DNA of 39,611 nucleotides from a virus. The stretch spans positions 1-39,611 of the IMG/VR virus record IMGVR_UViG_3300035695_000012; one strand, given 5' to 3'. Under the pieces are notes generated by a model. The model saw nothing but the letters and a program-made list of their open reading frames with translations. It did not search any database and had not been told where the DNA came from. Positions 1 to 39,611 of this stretch are shown piece by piece. Position numbers and translations under genes: made by a program. Position 1 is the stretch's first letter, and the number at the start of each line of letters is the position of its first letter.

Positions 1-127
1 GACAAGCAGGATCAGAAACCATCTTCTCTGCTCGCTTGGCCAGCATTCTTCCCCAATCAGCTTCCAGGGCTGCCCATGAGAGGAAATCGGCTTGCGCCTG
101 CCGCTCAGCATCGGTGACCGCCTGTAC
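1..127. repeat. Terminal redundancy, left copy
   Basis: Identical base for base to the last 127 bases of the window. The length equals a common maximal assembler k-mer, so this is most simply the overlap of a circular contig and not a packaged terminal repeat. The Rz1 gene reads straight through the joint and ends with a stop at 39,482-39,480, which supports circularity. Confidence 0.95.
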
Positions 128-274
128 AAGCCCTGCGGTATCGGGAAGTCTGGGCTCGGCCTGAACGGCGGCGCAGAGATCGGGGGAGAGCCGGAGCGGA
201 TGAATCTCAGGGCTGGAGGGCGTCGCGCAACTCGCCAGCAGGCACGATAGGGCGCAAAGGGCAATTCGTTGCAT
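1..274 (-). CDS. o-spanin (Rz1-like lipoprotein), continues across the circular joint
   Basis: Outer-membrane spanin subunit that would pair with the Rz-like i-spanin to fuse inner and outer membrane at lysis. The start ATG at 274 lies inside the 3' end of the Rz-like gene in another frame, the classic Rz/Rz1 arrangement. The first residues give a lipoprotein signal: MQRIALCALSCLLASC, with lipobox LLASC and lipidated Cys at residue 16, followed by a Pro/Ser stretch. The frame is open to base 1 and continues at 39,484, where it stops five bases later (TAG 39,482-39,480). The full product is 92 residues ending DPACR. The assignment rests on position, nesting and lipobox; the sequence of Rz1 proteins is not conserved. 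Confidence 0.85.
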   Translation of the reverse strand, partial: MQRIALCALSCLLASCATPSSPEIHPLRLSPDLCAAVQAEPRLPDTAGLVQAVTDAERQAQADFLSWAALEADWGRMLAKRAEKMVSDPAC

Positions 275-575
275 CGAGGTTCACCGGCTTCTGGACAATC
301 GTCCTGATCCTGACAGACGTCTTCAGGGCCTGAGCCACGCGCAGGCTACAGGCTGTTTCCGCCTCACTGGCGGCTTTTGTGGCCACGGCGTACTCGGAGG
401 CCCGCAGGCTTTCCGAGGCCTTCAGGCGGCTCTCTGAGGCGGCTAGCGACGCCCTTGCTGCGGATAGGTCGCTCTTGGTGTGATTAAGGCGCAAGGTCTG
501 GGTCGCGATCACGCCAGCAATCAGGGCTGCGGCGATCAGGCCGAGCCCTAACTTGCTGGTCAGGAAAGCCAGCAC
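207..575 (-). CDS. i-spanin (Rz-like)
   Basis: Inner-membrane spanin. The 122-residue product has one N-terminal membrane segment (about residues 9-25, LGLGLIAAALIAGVIA) followed by a long Ala/Ser/Glu/Leu region predicted to be periplasmic coiled coil (about 30-90). The lipoprotein gene for its partner starts within its last 68 bases in a different frame. The start is an ATG at 575, one base after the upstream stop at 576. It is the last complete gene of the lysis cassette after holin and endolysin candidates. Topology and gene order make the role convincing although the family is hypervariable. Confidence 0.8.
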   Translation of the reverse strand: MLAFLTSKLGLGLIAAALIAGVIATQTLRLNHTKSDLSAARASLAASESRLKASESLRASEYAVATKAASEAETACSLRVAQALKTSVRIRTIVQKPVNLDATNCPLRPIVPAGELRDALQP

Positions 576-857
576 CTACGGCGCGGGCGCAGGCGTCTGA
601 GCGGCGGTGAGGTCGGTGACGGCCTGGAGGTCTTCCGCCTGGGAAGCGGCGACCGCAGCGGCCACGACAGCCGGATCGGTTCCGGAACTGGCCTTCACGG
701 CAGCGACAAGAGCCGCAAGGGCGTCGGTAAATTCTTGGGTGACCATGGCGTGTATCCTTTTGAACTGGAGATTCAGGCAATGCCTGAGATATTCGGGCGT
801 GACGTTCGCGATCGAATGGTGCGGATGGTTGAGGAAGTCAATTTCGATGAAGTCCAT
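576..857 (-). CDS. Small conserved phage protein, unknown function
   Basis: A 93-residue acidic, Ala-rich product with no membrane segment. The ATG at 857 overlaps the upstream stop as TGATG, as at many junctions in this operon. A second start is possible at 746 (MVTQEFTDALAALV...), where an AAAAGGA sequence lies about nine bases upstream. The downstream part, with its EFTDALAALVAAV helix and the Ala/Val-rich stretch to the C-terminal APAP, resembles short proteins found beside lysis genes in other phages. I do not recognise a function. Its place between a membrane-anchored coiled-coil protein and the spanins suggests lysis or virion accessory duty. Confidence 0.65.
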   Translation of the reverse strand: MDFIEIDFLNHPHHSIANVTPEYLRHCLNLQFKRIHAMVTQEFTDALAALVAAVKASSGTDPAVVAAAVAASQAEDLQAVTDLTAAQTPAPAP

Positions 858-1219
858 CAGGTTGCCCCCGGCGACGGCGTAAAACCCGGTTGAGCCCTGA
901 CGTTATCGAGAGCCGCCCCAGCCGTCGCCACCGCACCTAAAGCGGCTTGTCGAGCTTGTTGTTCCTTCACGAGTGAAGCCTCTGCCGCCAGCGCCCGCTG
1001 TTCCATATCGGCCAACGATGAACGCAGGGTGGCGACCTCCGTCGAGATCAGGCCCGGCAAGTCCTTCTTCAGCTCATCCCAGCTTGTCGAGAGACTGGCC
1101 GAGATGGTGCTGACGATATCCTTCGGGCTCGCGACCGCAACGGGCTTCTGATGCGTATAGCCCCACCAGATGGCCACGCCGATCACCAGAAGCACCAAGC
1201 CGATGATGATGTCCGTCAT
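857..1219 (-). CDS. Membrane-anchored coiled-coil protein in lysis cassette
   Basis: A 120-residue product with an N-terminal membrane segment (residues 3-21, DIIIGLVLLVIGVAIWWGY), then a periplasmic region with helical heptad character from about 45 to 105 and a short Pro/Gly tail. The ATG overlaps the endolysin stop as ATGA. The topology is spanin-like, but a better Rz/Rz1 pair lies just downstream. It could be a second envelope factor, an antiholin-like regulator or an accessory holin. No catalytic motif is visible. Confidence 0.7.
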   Translation of the reverse strand: MTDIIIGLVLLVIGVAIWWGYTHQKPVAVASPKDIVSTISASLSTSWDELKKDLPGLISTEVATLRSSLADMEQRALAAEASLVKEQQARQAALGAVATAGAALDNVRAQPGFTPSPGAT

Positions 1220-1884
1220 GCCGCTTTCCTATGGTTCAGCACCGTCGAGACGATCCCGAGGATAGCAAGTCCTCCGGCCACCGTCAGGAAGATTGTCTGG
1301 ACGTGCTGGATGATCGGTGCGCCCGCGTAGGCCGAGAGCTGATCGGCCCAGCCCTTCAGGATCGGAGCATATTGCGAGGCCTGGGTTGCCGCAGCACCCA
1401 GCACGGCGACGCCCCCGCCCACTTGAGCCACAAACGGCTTCTGCGTACTGAGCGGCGCTCCCTTGGCCCCCACAACGCCCGCCAGATGGATACCCTCGGC
1501 GATCACGCTGTCCGGATAGGGATCGGACCCGTTCTCGTGCAGAATGATGGCGCGCACCATGGCCGTCATGGTGGCCTCGTCGTCCACGTTGATCTGCGCA
1601 TCTGGCGAAACACCCACGGCAGAAGCCACAGCCGTCACGTAGGCGCTGGTGTTGTTCTCTCCGGGAGGAGCCCAGCGGTTGATCATGCCGCGTATCGTGG
1701 AGAGCCCGTGTTGGGTCTGGTAGTTGATCAGCAGGCGCGCCGCCGCCCGAATGCCCCACTTGGGATCGGTGAAGACCACGAAGCGCGGGCCCGTGGACTG
1801 ATCTTCTGCCGCGCCCTGCCACTGAGTATTGGGGTCGCGGTCGATGTTGCAGGGGTTGGCGTTGCGGATTCCGCGAGAGGTCAT
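1216..1884 (-). CDS. Lysozyme-like endolysin candidate with C-terminal membrane segments
   Basis: A 222-residue product. The N-terminal half (about 4-115) carries RGIRNANPCNI, WGIRAAARLL and NRWAPPGENNT, typical of a lysozyme-superfamily domain found in phage virion and endolysin proteins (usually written RGIRNxNPGNI ... RWAPxxEN). I infer peptidoglycan cleavage from that family. The C-terminal half has two hydrophobic stretches (about 151-168 and 197-216) before a basic HRK end, unlike soluble endolysins, so the enzyme may be membrane-tethered. The gene is coupled by ATGA to a holin-like gene upstream and by ATGA to a coiled-coil membrane protein downstream. A virion-associated lysin is the main alternative. 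Confidence 0.75.
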   Translation of the reverse strand: MTSRGIRNANPCNIDRDPNTQWQGAAEDQSTGPRFVVFTDPKWGIRAAARLLINYQTQHGLSTIRGMINRWAPPGENNTSAYVTAVASAVGVSPDAQINVDDEATMTAMVRAIILHENGSDPYPDSVIAEGIHLAGVVGAKGAPLSTQKPFVAQVGGGVAVLGAAATQASQYAPILKGWADQLSAYAGAPIIQHVQTIFLTVAGGLAILGIVSTVLNHRKAA

Positions 1885-2063
1885 TGACCACCGAGACGCT
1901 TGAAGGCCTGCGATATTTCGCTGGCGAATGTGCCAGTCATTATAGCTATTCCGGTGCCAATACCAATCAGCCAGGTACGCCAGTTGGAAAGACTTTCAAT
2001 CTTCTTCCCGTGGGTCTTCAGTGTATCCTCGATCCCGTCTTTCCAGCGCTCGTCGTCTTCCAT
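1881..2063 (-). CDS. Holin-like small membrane protein (XhlA-type topology)
   Basis: A 60-residue protein with a charged N-terminal helix (MEDDERWKDGIEDTLKTHGK, likely short coiled coil), one membrane segment (about 31-48, LIGIGTGIAIMTGTFA) and a short basic tail. This is the topology of XhlA-type accessory holins. It overlaps the endolysin start by four bases (ATGA) and is itself coupled to the upstream membrane protein by TGATG, so the three would be made together. Pore formation is inferred from topology and neighbours only. Confidence 0.75.
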   Translation of the reverse strand: MEDDERWKDGIEDTLKTHGKKIESLSNWRTWLIGIGTGIAIMTGTFASEISQAFKRLGGQ

Positions 2064-2527
2064 CAGCGGTCATCCATAGCCGCAGAACGTGCGCCATAAG
2101 GGCTGCTGCGTTGGCTGCGAGCAGGAGGCCGGTTACGAATAGCCATCCATGCACCGGTCGCCCCCGCCACCAGCAATTGCACTCCAAAGATCACGTTATC
2201 TACGGCGTAGTATGTCCACGTTCCCTCGATCCGGAGAGGGAAACTCACGAGATCGAATACGACCATCAAGCCGTACAGTAGCAGGATGAGTTCAAAGGCG
2301 AAAGTTCGGCGTTTGTAACTTGAGGTTGCTACAGCCGCGCCGCAGATAAAATGAATCATCGGGATCACGATGGGGGCATTGGCGAAACCGAAATAGGAGA
2401 CTGCAAGATTGGTCCCAACCCATGCGCCAAGCAGCACGATCCCCACCTTCTGAAGGACGTGATCCCGCGAGGACCGCACCGCCATCAGCATGGCGAGTAC
2501 CGCGAGCAGGAAAGCGGCAGAAATCAT
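2063..2527 (-). CDS. Multi-pass membrane protein in lysis cassette
   Basis: A 154-residue product with about four membrane segments (roughly residues 2-18, 27-45, 50-68 and 80-98, with another hydrophobic stretch near 110-130) and a basic C-terminal tail rich in Arg, Pro and Ser. I chose the ATG at 2527, four bases after the upstream stop; the frame is open further up to a TTG at 2578 that would overlap the previous gene. Its stop overlaps the next ATG. It may be a second holin or antiholin, or a protein that alters the host inner membrane. I do not recognise the family. Confidence 0.65.
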   Translation of the reverse strand: MISAAFLLAVLAMLMAVRSSRDHVLQKVGIVLLGAWVGTNLAVSYFGFANAPIVIPMIHFICGAAVATSSYKRRTFAFELILLLYGLMVVFDLVSFPLRIEGTWTYYAVDNVIFGVQLLVAGATGAWMAIRNRPPARSQRSSPYGARSAAMDDR

Positions 2528-2531
2528 CGTG

Positions 2532-2729
2532 TTACGGACCCGGAGGGGGCTTATTCGTCCCGTCAAAAGGCCGAACAATACCAGGACGTTCCACGATCAG
2601 GTCTTCCAGCGCACGATATAGCCTCTCGTGAAGGACCGCCACGGCGCGTGAGTCGGGGTTGCGGCTCTCCACGATCTGGAGCGCATCGTAGATGTGGGCC
2701 GCGTGGGCCGAAGCTTCTTCGTCGGTCAT
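2532..2729 (-). CDS. Small hypothetical protein
   Basis: A 65-residue, acidic, mostly helical product (MTDEEASAHAAHIYDALQ...) with a Pro-rich end (KPPPGP). The ATG at 2729 has an AGGA sequence 10 to 11 bases upstream and begins six bases after the glycine-rich adhesin gene stops. Longer readings of this frame run through the glycine-rich gene and are shadows. No function is recognised. Its position between the adhesin and lysis genes is compatible with a chaperone or regulatory role, but nothing in the sequence shows that. Confidence 0.65.
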   Translation of the reverse strand: MTDEEASAHAAHIYDALQIVESRNPDSRAVAVLHERLYRALEDLIVERPGIVRPFDGTNKPPPGP

Positions 2730-2734
2730 GATGT

Positions 2735-3517
2735 CTATCCTGTGATGGTGAAGGTTCCGTTCGAGGTAAACGTGTGGATCGTATAGCCACCGCTTGTCGT
2801 GATGGTTCCTCCGGTCGCGGCGACCGAGCCGGTAACATAGCGGATGATGACGGTTCCGTTGACCCCCGCCGCGCCCGCGCCGCCGTTGCCGCCATGGCCG
2901 CCGCATCCGGGTGTGCTGGGGAAACTGCCGCCGCCGCCGCCATCGCCACCCACGGCATAGGTAACCGAGGAGCCATTGATTGTGGAGGTGATCCCCTGGC
3001 CGCCATTGGGCGTGCTTCCGGCTAGATTCGCTCCGCCGCCGCCGCCGCCTGGGCCTGGATTGGCCGCGCCACCTGCGCCACTATGACCCTGGCCCGCAGT
3101 GCCTCCGACAACGGTTGAATTGTCCTGCCCGGAGCCCCCGCCAGAACCACCGACCCCTCCTGCGTTTCCATAGCCGCCACCGAGGCCGCCGCCGGTCGCC
3201 ACAACGAGAGCGCCGATGGAGCTGTCACCGCCCTTTGTTCCGTCCGACCCGGCTCCGTTTCCGGGGTTGCCGCCCACCCCAACCGTGATTGTATAGGCCC
3301 CCAGGGCCAGCGTGGTTGCGCTCGTGAGGTAGCCCCCAGCGCCCCCGCCACCACCAGCGCCCGTCGAGGCCGTGACTGAACCGCCGCCGCCGCCGCCACC
3401 GGCCACCACAAGGTATTCCACCGTGCGCGTCGTAGAGCGCAAGGTGATCATCCCGCGAGGGCCTGCCGGGGTGCTTTTGGTCACGAGCCCCCAGAGATAG
3501 CGGTGGATTTGCGTCAC
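2735..3517 (-). CDS. Glycine-rich tail adhesin-like protein
   Basis: A 260-residue product. After a short N-terminal region, YLVVAGGGGGGGS opens a glycine-rich domain that fills residues 35 to 225 with runs of Gly broken by short beta segments (YTITVGVGG, GTVIIRYVTGSV). The C-terminal end repeats the beta pattern GGYTIHTFTSNGTFTITG. Glycine-rich domains of this kind occur at phage fibre tips and adhesins (T4-group gp38 has a similar polyglycine-helix sandwich), where the loops choose the receptor. I infer receptor binding. The start is a GTG overlapping the upstream stop (GTGA). It follows two fibre-like genes, consistent with the tip of the adsorption apparatus. Confidence 0.75.
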   Translation of the reverse strand: MTQIHRYLWGLVTKSTPAGPRGMITLRSTTRTVEYLVVAGGGGGGGSVTASTGAGGGGGAGGYLTSATTLALGAYTITVGVGGNPGNGAGSDGTKGGDSSIGALVVATGGGLGGGYGNAGGVGGSGGGSGQDNSTVVGGTAGQGHSGAGGAANPGPGGGGGGANLAGSTPNGGQGITSTINGSSVTYAVGGDGGGGGSFPSTPGCGGHGGNGGAGAAGVNGTVIIRYVTGSVAATGGTITTSGGYTIHTFTSNGTFTITG

Positions 3518-3909
3518 GCGAGGATTTCGTAACTGACCGTGAAGACTAGTTTATTGGCGGTTCCTGAGGTGATGCTGATTGAGGTTCCCTCCTCCAGATA
3601 AACCTGGGTGGTCTTGTCGATCACGATCAGCGAAGCATTCGCCGGAACCGCAATGGTGGAGGCCAAAGCATAGGCGGTTCCACCAGAGGGGGCCGAGCCC
3701 TGCGCCACCGCCCCGTTGGTGTACACGGCCACCGTGGCGTTGACCGGATTGGTGCCGTCCACGTTGGCTGCAACCAGGCTGTTGAGCTTGAGCGCCTGCC
3801 CGCTGGCGGCGGCATTCGGCAACAGGATCACCGCCGTTGTTCCTGAGGGGATATAGTACGTCGTCTTGGCGGTGATCGTGGTGAGAGCATTGAGGTTGGG
3901 AGCGGCCAT
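3514..3909 (-). CDS. Probable virion or fibre-associated protein
   Basis: A 131-residue, Ala/Thr/Ser-rich, beta-predicted product with few charges (AAPNLNALTTITAKTTYYIPSG ... KLVFTVSYEILA). This composition is typical of small head or tail decoration and fibre-attachment proteins. The ATG at 3909 has a good AGGAAAG ribosome site just upstream and its end overlaps the adhesin start. I cannot name the family. Its place between a fibre-like and an adhesin gene suggests that it joins or caps those parts. Confidence 0.65.
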   Translation of the reverse strand: MAAPNLNALTTITAKTTYYIPSGTTAVILLPNAAASGQALKLNSLVAANVDGTNPVNATVAVYTNGAVAQGSAPSGGTAYALASTIAVPANASLIVIDKTTQVYLEEGTSISITSGTANKLVFTVSYEILA

Positions 3910-3918
3910 GGGGCTTTC

Positions 3919-4290
3919 CTAAAGTCCGAAGACGAGAGCTGCGGCGATGGGATTCATCCCGGCCACATACGATGTTCCGTTGCTTTGCAAGACCGCCCCG
4001 TTGGGAACGATCGTGCTGCGGCCCGTGCCGCCATTGGCGATAGTCTGGACGTCACCATAGCGCAGGGCGTCACCCGCCACCGAGGGCGCACCCAGGCCTG
4101 TGATCTTGAAGTTGTGCATCGGAAGATCGGCGGTCGGGGTTTGCGTCCCGTCCTTCAACATGCAGGTGCTCAGCCCGGTCGTCAGATCGGTCTGAAAGGC
4201 GTTGAACATGGTAGAGGAGATCACCGTAGAGGTGACCACCGGCAAACCGACCGAATTGGCGCTCCAGACACCGGCCCCATTGAAACTCAT
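3919..4290 (-). CDS. Tail fibre-like protein
   Basis: A 123-residue product starting MSFNGAGVWSANSVGLPVV, then VISSTMFNAFQTDLTTGLSTCMLKDG and a PMHNFKITGLGAPSVAGDALRYGDVQ segment. The pattern 'PMxNxKITGLxxPxxxxDAxxxGxV' is a common connector in tail fibres and spikes, which often precedes a receptor-binding part. Here the protein is short and the adhesin is encoded by later genes. I chose the ATG at 4290 because it overlaps the stop of a tiny upstream gene as ATGA; the frame is open three codons further. Confidence 0.75.
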   Translation of the reverse strand: MSFNGAGVWSANSVGLPVVTSTVISSTMFNAFQTDLTTGLSTCMLKDGTQTPTADLPMHNFKITGLGAPSVAGDALRYGDVQTIANGGTGRSTIVPNGAVLQSNGTSYVAGMNPIAAALVFGL

Positions 4291-4358
4291 AGCTTCCAAG
4301 CCTTCTCAAAGAGGAAGAGGGAAAGGCCGATCAGGAGGCCCGAAAGAATGGTGCTCAT
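4287..4358 (-). CDS. 23-residue membrane microprotein
   Basis: A micro-gene of 24 codons encoding MSTILSGLLIGLSLFLFEKA plus WKL. It is a single hydrophobic helix (about residues 4-17) with a charged, aromatic end. Its ATG overlaps the stop of the ejection-type protein (ATGA at 4358-4355) and its stop overlaps the ATG of the fibre-like gene (ATGA at 4290-4287), so it is translationally coupled on both sides. That tight fit, and no wasted base, make it a likely real gene. A membrane role (entry, superinfection exclusion or lysis timing) is speculation. Confidence 0.6.
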   Translation of the reverse strand: MSTILSGLLIGLSLFLFEKAWKL

Positions 4359-5749
4359 GGTAGCGCATGGAGGCCCAGCTTGGCCCCCTCTCCCAATCCG
4401 AGCCCAATGGCTCCGTACATGGCGATTTTCTTGCGGAAGGCGGCCTTCCCTTGGGCGGTCGTCGCGGCGTCGGCCAGTTGCAGGAAGTCGCGGTATTCCT
4501 GATCCTGAACGAGGCCCTTCTTGGCCAGCTTGTCCACGATCTGCCGGGCGGTCGCAGCGGAATCCTTCGGGGAGAGCATTTCCAGCTTCGCGGCGGCGGC
4601 CTGGAGGTCCGGGGCCAATTTATCGATGGCCTTGGCCCGCTTCGTCCATTCCAGTGCTTGCGCCCAATTCTCGCGGACAGGGACGCTCGTTCCGCCCGTG
4701 TAGGCATCTTCAACCGAGTTGAGGGCCTTCACGAGGTCGCGGCGCTCAAGCTTGTCGATGGCCGCTGCGCCGGAAACCTCGCCCTGGAACGCGGGCTTGG
4801 CGATCTGGCGGCGCAGGTTCTGGATCGTTTCGAGGCTCGGCTTCGGTCCCGAGTCCGGCGAGAGCGTGTCGATGATCTGCTGGTAGACCTTGCTCTGATC
4901 CGCCGTGGGGATCGTGGCGACCGGACCATTGGGGTTCTGCTTAGCGCGAAGCGTGGCCACGAGCTGCTGAGCCTCGGGCGTATCGGAGGGGGCAATGCCC
5001 TGTTCTGCCTTCTTGGCGACCACAGCATCCATGGCGGCGCGCGCCTCATTGCTGGCGGCTTTCCCGGCTTCGGCCTTGGCGGCGGCTTGGGCTCCGGATT
5101 CCTGCTGGGCGAGCACCTTGGCGAGAGCGGCTGAGCGCACATTCTCCGCCGCTGGCGTAGCTCCCGCATCCAGAACCGAGGCGATGCGCTGCCCAGCCGT
5201 CCGAACGGCGGGCATGACCATTGGCAGAAGTTTGGAGGTCGCGCCCCCGACAAGCTTCGCGCCGGGAACGAGCGAGGCTCCGGCGGAGAAGTCTTGCAGG
5301 GCGGTATGGGCTTGGTCGTTCAGCGGTGGTGATTTGCTGCCCGTGAAGTAGTCTCGGGCCGTGTCGTAGTAATGACCGCCGAGGGCGGAGCCGAGCCCGA
5401 CACCTTCCGTCTCTGCCGCCGCCGCACCCACGCCACCGGAGGGGATGGCCATGGCCGCCGCAGCCGGAGCCGCGAGAACACCGCCCGCGATCATGCCCCC
5501 CGTCTGCATGGCTGTGCGGCCATACTTGCCAGTGAGGTTCTGAAGGCCGTGGGCGACGCTATCCGCCGCTTCCACCGCCCGATCCATGAAGGATTGAGGC
5601 TTCGCTGGAGCCATCCCGACTTTCTTGTCGAACTCGGCGCGCGGCATGTCCGAGTAGTGCTTCGCATACAGAGCATCGGCCAGCTGCTTGTCCGACATGT
5701 CGTCGTAAGCACCGGGGTTCTGTGCGCGAAGCTCGGCAATCGTTGCCAT
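4355..5749 (-). CDS. Internal virion / DNA-ejection type protein A
   Basis: A 464-residue product with a conserved-looking N-terminus (MATIAELRAQNPGAYDDMSD, then DKQLADALYAKHYSDMPRAEF), a Gly/Ala-rich hydrophobic region (about 80-120) and a long Ala/Glu/Lys/Gln helical C-terminal part. The last 25 residues are again hydrophobic. This build, large, alanine-rich, with amphipathic and membrane-active stretches, and the position between tail and fibre genes fit podovirus proteins that are packed in the capsid and injected to form the channel. The function is inferred from context, not from a catalytic motif. Start coupling: its neighbour stops on the same base (TGATG). Confidence 0.75.
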   Translation of the reverse strand: MATIAELRAQNPGAYDDMSDKQLADALYAKHYSDMPRAEFDKKVGMAPAKPQSFMDRAVEAADSVAHGLQNLTGKYGRTAMQTGGMIAGGVLAAPAAAAMAIPSGGVGAAAAETEGVGLGSALGGHYYDTARDYFTGSKSPPLNDQAHTALQDFSAGASLVPGAKLVGGATSKLLPMVMPAVRTAGQRIASVLDAGATPAAENVRSAALAKVLAQQESGAQAAAKAEAGKAASNEARAAMDAVVAKKAEQGIAPSDTPEAQQLVATLRAKQNPNGPVATIPTADQSKVYQQIIDTLSPDSGPKPSLETIQNLRRQIAKPAFQGEVSGAAAIDKLERRDLVKALNSVEDAYTGGTSVPVRENWAQALEWTKRAKAIDKLAPDLQAAAAKLEMLSPKDSAATARQIVDKLAKKGLVQDQEYRDFLQLADAATTAQGKAAFRKKIAMYGAIGLGLGEGAKLGLHALP

Positions 5750-7476
5750 CAGCGGATGCCTAGCGGATCGGGTTTAGCGGCTCCGGGCTTGATCGTCGGA
5801 TTCAGCGTCACCGCCATATCGCCCTCCATCTTGGACAGGCGGCTATCGAAGCCAGCCGTGCGGTTCGCCATGTCCTTCTTCATGGTGGCGATACCGGCGG
5901 AGAGCTGGCCTTGGTTGGCGAACTTGGACAGGCGGTCGTAGGCCTCTTTCCGAGCCGAGTCGGTCGTGGCCGCCGCCCCCATCGACCCCGAGGTGACTTT
6001 TGCGTACTCGTCCAAGAATGTGCCCAGAGCGGCGTCGAATTGAGTGACACCGGGATCACCGAGAACCGCTTTGCGGCCCGTTTGAACCCACTGGTTCAGG
6101 ATCGGAGACTTCAGCGGTCCCGCGCCCTTGGGCGCAAGGCTGAGCGCAAGGTCCGCGTTGCGAATGGCGGTGTCTTCGAAGCTCTTGACCTTTTCAGCCT
6201 GCGTCGTGAGGTTACGGTAGGCACCCGAGGTCGCATTGAACTTGGCCGCGTTGCCTGCTGCCTGCGTTCCAGACAATCCCGCCGCCTGCGCCTTTTGGGC
6301 CGCCGCCGCAAGAACGGCCTGCTTAAGCACCGCGCCGCCCATTCCCATGGAGTCCAGCTTGCCAGTGGCGAGATATTTTTCTGCAAGGAAGTTGATGGTC
6401 TGCGGATCGGGCGTTCCGGCGCGCTGCTTGGCCAGTGCGAGGTTTTGATACTCGATGCCAAGCCGGGCTTTCGAGAGACCAACATCAGCCCAGCGGGCTT
6501 TCAGGTTCTCCTCGGAAATCTTGGCGGCGTGGCCATCGTAGACAACCGAGGGATCGCCTGTGAGTTCGTTGACCTTGATCACCACATCCTGCGGAATACC
6601 AGCCTTCTGCTTTTCCTCCGGGGTGGCGTAGCGCTCCTTGGGCTTGAGCGCGTTCTGCGTCACCGCCGTGATCATGGGCTCAAGGCCAGCCGTTCCGCGA
6701 GCCTCTGCGATGGCGGCGGCGGCGGGCGCGATTTCCGGCGGAAGGTTCAGGGCCGGAACGAGGGCCTTGGCGCGCGTGACATCCGCCATGCGCTCCTGCT
6801 CTTTCTGCGCCGCAGCATCTTCCAGATCGGAAATCTTCTGCACCTGCTCCTTAGCGGATTGCACCATCGTGCCCGCCTGCGCAGCGTAGGGCGTTCCGGC
6901 GAACTGCGCTTGGAGAGCGAGCGCCTTCTGGTAGTCTTGGAGCGCCTTCATCTTGCGAGGCGATGGAGGCGGAGGAGTGGCCTGGGCGACCGGAGGCGCT
7001 GGCGTGGCGTCAGGAGGCGCTACGGGAGGCGCCTGCGGGCCTTGCGGCATCGGCTGGGGCTGGACAGCTTGCGGCGGTTGCATGGGCTCAGGGCGCGGTC
7101 CTGCGGGCGGAATACCCGTCAGGGCCTCGGGGCTGAATTGAGCCTGCATATCCGGCGGCGGAGGTGCGGCAATCGGCGCGGCCACGGATGAGGAAGGATC
7201 GCCGAATTGGATGTTCAGGGCTTGATTGAAGGCTTGGGCCGTGCGCTGGCGGAGCTGATCTTCGTGCCCAGCGGCTTTGCGGGCTTCCCACGTCCCAGCG
7301 TAGCCCTGCAACGCCTTGGCCAGTACCGCCGTCCATGGGATCGGTGCCTGCGTGCCCTTGTAGGACTGGATTTCGATGGGCTGTTCCGCCTGCTGTGTCA
7401 GTATATCCGCAAGCTTCTGGCGGCGCTGGATTTCCGCAAGCTGAGAGCCATAGTCGGTGAGGCTGACTTGCGGCAT
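5749..7476 (-). CDS. Internal virion / DNA-ejection type protein B
   Basis: A 575-residue product. Residues 1-95 are helical (RRQKLADILTQQAEQP), 95-175 form a Pro/Gln/Ala linker with many PPP and QP steps, and the remaining 400 residues are Ala/Lys/Gln-rich helix. There are no membrane segments or enzyme motifs. Together with the two neighbouring large, low-complexity proteins it forms the set of three expected for podovirus ejection proteins (compare P22 gp7, gp16 and gp20), an analogy from size, order and composition. The start ATG directly follows the upstream TAG (TAGATG). Confidence 0.7.
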   Translation of the reverse strand: MPQVSLTDYGSQLAEIQRRQKLADILTQQAEQPIEIQSYKGTQAPIPWTAVLAKALQGYAGTWEARKAAGHEDQLRQRTAQAFNQALNIQFGDPSSSVAAPIAAPPPPDMQAQFSPEALTGIPPAGPRPEPMQPPQAVQPQPMPQGPQAPPVAPPDATPAPPVAQATPPPPSPRKMKALQDYQKALALQAQFAGTPYAAQAGTMVQSAKEQVQKISDLEDAAAQKEQERMADVTRAKALVPALNLPPEIAPAAAAIAEARGTAGLEPMITAVTQNALKPKERYATPEEKQKAGIPQDVVIKVNELTGDPSVVYDGHAAKISEENLKARWADVGLSKARLGIEYQNLALAKQRAGTPDPQTINFLAEKYLATGKLDSMGMGGAVLKQAVLAAAAQKAQAAGLSGTQAAGNAAKFNATSGAYRNLTTQAEKVKSFEDTAIRNADLALSLAPKGAGPLKSPILNQWVQTGRKAVLGDPGVTQFDAALGTFLDEYAKVTSGSMGAAATTDSARKEAYDRLSKFANQGQLSAGIATMKKDMANRTAGFDSRLSKMEGDMAVTLNPTIKPGAAKPDPLGIR

Positions 7477-8481
7477 CTAGTGAGGCACCGGCAAGAAACG
7501 GGTAGCCGCCCCGGCGATACTGCCGATGGCGTTCATGTTGGCGTTGTAGCCAGCCATCTGCTGGCCATAGATATCTTGGTTGTAGAGGCCCTGCTGCTGG
7601 ACGCCCTGGAAGACCGGAGCAGCCTGCACGTTCTGGCCCGTGTAGGCCTGGAACTGCGGGTTCTGAATCTGGCTTCCCGACATCAGCGCCGTGATCTGGT
7701 TCAGGGGTTGGTTGTAGAGCCCGAGTTGCTGGGCATAGTTCTGCTGCTGAGCGGTGTTGGCAAACTGGCCCGCTTGCACGTTCTGGCCGAATTGCTGTCC
7801 AAGTGCGCTGTTGTAGAATCCAGCCTGCGCCTGCTGCTGGCCAAAGCCCTGCTGATTGGCGCTCATGTCCAGGCCGATACCTTGCAGGGCGGCTTGGGAT
7901 TCGAGATCGTTGAAGTCCTGACCCTGCTGGCGCATGGCGTTGTTCCACGCCTCGGAACCCTGCGGAATGCCCTGGTTGGCCAACCGCTGCGCCGTCGCCG
8001 CCCGCGTCTGCTCGATCTGCGGCTGAAGGCGAGCCAGAATCGCCTGCTGGCCAGTCATACCCGCATTCACCGGCATTTTGGCGATGCCGGATGTATCAAT
8101 CGAGGTCTGAAGGGGTCCTACGTCGGGAAGCGAAGTCTGGACGCCAGGTCCCTTGTACTGGAAGCCCGTACTCAGGACGTCGGAGGCCTTGTTGATGCCC
8201 TGAGAGGCGAGCCCGGCTTCCTGCGCCTGCACCTGTTGCTGGGCGGTCAGCGCCGCCTGGGCCTCTGGAGTCAATGTCTGGCGGATTGTCGCCTGCGGCG
8301 TGTTCCCTGGATTGTTCGGATCGGTCGCCCACGATACCGTCTGGTTGCCATAGGGCGAGATGATGTTGGGGTTGGAAAGAACCGCACCCGAGATGGCGCT
8401 GTCCTTGTTCGCCACACCTTGAGCTGTGGCTGCCGCAGCGTAGTCAGGAGCCGGTGGCGGCGAGGGCTGCTTTTTACTCAC
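7477..8481 (-). CDS. Gln/Ala-rich internal virion protein C
   Basis: A 334-residue product rich in Gln, Ala, Asn and Gly (many QQQ, QAQ and GQQ steps), low in charge. I place the start at GTG 8481 (VSKKQPSPPPAPDYAAAA), because an AAGGA ribosome site lies about 11 bases upstream; the frame is open back to an ATG at 8505, but that would put the site inside the gene. Similar KKxPxPPxAPDYxAAA starts are usual for this class of podovirus virion protein. Probably packed in the head and ejected with the DNA. The free-standing HNH gene lies directly upstream on the other strand. Confidence 0.7.
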   Translation of the reverse strand: MSKKQPSPPPAPDYAAAATAQGVANKDSAISGAVLSNPNIISPYGNQTVSWATDPNNPGNTPQATIRQTLTPEAQAALTAQQQVQAQEAGLASQGINKASDVLSTGFQYKGPGVQTSLPDVGPLQTSIDTSGIAKMPVNAGMTGQQAILARLQPQIEQTRAATAQRLANQGIPQGSEAWNNAMRQQGQDFNDLESQAALQGIGLDMSANQQGFGQQQAQAGFYNSALGQQFGQNVQAGQFANTAQQQNYAQQLGLYNQPLNQITALMSGSQIQNPQFQAYTGQNVQAAPVFQGVQQQGLYNQDIYGQQMAGYNANMNAIGSIAGAATRFLPVPH

Positions 8482-8528
8482 GAGCAAAAATCCTTGATGG
8501 CCCATGACGGGAGTGTATTGTCAAAGAC

Positions 8529-9056
8529 ATGGCCCGAATGACCCGCTCCGATCCCGCAAGATTTACCTCGAAGTTCGAGCGTCGAGGCGATGCGGAGTGC
8601 TGGCTGTGGGGAGCGGCAACTAGTCCGCATGGATATGGACTTTACAACGATGACGTCGGTGCTGAGCGACTCAAGTGCCGCTTCGCTCATCGCGTGGCCT
8701 ACGAGCGAGCGCATGGCCCCATCCCAGCGGGGATGTTCGTCTGTCACATATGCGACAATCCGCCGTGCGTGAATCCCACCCATCTTTTCGCCGGAACGGC
8801 CGCCGACAACGTTCGAGATAGCATTCAGAAGGGGCGCTTCAAAAATCCGCCGTCCTGGGAACTTAGGAACCCGGAAACGGTTGTTCGGGGCTCGCGCCAC
8901 GGAATGGCGAAACTTACCGAGGAAACGGCAAGAGAGCTTCGGGGGCGCATTCAGGCTGGCGAAAAACTTCTCCGCCTTGCCAAAGAGACCGGCCTCGCTA
9001 GAAGTACCCTCAAAAAGCTTCGGGATGGAGAAACTTGGCGTCACGTCCTCGATTAA
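8529..9056 (+). CDS. Free-standing HNH homing endonuclease
   Basis: A 175-residue HNH nuclease encoded against the direction of the virion operon. The core is [18 protein letters not shown] (51-68) then [20 protein letters not shown] (71-90) and [10 protein letters not shown], which match the HNH_3-like family with its Cys-rich metal site. The C-terminal third (about 122-175: [32 protein letters not shown]) is a helix-turn-helix-like DNA-binding end. Such genes insert between phage genes and cut the cognate site in phages that lack them. It separates ejection protein C from the acetyltransferase and overlaps the end of the latter by 47 bases. No strong ribosome site is seen; ATG 8538 is an alternative start. 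Confidence 0.9.
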
Positions 9057-9474
9057 AACGCTTTGCATAGCGTTCCCCTAGAAACCTACAATCGGCTTTC
9101 CTCAGGGTGTAGAGGACGATATCGCCGTCAGGGTGACAATCTTTGAGTCTGCACTCCTCGGTGAACCCCATGTTCACCGCAAGGTGAATGCTCTTGGTGT
9201 TTGTCTCCACGATAGGACTGACCACGGCTTTTACACCACAAACCTGAAACGGGTAATCGAAAATTGCGAAGATGAAGTCTCCGGTGAGCGGTCCCTCCAC
9301 CACGATATGAGCCATTAGACTCGCGCCATTCCAGTTTTCATAGATGACCCCCGCGATGATCCGGCCATCTCTCCGCAACCCGATGGCGCTGGCGCGGCCC
9401 TCAAAGAAGCCCATCTCCAGCTTATCGGCCACCCAGCGACCGATCTGTGGACCGCTTTCTATTACAGAGGGCAT
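9010..9474 (-). CDS. GNAT-family N-acetyltransferase-like protein
   Basis: A 154-residue product with the GNAT pattern: [19 protein letters not shown] (beta 2-3), [40 protein letters not shown] (beta 5 and the N-x-x-S helix) and [10 protein letters not shown]. Phages of this type often carry such a gene among the tail genes; the substrate is unknown. Start: the ATG at 9474 follows the upstream stop by four bases; a longer reading from TTG 9543 would overlap that gene by 65 bases. Its 3' end overlaps the HNH gene, so the last residues may have been altered when that gene arrived. Confidence 0.75.
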
Positions 9475-9478
9475 GTAA

Positions 9479-11068
9479 TCAGATTCCGGCCCAGCCCTTT
9501 TGATAAACCACGTCGGTGCTAGACCATTGGATTTGATCACCAATACTAGAGGTTTGCACCTGTAGGCCTCCGCAATACCCTATTCCGGTGATTCCCAGCC
9601 ACGTATTGGTCACCACAAGGCCTTGACCCCAGATGGCCACGTCCCATACACCGCTATCCCAGAGGCCGAAGGTGGAGGGAACGAAGGTCAGGGGCGCGGT
9701 GGTGTTGGAGGTATCGAAATCCACGTTCATGCCGACCGCGATGGCTGGCGTCCCGTCTGTGAAGATTGAGGGACGGGCGCGCGTGAAATACTTCTTCACG
9801 CCACGCTCCTCGAAGTAGTTGAAGGCTTGCAGGGCCAGTGTTGGGATCGCAGCTCCGTCATCCGCCATCGAATCATCCCAGGCGTGTCCGACATAGGAAG
9901 GGCCGCCAAAATAGGGTTCGTCTTCAAACAGCGTCCAGCAATTGGCCTTCCAGCCCGTGAAGTTGCACCATGATTTGGTGATCGTGTTCATGGCGTATTG
10001 CTGCTGCGTCCCAACCGAAATCGGGACGTTGATCCACACCCCATTGCGCCTTGGGAAGTAGAACACCTCCCAGCCCCGAGCTGCCGGCGCATTCGACAGA
10101 CTGTCGGTCGCCGCCGAGATCGCGCCCTGAATTTTATCGGAGAGCGCCACCCTCGGATCGAGACGGGAACTCTGCAACGCCGAGGCCAGCGGGAGCAGCC
10201 CGTCATAGGTCAGGATGAGCAGATCGCCGCCCCACTTCAACATGCAGCGCGGGCCAATGGGAGCGCCCAATGACCATACGCCGATCAGCGAGAAGGTGCT
10301 GGCCGAAGCCGGGTCGGTTCCCGCGTAGACGATCACCTCTCCTTCGCTGGTGATGAACACCAGATTGTCGTCCACGCCATAGCCTGCATCGATAGTCCAC
10401 GAGTCGAGATCGACTAGATAGCCGCCCTTCTTGGCGATGGCGGAGAGGTCAAAGGCGGCGGCGGTTCCTCCGATAGAATCGGTCGGCAGGTACCATGCCT
10501 TGAGCGTATTCTTCTGGATGAACCATAGGCGGTGCTTGAACAGCGTGACATTGACAAGGCTTGTCGTGGACACCCCGGAAATAGCAGGCGTCGTGCCCCC
10601 GTCGATAAACGCCCAGGTCGCCCCATCATAGAGCAGCAATTTGTCTATCCCATTGACGGAAACCAGATAATTGCCGCCCGATGTGGTGATATTGCTGTAC
10701 TCCCAATAGCCGCTGGACAGCCCGGTCTTCGCCGCCGCCGGGACCGCGCCGGCCACACTGGCGTTGAACAGGTCACCCGCCGCCGTGTAGGCCCACATCT
10801 GCGATGTCGCCGCCCCGTTATAAGTCTGGAGCGACTGCACCTCTCCGCTCAGGCCCGTGGCGAATTGCGTAAAACCTCCCCGCAGCACCACATTGGAGAT
10901 ATCGGGCCAGAGGTTGGTCAGGGTGACCGCATCCATCGGGTCCATGTTGGCGTAGCTGTCGCGGGCGTTCCAGCCACCCACGGGCGCGGGAAGGCTCTGG
11001 ACGGCCTGCACGGAGCCCGGCGTGGCGGGATTTCCATACCGGCGCTGGTATTGCTGGAAAACACTCAT
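9479..11068 (-). CDS. Tail protein, P22 gp10-like (tail accessory / DNA stabilisation)
   Basis: A 529-residue, beta-rich, Gly/Thr/Trp-rich product. It opens with SLPAPVGGWNARDSYANMDP and TLTNLWPDISNVVLRGGF, a signature I associate with the podovirus tail proteins that sit below the head-tail adaptor, and continues with blade-like repeats (LLLYDGATWAFIDGG, LVFITSEGEVIVYAG, LLILTYDGLLPL) that suggest a beta-propeller. The end reads LQVQTSSIGDQIQWSSTDVVYQ. It lies directly downstream of the gp4-like adaptor. The exact homology to gp10 is remote; a tail tube/nozzle function is the safe reading. Confidence 0.75.
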   Translation of the reverse strand: MSVFQQYQRRYGNPATPGSVQAVQSLPAPVGGWNARDSYANMDPMDAVTLTNLWPDISNVVLRGGFTQFATGLSGEVQSLQTYNGAATSQMWAYTAAGDLFNASVAGAVPAAAKTGLSSGYWEYSNITTSGGNYLVSVNGIDKLLLYDGATWAFIDGGTTPAISGVSTTSLVNVTLFKHRLWFIQKNTLKAWYLPTDSIGGTAAAFDLSAIAKKGGYLVDLDSWTIDAGYGVDDNLVFITSEGEVIVYAGTDPASASTFSLIGVWSLGAPIGPRCMLKWGGDLLILTYDGLLPLASALQSSRLDPRVALSDKIQGAISAATDSLSNAPAARGWEVFYFPRRNGVWINVPISVGTQQQYAMNTITKSWCNFTGWKANCWTLFEDEPYFGGPSYVGHAWDDSMADDGAAIPTLALQAFNYFEERGVKKYFTRARPSIFTDGTPAIAVGMNVDFDTSNTTAPLTFVPSTFGLWDSGVWDVAIWGQGLVVTNTWLGITGIGYCGGLQVQTSSIGDQIQWSSTDVVYQKGWAGI

Positions 11069-11070
11069 GA

Positions 11071-11976
11071 CTATAGCGGGATGCTATCCGGAATGTTCGA
11101 CCAATCGAGCAGAACACTTCCCTGTCTAGGCGCGAACGAGAGGTTGGCTGCGGCTACGTTCTGGGCGATGTCCGTCTCAAGTTCACTCATGTAGTCTTGG
11201 AACATGGCCTGCGTCGGGAAGCCCTTTGCCTCGAAATATTTGAGTTTCAAGGACAAAACCATCAGGCGGTCTTTGTAGATACAGGTGTCTGTGTCGGCGG
11301 CGAAACTGTTCTGGACCGTCCCCGTGGATGACCTGGCCCACCCCTTGGAGCGGTACTCGAAACCCAGATTTTCGGCATTGGAGAAGGCCGGCCAGATTTG
11401 CAGATAATCCCCCAGCAGCCGCCACCTGACGCGGGGACCGGTGGAGATATAGCCGCTCATCAGCCATTCCCATTGCTGGGCGTCGGTAGGACCGATCATC
11501 TCCCAATGGGCCGACTTGTCCCACTGCGTACGATTGACGATGCTGTCGTAATCCGATGGCATCGCGTACTTGGCTTTCTGGAAATAGATCGTCTGAGCCG
11601 AGCCTGTGACCGTGGCCTTCTGGGTCGCGGTGATCTGGGTTCCCGAATCCACGGACTGGATGAACGTGGCGTTCGGGAACCCTCCCCCCACAACCATGTA
11701 GGTCGTATCCAGCGCCGCCGTCGATGGAATGGCGGTGATGACCTGGGACCCGGAAGCAATCGTTCCGGTGGTGGTCAGGAAGCTCGTGAAGAAGCTGTAC
11801 TGCGTGGTTAGCTCACGCCAGTCCGCCTTGCGCAGCAGCTCATAGCCCGAGGCGTTAGCCAGGGCCAGAAGCTGCGTCACGTCCTGATTGGCGTTCCCGA
11901 TGACTGTGGCCGGGATCGGAATGCCAAGTTCAGCCGTGGCTTGCTGCACCAACTGGAGAAGCGTGCTGTTCGCCAC
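11071..11976 (-). CDS. Head-tail adaptor, P22 gp4-like
   Basis: A 301-residue product beginning with a helical segment (ANSTLLQLVQQATAELGIP, then QDVTQLLALANASGYELLRK and ADWREL) followed by a beta-rich middle and a C-terminal helix (MFQDYMSELETDIAQNVAA). This helix bundle with inserted beta domain is usual for gp4-type adaptors that bind under the portal ring. The start is GTG 11976 with AAGG about ten bases upstream; the preceding gene ends inside it at 11,930. The next gene follows after two bases. Confidence 0.75.
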   Translation of the reverse strand: MANSTLLQLVQQATAELGIPIPATVIGNANQDVTQLLALANASGYELLRKADWRELTTQYSFFTSFLTTTGTIASGSQVITAIPSTAALDTTYMVVGGGFPNATFIQSVDSGTQITATQKATVTGSAQTIYFQKAKYAMPSDYDSIVNRTQWDKSAHWEMIGPTDAQQWEWLMSGYISTGPRVRWRLLGDYLQIWPAFSNAENLGFEYRSKGWARSSTGTVQNSFAADTDTCIYKDRLMVLSLKLKYFEAKGFPTQAMFQDYMSELETDIAQNVAAANLSFAPRQGSVLLDWSNIPDSIPL

Positions 11977-12655
11977 CGGTCACCTTCTTTCCTCGTGCGG
12001 CGCGGGCCTTGGCCATGCGGATTTGGGTCGGGGTCATGCCAGACGGTTGATCGACAATTGTCGGGACGGCGAATGGCTCGGCAGGCTCCTGTTTGGCCTC
12101 CAGCCGCGCCATCAGTTCCCGCAGCTGATTCTCCATCTCGGCCAGCTTGCCCTGGGTCTTCTCAAGCTCGATACGCTCGCCCGTGCGGTTCTTGCCTGCC
12201 AGATAGTTCTGCGCCGCCACCTTCAGCGTCGCCGCACCCATCCCCACACGTTGCATCTGCATGTCCTGCATACCGGCGACCTGTTCGACCGTCTGGAAGC
12301 CCATGGCCTGCATCTGAACCATCTGGTTCTGGTTGAACAGCTCCGGCTGCTCCAGATTCCACTGGCTGAGCGGCGTGCCCATGGCCAGCGTCCCGGCGTT
12401 GTCCTTCTTCATCTGATAGGCCAGCCAATGACGCGGAAAGCGCTGCTTGTCGATGTCGCGTACGGGACCATCGTGCCGGTGCGTGGTGTCGCCCGGCGTT
12501 TGGATGATGCAGTAGGTTTCCGTGCGCTTGACCGGCTCAAGGCGTCCGATCTCCGGGGCGACCGGAAGCGTGACCTCGCGGTCGTAGAACTCCACAAACT
12601 GCGTCGTGTGGGGCATTCCGGTCTCCATATCGAGACCGTCAGTGTAGAGGGACAT
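11930..12655 (-). CDS. Hypothetical virion-morphogenesis protein with coiled coil
   Basis: A 241-residue product. The N-terminal 100 residues are globular (DMETGMPHTTQFVEFYDREV, RHDGPVRDIDKQRFPRHWLA); residues 105-165 are rich in Met and Gln (QNQMVQMQAMGFQTVEQVAG); 170-205 is coiled coil (RIELEKTQGKLAEMENQLRE). A basic tail (KARAARGKKV) ends it. The start ATG 12655 has GAGGAG ahead of it; a longer open frame to 12775 runs through the upstream gene. It ends 47 bases into the gp4-like gene. No known function; perhaps a head completion or packaging factor. Confidence 0.65.
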   Translation of the reverse strand: MSLYTDGLDMETGMPHTTQFVEFYDREVTLPVAPEIGRLEPVKRTETYCIIQTPGDTTHRHDGPVRDIDKQRFPRHWLAYQMKKDNAGTLAMGTPLSQWNLEQPELFNQNQMVQMQAMGFQTVEQVAGMQDMQMQRVGMGAATLKVAAQNYLAGKNRTGERIELEKTQGKLAEMENQLRELMARLEAKQEPAEPFAVPTIVDQPSGMTPTQIRMAKARAARGKKVTGGEQHASPVGAASHG

Positions 12656-12674
12656 GGGTGGCTCCTCAGAAGGT

Positions 12675-13043
12675 TTAGCTGGTGGCGAGTAGGCCGACCA
12701 TCCAGGTGGAGCCCGAATCCGCCACGCAAACGCAGACACGAGCGGTCGGGATATCGAATGACGTTGCGGTCGCATTCAGGGTGCTGGCCGTGTTGAACGG
12801 ATAGACCTTGAGAGTCTGGCCGCTGTCGTTCCGAATCCACACGCTGGCCCCCATCTCGGTCGGCGGAAGCTTCACGCCCGTCGAAGCTGAAGACGTAGTG
12901 ATGCGGTTGAGCGACGTGGACAGTTGCAGGGCATCCGCCGCCGTGGTGCCGACCGCCACAAGGCCAGAAGTGCCGGTGCCGCAGATGGAGGAGGTGGAAA
13001 GCGGAGAATTGCCTGCCGCTTGGACGTGGGATGGAATGGTCAT
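12675..13043 (-). CDS. Small beta-rich virion protein
   Basis: A 122-residue, Ser/Thr/Ala-rich, low-charge product (QLSTSLNRITTSSASTGVKL, VWIRNDSGQTLKVYPFNTAS). The phrase 'LPxxxxGxxVxIRNDSGQTLKVYP' is common in phage head decoration or fibre accessory proteins. The ATG is at 13043. It sits between the MptE-like gene and the coiled-coil protein in the head region of the operon. Likely a head decoration or stabilising protein; no more can be said. Confidence 0.65.
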   Translation of the reverse strand: MTIPSHVQAAGNSPLSTSSICGTGTSGLVAVGTTAADALQLSTSLNRITTSSASTGVKLPPTEMGASVWIRNDSGQTLKVYPFNTASTLNATATSFDIPTARVCVCVADSGSTWMVGLLATS

Positions 13044-13066
13044 TCTTCGATCTCCAAATCAGGTTT

Positions 13067-13837
13067 CTAGCACGGCTGCTTCATGTTCTCCACGACGGCC
13101 TGCATCAACCCATCGCCATCGACAGTAATGATGCATCCCGCTTCTATCAGGTGATCCGCAAGCTCCGGGAACAACTCCGCCTGCCGAGCCATGGTCAGCG
13201 ATGAGGTGAAGGTCTTTCCGTTCAACGTCACCTTGCAGAGCGGATGGTGGTCGTTCATGGGCTGGCGATAGGCGTGGCCCATACCGTCCCGGTGCGAGGA
13301 GTCGTAGCCGAACAGATGGAGCTTTCGGAAGCCCATGGCATAGACCAGGCACATCGCCAGCAGCCCCACATTCACACCCCCGCCGATAAGAGCATGGGAA
13401 GACCCGTGATCGGCCTCATAAGGGGCTGTGTGTTCGTCAATTCCCGCCATGCCCGGATGCCAGAGCGTCGTCCGCTTTTCCGGGACCGCATCCACCACAC
13501 ACGGCGCGCATTGCGAAGCCAACAGGTAGTGGTTGGCGCGACCGATCAGCATCGCATTCTCAGGCCGCGCATCAGCTATGACCTGATAGTCGGGAACGAT
13601 CTGGCGTTCATTCAGGAACTTGGCGGCCCCGTTCAGGGCAAAGACCGTCTGTCCAAGCAGAATGCGCTTTTCAAGGATCGGAAAGGTGTCGACCAGGGAA
13701 GGACCGCCACCGACCAATACGGCGTGACCCTCCCCTGGCCCCACTAATTTCACCCACGGCAGAGCGCGCGAAGAGTTGGCTCTGACGTTGGCGAACAGCA
13801 CATCGTCTGGAGTGTTACAAATCAGCTCTATGTCCAT
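13067..13837 (-). CDS. MptE/DUF115-like Rossmann-fold protein
   Basis: A 256-residue product. Residues 35-60 (EGHAVLVGGGPSLVDTFPIL) give a glycine-rich nucleotide-binding loop; VFALNGAAKFLNERQIVPDY and VIADARPENAML follow; then a GSSHALIGGGVNVGLLAMCL segment and LFGYDSSHRDGMGHAY. These match the DUF115/MptE-like superfamily (6-hydroxymethylpterin kinase-like and flagellin-modifying Maf proteins), often linked to sugar transfer. In this phage it is between capsid and decoration genes, so virion glycosylation or a host-surface change is possible. I chose ATG 13837, preceded by AGGTG. The longer frame to 13909 runs into the upstream gene. A perfect inverted repeat folds over this start. Confidence 0.7.
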   Translation of the reverse strand: MDIELICNTPDDVLFANVRANSSRALPWVKLVGPGEGHAVLVGGGPSLVDTFPILEKRILLGQTVFALNGAAKFLNERQIVPDYQVIADARPENAMLIGRANHYLLASQCAPCVVDAVPEKRTTLWHPGMAGIDEHTAPYEADHGSSHALIGGGVNVGLLAMCLVYAMGFRKLHLFGYDSSHRDGMGHAYRQPMNDHHPLCKVTLNGKTFTSSLTMARQAELFPELADHLIEAGCIITVDGDGLMQAVVENMKQPC

Positions 13838-13846
13838 TTGTAACAC
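13812..13846 (-). promoter_or_regulatory. Start-codon hairpin of the MptE-like gene
   Basis: Two 11-base arms, GTGTTACAAAT and ATTTGTAACAC, are perfectly complementary and separated by 13 bases. In the leftward mRNA the AUG of the MptE-like gene lies at the end of the 5' arm and the Shine-Dalgarno-like AGGUG overlaps its beginning. The fold would hide the start region. This suggests translational control within the late operon, or a protein-binding operator. Seen in sequence; the function is inference. Confidence 0.6.
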
Positions 13847-13865
13847 ACCTAAGTCATTGAAGTCC

Positions 13866-14399
13866 CTAGGACACCCGGCCCTGAAGGTGCGGGCGATCAA
13901 GCACCACAACCACGGTTGTCGCAGCCGAAGCGGCGGTCGCCGTCGAGGACTTGGCCCCCAGGATTTCCTTGCCGGACGCGGTATTGCCGATCTTGCCGGT
14001 GGAATTCACCCCCACAGACACGCTCGGCAGAACCTTGACCCCCGTGGATTTGGCCACGACCGCCGAACCGCCGATCTGATACCAACCCCAGAGCGCCGCC
14101 GTGCTGGCCGACATCGCCACACCCACCGGGCGGGATTGGTTGGCCGTGGTGGCGCAGAGAGTCGTCTGATAGGTCGTCGGGTCCCAGATGACCAGGGAGC
14201 CGATTGCCGTCGAGGCGACGCCACGCAGAAGGATGAACTCCCCTTCCCCGTAGGTCGGATCGAAGGCCCGAACGACTTGCCCCAGCACCATCGGCGGAGA
14301 CGGAATAGCCGTGGACGTGTTCGCCGGAGTGAAGCCGGCATCGGTGTTCGCGAGATTGGCCGGGAAGCCAAGCTGCGGAAGGGTGACGGAAAAAGCCAT
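13866..14399 (-). CDS. Head decoration-like protein
   Basis: A 177-residue, low-charge, beta-rich product immediately downstream of the capsid gene (MAFSVTLPQLGFPANLANTD ... VGVNSTGKIGNTASGKEILG). It shares the style 'VRAFDPTYGEGEFILLRGVA ... VIWDP ... RPVGVAMSA' with proteins annotated as structural or decoration proteins in phages with this kind of capsid. Probably a capsid-binding stabiliser. The ATG is at 14399, 12 bases after the capsid stop. Confidence 0.7.
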   Translation of the reverse strand: MAFSVTLPQLGFPANLANTDAGFTPANTSTAIPSPPMVLGQVVRAFDPTYGEGEFILLRGVASTAIGSLVIWDPTTYQTTLCATTANQSRPVGVAMSASTAALWGWYQIGGSAVVAKSTGVKVLPSVSVGVNSTGKIGNTASGKEILGAKSSTATAASAATTVVVVLDRPHLQGRVS

Positions 14400-14413
14400 T
14401 GTGCTGCTCCCCT

Positions 14414-15421
14414 CTAGGCTTCCAGGAGGCCTTGGAACTGGCCGCCCGAACAGGTCATGTTGCCTGCCCAGCCGATCAGTTTAACCACGGCATCCTGGTT
14501 GACAGCTTGGCGCTCCCCGCCAATCGGGACGAAGTTGCGGTCCTTGTGGGGCCGGAAGAACAGGTACTTGGTGTTCAGGAAGAACATATGGGCCGAGGGC
14601 GCAGCCGCCCCGATCCCGCCATCCAGCACCACGTCAGAGGCCATGCCCGCGCCGTAGTACTTGAGGGAGGCGAAGCCCGCGCCGGCCATGCCATCGCCCG
14701 CCTGCGCGACCCGCTGGATCGACTGAAGCGAGGAAAGATAGAGCCGATAGTACGTATTGTCGGTGACGATCAGGTCCGGCTTGTCGGTGCCACGGATCAA
14801 CTGGACAGCCACCGCATCCATGTACTGCGTGATGTTCGCAGCCGAAACCGCCGAGCCACCGTCCGTCACGCCGCGATAGCGAACAGAACGCCAGAACGTA
14901 CCGATGGTCGTGGAGCGGTCAATACCGCCATAGGTGCCGGTCGTCGGATCGTCGGGAACCGCCGCACCCAGGCCGGTGATGTTCTTGCCGCTGTTGCCGG
15001 TGCCATCGAGGTAGATGTCCCCGCCGATCCGGTTCATCAGTTGGCCTTCCGACACATCCATCCGACCGTCGAGCAGATCGATGATGGCTTCCTTGCCGGA
15101 GTTCTGGATCATCTCCAGGCCAGAGATCGTGACCGCCGAGGCATACTGCGTGATGGAAAACTGCGCGGCGCTGATCGGGCTGTTCTGGCCGACGTTCAGA
15201 ACCTCGTATCCCGAATAGCTGTTGGTGTTGTTCGTGGTGGAGTCGTTGTACATGATCTCCTGCAAGATCACGTTGCCGCCAGAGAACGGCTTGACGTTTC
15301 CACGGTCTTTCAGACGACGCAGCAGAGCCACGTTGTTCGTCACGTTGTCGGCCAACTCACCCGAGCGACTTTGGATCGTCGTCGCGATGATGTCGCTGAC
15401 CGAGCTGTTGGCAAAGGCCAT
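14414..15421 (-). CDS. Major capsid protein
   Basis: A 335-residue product, MAFANSSVSDIIATTIQSRS then GELADNVTNNVALLRRLKDR and GNVKPFSGGNVILQEIMY. I associate this opening with the HK97-fold major capsid proteins of Bcep22-like podoviruses. It also has the usual mid-domain WRSVRYRGVTDGG and a C-terminal LIGWAGNMTCSGGQFQGLLE. Its length and position after the scaffold fit. It would be the most abundant virion protein. Confidence 0.85.
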   Translation of the reverse strand: MAFANSSVSDIIATTIQSRSGELADNVTNNVALLRRLKDRGNVKPFSGGNVILQEIMYNDSTTNNTNSYSGYEVLNVGQNSPISAAQFSITQYASAVTISGLEMIQNSGKEAIIDLLDGRMDVSEGQLMNRIGGDIYLDGTGNSGKNITGLGAAVPDDPTTGTYGGIDRSTTIGTFWRSVRYRGVTDGGSAVSAANITQYMDAVAVQLIRGTDKPDLIVTDNTYYRLYLSSLQSIQRVAQAGDGMAGAGFASLKYYGAGMASDVVLDGGIGAAAPSAHMFFLNTKYLFFRPHKDRNFVPIGGERQAVNQDAVVKLIGWAGNMTCSGGQFQGLLEA

Positions 15422-15447
15422 GAGCCTGCCTCCTGATCAGGGTTGCA

Positions 15448-16470
15448 TCAGAAGCGCTCGGTCAGACTGTCGAATTGCTCCGCCAGCATCGAGCGCCGGT
15501 CTTTTGCGTTGGTCGCTGGGCGTGCGCCGGGTGTGGAGCTGCGCGGGCTAACCGCTGCTGCCCTGGCGTTTTTCGCAGCTTTGTCGGCTGCTGCGCGTCT
15601 ATCCGTCTCCGCCTGGGCTTGTAGGCCCTCTTGCATCGACTTGAACGCATCGTCATCAAGGCGCTTGGCCTTTTGATAGGCCGTCTCCAAGTCAGGCGCA
15701 AGACTATTCGCCAAAAGCGCCTGCATCGCCGGTCGATGCTCTTCAAAATCCGGGTGCGTTGTCTTGAACTCATCGATTTCAGCTTGAAGAACCTGATCCT
15801 GCTGCCGCTGTTCCCAGGCCGAAAGCTCATGCTGCACGACCGCAGCGACATCCACGGGAGGCGGCGTGTAGGTGGGAATCGCATAGGCGTCTTCCGGATT
15901 GAACTGAATGCCGTATTGCGCCAGCAGGTTTAGCGCGTAGGCCTTCTTCTGTTCCGGCGGAGCGTTGCGCAGGATGTGGTCGGCGTGCATCAGGGCTTGC
16001 AAGGCCTGCACCGGCTCAACCCCGGCGGCCCGCTGGTTCTCACGGTAGGGCTCCAGAGCTTCATTGACCTGATCGGCGAACTTGGCCTTCGGGATAATGT
16101 CCTCGATCCCGCGCTTCATCTCCTCTTCCCGCTGGTAGGCATATTCCACCAGGGCTGCGGTTTCAGGCTTGCTCGCCGCCGTCAGCCAAAGCTCGTGCTT
16201 GTCCTTCTTCCACGAGTTGGGAGGCCGCTTCCAGACAGGCTCCTCAACCGGCTCAGTGGCTACAGGACTTTCATCCACAGGCGCAGCGGCGGCAGGCAGG
16301 AATTTGCCGTCTGGGCCTCGCGGTCTCTCCACCTCCGGTGCGGCTTGCTCAGCAGGCGCGTCATCGGCGGCGGCCTGCGTCTGTTCAGCAGCATCCAAGG
16401 CTGCGGCCAGCATGGCGTGGCGGTCCTGCTTCTCTTCGGGAGGTGCGACTTCAGAGGTTTCATCACTCAC
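15448..16470 (-). CDS. Scaffolding protein
   Basis: A 340-residue, strongly charged protein, helical throughout. It opens with an acidic Ala/Glu/Pro-rich region (1-75, RPRGPDGKFLP), then WKRPPNSWKKDKHELWLTAA, a repeating helical body with Gln/Glu/Lys, and a basic end (AKNARAAAVSPRS ... AEQFDSLTERF) of the type that contacts the capsid. It is directly upstream of the capsid gene, as in P22. The start is GTG 16470, overlapping the previous stop (GTGA). Confidence 0.8.
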   Translation of the reverse strand: MSDETSEVAPPEEKQDRHAMLAAALDAAEQTQAAADDAPAEQAAPEVERPRGPDGKFLPAAAAPVDESPVATEPVEEPVWKRPPNSWKKDKHELWLTAASKPETAALVEYAYQREEEMKRGIEDIIPKAKFADQVNEALEPYRENQRAAGVEPVQALQALMHADHILRNAPPEQKKAYALNLLAQYGIQFNPEDAYAIPTYTPPPVDVAAVVQHELSAWEQRQQDQVLQAEIDEFKTTHPDFEEHRPAMQALLANSLAPDLETAYQKAKRLDDDAFKSMQEGLQAQAETDRRAAADKAAKNARAAAVSPRSSTPGARPATNAKDRRSMLAEQFDSLTERF

Positions 16471-16838
16471 GGCTGTAGGCCTTTCTTGAGGTCTTTCAGA
16501 AGCTTGTTGGCTTCGCGGTCACTCACATCCGCCAGTCTCTTGTGGAGGACTTCACGGCGCGTGTTCTTCATCGGCGGCTTCTTGATGTGCTTGGCAGGGT
16601 CCTCGTTGCCGATCTCGACGCAATCGTGGGCTCTCAGATGCTCACGGTGCTGGGCGCGGCTGCTGATCATGGAGCCGTCGATCATGGATCGGTAGGGCTC
16701 GATATCGCGGATCACCGTGGGGCGCGGAAGTTCCGATTCTTTCCATGGCTCCTCGTGCCGCCAGAAAAGCACTTCATCATTTTCGATCTCGGCCTTCAGT
16801 TGGCCGTCTCGGCCCCAGATGGCGCGGTAGCGGGTCAT
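16467..16838 (-). CDS. Conserved protein between portal and scaffold
   Basis: A 123-residue product with RDIEPYRSMIDGSMISSRAQ and HREHLRAHDCVEIGNEDP. This motif block recurs in phages (and prophages) beside the portal gene; the function is unknown to me. The C-terminal third is basic and helical (RREVLHKRLADVSDREANKL). It is coupled on both sides: ATGA with the portal stop, GTGA with the scaffold start. A role in procapsid assembly is an inference from position. Confidence 0.75.
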   Translation of the reverse strand: MTRYRAIWGRDGQLKAEIENDEVLFWRHEEPWKESELPRPTVIRDIEPYRSMIDGSMISSRAQHREHLRAHDCVEIGNEDPAKHIKKPPMKNTRREVLHKRLADVSDREANKLLKDLKKGLQP

Positions 16839-18985
16839 GCGGGCTCCGGTGCGGCTGGCTCTGGCGTGGCCTCGATCACATCCAGAGCATGTTCGTGTTC
16901 GGCGTCCTGCATAAGAGCTTCCGCTTCCCGATCCGCCGCCGCGATCTCGGCCTTCACGAGTTGGGCGCTGCCCTGCACCTTGGCGCCGATCTCGGCCACG
17001 GTGATCGCCGTAGCGGCATCCAATTCAGCCTTCCATTTGCGGAAGGCGTCCTCAGTGGCGAGTTCATGCTGCCGGGCGGCCTCGGTATTGCGCGCCTTCA
17101 TCATCTCCAGCTCCATCTGGTGCTGGGCCTTCATCTGCTCGATCTGAAGCTGGGCGGCGGCCTTCCCCTTCTCGATCTCGGCGTCAGCCTGCATCTGGGC
17201 CTGCGCCTGCTGTTGAGCGGCCTGCTGCTTCAGCATTTCGGGGTTGGGCTGTGGATTCTGCGCCGCTTGGGTGAGCTGCTGGATCGCGGTGTCGATGGTT
17301 CCTTCGATGGCCTTTGCCGACTTGAAGCCCGCCACGCCGAACTTGATCATTTCCATCAGCATCGGAGCAAGCTGCGGCGTGGATTGGCCTGCCGGGATGG
17401 CTTCGCGCAGGAAGTTGCTGAAGGCATTGAGAAATTCGACGCGATCCTGTTTGTTCTGATTCTCGTCAAGCTGCACAAGGCTGTCGGCGGCGATCTCGAT
17501 GCGGAACGCCTGCATCGGACTGTCGCGCAGCAATTGCAGGGCTTGCGGGATGATCTGCTGATCTTCAGGGTGAAGCTGATCCGCCGCAGCGTAGGCCAGG
17601 ATGGTTTTGTCCTGATACTTGGTGCAAATGACCTGGGCTTTCAGCCGCAACAGGCCGGTGGCGAAAAGCGCAACAGCATCCTGCATGGCGCGCAGACGAA
17701 GACCCGCATATTGCCCCTTGATCTGCTGGGCCGTGGCCGTCTCCGAGGCCGCCCCTTCTCCCCGGATGATGTCCGATATGCCGGTGATCTCGTAGATTTG
17801 CCCCTTGATCTGATCCATCGCCTGATAGGCCTGAAGAAGGCATGACGCGATCATGTCGATGGGCAGAATATCGATGGAGCCCTTCAGGCCACCCTTCTCT
17901 GAAAGTGCCGACCAATTATCCACAGGGATGAGGATATTGTTTTCGCCCTCGGTCAGGAGGCGTTGGAGAGCGGGTTGGCTGGCGTCGTAGATGCCCCTGA
18001 CGCGCAGTGCTTCCACCAAGCCATCGATGCGATCAGCCAAGGTGTCGAGTTCTCTGGCCTGATCTTGATAGAGCGTGAAGTCGGGAACGGGTATGAGGCT
18101 GTCAGTTGTGGTGGTGGCGTAGAGCGGCTTGTCGCAAGGGAAGAAGCATTCCAGGCCAAGGGGGTCATCCCGCTCGTCTAGCAGCTCCAGAACGCCCTCT
18201 TGGAACCAGCAGACCTTGCCCGTCTCCTTGTCCCACAGCTCGCATACCCGAGCCCGGTCATTGATGCGGGTGGCCGAGCCGTACTTGGTGAGTTGTTCCG
18301 GAGTGGTGTCGAAAGCCATTTTGTTGGCGATCTCGGACCCGAAGCGCTCCTCGGCGGCTTCGCGGGTCAGGAACACCCAGCGCCAGACTTGCTGGACCTC
18401 TTCCCAGGTCCGCGCGACGGAATGGCCAAAATCACGCCAATGCACATAATCCACAGGGGCGCATTCGTAGTCGATTTCCTCCGGAGCGCCCTCATTGCCC
18501 GCAGTCTGGTTATGGGTGTCGGCAGCCTCGCTTTCCGTGGCGTCCGTCAGTTCCAGGCCGTCTTCTGGGATGTCCTGCTTGCTGATGTGGGGATCGTAGC
18601 GCACCCAGCCGACGCCACGTCCGCCGAGAAACCGGTCTTCGACGCAGTTCTTCATGGTCGCGCGGTAGTCGGGATAATGCTCGATCTCGTAGTCCAGGCT
18701 GCGCTCGATCAGCAGGGACGCGACCCTTCCCACCGGATCATTGTCCCCGAACCGGCGAGCCACATCGGCCTTCGGAAGTCGGGAATAGACAGCCGGAACG
18801 AGGGTCTGAACATTCGACCAGAGGATGTTGAAACGAGCGCGGTCAGTTCCCACGACCTGATTGCTGTCATCGCGGTAGCGCTTCAGCAGCTTCGTGACGC
18901 GACTGACCCACTTCTTGAATTCGTTGTCGTATGACTTTGTGACCAAAAGCCATTTGGCGACGGGAGATTCAGGAGCCTCGCTCAT
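16835..18985 (-). CDS. Portal protein
   Basis: A 716-residue product. The N-terminal part (FKKWVSRVTKLLKRYRDDSN, ILWSNVQTLVPAVYSRLPKA) and the middle (VEDRFLGGRGVGWVRYDPHI, DYVHWRDFGHSVARTWEEVQ) follow the P22/Bcep-type portal pattern; the ISDIIRGEGAASETATAQQI segment lies in the crown/stem region. The C-terminal 170 residues (about 545-700) are a Gln/Ala/Glu coiled coil like the barrel of long portals. It forms the dodecameric DNA gate to which terminase docks. The start ATG overlaps the upstream methyltransferase stop. Confidence 0.85.
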   Translation of the reverse strand: MSEAPESPVAKWLLVTKSYDNEFKKWVSRVTKLLKRYRDDSNQVVGTDRARFNILWSNVQTLVPAVYSRLPKADVARRFGDNDPVGRVASLLIERSLDYEIEHYPDYRATMKNCVEDRFLGGRGVGWVRYDPHISKQDIPEDGLELTDATESEAADTHNQTAGNEGAPEEIDYECAPVDYVHWRDFGHSVARTWEEVQQVWRWVFLTREAAEERFGSEIANKMAFDTTPEQLTKYGSATRINDRARVCELWDKETGKVCWFQEGVLELLDERDDPLGLECFFPCDKPLYATTTTDSLIPVPDFTLYQDQARELDTLADRIDGLVEALRVRGIYDASQPALQRLLTEGENNILIPVDNWSALSEKGGLKGSIDILPIDMIASCLLQAYQAMDQIKGQIYEITGISDIIRGEGAASETATAQQIKGQYAGLRLRAMQDAVALFATGLLRLKAQVICTKYQDKTILAYAAADQLHPEDQQIIPQALQLLRDSPMQAFRIEIAADSLVQLDENQNKQDRVEFLNAFSNFLREAIPAGQSTPQLAPMLMEMIKFGVAGFKSAKAIEGTIDTAIQQLTQAAQNPQPNPEMLKQQAAQQQAQAQMQADAEIEKGKAAAQLQIEQMKAQHQMELEMMKARNTEAARQHELATEDAFRKWKAELDAATAITVAEIGAKVQGSAQLVKAEIAAADREAEALMQDAEHEHALDVIEATPEPAAPEPA

Positions 18986-19368
18986 CGCGCAAACTCCATG
19001 ATCTGCGATTCACCTTTGCGGCCCGACAGGACGAATGGGGCCTGCTTCATGCGATAGCCATGATCGCTAAGATGCACGCGGACAGAACTGGCGATGAGGA
19101 TTGCCCGCTTCCACTGAGCCGAGGTGAGCCATGTCTGGAAGACATATCCATCCGGCGGCCACACCGCGAGCATGGTCCGTGATGGATCAGCATCCATGTG
19201 CGAACCCTTCCGGACACCCGGTCCCGTAGGCTCGATGTCGATGGCGTCCACGTCGCAACCGATCCGGCGCAACAGATAGGCCCAATACCCATCACCCGCG
19301 CCGATCTCCACGACGGGGGACCGCTTGGCAATCAGCCTCAGGGCTCGCTCGGTTGGCTTGGCCCACAT
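18982..19368 (-). CDS. Short class I SAM-methyltransferase-like protein
   Basis: A 128-residue product with a clean motif I, SPVVEIGAGDGYWAYLLRRI (about 16-35), and an acidic post-I strand (CDVDAIDIEP). The 'MWAKPTERALRLIAKRSPVV' opening is that of bacterial enzymes which are usually much longer, so this could be a trimmed enzyme. The later part (LSDHGYRMKQAPFVLSGRKG) has no evident target site. The start ATG 19368 overlaps the tailspike stop (TGATG). The substrate is unknown; the position between tailspike and portal is unusual. Confidence 0.65.
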   Translation of the reverse strand: MWAKPTERALRLIAKRSPVVEIGAGDGYWAYLLRRIGCDVDAIDIEPTGPGVRKGSHMDADPSRTMLAVWPPDGYVFQTWLTSAQWKRAILIASSVRVHLSDHGYRMKQAPFVLSGRKGESQIMEFAR

Positions 19369-20912
19369 CACGGATAGTGAACCACGTTTGCCGCACCCGG
19401 GTAGCCCGCTCCGTTGCTCAGACTGCAATTGGCGAAGACGTAACTGTTGGTCGCGAAGTGCTTGGATGTATCGAAAAGTACAGAACCCTGAATTTTACAG
19501 TTCAGGATGAATCCGTTATTCATTGGCCGCGCGAAGTTGAAGGTGTATGGCGTGGTGGTGTGAATGTCATCATAGAGATTACAGTTCACGATGGCGGTAT
19601 CCGACACATCATCGGCAGTGCCATCATCGTTCAACATAACAGCGGTGTCGATGTTGGTGTTTGCCGTCAGGCCGTATACTAGAAGATTATTGCAACTCAC
19701 CGCCCCGGCGCGGGCAAAGAAACAGACTTCCGGGTGGCCAGTTGCCGCAGGAGAGGCAAGATTTGTCACGGCACCACCGATCAGCACCAGGCAGTTGCCG
19801 AAGCCGTTCTCTCCGATGGTGTCGAGGGTGATGTTGCGTTGGAACTGCACCGAATCGAAGCCGATCGAGTTGGTCGAGACCGTCGAATCCGAGGCGTAGT
19901 AGATGCCCGCGAAGTTGCTGAAGTAGGCCGTCTTTGTCGTCTGGCTCCCGCCGACCCAGGCGCATCCGTCAGACCATGGCTGGCACGCTACGCTGCTGAT
20001 CGTGCCGGTGTTAACGATGTTTCCGGTGACCGTCAGGCCCTTCAGGCGAACCCGCTGCGTTCGGATGCCAGCGGCCCCTCCGCAGCCGCTGATGATCACG
20101 CTGGCCTGGGCGACACCGGGAGCCGCAGAGATGGTCAACCATCGATTGGTCGCCGTGTAGCCGAAGTTCTCAGTCGCCGCCCCAAGCGTATAGGTCCCGG
20201 CCTGAAGATAGATCGTTCCTCCCCCTACCTCACCGCCACTGCCTGAGTTGGCGATGGAGTTGCGACCCTTGGAGATGGTGAGGTATGGGCTTCCCGAGGT
20301 TCCGGAATTGGTATCATTGCCCGTCGAGGAGTTGATATAGTACGGCCCACGCGCGGGCGTAACCGATCCCCCGGCATTGGTCGTCACCACCATGGAACCA
20401 TCCACGGCAGTCAGGCCATTGGTGGTCAGTGAGCCTTGCAGGACGCGAGGCACGCCACAGACCGGGTAGGCGATGGCGCGGATTTCGTGTGTGCCATCGT
20501 TGATCTGCCTAGGACCCGACCCTGGCTCGCAGCGCACGACATAGGTGTCCGCATACCCGGTGTCGGGATTGACCGTCGTATGATAGACGCTGACCCAGGG
20601 TCCGCCATCCATGGCGAAGTCAACATGATCGACGTTGTTGCTCGCGTTGTTCGATGACTTGAACGCCATCACGCCCACATAGAATGTGCTCGTCTTGTCC
20701 TGGAACGGCACCATGTCCCAGTTGGCGTTGATGTTCAGCGAGTAGCCGGTTCCGGTCGAAAGCCCCTGGTTGGCCGGGACCGTCGTGGCTCCCCAGGAGA
20801 GATAGGCGATGTTGCCCGGTACGAGGACAGGAATAGCGGTCCCCGGCTGTGACACACTGATGCCACCCGGCGGAAGGGTCAAAACCTGAAGTTGCGAACT
20901 TCTCGCGGCCAT
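19368..20912 (-). CDS. Beta-helix tailspike-like protein (possible polysaccharide depolymerase)
   Basis: A 514-residue product. Residues 1-185 form a beta-rich, Ig-like N-terminal part. YYINSSTGNDTNSGTSGSPY (about 195) with LTISKGRNSIANSGSG opens a right-handed parallel beta-helix of the pectate-lyase/DUF1565 type, with GGTIYLQAGTYTLG, WLTISAAPG, RLKGLTVTG and VQFQRNITLDTIGENG coils. Such folds bind or cut surface polysaccharide. I see no catalytic pair that can be named. It lies between terminase and portal, far from the fibre genes, which is not the usual place. The next gene overlaps its stop. Confidence 0.75.
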   Translation of the reverse strand: MAARSSQLQVLTLPPGGISVSQPGTAIPVLVPGNIAYLSWGATTVPANQGLSTGTGYSLNINANWDMVPFQDKTSTFYVGVMAFKSSNNASNNVDHVDFAMDGGPWVSVYHTTVNPDTGYADTYVVRCEPGSGPRQINDGTHEIRAIAYPVCGVPRVLQGSLTTNGLTAVDGSMVVTTNAGGSVTPARGPYYINSSTGNDTNSGTSGSPYLTISKGRNSIANSGSGGEVGGGTIYLQAGTYTLGAATENFGYTATNRWLTISAAPGVAQASVIISGCGGAAGIRTQRVRLKGLTVTGNIVNTGTISSVACQPWSDGCAWVGGSQTTKTAYFSNFAGIYYASDSTVSTNSIGFDSVQFQRNITLDTIGENGFGNCLVLIGGAVTNLASPAATGHPEVCFFARAGAVSCNNLLVYGLTANTNIDTAVMLNDDGTADDVSDTAIVNCNLYDDIHTTTPYTFNFARPMNNGFILNCKIQGSVLFDTSKHFATNSYVFANCSLSNGAGYPGAANVVHYP

Positions 20913-20914
20913 GG

Positions 20915-21541
20915 CTAGACCGCGATGGTGTGCAACGTGAGAACGTAGACTTCGGAGTTGGCCGCTGGCGTCCAGGCCCCTACCGTCACGAGATAACCGA
21001 AGAGATGGGTTCCCGCGAGCACAACCTGTTTGTTGATGCCGTTCAATTCCATGTAGCAGGTCGAGCCTAGGTCAACCATCGTACTGAGCGGGATCGAACC
21101 CAGCCACGAGGCGCGGTCACCCGAGGCCAGGTCCCACGCCGCATTGTCGGCATAGGCGCTGGGTGGCGTGACGTTGTAGAGATACAGAACCCAACTCGTC
21201 TGACCCGAGGGAATGGCTGAGATGTCGCCCTCTAGCTGGACGCCGACGATCTGGACATTCTTGGCCGATGGCCCCAGGACGCCGAGGTCAAGCGCCCCGC
21301 CCATAACATCGTTGGCCGTGTAGGGCGTCTGGTTGGCCGGTCGCGTGATCGTCGTGGCGACGGTATAGGCGCTCGTAGCAAGGCCTAGCTGGGTGAAGTC
21401 CACCGCCACACCAGCCGCCGTGTAGAGGGTCGGGGCCGGTGTCAGATTGCCGCCGGTCGTGCCATCGCTGGACAGGAAAGTTGCGGTGAAGGTCCCGGCG
21501 TTGCCGTCACCGACCGTCTTCTGAACGAGACCGACCGCCAT
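20915..21541 (-). CDS. Hypothetical virion protein upstream of tailspike
   Basis: A 208-residue, beta-rich, low-charge product (MAVGLVQKTVGDGNAGTFTA ... NKQVVLAGTHLFGYLVTVGA). The composition is that of tail or fibre-base proteins. It is three bases upstream of the tailspike gene and may be its attachment or trimer partner. I do not recognise the family. The ATG start is at 21541. Confidence 0.65.
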   Translation of the reverse strand: MAVGLVQKTVGDGNAGTFTATFLSSDGTTGGNLTPAPTLYTAAGVAVDFTQLGLATSAYTVATTITRPANQTPYTANDVMGGALDLGVLGPSAKNVQIVGVQLEGDISAIPSGQTSWVLYLYNVTPPSAYADNAAWDLASGDRASWLGSIPLSTMVDLGSTCYMELNGINKQVVLAGTHLFGYLVTVGAWTPAANSEVYVLTLHTIAV

Positions 21542-21544
21542 GGC

Positions 21545-21652
21545 TCAGTACCCCATATAGATGAGTGAGATCGGGAAGGAAAACCCCGAGTTTCCGCCGC
21601 CAGAGCCCTTGCTTGCGCCCCAGACAGCGATTAGCGCCCAGAAAAGGGACAT
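21545..21652 (-). CDS. 35-residue hydrophobic microprotein
   Basis: A small gene coding for MSLFWALIAVWGASKGSGGG then NSGFSFPISLIYMGY. It has one possible short membrane helix (3-14) followed by a Gly/Ser stretch. The ATG at 21652 overlaps the stop of the gene before (TGATG), and the next gene begins three bases after its end. That coupling is the main evidence; a longer reading of the frame from 21934 is a shadow of the upstream gene. Confidence 0.5.
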   Translation of the reverse strand: MSLFWALIAVWGASKGSGGGNSGFSFPISLIYMGY

Positions 21653-21918
21653 CAGGGCTGCATCCAGGCCACGGTGCAGTCCACCGTGCCGGAAATGATC
21701 ACCACGAGGGATGTCGCGCACTTGAACGGCAGCACATAGAAGTTGGGGGCGACAGGGGTGAAGGTGTTCGCCACCGTGGCCGAACCATCCTGCACCTTGA
21801 GGGTCGGTGTGTTGGAGGCCGAGGAAACCCAGATACCGAGGAGACCACAGGGTCCTGTGAAGATGATCGTGGTCGAGGTGATGTTCTTGTAGTTCTGGCT
21901 CTCGCTGACCGGCTGCAT
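21652..21918 (-). CDS. Small beta-rich virion protein
   Basis: An 88-residue protein, MQPVSESQNYKNITSTTIIF then TGPCGLLGIWVSSASNTPTL, beta-rich and with few charges, ending VIISGTVDCTVAWMQP. It looks like a compact jelly-roll or decoration-type protein. It is the first gene after an 82-base AT-rich gap downstream of the large terminase, so a promoter may lie in that gap. No name can be given. Confidence 0.65.
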   Translation of the reverse strand: MQPVSESQNYKNITSTTIIFTGPCGLLGIWVSSASNTPTLKVQDGSATVANTFTPVAPNFYVLPFKCATSLVVIISGTVDCTVAWMQP

Positions 21919-22000
21919 CTCTGAAAGCCCCCAATTCCTATCGGTTTGGGCTAGTTATGGCTCGCTTTTCGGAAATCCGCTAGAAATACCTGAAAATCTC

Positions 22001-24211
22001 TTAAATTCTCACTCTGCGGCGTATTCGCTGCGTGGCGTACATATCCTCTAGAGTGGATTTGTTGCCGGGTCCAACAATCAGCGGGCGTTCCGGCCTGACG
22101 ACATAGGCTTGCGGCTCGTTCTTCCAGGCAATGGCTGCCATTCTGGCGGCATCTGCCGGATGAGACGTATTGTGAACTATGGCCCCGTTAGAAAGGCTGA
22201 ACTCACCAATACTAGGAACGGTGAGACACCATGTATCTTCAATCTCCCGAAGCTTTCTTACGTGCTTTATAACGAGCCGATGCGGCTCGGTCCGCCCCGC
22301 GATCACGGTATGCCTGGACCTTGCAAAGCGGCGTGCAATAGACCTGAGAGTATCCCGATTTCCGAAGAAGGGCTTGGAAGGTATTTTTGCATTGTGGGCA
22401 TTCTCTTGGTTCGCGAGCCCAGACGTTCCATCCCTTTGATCGTTCGGCATGACGGCGATGCCAAAGACGCCCCTCTTCTGACCTGTGCCATGCTGCGGCG
22501 GCTTCGCGCGCATCCGCGCTGAATGTTCGTTTGGGCTGCCCGGCAAGCGTTTCGCGAAGGTGAACCGCAGCGGGAAGGCACTCCAAATTGTCGAGCTGGT
22601 TGTTGGTTCGATCTGCATCTCGATGGTGGATATGACAGCCATCGGGGATTGGGCCAAAAGCCACGCGCCAAACTTCGCGATGAAGGTACTTACCGCCTCT
22701 CTTGAAATATTTTTCAGTCGGGAAAATGCGGTAGAGGCCGCCGTCAAAATATTGCGTGAGGGGATCGAGACCGACTGGATTTGCGAACCCGGCGTCAGGC
22801 TCTCGGCGGATTTCCACCCGCTCTCCGTTTTGAATAAATGATCCGGCGTGCATCTCACCGAATAGCCGTCTGCGAACGCCACCTCCACAAGTGGGGCATT
22901 TTTCCAGGTGATCCGGGGATTGGTGTATCGCCTCCAGCCATATGACGTCAGAACCTCTCCTTCTGGGGGAAGGTTCATTATCTGACACGTTCCGTTACGC
23001 GTCAATATTTCTGTCTCGCCGGTGAAGCACCAATTATGCTTGGGGGCCATGCGGAAGGCTTTGCGGTCCTCATCGTATTCCCGCTCGTACTGCCTCAGCG
23101 CCTCGATGCCCTCGCGGCACTTGGTGGCGTCGAACCATGTGGTGGGGAGCATCTGGCGAACGGCCTGGATACCATCCTGAAGGCTAAGGTCGGGGACGAT
23201 AGAGAGGTTTTCCATGCCCAGATGTTCGGCCAATTGCTCGACCACGGCCTTTCCGGCGGCGGCCAAGGTCTTGGCCTTGGCGTCGTGGGGCAGGAAATGC
23301 CTACCATAATGGTAGGGTTTGGTCTTCACGACATGGGCGATCTCGGAAATCGAGGCTCCGGAGACGGCGTAAAAGTCGATGAAGTGGATTTCTCCACGGA
23401 TCACCTGATACCACCAGATGGCGGTGTCGTCGCGATAGCCCAGGTCCCATGCGGTGTAGGTCTGGAGCGCCGGATCGTAGGGGACATCACGGATGCGACC
23501 CTCTTCCCCGGCTTTCCGCATTTCCTTGCCGTAGAAGGCCCCGATGATGGCGGCCTCAAAGGAACACTCCATCTCCTGGAGCCACTGATCCTCGCTCATT
23601 CCCGCGCGAAGAGAGTTCATTTCGCTGGGGGGCAGGATGCCGCTCTCGGAGGCTTTCAGGAGAAGCGAGTACCATTCCCCGTGGCTGCGCTGGGCGGTGT
23701 CGTGGATTTCCCAGAACTGATTTTTGCCCTTTGGCGTGCCGAGGAACGTCGCCCATCCCTGCTTGTCGGCCAGGGCGGGTCGAAAAACCGAACCCCAGAC
23801 GGAGGGTTTGTAGTCCCCGAACTCATCGAGGGTGAGACCGTCGAAACCGAGACCACGGGCCGCGTCAGCATTGTCGGCTCCGAACAGCATGATGCGGCTG
23901 TCATTGATGAGATCAACGTAGAGTTCCGCTTCATTGGCCCGGCGGATGATCGGCTTGGCGAAGTGCTTCAGGTAGCCCCAAGCGACGGACTTGGCCTGAC
24001 TGCGGAACGGCGCGACATAGCCGAAGAGGGGATTGAACGTGGTCGCGGTGACGGCGGCTCTAATCTTGTCATTGATCGCCGCGACCGTTTTCCCGGCCCG
24101 CCGATGCACCACATTGCAGGCCCAGCGCTGAGTGCGGTTATGGAATGGAATAAAGGCCTTGCGGGGCGTGTAGTCGATGCGGATGATCGACTCTGACTTA
24201 CTGGATGTCAC
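22001..24211 (-). CDS. terL: Terminase large subunit interrupted by an intein
   Basis: DNA-packaging motor. The host protein (exteins) is 449 residues: Walker A RRAGKT (37-42), Walker B LTLDE (126-130), the first nuclease aspartate in AWDLGYRDDTAIW (D256), PHDAK (D310), and then HNW joined to TSHPADAARM. The third catalytic aspartate is in that last block. The intein occupies residues 395-681, between W394 and T682, so it splits the nuclease domain just before the last active-site motif. A functional motor therefore needs splicing. The start is GTG 24211, overlapping the small subunit by 14 bases; the stop is TAA at 22003-22001. After splicing the enzyme matches headful-type terminases in layout. 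The long middle of the intein frame is overlapped by the HNH gene. Confidence 0.9.
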   Translation of the reverse strand: MTSSKSESIIRIDYTPRKAFIPFHNRTQRWACNVVHRRAGKTVAAINDKIRAAVTATTFNPLFGYVAPFRSQAKSVAWGYLKHFAKPIIRRANEAELYVDLINDSRIMLFGADNADAARGLGFDGLTLDEFGDYKPSVWGSVFRPALADKQGWATFLGTPKGKNQFWEIHDTAQRSHGEWYSLLLKASESGILPPSEMNSLRAGMSEDQWLQEMECSFEAAIIGAFYGKEMRKAGEEGRIRDVPYDPALQTYTAWDLGYRDDTAIWWYQVIRGEIHFIDFYAVSGASISEIAHVVKTKPYHYGRHFLPHDAKAKTLAAAGKAVVEQLAEHLGMENLSIVPDLSLQDGIQAVRQMLPTTWFDATKCREGIEALRQYEREYDEDRKAFRMAPKHNWCFTGETEILTRNGTCQIMNLPPEGEVLTSYGWRRYTNPRITWKNAPLVEVAFADGYSVRCTPDHLFKTESGWKSAESLTPGSQIQSVSIPSRNILTAASTAFSRLKNISREAVSTFIAKFGAWLLAQSPMAVISTIEMQIEPTTSSTIWSAFPLRFTFAKRLPGSPNEHSARMRAKPPQHGTGQKRGVFGIAVMPNDQRDGTSGLANQENAHNAKIPSKPFFGNRDTLRSIARRFARSRHTVIAGRTEPHRLVIKHVRKLREIEDTWCLTVPSIGEFSLSNGAIVHNTSHPADAARMAAIAWKNEPQAYVVRPERPLIVGPGNKSTLEDMYATQRIRRRVRI
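22169..23029 (-). mobile_element. Intein in TerL (no in-frame endonuclease)
   Basis: An 861-base, 287-residue insertion. Block A starts with Cys1 in CFTGETEILTRNG; block B is GYSVRCTPDHLF with TPDH (TxxH), followed by the usual KTESGWKSAESLTPGSQI; the C-terminal part is DTWCLTVPSIGEFSLSNG and AIVHN, with the terminal His-Asn and a Thr as the first C-extein residue. These show a Hint domain able to splice. Block F has Cys where Asp is common, and the usual F-block His is not seen. The linker of about 150 residues in this frame lacks LAGLIDADG or HNH motifs. The homing nuclease lies in the -1 frame instead. Confidence 0.93.
22239..22988 (-). CDS. HNH homing endonuclease nested out of frame inside the intein
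   Basis: A 249-residue HNH nuclease in the -1 frame relative to TerL, on the same strand. Residues 102-138 (LHREVW, then FGPIPDGCHIHHRDADRTNN and QLDNLECLP) are a textbook HNH core. There are N-terminal CPTCGGG (31-37) and C-terminal CPQC ... YCTPLC (197-222) zinc-type cysteines, a YFDGGLYRIFPTEKY strand region and a W-H-R-S-E-E-G-R-L-W-H repeat region. The gene starts 41 bases after the intein Cys1 codon and its stop falls just before block F, so it fills the intein almost exactly. The start is GTG 22988 without a good ribosome site; an AGAAGGAGAGG sequence lies at 22964-22954, inside the gene. Expression could also be by frameshift. Confidence 0.9.
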   Translation of the reverse strand: MSDNEPSPRRRGSDVIWLEAIHQSPDHLEKCPTCGGGVRRRLFGEMHAGSFIQNGERVEIRREPDAGFANPVGLDPLTQYFDGGLYRIFPTEKYFKRGGKYLHREVWRVAFGPIPDGCHIHHRDADRTNNQLDNLECLPAAVHLRETLAGQPKRTFSADAREAAAAWHRSEEGRLWHRRHAERSKGWNVWAREPRECPQCKNTFQALLRKSGYSQVYCTPLCKVQAYRDRGADRAASARYKARKKASGD

Positions 24212-24497
24212 TTCCGCCCCAGATGATCTTGGTGACCGCCGCCACTTCGGCCTTATGCTCCACGCGCGAGAGCTTCGGGATGCGGTATTCGATCAGCTCG
24301 GCGAGGCATCCGAAGGCGGCTTTCGGGCCTTCCTTCTGGTAGATTTCATCCAGCCAGAGTTGCAGGCGGTCGGCGTTCTGATCGATGAGGTTGGCGATGG
24401 CTTCGCGGGCGTGCCTGACCTCGGGAGCCACGGCCTTGCCCTTGGCGACGACGCCGGGGACGCCGCGCTTCTTGTCGGAATGGGAGATGAAGGCCAT
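24198..24497 (-). CDS. Probable terminase small subunit
   Basis: A 99-residue helical product (PEVRHAREAIANLIDQNADR, LQLWLDEIYQKEGPKAAFGC, AELIEYRIPKLSRVE). This sequence style, 'REAIANLIDxNAxxLQxWLDEI', is often seen directly upstream of large terminases and would recognise the pac site. The ATG at 24497 overlaps the upstream stop (TGATG); its end overlaps the GTG start of terL by 14 bases. Assigned by position and size; no defined helix-turn-helix can be pointed out with certainty. Confidence 0.65.
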   Translation of the reverse strand: MAFISHSDKKRGVPGVVAKGKAVAPEVRHAREAIANLIDQNADRLQLWLDEIYQKEGPKAAFGCLAELIEYRIPKLSRVEHKAEVAAVTKIIWGGSDIQ

Positions 24498-24652
24498 CAG
24501 GGCTTTCCGAGGAGTTTGCCGAGCTTCTTGGCCTTGTCGGCGGCAGCGAAGTCCTTCCCGACCGAGACAGGAACGCCGGCCTTCTTCGCGAACTTCGGAT
24601 CGTGGGCGACGGCCTCCATGAACCGGTGCTGTTTCGGGCTCACCGAGGGCAT
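24497..24652 (-). CDS. Small basic protein, DUF3008-like style
   Basis: A 51-residue basic product, MPSVSPKQHRFMEAVAHDPK then FAKKAGVPVSVGKDFAAADK and a KKLGKLLGKP end. The 'SxKQxRFMxAxAH...GVPxxVGxDFxxADK' pattern occurs in many small phage proteins near terminase genes; the function is unknown. It is coupled by TGATG to both the gene before and the small terminase. It is too short to be found by length cutoffs. Confidence 0.7.
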   Translation of the reverse strand: MPSVSPKQHRFMEAVAHDPKFAKKAGVPVSVGKDFAAADKAKKLGKLLGKP

Positions 24653-24825
24653 CAGGGCTTTCCGAACTTGAGGGGTTTGGTGGTGAGCAGCAGGGCCAGC
24701 TTCCGGGCTTTCGCCGCGCCATTCAGGCGGTTGGCGATCTGAAGGCGAGCCGGCCCCATGGGAACCATGCGCGGTTTGCGCAGCGCCGGATCGAGGGGGG
24801 CAGCAGCCTGGAATGTACTCGCCAT
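24652..24825 (-). CDS. Small basic protein at head of packaging operon
   Basis: A 57-residue, strongly basic product (MASTFQAAAPLDPALRKPRM ... LLLTTKPLKFGKP). The stop overlaps the next ATG (TGATG). The ATG at 24825 is preferred because the in-frame region above it is not protein-like. An AGGGA sequence lies about 15 bases upstream, which is a weak ribosome site. The function is unknown; a DNA-binding role would fit its charge. Confidence 0.55.
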   Translation of the reverse strand: MASTFQAAAPLDPALRKPRMVPMGPARLQIANRLNGAAKARKLALLLTTKPLKFGKP

Positions 24826-25064
24826 GCTGACGAAGCTAATCCCTAGCGGCCCGGTTGGCAATCGGATAGGCTTGGCGTGCTGCCGCAGGGCCTAACCATC
24901 CTGCGCGTAGACCGGCTATCGTGGCCTGGGATTGCTGCCGAAAGGTGGTGATCCTGGGGGGTTACTCGGCGTGTCGGACGGCAGCATTCGCTCAAGAGCA
25001 GCATCGATCATGGATCGGTAAACGGCGACCGCTGTAGAGCCAGGGGCAAGTTTTTGGACATGCC
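24826..25064. other. Gap between sugar cassette and packaging genes; possible short ORF
   Basis: This 239-base gap has no gene of normal size. A leftward 31-codon frame, ATG 25011 to TAG 24916 (MIDAALERMLPSDTPSNPPG...), extends to a TTG at 25074 and looks protein-like. It has no clear ribosome site, so I do not call it a gene. The part from 24826 to 24915 would be the natural place for a promoter of the packaging and head genes, but I can point to no convincing -35/-10 pair. Confidence 0.4.
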
Positions 25065-25691
25065 TTAAACCCAATGGTCGAGGAGCCATCTCTCTGATAT
25101 TTCATGCATTTTTTCGTGCCCGTGGAAGTAGCAGATGCGGGTGTCGAGGAGGCCGGTTTCGCGGACGCCGGGCAGCACGCCGCCCTTCCACGAGCGGACA
25201 TGGCCAGGGAAGAGGTCATCGATGTAGTCGTGGGGTTGGCGGCGCATCCAGATCATGTCGTTGGAGCCGTCGTGGCGGGTCCAGATGTGGCTGTGGCCTG
25301 CGGGTACGAGGCAGACGCCGTTGCAGGCCATGTAGGGGCTGTTGGGATCGCGTGGGAGAGCGAGTTTCGGGCTGGTGAGGGCGTACGCGGCCAGGTGGTC
25401 GATATTTCCGGTGATGACGGTGTCGAGGCCCATGATGATCTGGGGTTCGTTCAGTTCGTAGAGCTGGATGCAGCTTGCGTAGCCGGGCTCGGGATCGTCG
25501 AGGAGGCGGTGCTCGATCTGGGCGTGAGCGTAGGTGCGGTGTTTCTCGGACCAGACGAGGAAGCGGAAGGGCTCTGAGAGGTTGCGCTGGCAGCCCCGGT
25601 AGAGCTTTTCGACCCATGACTCATCGTACATGGTGGAGAAGTCATAGCTTTTCGGGTTCGAATTCCAAAACTGTGTGCAGATGGAGATCAC
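25065..25691 (-). CDS. Phage glycosyltransferase-like protein (GT-A type)
   Basis: A 208-residue product. It has LYELNEPQIIMGLDTVITGN (an acidic 'D-x-V' strand that resembles the GT-A metal-site region), ACNGVCLVPAGHSHIWTRHD and ICYFHGHEKMHEISERWLLD. The closing 'FHGxxKxHE' motif is found in small glycosyltransferase-like proteins of phages and bacteria. It could add a sugar to host surface polysaccharide, virion protein or DNA. The start is GTG 25691, overlapping the stop of the small gene before (GTGA). It forms a cassette with the upstream acyltransferase. Confidence 0.7.
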   Translation of the reverse strand: MISICTQFWNSNPKSYDFSTMYDESWVEKLYRGCQRNLSEPFRFLVWSEKHRTYAHAQIEHRLLDDPEPGYASCIQLYELNEPQIIMGLDTVITGNIDHLAAYALTSPKLALPRDPNSPYMACNGVCLVPAGHSHIWTRHDGSNDMIWMRRQPHDYIDDLFPGHVRSWKGGVLPGVRETGLLDTRICYFHGHEKMHEISERWLLDHWV

Positions 25692-25903
25692 TCGGCGCGT
25701 CCCGCGTCGTACCCGTCGCCAAACGCTTCCCGCTCACGTGCCCTGATGAAGGGCTCCATGGCCTCGATGGCGATACGCGCCAGCAACTCTAGATGAGTGG
25801 ATGTCCAGACCACATCGCCACCCAAGCGGTTGTTTTCCTGTTCCCATTGTTGATGAGCATCGAGCATGGCGCGGCCAACCCTTTCAACCATCTCGCTGCT
25901 CAT
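25688..25903 (-). CDS. Small helical protein in sugar cassette
   Basis: A 71-residue product (MSSEMVERVGRAMLDAHQQW ... AREREAFGDGYDAGRAE). It is helical and acidic; the 'MVERVARAMxxA' opening and 'AxREAFxDGYxAG' end are frequent in small accessory proteins of phages with Alphaproteobacterial hosts. It overlaps its neighbours on both sides by four bases (ATGA and GTGA), which fixes start and end. Function unknown. Confidence 0.7.
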   Translation of the reverse strand: MSSEMVERVGRAMLDAHQQWEQENNRLGGDVVWTSTHLELLARIAIEAMEPFIRAREREAFGDGYDAGRAE

Positions 25904-26469
25904 CGGACGTACCTCATGCGTCTGGACTGCCAGTCCTTGGGCTTTTCGAGGAGGTTGCCGTCTCTCGTCAGCACCATGCCTGCGGGGACGTCGCGGGTGA
26001 CGCAGACGTTGGCGCAGATGAAGGCTCCGGCTCCGATCCGGACGCCCGGCACGACCACCACATGGGCTCCCAGGGTAGCTCCGTCCTCGATGACGATGAC
26101 CTTCCTTCCCCCGACGATCAGGGCCTCGTAGTCGAAGCCCTCCTTCGATGTCGCGGGCCACATATCGTTGGCGAGGCAGACCAGCGGACCCAGGAACACA
26201 TCGTTGCCGACCTCGATGCCGGGGCCGATATCGACCGAAGGCCGGGCGATGCAGCCGTTCCCGAGGACGCAGCCATCGAGGCTGACGTGCGGGGCGATGT
26301 TGCAATCCTTGCCGATCCTGGCTCCTCGGGTGATCGAGGCATATTGCCAGATGCGTGACCCATCCCCGATGGAACAGGTCGGCTCCACGTAGGCCAGGGG
26401 ATGGACGAAGGAAGATGGAACCCACGCCTCCACCACACTGCCACGCCAGTCGTACACATCTTGGCTCAT
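25900..26469 (-). CDS. Left-handed beta-helix acyltransferase (sugar O/N-acetyltransferase type)
   Basis: A 189-residue product built of hexapeptide repeats: IGDGSRIWQYASITRGARIG, KDCNIAPHVSLDGCVLGNGC, VDIGPGIEVGNDVFLGPLVC, VVVVPGVRIGAGAFICANVC. They are followed by a C-terminal helix and SRRMRYVR. This is the fold of acetyl-CoA dependent sugar transferases of O-antigen and nucleotide-sugar pathways. Phage copies can alter host surface sugars (serotype conversion or superinfection exclusion), which is an inference. A GGGGA ribosome site lies nine bases before the ATG. It is the first gene of the cassette after a 108-base gap that carries a TGTGA...TCACA repeat. Confidence 0.8.
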   Translation of the reverse strand: MSQDVYDWRGSVVEAWVPSSFVHPLAYVEPTCSIGDGSRIWQYASITRGARIGKDCNIAPHVSLDGCVLGNGCIARPSVDIGPGIEVGNDVFLGPLVCLANDMWPATSKEGFDYEALIVGGRKVIVIEDGATLGAHVVVVPGVRIGAGAFICANVCVTRDVPAGMVLTRDGNLLEKPKDWQSRRMRYVR

Positions 26470-26482
26470 CGAATCCCCGCTA

Positions 26483-26499
26483 TGTGATATTTTCTCACA
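26483..26499 (-). promoter_or_regulatory. TGTGA-N7-TCACA inverted repeat upstream of acyltransferase
   Basis: TGTGA and TCACA arms with an AT-rich 7-base spacer, 14 to 30 bases upstream of the acyltransferase ATG. It resembles a CRP/FNR-type half-site pair but has a spacer one base longer than the E. coli CRP site. The same gap has a CCCCAG/CTGGGG hairpin at 26,543-26,559 without a U-tract. A role as operator for the sugar cassette is a guess. Confidence 0.35.
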
Positions 26500-26577
26500 A
26501 AGGCATCGGCGCTATTAACATTTCCCGCGAACCCCTGTAGACCCCCAGCCTATCTGGGGACTGAGCTTCTCCAGCCC

Positions 26578-26790
26578 TCAGCGGAAACCAGATGGCTTCT
26601 TCGCTTCCGGCATATCCCCGATCTTGCCGGAGAAGAACCTCCCGCTCTTCCCCTCCTTCACCCAACTGACGATCTCCATCATCCGTCCATCCGGCAAGCA
26701 GAGCTGCCCGGTGTACTCCGGCTGCGTATCCTTCTGCCGCCGCTGATTGCGGAACAGAACCCACGTGCCGGGTCTCAAATCAATCGCCAT
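26578..26790 (-). CDS. Small hypothetical protein (DUF736-like style)
   Basis: A 70-residue beta-rich product, MAIDLRPGTWVLFRNQRRQK then DTQPEYTGQLCLPDGRMMEI and VSWVKEGKSGRFFSGKIGD. The arrangement 'KDTxPDYTGxxxxDGxxxxxxxWxKxxxxGxFxS' is common in short proteins of proteobacteria and phages, with a single-domain beta fold; function unknown. No Shine-Dalgarno is seen. A TTGTCA-N17-TAGGGT promoter-like pair (26,825-26,797) puts the expected transcript start at the ATG itself, so the mRNA may be leaderless. Confidence 0.7.
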   Translation of the reverse strand: MAIDLRPGTWVLFRNQRRQKDTQPEYTGQLCLPDGRMMEIVSWVKEGKSGRFFSGKIGDMPEAKKPSGFR

Positions 26791-27103
26791 GCCAGAACCC
26801 TACACTGTAGGCAGCAGCATGACAAGCGGGAAGTACACCCCATTTGTGTGGTGGGGGCATAACCACATCCTGACCCCCCCGTCGGGATCGAAGGCCGGGT
26901 GGGTCCTTCCCTCTCACCCTCCTGGCTGGAGAGGCTTCCAGCTGAGATTTACACACGTACGCCAGGCGCGTGTGAGCTGGTGTCGGTGCGGTGCGTGAGT
27001 GTGTCAGTTAGCCATGTGGCTATGTGCTGCACCGAGTGAGGGTATGCATAAATGCATAGCTGGATACCCATATTCCCGCTGAATGCACATGCCGCCCGGA
27101 TGG
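26791..27103. other. Non-coding stretch rich in inverted repeats
   Basis: I see no credible gene in these 313 bases. Four inverted repeats are present: TGTGGT/ACCACA (26,847-26,867), CACACG/CGTGTG (26,952-26,974), AGCCA-TG-TGGCT (27,010-27,021) and TATGCAT-AA-ATGCATA (27,043-27,058), as well as GT-rich runs around 26,970-27,010. Such a cluster suggests a regulatory or replication region. The rightward frame at 26,747-26,998 does not look like protein. Confidence 0.45.
27043..27058. promoter_or_regulatory. TATGCAT-AA-ATGCATA palindrome
   Basis: A 16-base palindrome with 7-base arms in the non-coding stretch downstream of the 27.1-27.3 kb gene. Its arms are close to those of the repeat at 27,416-27,434 (TATGTAT), so both may be operators for the same dimeric repressor. 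The protein is not identified; the Cro-like product at 32,976-33,182 is a candidate. Confidence 0.4.
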
Positions 27104-27316
27104 TCAGGCAGATAGCTCTTGCGATCTCCAGCGCTTGAGGGCTCTGAGGCGTCCTAGCTGGCTGTAGAAGGCTGGTGAGTGTCTTGGGATGCCCTTGCCG
27201 GCTTTCCCGCCGCGTGAGGCCTGCTCTCGGGTCAGGACATTACCCTTGTGCGTGGCTTGCTTCTCTTCGTCTGGCGTGAGGAGCCAGAGGCCTTCTTGTT
27301 CATCGAAGTAGGGCAA
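27104..27316 (-). CDS. Small basic protein, first gene of leftward operon
   Basis: A 70-residue product (MPYFDEQEGLWLLTPDEEKQ ... RLRALKRWRSQELSA). It has a KGG-like basic patch, SRGGKAGKG, and a basic C-terminal helix, as seen in small DNA-associated or stress proteins. The start would be a TTG at 27316; no ATG exists in frame, which lowers confidence. It is divergent from the 27.5 kb rightward operon, and together they flank a promoter region of about 180 bases. Confidence 0.5.
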   Translation of the reverse strand: MPYFDEQEGLWLLTPDEEKQATHKGNVLTREQASRGGKAGKGIPRHSPAFYSQLGRLRALKRWRSQELSA

Positions 27317-27397
27317 GGATCAGGCTTTCCGAGGTGCGCGGCACAGGCTCAGTCATGCCTCAAACCTACCACTCGCCAGGCCACGTACAAATAGCTG

Positions 27398-27434
27398 TTG
27401 CATGGGCTCTGTATGTATGTATGATGGATACATA
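27398..27434 (+). promoter_or_regulatory. Rightward promoter with overlapping operator
   Basis: A TTGCAT hexamer (27,398-27,403), 16 bases, and TATGAT (27,420-27,425) form a sigma70-like promoter about 75 bases before the first rightward gene. An inverted repeat TATGTAT-GATGG-ATACATA (27,416-27,434) covers the -10 region, preceded by a tandem TATG run. The overlap suggests repression. Motif match is by eye. Confidence 0.5.
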
Positions 27435-27500
27435 GAGACAGAGCAATCACGCTCCCCTGACTAATCACCCCTATGGATGACGGATAGAGGAGATACCGAC

Positions 27501-27635
27501 ATGACCAATGAGAAAGCCCCACGCGGATTCGAAGCGCGCCGCCTCTGGATTCTGGAAGAGGCCGAGCGCCTGTGCACTCCCGCGTGCTTCACGCCGCGCT
27601 GGCAGCGTCTCTATGGGCGCAAGGGTGCGGCATGA
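27501..27635 (+). CDS. 44-residue basic protein, first gene of rightward operon
   Basis: A short gene for MTNEKAPRGFEARRLWILEE then AERLCTPACFTPRWQRLYGR and KGAA. The ATG has a good AGAGGAG site about 10 bases upstream. Its stop overlaps the next ATG as ATGA, so it is coupled to the methylase-like gene. The product has two cysteines and a net positive charge. No family is recognised; it may be a small regulator. Confidence 0.65.
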   Translation: MTNEKAPRGFEARRLWILEEAERLCTPACFTPRWQRLYGRKGAA

Positions 27636-28207
27636 ACGTCCTGATCGCCTGCGAATTCTCTGGCGTGGTGCGCGATGCATTTCGTCGCCTGGGTCATGAG
27701 GCGTGGTCTTCCGACCTTGGGGGCATCGAGCCCGAGGGCGAGTGGCCGAACTATCACCTTGAAGGCGACTGCCGCTGGTGGCTTGATGGCTCGCGAGGCC
27801 CTTGTCGTCAATGGGATTTGATGATTGCTCATCCGCCCTGCACCCATCTGGCGGTCAGCGGCGCGCGGTGGTTCAAGGACAAACTCCCCGAGCAAGCTGA
27901 GGCTCTGGATTTCGTGCGCGCCTTGATGGCCGCGCCAATCCCCCGCAAATGCATCGAGAACCCGATCTCGATCATCAGTTCGCGCATTCGCAAACCAGAC
28001 CAGATCATCCAGCCGTGGATGTTCGGGCACGGTGAGACCAAGGCGACGTGCCTTTGGCTTGATGGGCTAATGCCGCTCAGGCCCACAGAAATCGTCTCAG
28101 GCCGCGAGGCGCGCGTTCACCGGATGCCGCCAAGCCCGGACCGCTGGAAAGAACGCTCTCGCACGTTGCCTGGCATCGCAAAGGCCATGGCTGAACAGTG
28201 GGGGTGA
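27632..28207 (+). CDS. DNA cytosine methyltransferase-like protein
   Basis: A 191-residue product common in phages. It has a motif I-like opening (MNVLIACEFSGVVRDAFRRL), MIAHPPCTHLAVSGARW with Pro-Pro-Cys at 68-70, RKCIENPISI with Glu-Asn-Pro at 109-111, and PWMFGHGETKATCLWLDGL. PPC and ENP are motifs IV and VI of C5-cytosine methyltransferases. However, it is short and lacks the usual target-recognition domain, so the reaction is uncertain. It could protect phage DNA from host restriction. The ATG at 27632 overlaps the stop of the gene before. Confidence 0.75.
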   Translation: MNVLIACEFSGVVRDAFRRLGHEAWSSDLGGIEPEGEWPNYHLEGDCRWWLDGSRGPCRQWDLMIAHPPCTHLAVSGARWFKDKLPEQAEALDFVRALMAAPIPRKCIENPISIISSRIRKPDQIIQPWMFGHGETKATCLWLDGLMPLRPTEIVSGREARVHRMPPSPDRWKERSRTLPGIAKAMAEQWG

Positions 28208-28220
28208 CAATCCCATCCAC

Positions 28221-28238
28221 GGGAGGGTTTGGGCTCCC
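28221..28238 (+). promoter_or_regulatory. 5'-UTR hairpin element, copy 1
   Basis: GGGAG and CTCCC arms enclose a GGTTTGGG loop in the 105-base gap before the 28,313 gene. The 15 bases GGAGGGTTTGGGCTC recur at 28,702-28,716 in the next gap. No T-run follows, so it does not look like a terminator. Confidence 0.45.
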
Positions 28239-28312
28239 ATCGCGGACAACCCGCCCAAGCCCGGAGGCGCAAGCTGGCCGGGCAGAGGGCATGAAAGAAA
28301 CAGGAGGCTTCA

Positions 28313-28660
28313 ATGGATAGTTTGTCGGCTTTCGCTCGCGGGGCAGCTAACCGTGGTCGCGAAATGATGGTGTTCGATTGGCATAAGGCGGCGCAACTGA
28401 TCAAGGAGCGCAAGCCCCAAGTCGCCTCGGCTGGTCTGCAAAGCGATTGGGAATGGACCGGCGGCGACATCTACAAGAACGGCAAGCCCATTCCTCGCTC
28501 GCAGACCTACGCCTATCTTGCCAGCACATGGGCGACGCCGGAACTCGACATGGATGGCAAGGTTATCCCTTGCTTCCTGATGGAGTCCGAGACGCCCAAG
28601 GGCGCGTGGGGCAGCAGCACCTACTGGCCACCCAGCGCCCGAAAAATCCTCAAAGATTAG
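28313..28660 (+). CDS. Hypothetical early protein
   Basis: A 115-residue product (MDSLSAFARGAANRGREMMV, FDWHKAAQLIKERKPQVASA, GDIYKNGKPIPRSQTYAYLA, PCFLMESETPKGAWGSSTYW). Its ATG has a strong AGGAGG site 9 bases upstream. The 'FDWHKAAxLIxExKPxxASAGLxxDWxxTGGxI' pattern occurs in small phage and plasmid proteins; the function is unknown. It is preceded by the first hairpin element. Confidence 0.7.
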   Translation: MDSLSAFARGAANRGREMMVFDWHKAAQLIKERKPQVASAGLQSDWEWTGGDIYKNGKPIPRSQTYAYLASTWATPELDMDGKVIPCFLMESETPKGAWGSSTYWPPSARKILKD

Positions 28661-28701
28661 CCCCCAACTGCTCCGGCGGTGGGTTCATTGAAGGCCTTGG
28701 A

Positions 28702-28720
28702 GGAGGGTTTGGGCTCTCCC
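28702..28720 (+). promoter_or_regulatory. 5'-UTR hairpin element, copy 2
   Basis: The same 15-base sequence GGAGGGTTTGGGCTC as in the gap before. Here AG-CT and GGAG-CTCC can pair around the GGTTTGGG loop with one bulged G. It lies 37 bases ahead of the start of the next gene. Repetition with altered arms but a constant loop suggests a structured RNA signal. Confidence 0.45.
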
Positions 28721-28756
28721 GTGTAGTGATTGGACAGGAACAACAGGAGCTACCAA

Positions 28757-29494
28757 ATGACCGACCAATTCGACCACATCATCAACTGGAAACTGCTTTC
28801 CGGAAGCCACGGCTTTCCCGGCCCCGAGGGCGGTACGTGCATCAACGAAGCGGCTATCGTCGCTGCGGGCTTCAAGTACAAGGCCGTCGGCTCGGCTGCG
28901 GACTGTCCGCCGTGCTTCTCGCGGCCCATCGCCGCTTACGCCATCGTCCTGAACGACCGAATGCGCGATGGCGAGCGCAACAAGCTACTGATGCCCTTCG
29001 TGACGCGCCTAGCAGGCACGGCGGATACCGAAGAAGTCGAGCGCGCCCGCGTCCATCACATGGCGATCCGTGGCGTCAATCTCGTGCTGCCCATCGTCAT
29101 GCGCGCCGCCAAGCGTGAAGACTTGGCGCTCCAATGTGAGGCCGCGACGACGCTGAGCGAGGCGCGAGAGACCGCTTCCCGGGTTCGCGATACTCTTCGT
29201 GCGGTTGCGTATGCGTATGCGGCTGCGGCTGCGGCTGCGGTTGCGTATGCGGCTGCGTATGCGGATGCGGTTGCGTATGCGGCTGCGTATGCGGATGCGG
29301 TTGCGTATGCGGCTGCGTATGCGGATGCGGCTGCGTATGCGGCTGCGGTTGCGTATGCGGTTCGCCAACAAGTCTGGCTCGCCGCTGTGCAAATCCTCGA
29401 TGAGGTGATCAAGCTCGGCAACCAGGGCGACACTATCGCGGTCGAAGTTGCGGTCCAGCGTCTTGATGCGGCGCGCGAGAAGGCTTCAGCGTGA
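28757..29494 (+). CDS. Conserved phage protein with Ala-Tyr repeat domain
   Basis: A 245-residue product. The N-terminal 100 residues (NWKLLSGSHGFPGPEGGTCI, NEAAIVAAGFKYKAVGSAAD, CPPCFSRPIAAYAIVLNDRM) are a domain seen in many phages and bacteria with alphaproteobacterial links; its role is unknown. Residues 150-200 are an Ala/Tyr/Asp repeat (AAYADAVAYA) encoded by three perfect 30-base units and partial ones. A helical tail follows. The start ATG has ACAGGAG upstream. Repeat number likely varies between relatives by slippage. Confidence 0.75.
   Translation: MTDQFDHIINWKLLSGSHGFPGPEGGTCINEAAIVAAGFKYKAVGSAADCPPCFSRPIAAYAIVLNDRMRDGERNKLLMPFVTRLAGTADTEEVERARVHHMAIRGVNLVLPIVMRAAKREDLALQCEAATTLSEARETASRVRDTLRAVAYAYAAAAAAAVAYAAAYADAVAYAAAYADAVAYAAAYADAAAYAAAVAYAVRQQVWLAAVQILDEVIKLGNQGDTIAVEVAVQRLDAAREKASA
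29241..29330 (+). repeat. Three tandem 30-bp coding repeats
   Basis: Three exact copies of a 30-base unit (29,241-29,270, 29,271-29,300 and 29,301-29,330) starting TTGCGTATGCGGCTGCGTAT, with partial copies on both sides. Being multiples of three they keep the Ala/Tyr reading frame. Not a CRISPR: no spacers. Confidence 0.95.
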
Positions 29495-29533
29495 GTATCA
29501 ACCCCAAGATCATCGCGACGGAGGCTGAGTGAA

Positions 29534-29782
29534 ATGAGAATGACCGTGAAAAATCTAGCAGAGCTGGATACGGACGTCATCGAAGGAATGTTCGGATACT
29601 TGGACGATCTGCGCGAGGGCGGAATCACCAACATGTACGGTGCGCGCGCCTATCTGGCGCAGGAATATCCCGAGCACGCAGAATACGCGGGCGCGGCGCT
29701 GAGTGCTTGGATGAGCACCTTCAGTCGCGACAAGACGGCGTTCGAACGGGCGCTTGAAGCTATCGACGCGGAGGAAGCATGA
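29534..29782 (+). CDS. Small hypothetical protein
   Basis: An 82-residue acidic helical product (LAELDTDVIEGMFGYLDDLR, EGGITNMYGARAYLAQEYPE, SRDKTAFERALEAI). A GGAGG sequence lies ahead of the ATG. The pattern 'GGxxNMxGAxxxLxxxFxxxxxxAxxxLxxWM' is met in small proteins of many phages. Function unknown. The stop overlaps the next start (ATGA). Confidence 0.7.
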   Translation: MRMTVKNLAELDTDVIEGMFGYLDDLREGGITNMYGARAYLAQEYPEHAEYAGAALSAWMSTFSRDKTAFERALEAIDAEEA

Positions 29783-29964
29783 CCCTCCCCGACAAACTCT
29801 TCGCCGCCTTCCTGATCCTGGCTGGGCTGATTGTAGCTGGATGGGGATTTGAAGTGGGGATGGACGCTCTCGCGTTGAAGCACTGGCGGCTTCGGGACCA
29901 AAGCCATGACCTTTTCCGAGCGCCTCTACAAATCGGTAGAAGACGCGAAGGCGGGCGCGAATAG
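29779..29964 (+). CDS. Small membrane protein
   Basis: A 61-residue product with one membrane helix (about 8-27, FAAFLILAGLIVAGWGFEVG) and a basic tail. The ATG overlaps the stop before it. It is the first of four small genes, three of them with membrane segments, at the end of the rightward operon. The function is unknown. Confidence 0.6.
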   Translation: MTLPDKLFAAFLILAGLIVAGWGFEVGMDALALKHWRLRDQSHDLFRAPLQIGRRREGGRE

Positions 29965-30070
29965 CGGCGGCACAGGATTTTTCATCTGGACAGGCTGGAA
30001 CATATCGCGCGCGCTGGAAATCCCCCTCGTGGAGCTGATCGCCGAAAGGACCCCAGATGTCGCTGCTTGA
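29906..30070 (+). CDS. Small hypothetical protein
   Basis: A 54-residue product, MTFSERLYKSVEDAKAGANS then GGTGFFIWTGWNISRALEIP and LVELIAERTPDVAA. The ATG lies inside the 3' end of the membrane-protein gene and its own stop lies inside the next gene. The well-formed amphipathic ends and consistent overlaps make it a likely gene; no function is recognised. Confidence 0.55.
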   Translation: MTFSERLYKSVEDAKAGANSGGTGFFIWTGWNISRALEIPLVELIAERTPDVAA

Positions 30071-30227
30071 CCGGGCCATCAACGCCTTGGCGGGAATCGG
30101 GCTGTTCCTGCTGCTTACCCTCGCCTACCTGATCGCCGCCCTGCGCGCCACGCCCCGCTGGCTGTTCCGGCCCCTCGATCCCGAAGAACGAGCGCGCCTC
30201 CAGCGGCATATCGATGAAGGCTGGTGA
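30057..30227 (+). CDS. Small membrane protein
   Basis: A 56-residue product with one membrane helix (about 11-30, AGIGLFLLLTLAYLIAALRA) followed by a basic, helical, cytoplasm-type tail (RWLFRPLDPEERARLQRHID). It overlaps the gene before by 14 bases. The function is unknown; the positive tail indicates an N-out or hairpin-free single-pass topology. Confidence 0.6.
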   Translation: MSLLDRAINALAGIGLFLLLTLAYLIAALRATPRWLFRPLDPEERARLQRHIDEGW

Positions 30228-30228
30228 C

Positions 30229-30324
30229 ATGAAACCCAACCTTCCCGCAAGTCTCGTCATCGCTCTGGCCGGCGGCGCTGCTTTCTACGGCCTTACCTGG
30301 CTGCTCTGGCTGTTGGTGGGCTAA
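30229..30324 (+). CDS. 31-residue membrane microprotein
   Basis: A gene of 32 codons beginning one base after the stop before it. The product MKPNLPASLVIALAGGAAFY then GLTWLLWLLVG is nearly all membrane helix, with a Lys at the N-terminus and no charged tail. It is the last gene before the terminator region. The function is unknown; small hydrophobic proteins at this place may change host envelope traits. Confidence 0.5.
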   Translation: MKPNLPASLVIALAGGAAFYGLTWLLWLLVG

Positions 30325-30677
30325 GGGCAATACTCCGCTTTCCGCGACCTCCCCTACCTACCGGTAGGACGCGGTTGGGAGCCAGCTCTGCCACTCTCGT
30401 ATAACCAAACTGCCTTTTTTCGTCGGCCAGGACGTCCCCACTCCAAAATTTGCCGGAGCCGCACAGGGGGTCGATGGTTTGGTTGCTCCTCAGGTCGCTG
30501 GACCAGTCAGACGGTCGGAAATCGCTCCTTAGCGCAAAGTTCCCGCGAGAGTCGTCGCCGGTCTTCTGGGAAGGGAACCCGGCAGCCTTGGGCTACACAT
30601 CGCCTGAGGCTTGTCGGGGGATTGCGCTTGCCCTATATTGGTTGGGCGTAACGCGATCTGTGCCCGACACACGGATC
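30325..30677. other. Non-coding stretch before the convergent terminator
   Basis: No convincing gene in these 353 bases. A rightward frame from ATG 30,474 to 30,695 exists but has poor third-base GC bias and runs into the terminator stem. Seen features are a perfect palindrome CCTACCGGTAGG (30,357-30,368), a T6 run (near 30,415) and distant complementary blocks AACCAAAC and GTTTGGTT (about 30,406-30,413 and 30,475-30,482). It may carry a structured RNA or an origin; I can support neither. Confidence 0.4.
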
Positions 30678-30717
30678 AGGGCGGTAGGGGTCTAGCCAGA
30701 AACCTACCGCCCTTTCT
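30678..30717 (+). terminator. Strong terminator between convergent operons
   Basis: AGGGCGGTAGG (30,678-30,688) pairs perfectly with CCTACCGCCCT (30,703-30,713), an 11-bp stem with a 14-base loop followed by TTTCT. It ends the rightward 27.5-30.3 kb operon. On the other strand, the leftward methyltransferase gene ends at 30,742, just upstream of it, so the stem could work in both directions, though the leftward side has no T-run. Confidence 0.85.
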
Positions 30718-30741
30718 ATGTCTACCTTTCTTAGATCGGCG

Positions 30742-31545
30742 TCAAGCGAACAGGCGCTGCTGGCGCTGAGCTGCCTCGACGCGCCTGCACGCCTTGTCGA
30801 AGTATCCTTCATCGATCTCGATTCCGATGAACGCCCGCCCAGTCTCGGCGCAAGCTACTCCTGTCGTGCCGGAGCCCATGAACGGATCACAGACGGTCTC
30901 TCCAGGATCAGTCCACGTCACGATATGATCAAACGCCATCGAATATGGCATTGGCGCAGGATGGTCGTTATCGCCACGAAATGCGTTGTTGATCGGCCAC
31001 CAGTTGCGGCGCAAGCCGAGCGCAGCAATTGGCTGCGGTTCCCCAAACCCGATATCTTGGTTCTTGGCTGTCTCGCCATTCGGAAGGCGCTTGGTCCCAT
31101 GGGGCGGAGTTCCACGCCACTTGTTCAGCCAATCCGCGATCCCGTTGAAGTGAGCGGGAGAACCCTTCGAGAAAACGAACATGTACTCGAAGGCAGGATG
31201 ATAGCGGTTGCTGTCCGGGAACGAGACGCCTTCCTTGCAGTATATCATGGTGTCGTGCAGGCGCAGGCCGCAGCTCATGGCGTGCAGGGCGTGGCGGAAA
31301 CTCTCGCCACTCTCGCTTCCGCCTACCACCTGATCCCCCACGTTCCACATGATGACGCCGCCTTCAGAAATGGAGTCGGCAAGCTTGGAGATGATGTCGA
31401 GCAGGCAGCCGATTTCGTGGCCCCCGTAGTCCCTGATTTCCCCATAGGGTGGGCTCGTCACCGCCGCATGGATCGGGAGCGGGAGAATGTCCCGGCTGTC
31501 GCCCAAATAGAGGCGAGCGTCGCCAATGATCTCAACGCGACTCAT
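30742..31545 (-). CDS. DNA methyltransferase (SPPY/N4-cytosine or N6-adenine class)
   Basis: A 267-residue enzyme with the catalytic motif IV TSPPYGEIRDYGG (30-42) and, near the C-terminus, the SAM motif I DPFMGSGTTGVACAETGRAF (from about residue 220). That order, IV before I, marks the beta class. SPPY is more usual for N4-cytosine than N6-adenine methylation, but this is not decisive. It has NVGDQV, YHPAFEYMFVFSKG and TWTDPGETVCDP blocks. No restriction partner is nearby; an orphan self-protection or regulatory methylase is likely. The ATG at 31545 overlaps the stop before (ATGA). Confidence 0.85.
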   Translation of the reverse strand: MSRVEIIGDARLYLGDSRDILPLPIHAAVTSPPYGEIRDYGGHEIGCLLDIISKLADSISEGGVIMWNVGDQVVGGSESGESFRHALHAMSCGLRLHDTMIYCKEGVSFPDSNRYHPAFEYMFVFSKGSPAHFNGIADWLNKWRGTPPHGTKRLPNGETAKNQDIGFGEPQPIAALGLRRNWWPINNAFRGDNDHPAPMPYSMAFDHIVTWTDPGETVCDPFMGSGTTGVACAETGRAFIGIEIDEGYFDKACRRVEAAQRQQRLFA

Positions 31546-32051
31546 CCCTTCCTCATCCCTGTAAAGCCATGAGCCTTGAAGATAGGCGCTAGCTCTTTCA
31601 GCTTGTCCATGGCGAAGTGGGTTGGTACGATCAGTATGCCGATCAAAGCGGGTTCCTGCGTACAACGGTCCAGATAGGAGCGGCAGAACGCTTCTCCCTT
31701 CTGGGCCGCGACCGCCGCCCGCAGTTCTGCATTGGCGAATGGCTCTACAGGATTGACCTCCGAGACGGTTTCCACCCAATGCTCAAGCCGCCCTTGGCGC
31801 ATAAGCACCTGAAGCCCAGGACCGCCTGACTTCGCCAGATCACGGTCATCACGCAGATAGGTTTTCAGCCGAGCCAACAGGCTCAATTGACCGCCAAGCC
31901 GTTTGGCCTCGCGATCCCAAAGCACCTCGCACTTGGCTCTCGATTCACTCCTGCGGCGCATCGTTTCAGGAAGCAACGCCCATGCCGCCAGGAAGGTCGA
32001 TGGCTCCAGCTCCGTAGAAGGCTGACGAAGCCGAACAACGTTGCTCACCAT
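31542..32051 (-). CDS. Hypothetical protein downstream of DnaA-like gene
   Basis: A 169-residue product. Residues 10-60 are a helical block (LPETMRRRSESRAKCEVLWD) and REAKRLGGQLSLLARLKTYL follows; the middle includes GGPGLQVLMRQGRLEHWVET; the end has CTQEPALIGILIVPTHF. The combination next to a DnaA-domain-IV protein recurs in phages, where it may be part of replication control, but no fold is recognised. The ATG at 32051 overlaps the previous gene by seven bases. Confidence 0.65.
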   Translation of the reverse strand: MVSNVVRLRQPSTELEPSTFLAAWALLPETMRRRSESRAKCEVLWDREAKRLGGQLSLLARLKTYLRDDRDLAKSGGPGLQVLMRQGRLEHWVETVSEVNPVEPFANAELRAAVAAQKGEAFCRSYLDRCTQEPALIGILIVPTHFAMDKLKELAPIFKAHGFTGMRKG

Positions 32052-32383
32052 ACTTGCAACCCATGACGTTTCGCATGAGCGCGACGCCCATGAATAACCG
32101 TCGTCCAGTCGCGGTTTCCCAGGTAGTTTCCGATCTGCTGGTTTGAGAACTTGCCGGTCTGGTAACACCGCCACATGATTTCCTGGCGTGGCCTTGAGAT
32201 ACGCAAGGAGCGCCCCGGTCCTCTCAATTGCTCCAGCGTCAGATGATAGCGCGCGGCAACCTCTTCCGAAATGGCGCGGATACTTGTCTCGTCACCGACA
32301 ATTTCAGGCGCACGCTCGATCCTCATGATCCCCCGGTAGAGAGACAGCACTTCTTCAGGTGCGTTGCGCGCTCGAATGTCCAT
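32045..32383 (-). CDS. DnaA domain IV-like DNA-binding protein
   Basis: A 112-residue product whose C-terminal half (about 62-107) reads ISRPRQEIMWRCYQTGKFSN then QQIGNYLGNRDWTTVIHGRR. This is the DnaA C-terminal DNA-binding domain pattern, with the helix-turn-helix and the D-x-T-T-V-I-H signature. The N-terminal half (SIRAISEEVAARYHLTLEQL) is the preceding helix set. There is no ATPase part, so it may act as a DnaA-box binding initiator or competitor. Replication of the phage must otherwise depend on host proteins, as no polymerase or helicase is seen. Confidence 0.85.
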   Translation of the reverse strand: MDIRARNAPEEVLSLYRGIMRIERAPEIVGDETSIRAISEEVAARYHLTLEQLRGPGRSLRISRPRQEIMWRCYQTGKFSNQQIGNYLGNRDWTTVIHGRRAHAKRHGLQVW

Positions 32384-32386
32384 GGA

Positions 32387-32737
32387 TCAAACCTCGGGTA
32401 TGGTGATGCAGACGCAGCCTGGCTTCTGCGGCTCCAGGAAACTGTAGCTCGGCAGAAAGCGTGCGTCGTTCACGCCGAGCGCCTGAGCGATGCCGTCAAG
32501 ATAGGGTTTGAGGCGATTTGGGAAATTGGTCCGGTCACCGCGCCGATCCGGCGGGACGAACGCAACATGGATGTGGATGTCGCCAGCCGGCAATGCGGGC
32601 TTTCCAGGGAAGGCTTCCAGAGCGGCCAGGCGCGCCCATTCACGGTGCTTGGCGGTTGGCGTGCTTTTGGATCGCCAGTGGCCTCCAGCGTGCCCCGAGA
32701 GCGCCGCAGATGGCCACGGAAGCACGATCTGGATCAT
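32387..32737 (-). CDS. RusA-like Holliday junction resolvase
   Basis: A 116-residue product with VAFVPPDRRGDRTNFPNRLK then PYLDGIAQALGVNDARFLPS. RusA resolvases carry conserved aspartates in a 'D-x-D-N-x-x-K ... DGL ... D-D' setting; here the corresponding segment is RRGDRTNFPNRLKPYLDGIA with VNDARF. Role: cutting branched DNA in recombination and before packaging. The start ATG 32737 overlaps the stop before it (ATGA). It sits with a Rad52-like recombinase gene in the opposite operon. Confidence 0.75.
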   Translation of the reverse strand: MIQIVLPWPSAALSGHAGGHWRSKSTPTAKHREWARLAALEAFPGKPALPAGDIHIHVAFVPPDRRGDRTNFPNRLKPYLDGIAQALGVNDARFLPSYSFLEPQKPGCVCITIPEV

Positions 32738-32964
32738 AGCGTAGGCCGTACGGCATGAAGCGCTACGTTGACGTCCCAACCCTCTTCGGTCACGAGCCTA
32801 TGCCATTCGGTGCGCTGAGCTAACGTGAGCTTCGGACGGTATGGAGCCGCAGGGGTGAAGGGCCGCGCTGTCGCCGCCGATTCCTTTCCCGGCAAGCCCT
32901 CTATCGTCTTCAGCATCGCTGCGGCGTCATGGTCCGTCAGCTTCTCTGGCCACCTGATATTCAT
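32734..32964 (-). CDS. Small hypothetical early protein
   Basis: A 76-residue product (MNIRWPEKLTDHDAAAMLKT, IEGLPGKESAATARPFTPAA, LTLAQRTEWHRLVTEEGWDV). It lies between the Cro-like and RusA-like genes; the stop overlaps the next ATG. The 'LTxAQRxExHRLxxEEGWxVxxALHAV' end is helical. No function is recognised. Confidence 0.65.
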   Translation of the reverse strand: MNIRWPEKLTDHDAAAMLKTIEGLPGKESAATARPFTPAAPYRPKLTLAQRTEWHRLVTEEGWDVNVALHAVRPTL

Positions 32965-32975
32965 GCTTCCACCAT

Positions 32976-33182
32976 TCAGCCCTGATCTGGCGTCAGGGGT
33001 TTGCCGTGAGCGTCGAACATCTGGCCGAATCTCACGTAGATGCGGATCGCCAGCGGCGAGCTGAGCCGGAAGGGGTCTTTCTTCCGCACCACACGATGAA
33101 TATCCTGACGGGAGCAGCCGAGCATCCTTGCGAAGGCGGATTGGCCGCCATGCCTGGCCACCAAGGTTCGTAAATCGTCCAT
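32976..33182 (-). CDS. Cro/CI-type helix-turn-helix repressor
   Basis: A 68-residue product. LVARHGGQSAFARMLGCSRQ and DIHRVVRKKDPFRLSSPLAI form a Cro-like helix-turn-helix (about 8-35). It is the first gene of the leftward early operon. The ATG at 33182 is exactly where transcription should begin from a TTGTCA-N16-TATTAT promoter, and there is no Shine-Dalgarno, so the mRNA is probably leaderless. A palindrome overlaps the -10, which fits self-control. No CI-like partner or integrase is seen, so it is more likely to time early transcription than to hold lysogeny. Confidence 0.8.
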   Translation of the reverse strand: MDDLRTLVARHGGQSAFARMLGCSRQDIHRVVRKKDPFRLSSPLAIRIYVRFGQMFDAHGKPLTPDQG

Positions 33183-33186
33183 GGCG

Positions 33187-33228
33187 ATATAATACGCGTA
33201 TTGACAGCCGTGACAAGCCATGTATTGA
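33187..33228. promoter_or_regulatory. Divergent early promoters with a shared operator
   Basis: Leftward: TTGTCA (33,216-33,211), 16 bases, TATTAT (33,194-33,189). Rightward: perfect -35 TTGACA (33,201-33,206), 16 bases, TATTGA (33,223-33,228). The perfect palindrome AATACGCGTATT (33,191-33,202) overlaps the leftward -10 and touches the rightward -35. One dimer bound here would control both operons. Motifs are seen; regulation is inference. Confidence 0.6.
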
Positions 33229-33253
33229 TGATGGCGACAAACGGAGATGCGAG

Positions 33254-33409
33254 ATGGACCCGCAAGACCTACAGGACATCGAAGACGATACGCCCGAGGA
33301 GCTGATCTGCGCCTGCTGTGGGGACCCTTGCGATGAAGTCGATGACGACGGCTTCGGCCCATGCTGCGAGGACGTCAAGTCCGAGAGCGCAGAGCATGGA
33401 TTCTACTGA
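33254..33409 (+). CDS. Small Cys-rich acidic protein
   Basis: A 51-residue, very acidic product, MDPQDLQDIEDDTPEELICA then CCGDPCDEVDDDGFGPCCED and VKSESAEHGFY. Five cysteines in CACCGDPC ... PCC suggest one metal site. The ATG has GGAG about ten bases ahead and the stop overlaps the next ATG. First gene of the rightward early operon; small acidic early proteins often inhibit host enzymes, but nothing here shows a target. Confidence 0.65.
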   Translation: MDPQDLQDIEDDTPEELICACCGDPCDEVDDDGFGPCCEDVKSESAEHGFY

Positions 33410-33570
33410 TGGCTCGCGGCTACATCTTGACCATCAGCGGCGGTGCGGATTGCTATCGCCTGTGGCTGGAGCGCAAGGGCGCGGGCTGGGTCATCGCCAA
33501 GTTCTCCACCCTCACCGCCGCCGCGCGCATGATGGCCAGATTGAATGAGGAACTGAACCATGCCCTTTGA
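33409..33570 (+). CDS. Small hypothetical protein
   Basis: A 53-residue product (MARGYILTISGGADCYRLWL, ERKGAGWVIAKFSTLTAAAR, MMARLNEELNHAL): a beta-hairpin-like N-terminus and a helical end. The start overlaps the stop before it (TGATG) and the end overlaps the next gene by 11 bases. Unknown function. Confidence 0.65.
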   Translation: MARGYILTISGGADCYRLWLERKGAGWVIAKFSTLTAAARMMARLNEELNHAL

Positions 33571-34006
33571 TGCTGAACATTTCACCACCGAACTCCCTCT
33601 GATCGAACGCGATCCGAAGTCCATCACCGATCCGAGAGAGAGGCTGATGTACCTGCGGGATTTCCTGCGCCGGTTGCCGTCGGAACGGTTCGATATGAAC
33701 TACTTCGCATATAGCGCTGAATTAGACAGCATCCACGTTTCGGCTGAGCAGGTCCGCGCAGGCTGCGGAACAACCGCTTGCATCGCGGGATGGTGCGAGG
33801 CCCTCTTCACCGATAATTTGGACGTTCACGGAACAACGCCCGCGCAAGGACTGTTGGGGCTTAGCGACGGCAATTCCTCTTCACTATTCTATGCCAACGA
33901 CACCGAAGACGGCCGGCTCGCTTATTGGGACGCCACCCCCACCCAAGCCGCCAACGTCCTGGACAATCTCCTCAAGACTGGAGTTGTCGATTGGGGGGTT
34001 GCGTGA
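33560..34006 (+). CDS. Conserved phage protein with CGTTACIAGW motif
   Basis: A 148-residue product. ERLMYLRDFLRRLPSERFDM, VRAGCGTTACIAGWCEALF and TPTQAANVLDNLLKTGVVDW are typical of a family found in many phages and some bacteria ('CGTxACIAGWA'). Its function is not known to me. The ATG at 33560 lies inside the preceding gene; the stop overlaps a GTG start (GTGA). Confidence 0.75.
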   Translation: MPFDAEHFTTELPLIERDPKSITDPRERLMYLRDFLRRLPSERFDMNYFAYSAELDSIHVSAEQVRAGCGTTACIAGWCEALFTDNLDVHGTTPAQGLLGLSDGNSSSLFYANDTEDGRLAYWDATPTQAANVLDNLLKTGVVDWGVA

Positions 34007-34197
34007 CCGCCAAGCTTCTGGTCCGCGAGGTCGGCCAGCGGGATTTTGTTCAGCACAACGGTGACTTTGCCGATGCTGGGCTGGCGACCACGGAAGGCGA
34101 ACGGCTCACCAAGGAGGGCAATGTGGAAGCCTTCCAGACTTGGGTGCTGGTCACCGCCAAGCAGCGTGTTTGGAACGTAGAGGATATACCCCAATGA
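34003..34197 (+). CDS. Small hypothetical protein
   Basis: A 64-residue product starting at GTG 34003, which overlaps the previous stop (VTAKLLVREVGQRDFVQHNG, DFADAGLATTEGERLTKEGN, VEAFQTWVLVTAKQRVWNVE). The start is set by the GTGA overlap; the frame is open further upstream but that part is a shadow. Unknown function. Confidence 0.65.
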   Translation: MTAKLLVREVGQRDFVQHNGDFADAGLATTEGERLTKEGNVEAFQTWVLVTAKQRVWNVEDIPQ

Positions 34198-34370
34198 CCG
34201 TCAGCGTGAGCATCTTCCCCGAGCGCCTGGAAGTTCTTCCCATCAGGGATGCCGGCGAGACACATTGGGTTGTCGTGCTTCAAAATGCGGCTCGGCTCTA
34301 CCTCTCCGACGCCCAGGCCGACGAGCTGGCCACGAAGCTCTGGAACCGGAACATGGAGAAAGCGGCGTGA
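34194..34370 (+). CDS. Small hypothetical protein
   Basis: A 58-residue product (MTVSVSIFPERLEVLPIRDA, GETHWVVVLQNAARLYLSDA, QADELATKLWNRNMEKAA): a small beta strand pair and a C-terminal helix. ATGA with the gene before, GTGA with the recombinase after it. Function unknown; possibly an accessory of the Rad52-like gene by coupling. Confidence 0.65.
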   Translation: MTVSVSIFPERLEVLPIRDAGETHWVVVLQNAARLYLSDAQADELATKLWNRNMEKAA

Positions 34371-35065
34371 CTCTCACCTCTGAACAAAAGGCGATGCTTG
34401 ACGCGCCGCTGCAACGGGCTTTCGTCAAGGAACGCTCCCAGGCCGGTCGCACATTCTCCTACATCGAGGCATGGAAAGCCATTGAGGAGGCCAACCGCAT
34501 CTTCGGTCATGATGGCTGGAACCGCGAACTCCTCAACCTGCGCCTCCTTGGCGATCCTCGGGAGGTGGATGGCAAAATCCGCGTGGCCTATATGGCGACC
34601 GTTCGCATCCATGTGGGTGAGACGTTCCGCGACGGCTCCGGCTTCGGCTCCGGTATCGACAAGGACGTCGACCAGGCGCACGAGAGCGCTCTGAAGGAAG
34701 CTGAGAGCGACGCCATGAAGCGGGCGCTCATGACCTTCGGTAACCCGTTCGGGCTGGCCCTCTACGACAAGACGCAGGCGAATGTCGTGGATGCCCCGAG
34801 AGCCGGAATCAATCCCGCGCCGCCTGGACCTGACTTCCCCGGCGCTGAGGGCTCTCCAGGGCGCTCCAGCTATGCCGCCAAGAAGGATGGTGGCTCGGAA
34901 CGGTTCATCCAGCTTCAGGATGAGATCGCCACCCTGGAAAGCTCCGGTGCGATCAGCTCGTTCATCGCTGAGCGACAAGAGGAGATCAAGACGCTTCCCG
35001 AGGCTTGGCGCAAAATCCTGCGCGAGAAGCTGGACGATCAGAAACACTTCCTGTCCGTCGCATGA
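34367..35065 (+). CDS. Rad52-like single-strand annealing recombinase
   Basis: A 232-residue product. FSYIEAWKAIEEANRIFGHD, GWNRELLNLRLLGDPREVDG, KIRVAYMATVRIHVGETFRD and GSGFGSG, then AHESALKEAESDAMKRALMT and FGNPFGLALYDK, are the Rad52/Rad22 core. The C-terminal third is variable and helical. It anneals complementary single strands during phage recombination and repair. The start is GTG 34367, overlapping the stop before it. The neighbour downstream is coupled by ATGA. With the RusA-like resolvase it gives a small recombination system. Confidence 0.9.
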   Translation: MTLTSEQKAMLDAPLQRAFVKERSQAGRTFSYIEAWKAIEEANRIFGHDGWNRELLNLRLLGDPREVDGKIRVAYMATVRIHVGETFRDGSGFGSGIDKDVDQAHESALKEAESDAMKRALMTFGNPFGLALYDKTQANVVDAPRAGINPAPPGPDFPGAEGSPGRSSYAAKKDGGSERFIQLQDEIATLESSGAISSFIAERQEEIKTLPEAWRKILREKLDDQKHFLSVA

Positions 35066-35400
35066 ACCCGCGTATTCACATCACGGACGAGGCCGTTGAC
35101 GAGGCGCTGTGTATTTTGCGCTCGGCTCGCCACTCGACCGCCCGCCTGGCCTACGAGAAGTCTGACCGGGAGAAAAAGGTCGTCCTCGCAAGGCTGGAGC
35201 GTGAGTCAAACGACAAGACCCAACGCGAGCGGGAAACCTATGCCCTCATCCATCCGCACTACCAAGCCTTCCTTGAGCGCCTCGGGCTGATCGAGGAAGA
35301 GTACTTCGCCGCCAAGGATGAGCGAGATAGCGCCGACGCAGTGATCAGGGCATGGCAAACACAAGAGGCCAGCAACCGAATGATGGAGAGGCTGCGGTGA
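35062..35400 (+). CDS. Coiled-coil protein coupled to recombinase
   Basis: A 112-residue, charged helical protein (DEAVDEALCILRSARHSTAR, LAYEKSDREKKVVLARLERE ... IEEEYFAAKDERDSADAVIR). It follows the Rad52-like gene with an ATGA overlap in an arrangement met in other phages, so a partner role in recombination is likely but not shown. The stop overlaps a GTG start. Confidence 0.7.
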   Translation: MNPRIHITDEAVDEALCILRSARHSTARLAYEKSDREKKVVLARLERESNDKTQRERETYALIHPHYQAFLERLGLIEEEYFAAKDERDSADAVIRAWQTQEASNRMMERLR

Positions 35401-35579
35401 CGGAAATCTGGCGCACGATCATCGGTTGGAACGAAGCCTATGAGGGCTCAAGCCTTGGCAGGTTTCGTCGCGGCTCTCGCATTTTGGCGCAGACGCCAGC
35501 CCCTTTCGTCTTCAGTCTCGTGGATTTCAGAAGAGGTTCTCATGACCGACCCCCACACCCTAGCTCAACACCTGATTGA
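35397..35579 (+). pseudogene. NUMOD4 fragment of an HNH endonuclease
   Basis: A 60-codon frame from GTG 35397. VTEIWRTIIGWNEAYEGSSL then GRFRRGSRILAQ matches a NUMOD4 motif ('E-x-W-x-x-I-x-G-x-x-x-x-Y-x-x-S-x-L-G-R-x-R'), the DNA-binding part of many phage HNH nucleases. No HNH core follows; after about residue 32 the frame loses family likeness and ends inside the next gene. I read it as the remnant of a deleted endonuclease. It may still be translated, since its start is coupled. Confidence 0.65.
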
Positions 35580-35871
35580 AGCGGGGAGGAAGGCGACGGG
35601 TGGACGGTGGCGCTCGAACTACGAGCACATTTGGGCTGTCGGATACAAGGTCGCAGAGTGCCCGTGGGACCTGTCTGGAAGTCGCCCAAGCAAGCAATGC
35701 TTTGCGGACGCGTACTACATCGCCCTCGCCTCCCCCTCCAACATCACCCTCCTGGCAGAGGGGTATTTAGAAATGGAGAGGGAACTTGAGTCCTATCGAG
35801 CCAGCCGTGCGCCGACAAGGGACCGCAGCCTTGCTGGCCCCAACTCACAACCATCTGGAAAGGAAGACTGA
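35542..35871 (+). CDS. Hypothetical accessory protein
   Basis: A 109-residue product (MTDPHTLAQHLIEAGRKATG, YEHIWAVGYKVAECPWDLSG, CFADAYYIALASPSNITLLA). The ATG has GAAGAGG eight or so bases upstream and begins inside the NUMOD4 remnant. The end (AGPNSQPSGKED) resembles the end of the 38.3 kb gene product, and both share the TCTGGAAAGGAA base run before the next start. 'SPSNITLLAEGYLEMERELE' is a usual phrase of small phage proteins. Unknown function. Confidence 0.7.
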   Translation: MTDPHTLAQHLIEAGRKATGGRWRSNYEHIWAVGYKVAECPWDLSGSRPSKQCFADAYYIALASPSNITLLAEGYLEMERELESYRASRAPTRDRSLAGPNSQPSGKED

Positions 35872-36449
35872 TGGGACGCGAGGTTCGCATGGTCTCCAGC
35901 GACTGGAGGCACCCAATGAAGCATAGCGACCGCACCGGCAGACGCTACCCGCGCCCGCTCCACGCGGAATCCTTTCCTGAAGCTCTGCGGCAGTGGGAAA
36001 TAGACATTGCCGAGTGGCGAGACGGCAAGCGTCTGTGGGAAGAGAACGGCATGGTTGAGACGGCTAGTTCTGGCCCAATCTCAATCGCCGAGGCAGTTGC
36101 GAAGTGGGGCGGCGAGAACCCGCCGACGAATCCGCCTTACCGCTGGTGGAATGAACAGCCTCACAAGCCGCAGCGCAAAGACTACATGCCAGACTGGCGG
36201 CCAGACCAGCGCACGCACTTCATGATGTACGAGAACACGTCCGAAGGCACGCCGATCTCGCCAGCCTTCGCGACAGCCGAGGAACTCGCCCGCTGGCTGG
36301 CCGACAACAACGCCAGCGCCTTCGCCGACATGGGCGCGACCTATGAACAGTGGCTCAACACGATCCGGCGCGGATCAGCCATCAGCGCGGTGTTCAGAGA
36401 GGGCGAGATGGTGTCCGGCGTTCAGGGCATGGCCGAGGTCTCCGCATGA
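35871..36449 (+). CDS. Conserved phage protein, unknown function
   Basis: A 192-residue product: VSSDWRHPMKHSDRTGRRYP, PLHAESFPEALRQWEIDIAE, MPDWRPDQRTHFMMYENTSE, GTPISPAFATAEELARWLAD and NNASAFADMGATYEQWLNTI. The family is widespread in phages and prophages ('YEDTSEGTPISPxxxxxEELARWLADxxASAF') but lacks a known role. The ATG overlaps the stop before it (TGATG); a GGAAAGGAA site lies upstream. Confidence 0.8.
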   Translation: MGREVRMVSSDWRHPMKHSDRTGRRYPRPLHAESFPEALRQWEIDIAEWRDGKRLWEENGMVETASSGPISIAEAVAKWGGENPPTNPPYRWWNEQPHKPQRKDYMPDWRPDQRTHFMMYENTSEGTPISPAFATAEELARWLADNNASAFADMGATYEQWLNTIRRGSAISAVFREGEMVSGVQGMAEVSA

Positions 36450-36523
36450 CCCGCTCCCCCATCCGCGCTTTGCGCTCAGGTGTCAGCGATGAGGTTCCCG
36501 GGTTTCGGAAGGAACGGAGATGA
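36446..36523 (+). CDS. 25-residue coupled micro-gene
   Basis: MTRSPIRALRSGVSDEVPGF then RKERR. Its ATG overlaps the stop before it and its stop overlaps the next ATG, both as ATGA. It has no hydrophobic segment and is basic. The gene may serve to keep ribosomes on the message or give a small basic peptide. Low certainty, because an upstream ribosome site for the next gene also falls inside it. Confidence 0.4.
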   Translation: MTRSPIRALRSGVSDEVPGFRKERR

Positions 36524-36900
36524 GTTCAGCCCGGGAGACGACCGGTGGTGTCGTACGGCCATACGTCCACGACTATCGGAATGGCAAAACTGGCTGGGGA
36601 CACGCGATCCATTCTGGAATTTGGCAGATAATCCCCGCCAATACCGTAACCACCGGGCGCTTGTGGTGGCGCAAGACAGCAACCACGCCTGAGCGCATCC
36701 GCACCATGATCCATGCCCAAAAGTGGCCGGAGCCCGGCGACCGCCTGCTGATGACCGGCGGCAGCGGAAAGGAATGGAACCTGCGAATCGCTGAAGTCGA
36801 GCCGTGCGGGAACCCTCGGGACATGTTTGCTGTGGTTCTGGAGGACGACACCACCACCCACCCCGACCAGACCCATGATGAACAAGGAGAACGGAGATGA
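36520..36900 (+). CDS. Hypothetical accessory protein
   Basis: A 126-residue product (YVHDYRNGKTGWGHAIHSGI, AQKWPEPGDRLLMTGGSGKE, DMFAVVLEDDTTTHPDQTHD). The start ATG has AAGGAACGGAG ahead of it. The same 13 bases, GAACGGAGATGAG, surround the start of the next gene, so one junction may be a copy of the other. Function unknown. Confidence 0.65.
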   Translation: MSSARETTGGVVRPYVHDYRNGKTGWGHAIHSGIWQIIPANTVTTGRLWWRKTATTPERIRTMIHAQKWPEPGDRLLMTGGSGKEWNLRIAEVEPCGNPRDMFAVVLEDDTTTHPDQTHDEQGERR

Positions 36901-37187
36901 GTGGAGAACCGCTGGATCAAGCGACCTACAACGCCAACGTCCAGCGCGTCCAGCGCGAGGCAACAGATTGGGGTTTCGAGCACCGAGTGCGGCCACAATA
37001 CTCGAAGCCCGAGCGCTGGGAGAAGAAGAACCCGCGTCTCTCCGCCGCAACGTTCGAGGTGTTCTGGGATCGCTGGCAGCTCATCGGGACTCAGATTGAT
37101 CCGATGACGCCAGAAGCACGCTATCGCTGGGACGAGGAGGCTTGGGCGAAAATCAACCACCAAGCAGCACGGGCACTCGCGTCATGA
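36897..37187 (+). CDS. Hypothetical accessory protein
   Basis: A 96-residue product (DQATYNANVQRVQREATDWG, KNPRLSAATFEVFWDRWQLI, TPEARYRWDEEAWAKINHQA). Helical, with Trp at regular places. The start and end overlap their neighbours as ATGA. Unknown function. Confidence 0.7.
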   Translation: MSGEPLDQATYNANVQRVQREATDWGFEHRVRPQYSKPERWEKKNPRLSAATFEVFWDRWQLIGTQIDPMTPEARYRWDEEAWAKINHQAARALAS

Positions 37188-37402
37188 CCCCCCAAGACAC
37201 TGAGAGACTGATCGCAAGAGCAGACGCACTGGCGGAAAACTACGCGGCAGACGCGGCGGCAACCGAGCGTCAGTTGGTCGCCACTCCGATCCTTGGGCCG
37301 TCGTTGGCCCTTACGCTGGCGATCCTACAGCGCAACAAAGACACTGCCGAACTGCTAGCCCAACTCTCCCAAGCCCTCACCGAAGCTCAGGGAGAAGGGT
37401 GA
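37184..37402 (+). CDS. Small helical protein
   Basis: A 72-residue product (MTPQDTERLIARADALAENY, ATERQLVATPILGPSLALTL, KDTAELLAQLSQALTEAQGE). The ATG overlaps the stop before it; the stop overlaps the next ATG (TGATG). Ala/Leu-rich helices, no cysteines. Unknown function. Confidence 0.65.
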   Translation: MTPQDTERLIARADALAENYAADAAATERQLVATPILGPSLALTLAILQRNKDTAELLAQLSQALTEAQGEG

Positions 37403-37518
37403 TGACCTACGATCCGTTCCTTTGCGACGAATGCTACGGCCACGAGCAGGGCCACACCCATTATCCGTGGTGTCCGACGCTCGCCCCGCCCCAACCCAAA
37501 GGACCCAGCGATGACTGA
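37402..37518 (+). CDS. 38-residue Cys/His-rich protein
   Basis: A micro-gene for MTYDPFLCDECYGHEQGHTH then YPWCPTLAPPQPKGPSDD. CDEC, two HxxxH-like histidines and WC could hold a metal ion. Coupled by TGATG upstream; the next gene starts eight bases before its end. Likely real because start, end and composition are neat; the role is unknown. Confidence 0.55.
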   Translation: MTYDPFLCDECYGHEQGHTHYPWCPTLAPPQPKGPSDD

Positions 37519-37930
37519 GCCCGTGATTACGCCTGAACTGCTGGCGCGGGTCGAAGCGGCGACGGGGCCGGATCGGGAGTTGGACACGGCGATAGCCATT
37601 GCCCTGCGAATTGGCGCGGAGGGATATCCGAAATTCCCGCTCGGGAGCTTTAAGGCAGGCTACGTGCAGGCCGACATGGGCCGCGATGGCTGGTCCGTTG
37701 GCTGGCATATCCAGCCGCTAACCGCCTCCCTCGATGCCGCCCTGGCGCTGGTGGAGCGGGTGTTGCCGGGGTGGTGGTGGATGTTGCGGTCTGGCGACGG
37801 CTACGACGCCGTCCTGACCCCCACATGGCGCTCCCAGGACGGCGTGGTTGGCGAGCACAAAACTCCCGCTCTCGCCCTTCTCTCTGCGATGCTCCGCGCC
37901 CTCGGAACCCATGAGGAGGATAAGACATGA
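37511..37930 (+). CDS. Conserved phage protein ('VEAATGPDRELD' family)
   Basis: A 139-residue product with LLARVEAATGPDRELDTAIA, PLTASLDAALALVERVLPGW, WWMLRSGDGYDAVLTPTW and TPALALLSAMLRAL. This family is very frequent in phages and prophages of Alphaproteobacteria and has no known function. It is one of the better hints to the host group. ATGA joins it to the next gene. Confidence 0.8.
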   Translation: MTEPVITPELLARVEAATGPDRELDTAIAIALRIGAEGYPKFPLGSFKAGYVQADMGRDGWSVGWHIQPLTASLDAALALVERVLPGWWWMLRSGDGYDAVLTPTWRSQDGVVGEHKTPALALLSAMLRALGTHEEDKT

Positions 37931-38283
37931 GTGACCTGAAAGAGCGGCTGAAGCGCATTGTCGGGACCACGCAAACCTACGGTTCAGCTGAAACCATAGA
38001 GATATCTGTCGGCACGTTCCGCGAAGCCCTCGCCCGCATCACAGAGCTGGAAGAGGTGAGCGCCAGTCTGGAAAAGGCCGTCGAGGATGCCGAGAGGATG
38101 AGGAGGGCGTTGGAGGAGATCGCGAAACGGACGGCTGTATATCGCTCCCTGGCGGAAAAGCGGGACCCTCTAGAGGACGATAATCTGAATAGGCACGACC
38201 TGTATGTCTTTGCGGTTGAGGTCTCGGAAATCACCGAGGGGATCGCCCGCGCCGCCCTTCAGCCTGAAGGAGGGGGGAAGTGA
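37927..38283 (+). CDS. Coiled-coil accessory protein
   Basis: A 118-residue product (TFREALARITELEEVSASLE, KAVEDAERMRRALEEIAKRT, VEVSEITEGIARAALQPEGG). Heptads run from about 30 to 70. The DNA for EALARITELEE is part of a 35-base exact repeat shared with the next gene. Function unknown; a protein-protein adaptor is likely from the fold. Confidence 0.7.
   Translation: MSDLKERLKRIVGTTQTYGSAETIEISVGTFREALARITELEEVSASLEKAVEDAERMRRALEEIAKRTAVYRSLAEKRDPLEDDNLNRHDLYVFAVEVSEITEGIARAALQPEGGGK
38022..38056 (+). repeat. 35-bp direct repeat, copy 1
   Basis: Identical to 38,387-38,421, beginning CGAAGCCCTCGCCCGCATCA. It is read in the same protein frame in both genes. Recent duplication or gene conversion between neighbouring coiled-coil genes is the simplest cause. 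Confidence 0.95.
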
Positions 38284-38675
38284 TGGGATTCGCTGACTTC
38301 GTTGTTCGACGGCTCGAGGCCGAGGCCCGGATTGCAGAGGCTGCGGGCTGGAAGACACGCGCCGAAACGGCTGAAGCCGCTCATGCCGAAGCCCTCGCCC
38401 GCATCACAGAGCTGGAAGAGGGGTTGGAGCCGTTTGCGAAGGCTTTCGCCCAGATGGGGCGGCTCGTCGAGATGCATCACCCTTGGATCGACTTGTCGCC
38501 GCGCAACTACGGCGGCGTGCTGGAGAAACCGTTAGAGACAGAATACTTCCGCCGAGCCGCTTTCCTTCTCCAAGGTGGAACAGGGAAAGGGGCCTCAAAC
38601 GCCAGTCCAAGCCCGCCGGACGCTACGCGTCACGGCTCTAACCCCACCTCAGAGTCTTCTGGAAAGGAAAGCTGA
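38283..38675 (+). CDS. Coiled-coil accessory protein, partial paralogue of its neighbour
   Basis: A 130-residue product from ATG 38283 (TGATG overlap; a GTG one codon earlier is possible). RRLEAEARIAEAAGWKTRAE then TAEAAHAEALARITELEEGL is a coiled coil; MGRLVEMHHPWIDLSPRNYG follows; the tail PTSESSGKES resembles the tail of the 35.5 kb gene product. Shares the 35-base repeat with the gene upstream. Unknown function. Confidence 0.7.
   Translation: MGFADFVVRRLEAEARIAEAAGWKTRAETAEAAHAEALARITELEEGLEPFAKAFAQMGRLVEMHHPWIDLSPRNYGGVLEKPLETEYFRRAAFLLQGGTGKGASNASPSPPDATRHGSNPTSESSGKES
38387..38421 (+). repeat. 35-bp direct repeat, copy 2
   Basis: Second copy of the repeat at 38,022-38,056; the copies are 365 bases apart. 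A deletion between them would fuse the two coiled-coil genes, though not in the same frame distance (365 is not a multiple of three). Confidence 0.95.
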
Positions 38676-38974
38676 TGAGCCACCACGGACGCGACGAACC
38701 AATCTCGGAAGACCTTCGCCGAAAACTCCTCGACACGACTTCTTTCCGGGGCGCGGTCGGCAGCTATCCCGAAGGGAAGTTAACGGCATCTGATGAGGGC
38801 GCGCTGCAATTCGCCGTCGCCCACAAGGACGGCAAGGTTGTTCTCGGAACGCCTGTCGCGTGGGTGGGCATGAACCCGCAGCAGGCCGCAGACTTGGCGA
38901 TGTCGATCCTTCAGCACGCGCGGACGGCGGGTCGCGAGAGCGGCAACCTCGTCCACTTCGCCTTGGAGATTTGA
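38675..38974 (+). CDS. Conserved phage protein, unknown function
   Basis: A 99-residue product (MSHHGRDEPISEDLRRKLLD, EGALQFAVAHKDGKVVLGTP, VAWVGMNPQQAADLAMSILQ). The 'GExxFAVxHKDGKVxLxFGxPVxWxxMxPxQAxxLAxxIxxxA' pattern is common in phages; no role is known. The start has AAAGGAA ahead of it and overlaps the stop before (TGATG). Confidence 0.75.
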   Translation: MSHHGRDEPISEDLRRKLLDTTSFRGAVGSYPEGKLTASDEGALQFAVAHKDGKVVLGTPVAWVGMNPQQAADLAMSILQHARTAGRESGNLVHFALEI

Positions 38975-38975
38975 G

Positions 38976-39401
38976 GTGTTCGTCATCTTCGATCTCGACG
39001 GCACGCTGGCGCTTACCAAGCACCGCGAACACTTCCTGAGGCAGGAGCCGAAGGACTGGCGCGGGTTCTATGCGGCCTGTGACGGCGACGCGCCGTGCCA
39101 TCCGCTGATCCTGGCGGCGCAGGCGCTCTGGAGCATCGGCCATGAGGTGGAAATCTGGTCGGGGCGCTCGGGCGAAGTGCTCGACAAGACGCTTGCGTGG
39201 CTGGAGGCGCATGACCTTCGCCACCTGAAGATCAGGATGCGACCTGAAGGCGATCACCGCCCGGACACGGTTTTGAAGGCCGCGTGGCTGGACGCTGAGC
39301 CAGCGCCGCCCGACCTCGTGTTCGAGGACCGCGCATCGATGGTGGCCATGTACCGCGAGCGCGGCATCGTCTGCGCTCAGGTCGCGCCGGGAGATTTCTG
39401 A
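38976..39401 (+). CDS. HAD-family phosphatase (polynucleotide 3'-phosphatase-like)
   Basis: A 141-residue product with motif 1 FVIFDLDGTLALTKHREHFL (DxDGT), motif 2 VEIWSGRSGEV (S in strand 2), then RMRPEGDHRPDTVLKAAWLD and the acidic motif LVFEDRASMVAMYRERGI. The pattern RPxGDHRxDxxLK is that of the phosphatase domain of T4 Pnk-type enzymes, which remove 3' phosphates from nucleic-acid ends. Thus a DNA or RNA end-repair role is likely. The start is GTG 38976, one base after the stop before it. No kinase or ligase is next to it. Confidence 0.85.
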   Translation: MFVIFDLDGTLALTKHREHFLRQEPKDWRGFYAACDGDAPCHPLILAAQALWSIGHEVEIWSGRSGEVLDKTLAWLEAHDLRHLKIRMRPEGDHRPDTVLKAAWLDAEPAPPDLVFEDRASMVAMYRERGIVCAQVAPGDF

Positions 39402-39601
39402 TGACCCACTCCCTTCTCCGCGCGAGCCCCGCAAGAGGTCCGTCACGTCGTCTGGATGAACAAGAAAACAGCTCCACTTCTACCGACAAGCAGGATCAGA
39501 AACCATCTTCTCTGCTCGCTTGGCCAGCATTCTTCCCCAATCAGCTTCCAGGGCTGCCCATGAGAGGAAATCGGCTTGCGCCTGCCGCTCAGCATCGGTG
39601 A
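39401..39601 (+). CDS. Doubtful 66-codon ORF at the end of the rightward operon
   Basis: An ATG at 39401 overlaps the HAD gene stop (TGATG). The product is basic and Ser/Pro/Arg-rich (MTHSLLRASPARGPSRRLDE ... LAPAAQHR). It runs across the circular joint and lies antisense to the Rz1 end, and it looks like no known protein. It could be a real last gene or a chance frame; coupling is the only support. Confidence 0.3.
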   Translation: MTHSLLRASPARGPSRRLDEQENSSTSTDKQDQKPSSLLAWPAFFPNQLPGLPMRGNRLAPAAQHR

Positions 39602-39611
39602 CCGCCTGTAC
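39480..39611 (-). CDS. 3' end of the o-spanin gene (second appearance)
   Basis: The last 44 codons, stop included, of the Rz1-like gene whose start is at 274 in the window. The part from 39,485 repeats bases 1-127; the stop TAG is at 39,482-39,480. It shows that the gene is whole only on the circle, and that leftward late and rightward early operons converge here. Confidence 0.85.
   Translation of the reverse strand, partial: VQAVTDAERQAQADFLSWAALEADWGRMLAKRAEKMVSDPACR
39485..39611. repeat. Terminal redundancy, right copy
   Basis: Exact copy of bases 1-127. Unit length without the repeat is 39,484 bp. Confidence 0.95.

Follow-up and report, generated by a model that had tools for sequence, protein, structure and literature searches.

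Our results suggest that the terminase large subunit gene (terL) of this virus very probably carries a mobile intein with a homing endonuclease encoded by a gene of its own, which is overprinted at −1 on the splicing element itself. The window, i.e., the whole stretch of DNA analysed here, is one complete and linear IMG/VR virus record of 39,611 bases. Mobile inteins and HNH homing nucleases are known, and what is new is the out-of-frame coding arrangement; homing endonucleases in inteins were previously understood either as in-frame domains or as separate genes lying between split halves. Here, one DNA stretch would encode both a protein-splicing element and a separate −1 nuclease with its own conserved expression signals. 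This architecture is real, widespread and unannotated, and its coding arrangement would surprise specialists. The locus is organized as follows:

22001..24211, minus strand: terL ORF including the intein, one continuous ORF of 736 codons
23030..24211, minus strand: N-extein of terL (ATPase and most of the RNase H-like nuclease domain), from PF17289 (Terminase_6C) and phrog_2 (terminase large subunit)
22169..23029, minus strand: intein of 287 aa, from Cys1 to His-Asn, from PF14890, TIGR01445, the AF2 model and intein structure matches
22001..22168, minus strand: C-extein of terL, which opens with Thr(+1)-SHPADAARM in the ORF translation
22280..22759, minus strand: intein linker (intein codons 91–250), disordered in the intein frame and HNH-dominated, from substitution periodicity, pLDDT and the residues kept in each frame
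22239..22943, minus strand: predicted nested HNH homing endonuclease gene, 234 codons and a stop, in the −1 frame of the intein, from PF13392, frame analysis, AF2 and the I-HmuI match

The intein splits the TerL nuclease motif of the window at HNW^TSHPADA and displays the class 1 HINT splicing residues, namely Cys1, TPDH in block B, a C-terminal VHN and Thr at +1. Its match to PF14890 (E-value 1.4e-7, 31.9 bits) is slightly below the Pfam cutoff of 35.8, and its match to the NCBIfam model intein_Nterm exceeds the cutoff of that model. In addition, both halves of the intein (residues 1–88 and 248–287) are modelled by AF2 with a pLDDT of 96–98, and a Foldseek search with this model matched many intein structures (best E-value 5e-6), as expected from a HINT fold; the linker of ~160 residues has a pLDDT of ~42, i.e., it is predicted to be disordered. 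The initial annotation, made from the letters alone, had proposed an in-frame TerL intein with Cys1, TxxH, HN and Thr+1, and these residues together with the two profile matches bear it out; its coordinates and frames for the intein and the nested ORF were also correct. The unit differs from a canonical in-frame endonuclease, as the HNH gene lies at −1 and has its own stop before block F, and from split inteins or fractured genes with separate N- and C-intein ORFs, as the window holds a single 736-codon ORF. A group I intron reading is unsupported, because an Rfam search of the window returned no intron or other RNA.

The out-of-frame ORF of the window spans 22239..22988 (minus strand) and matches HNH_3 (PF13392) with 55 bits for a cutoff of 24.8. 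The predicted protein includes three regions:

22887..22898, minus strand: N-terminal zinc knuckle (CPTC in the HNH frame translation), over intein codons 44–48, with synonymous observed/expected ratios of 0.00 at N44 and 0.01 at L47
22557..22691, minus strand: HNH_3 catalytic core (H106, H107, N119, H128), from PF13392 matches and residue conservation
22323..22400, minus strand: C-terminal zinc-finger cysteines C182, C185, C203 and C207

The four catalytic residues and the zinc cysteines are invariant in 60 HNH sequences, in agreement with the HNH core and zinc-type cysteines recognised at first sight. The AF2 model of the HNH protein is folded (mean pLDDT 85), and its best structural match is I-HmuI (1u3e), with a moderate Z of 6.5 over 78 residues and an rmsd of 3.0; PDB chains compared by sequence with the HNH profile gave no match. 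By motif and modelled fold, the HNH protein is of the HNH_3/I-HmuI type and is a predicted homing nuclease.

Relatives were gathered with tblastn on phage records and three IMG/VR scans (with the HNH alignment, TerL and the HNH protein), leading to ~190 loci; a DNA-level search of the phage collection gave zero matches. In all loci with an HNH gene nested in an uninterrupted intein ORF, this gene is read in the intein frame minus one, namely in 109 of 109 loci with an intein-model match and likewise in two further loci with a long open frame. A scan of genome contigs contributed another 34 nested loci, spread over many bacterial phyla and also archaea, all in intein-bearing ORFs and in the same register, and a later pattern scan added ~17 contigs with a nested unit. 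Altogether, the nested unit is present, at −1 throughout, on ~155 contigs of phage, bacterial and archaeal origin; duplicate fetches were removed from this total, which includes some near-copies and a few units truncated at contig ends. Mixed −1 and +1 registers were sought among the nested loci and −1 alone was found. All 99 delimited units retain Cys1, the terminal Asn and C, S or T at +1, and among the tested units PF14890 was matched by 54 of 54 inteins and PF13392 by 60 of 60 HNH proteins. In the same HNH family, split forms (TerL-IntN, HNH, IntC-TerLC) also occur (L002, L208, L210 and others), and free-standing relatives directly adjoin terL in L009–L012. The −1 frame is thus kept open in the homologues without exception, and the ~155 separate assemblies exclude the sequencing frameshift that the initial annotation had named as a possible flaw.

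Counts of stop codons provide a simple reason for the single register. Across the HNH gene, the intein frame shows no stop in the 99 units, whereas synonymous shuffling of the HNH codons gave a mean of 2.8 intein-frame stops per unit and a median probability of 0.025 of remaining open. The third frame contains a mean of 19.5 stops per unit (minimum 7). Since this third frame is full of stops and the intein frame read over an HNH_3 zinc-finger gene meets almost none, only the −1 arrangement can stay open. Note that the window alone would remain open with a probability of 0.29 under the same shuffling; the evidence against chance is therefore comparative, and across the relatives the nested arrangement is beyond chance.

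Selection was analysed in both frames using disjoint pairs and codon-usage comparisons, in which P values count related units as independent. Among 64 units of the window's clade, the periodicity of pairwise substitutions follows the intein frame in codons 1–50, the HNH frame in codons 91–250 and again the intein frame from codon 251, with switches at intein codons ~90 and ~250. Synonymous rates were estimated from 26 disjoint pairs, with the free third positions of the HNH codons in the linker as reference. The two intein-only ends have intein-frame ratios of 0.89 and 1.04; the ratio falls to 0.54 in codons 29–50 and 0.45 in codons 51–90, where the HNH-frame ratio is 0.37 and 0.33, respectively, and where ~70% of the residues are kept in both frames (codons 29–90). 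The lowest per-codon values of this dual stretch are found at the cysteines of the HNH CPxC knuckle (codons 44 and 47) and at the GEMxAG motif (codons 58–63). In the linker, HNH amino acids are kept at 0.62 with an HNH synonymous ratio of 1.0, and intein amino acids at 0.40; therefore, the main intein-frame demand there is the absence of stops. The doubly constrained region can be given as:

22754..22945, minus strand: dual-constrained stretch (intein codons 29–92), with splicing block B and the HNH N-terminal domain, from the synonymous profile, with predicted folds for both proteins along most of its length

Within these ~190 bases, the two proteins are each predicted to fold and are both under selection; the beta-rich N-terminal residues 31–72 of the HNH AF2 model are encoded here. 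The initial annotation had proposed that about 750 bases code for both proteins; dual constraint holds strongly for intein codons ~29–92 and weakly for codons 251–262 (~230 bases in total), but the linker between them is HNH-dominated. The comparison of both frames over homologues that it had called for gave the frame switches and the synonymous reduction described here, and the neutral change at HNH residues that would have spoken against a gene was not seen. Indeed, the HNH frame is under purifying selection in the clade.

In the window's clade, the intein codons ahead of the dual stretch appear to carry the expression signals of the nested gene:

23000..23005, minus strand: −35-like element TTGACG (intein codons 9–10), with TTG for Leu9 in 45 of 50 relatives
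22977..22982, minus strand: −10-like element GATAAT (intein codons 16–18), 17 nt after the −35, with ATA for Ile17 in 46 of 49 relatives and a position fixed in 47 of 53 units
22954..22960, minus strand: putative Shine-Dalgarno site GGAGAGG (intein codons 24–26, GEV), from codon choice in 45 relatives
22941..22943, minus strand: conserved HNH start codon position from the alignment of relatives, ATG in 42 of 53 and ATA in the window

In nearly every unit of this clade, intein codons 9–18 spell the pattern TTGACR-N17-GATAAT. From each unit's own TerL codon usage, TTG for Leu9 would be expected in 17% of cases (P 1e-29) and ATA for Ile17 in 18% (P 2e-31), these P values being too small because related units were treated as independent; free synonymous sites change about half the time in the compared pairs. 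The score against the sigma70 consensus, which may not be that of the host, reaches 10–11 out of 12 at the fixed site in 47 of 53 units, and scores of at least 10 were found in 1.2% of shuffles and in none of the 3′ ends of the same inteins. When the exact 30-base pattern was sought across all IMG/VR contigs, all 41 matches (41/41) fell at codons 9–18 of TerL inteins. The synonymous profile is in line with this, with values of 1.0–1.1 in codons 1–8, 0.0–0.3 in codons 9–18 (except Thr10, 0.86) and ~1 in the leader, followed by a dip at Glu25 of the Shine-Dalgarno site and low values at the A of the ATG. For the Shine-Dalgarno codons, GAG is used in 39 of 45 relatives for 55% expected, and a Gly codon other than GGC in 40 of 45 for 50% expected, indicating that the putative site is under selection at the nucleotide level. 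Promoter, Shine-Dalgarno and ATG signals are thus conserved far past amino-acid need, and the 30-base block reads as a putative promoter for the nested HNH gene in the window's clade. In group B units, for which the HNH start lies after block B, a scan for the same promoter found mostly nothing above shuffles, with isolated matches near the HNH start in L005, L088 and L189; separate transcription is therefore supported for the window's clade only.

The 17-base spacer (CGTNNCGGA) is also conserved, with a synonymous observed/expected ratio of 0.00 at codon 11. A plain sigma70 promoter does not need such conservation. The spacer is similar to the sequence coding for the TerL DAFR motif (7.5 of 13 matches for a background of 3.3); this resemblance is kept as a lead only, because it was found post hoc and the per-unit covariation of the spacer with TerL DNA was not convincing.

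In the window's clade, the HNH ATG lies ~29 codons into the intein. The initial annotation had instead given a gene of 249 codons starting 41 bases after Cys1. The corresponding open frame exists, but its GTG at 22988 lacks a good Shine-Dalgarno site, shows no conservation as a start codon and is separated from the conserved ATG by a stop in most relatives; it is probably not the HNH start, which would rather be the ATG-equivalent codon at 22943–22941. An ATA at this position is found in the window alone, and the same base change turns Cys30 of the intein into Tyr. The nuclease of the window may therefore be poorly expressed.

The distribution of the units points to mobility. Sixty-nine intein-free TerLs, 63–77% identical to the window TerL, contain an uninterrupted W^C/T-SHPADA motif, i.e., they already have Cys or Thr at +1. 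As an example, one occupied and one empty locus (L015 and L120) have TerLs 94% identical, and two loci with TerLs 98.7% identical (L016 and L101) bear different nested inteins four codons apart. Conversely, inteins of the window's clade with 66–68% identical DNA reside in TerLs only 23–30% identical, and the insertion shifts within the same TerL motif (DW^, DWA^, SSH^, SSHA^). A portal gene (L190) and the ATPase region of TerL (L257) each host one nested unit; when the HNH of the portal unit was used as query, it recovered itself and one partial relative, and no others. In a quick tree of the HNH proteins, nested, split and free-standing forms are mixed, and at least four changes are forced for the nested label. 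Occupied and empty alleles, together with the incongruence of TerL and intein, indicate mobility, and homing with putative cleavage would be the simplest account of this distribution.

From these sequences, we infer the following sequence of events. Reading of the terL frame would give a TerL precursor, in which the two ends of the insert (residues 1–88 and 248–287) would together form a splicing domain of the usual kind that removes the insert, the middle being a disordered linker. An internal promoter and ribosome-binding site within the first 30 intein codons would allow an I-HmuI-like HNH nuclease to be made from the −1 frame. The target of this nuclease would be the intein-free terL gene, cut at the conserved nuclease motif DW^SSHADAFRY or close to it, and the unit would be copied in during repair. 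In the window's clade, the nuclease would thus be a self-contained cistron, with intein codons spelling out its putative promoter, Shine-Dalgarno site and ATG. The initial annotation had suggested either a homing unit compressed by overlap or a nuclease settled in an unbroken mini-intein, and the open frames, the selection and the ~155 assemblies support such a unit.

Several other explanations were weighed. That the intein alone is functional and the HNH frame a fossil or by-product would agree with the 29% of shuffles in which the intein frame of the window stays open, but the HNH residues kept over free third positions in the linker, where intein residues are not, and the catalytic residues invariant in 60 sequences refute this reading for the clade, and we give it almost no weight. 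Programmed −1 ribosomal frameshifting from the TerL-intein frame, leading to a TerL-HNH fusion instead of internal initiation, would fit a register that is always −1, the common direction of frameshifting. However, the HNH start has a conserved ATG preceded by Shine-Dalgarno codons selected at the nucleotide level, the stop counts alone explain the register, and several units (L183–L185, L287, L294 and L300) have a stop immediately before the HNH ATG, so that an upstream frameshift could not reach the gene; this mechanism is therefore very improbable. Hardly more probable is that the HNH protein is a terminase packaging partner (HK97 gp74 or GVE2 type) folded into terL. Packaging HNH proteins adjoin terL (Kala et al. 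2014, as cited in PMC10448857), like the free-standing relatives of L009–L012, but the domain and fold are of the HNH_3/I-HmuI type, one unit lies in a portal gene, the inteins recur at shifted codons in highly diverged TerLs, and most close TerL relatives have no copy at the site, the 69 intein-free alleles meaning that an HNH gene there is dispensable.

Within the preferred reading of an overprinted homing gene, two points are less settled. The 30-base block could be another DNA element, such as the binding site of the nuclease itself, as the conserved spacer CGTNNCGGA and its post hoc resemblance to TerL DNA would suggest. We find this unlikely, since the hexamers and their 17-base spacing closely fit sigma70, the ATAAT of the −10 survives a CAG to CCT codon change, and the placement suits a short leader ending in the Shine-Dalgarno site; the block may also play both roles at once. 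In contrast, the chances are nearly balanced, and slightly against, that the nuclease of the window is dead through the single G-to-A change from ATG to ATA, leaving a splicing intein with a silent HNH gene at the beginning of its decay. The ATA found only here and the poor upstream GTG speak for it; against it, the window retains the promoter-like and Shine-Dalgarno signals, the HNH residues and the open frame, weak ATA, CTG or GTG starts are possible, and an ATG 30 codons downstream could be used and would keep the whole HNH core.

In canonical large inteins (PI-SceI, PhoVMA), the endonuclease domain is in the same frame and the same polypeptide. The TerL unit is similar in its endonuclease coding between splicing blocks B and F, its mobility and its conserved host motif, and differs in that its nuclease is read in a different frame from a start of its own, and probably from a separate transcript. 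Fractured genes, in which a free-standing homing endonuclease gene lies between the halves of a split intein, were reportedly described by Dassa et al. in 2009; they share the homing gene between N- and C-intein and resemble the split forms of the present family, whereas the window intein is a continuous ORF. The closest solved intein by profile is gp41-1, which presumably comes from a fractured-gene locus. Phage group I intron homing endonucleases (I-TevI in T4 td) have their own promoter, and, as for I-HmuI, their nuclease is expressed apart from the host gene, as would be the case here. In contrast to I-TevI, splicing of the TerL unit would occur at the protein level, and the expression signals must therefore be written in the codons of a functional protein.

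The closest published precedent is the ShiLan domain, an out-of-frame HNH hidden in a mycobacteriophage DNA methylase (Arsenault et al. 2025, PMC11855218). There too, an HNH gene with flanking zinc fingers lies wholly and out of frame within an open host gene and shows a disjunct distribution (PMC11855218); we computed its register, which is also −1. Unlike the TerL unit, it has no intein splicing domain according to its authors (PMC11855218), our intein model found no recognisable intein N-terminus in the ShiLan insert, and the insert is therefore thought to remain in the methylase. Its HNH gene also differs from those of the window's clade by a GTG start with no detectable ribosome-binding site and no reported promoter (PMC11855218), and it is only distantly related (35 bits to our HNH profile). 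The 5′ end of ShiLan resembles the host sequence 3′ of the insertion (PMC11855218), which may hold for the TerL unit. No splicing intein with an out-of-frame nuclease gene inside it was described in the literature searched.

A more speculative idea, to which we give little credence, is that the cistron is autoregulated, the conserved spacer being an operator through which the nuclease would repress itself and uncouple its timing from late terL. I-TevI represses itself in this way, in an intron. If true, this cistron, ShiLan and the split-intein forms would jointly represent a third and general mode in which homing nucleases inhabit essential genes.

The unit provides a natural and well-sampled case of overprinting, open to base-by-base dissection, and would show how an intein can control its nuclease independently of the gene that hosts it. 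Moreover, an unannotated nuclease gene is concealed behind many annotated TerL proteins. Indeed, the GenBank entries of Tetrasphaera phage TJE1, Acinetobacter phage Highwayman and Rhodobacteraceae phage LS06 annotate TerL and leave the nested gene unannotated.

Nested units, in which an HNH gene lies at -1 relative to the frame of the surrounding intein, were also found in another host gene and at another TerL site among the loci collected as carrying relatives of the window's HNH gene, intein or TerL (L-numbers). L016 and L101, whose TerL proteins are 98.7% identical, nevertheless contain different nested HNH inteins, with insertion points 4 codons apart.

L190, 1421-4459: intein with nested HNH gene at -1 interrupting a phage portal gene (PF06381), not TerL
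L257 (Beijerinckia mobilis contig), 2261-4585: nested HNH intein at the other TerL site (ATPase part, before Terminase_6C)
L260 (Nitrosotalea MAG), 2-3706: candidate double-nuclease ORF
L263, 2-3958: candidate double-nuclease ORF

In L260 and L263, a single ORF seems to encode an in-frame LAGLIDADG domain and, farther along, an intein in which an HNH gene is nested at -1. The nested unit of L095 (3692-4477) may be decaying: its intein is 25 codons short of the length of its close relatives and its HNH gene has an in-frame deletion.

The same HNH family also occurs in split form, mostly on Bacillota contigs.

L002 (Lactobacillus phage CL2), 454-2771: TerL-IntN ORF, then same-family HNH gene, then IntC-TerLC ORF

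This arrangement was likewise observed at L208, L210, L214, L217, L218, L229 and L231, and further at L232, L235, L236, L246 and L248. These loci look like natural terL split inteins, the halves of which are separated by the homing gene. Free-standing genes of the family were located immediately 3' of an uninterrupted terL or overlapping its end, with carriers including Pseudomonas phage PAE1 and Sphaerotilus phage SN1.

L009, 2265-2882: free-standing HNH gene
L010, 2522-3139: free-standing HNH gene
L011, 2507-3118: free-standing HNH gene
L012, 2507-3124: free-standing HNH gene
L004, 2468-3040: free-standing HNH gene

The published hidden HNH of Mycobacterium phage ShiLan gp65 (L270, 1910-2500; PMC11855218) lies at -1 to its host frame, the register shared by the nested intein HNH genes, which is consistent with the -1 register being chosen because it stays nearly stop-free.

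In the window, the spacer joining the promoter-like -35 and -10 elements (22999-22983, minus strand; CGTNNCGGA) is also conserved. It resembles the TerL DAFR-motif DNA adjoining the insertion site, a likeness noticed post hoc, and may be an operator. Elsewhere, a glycosyltransferase-like gene adjoins the packaging genes.

25065-25691, minus strand: glycosyltransferase-like gene (phrog_1962)
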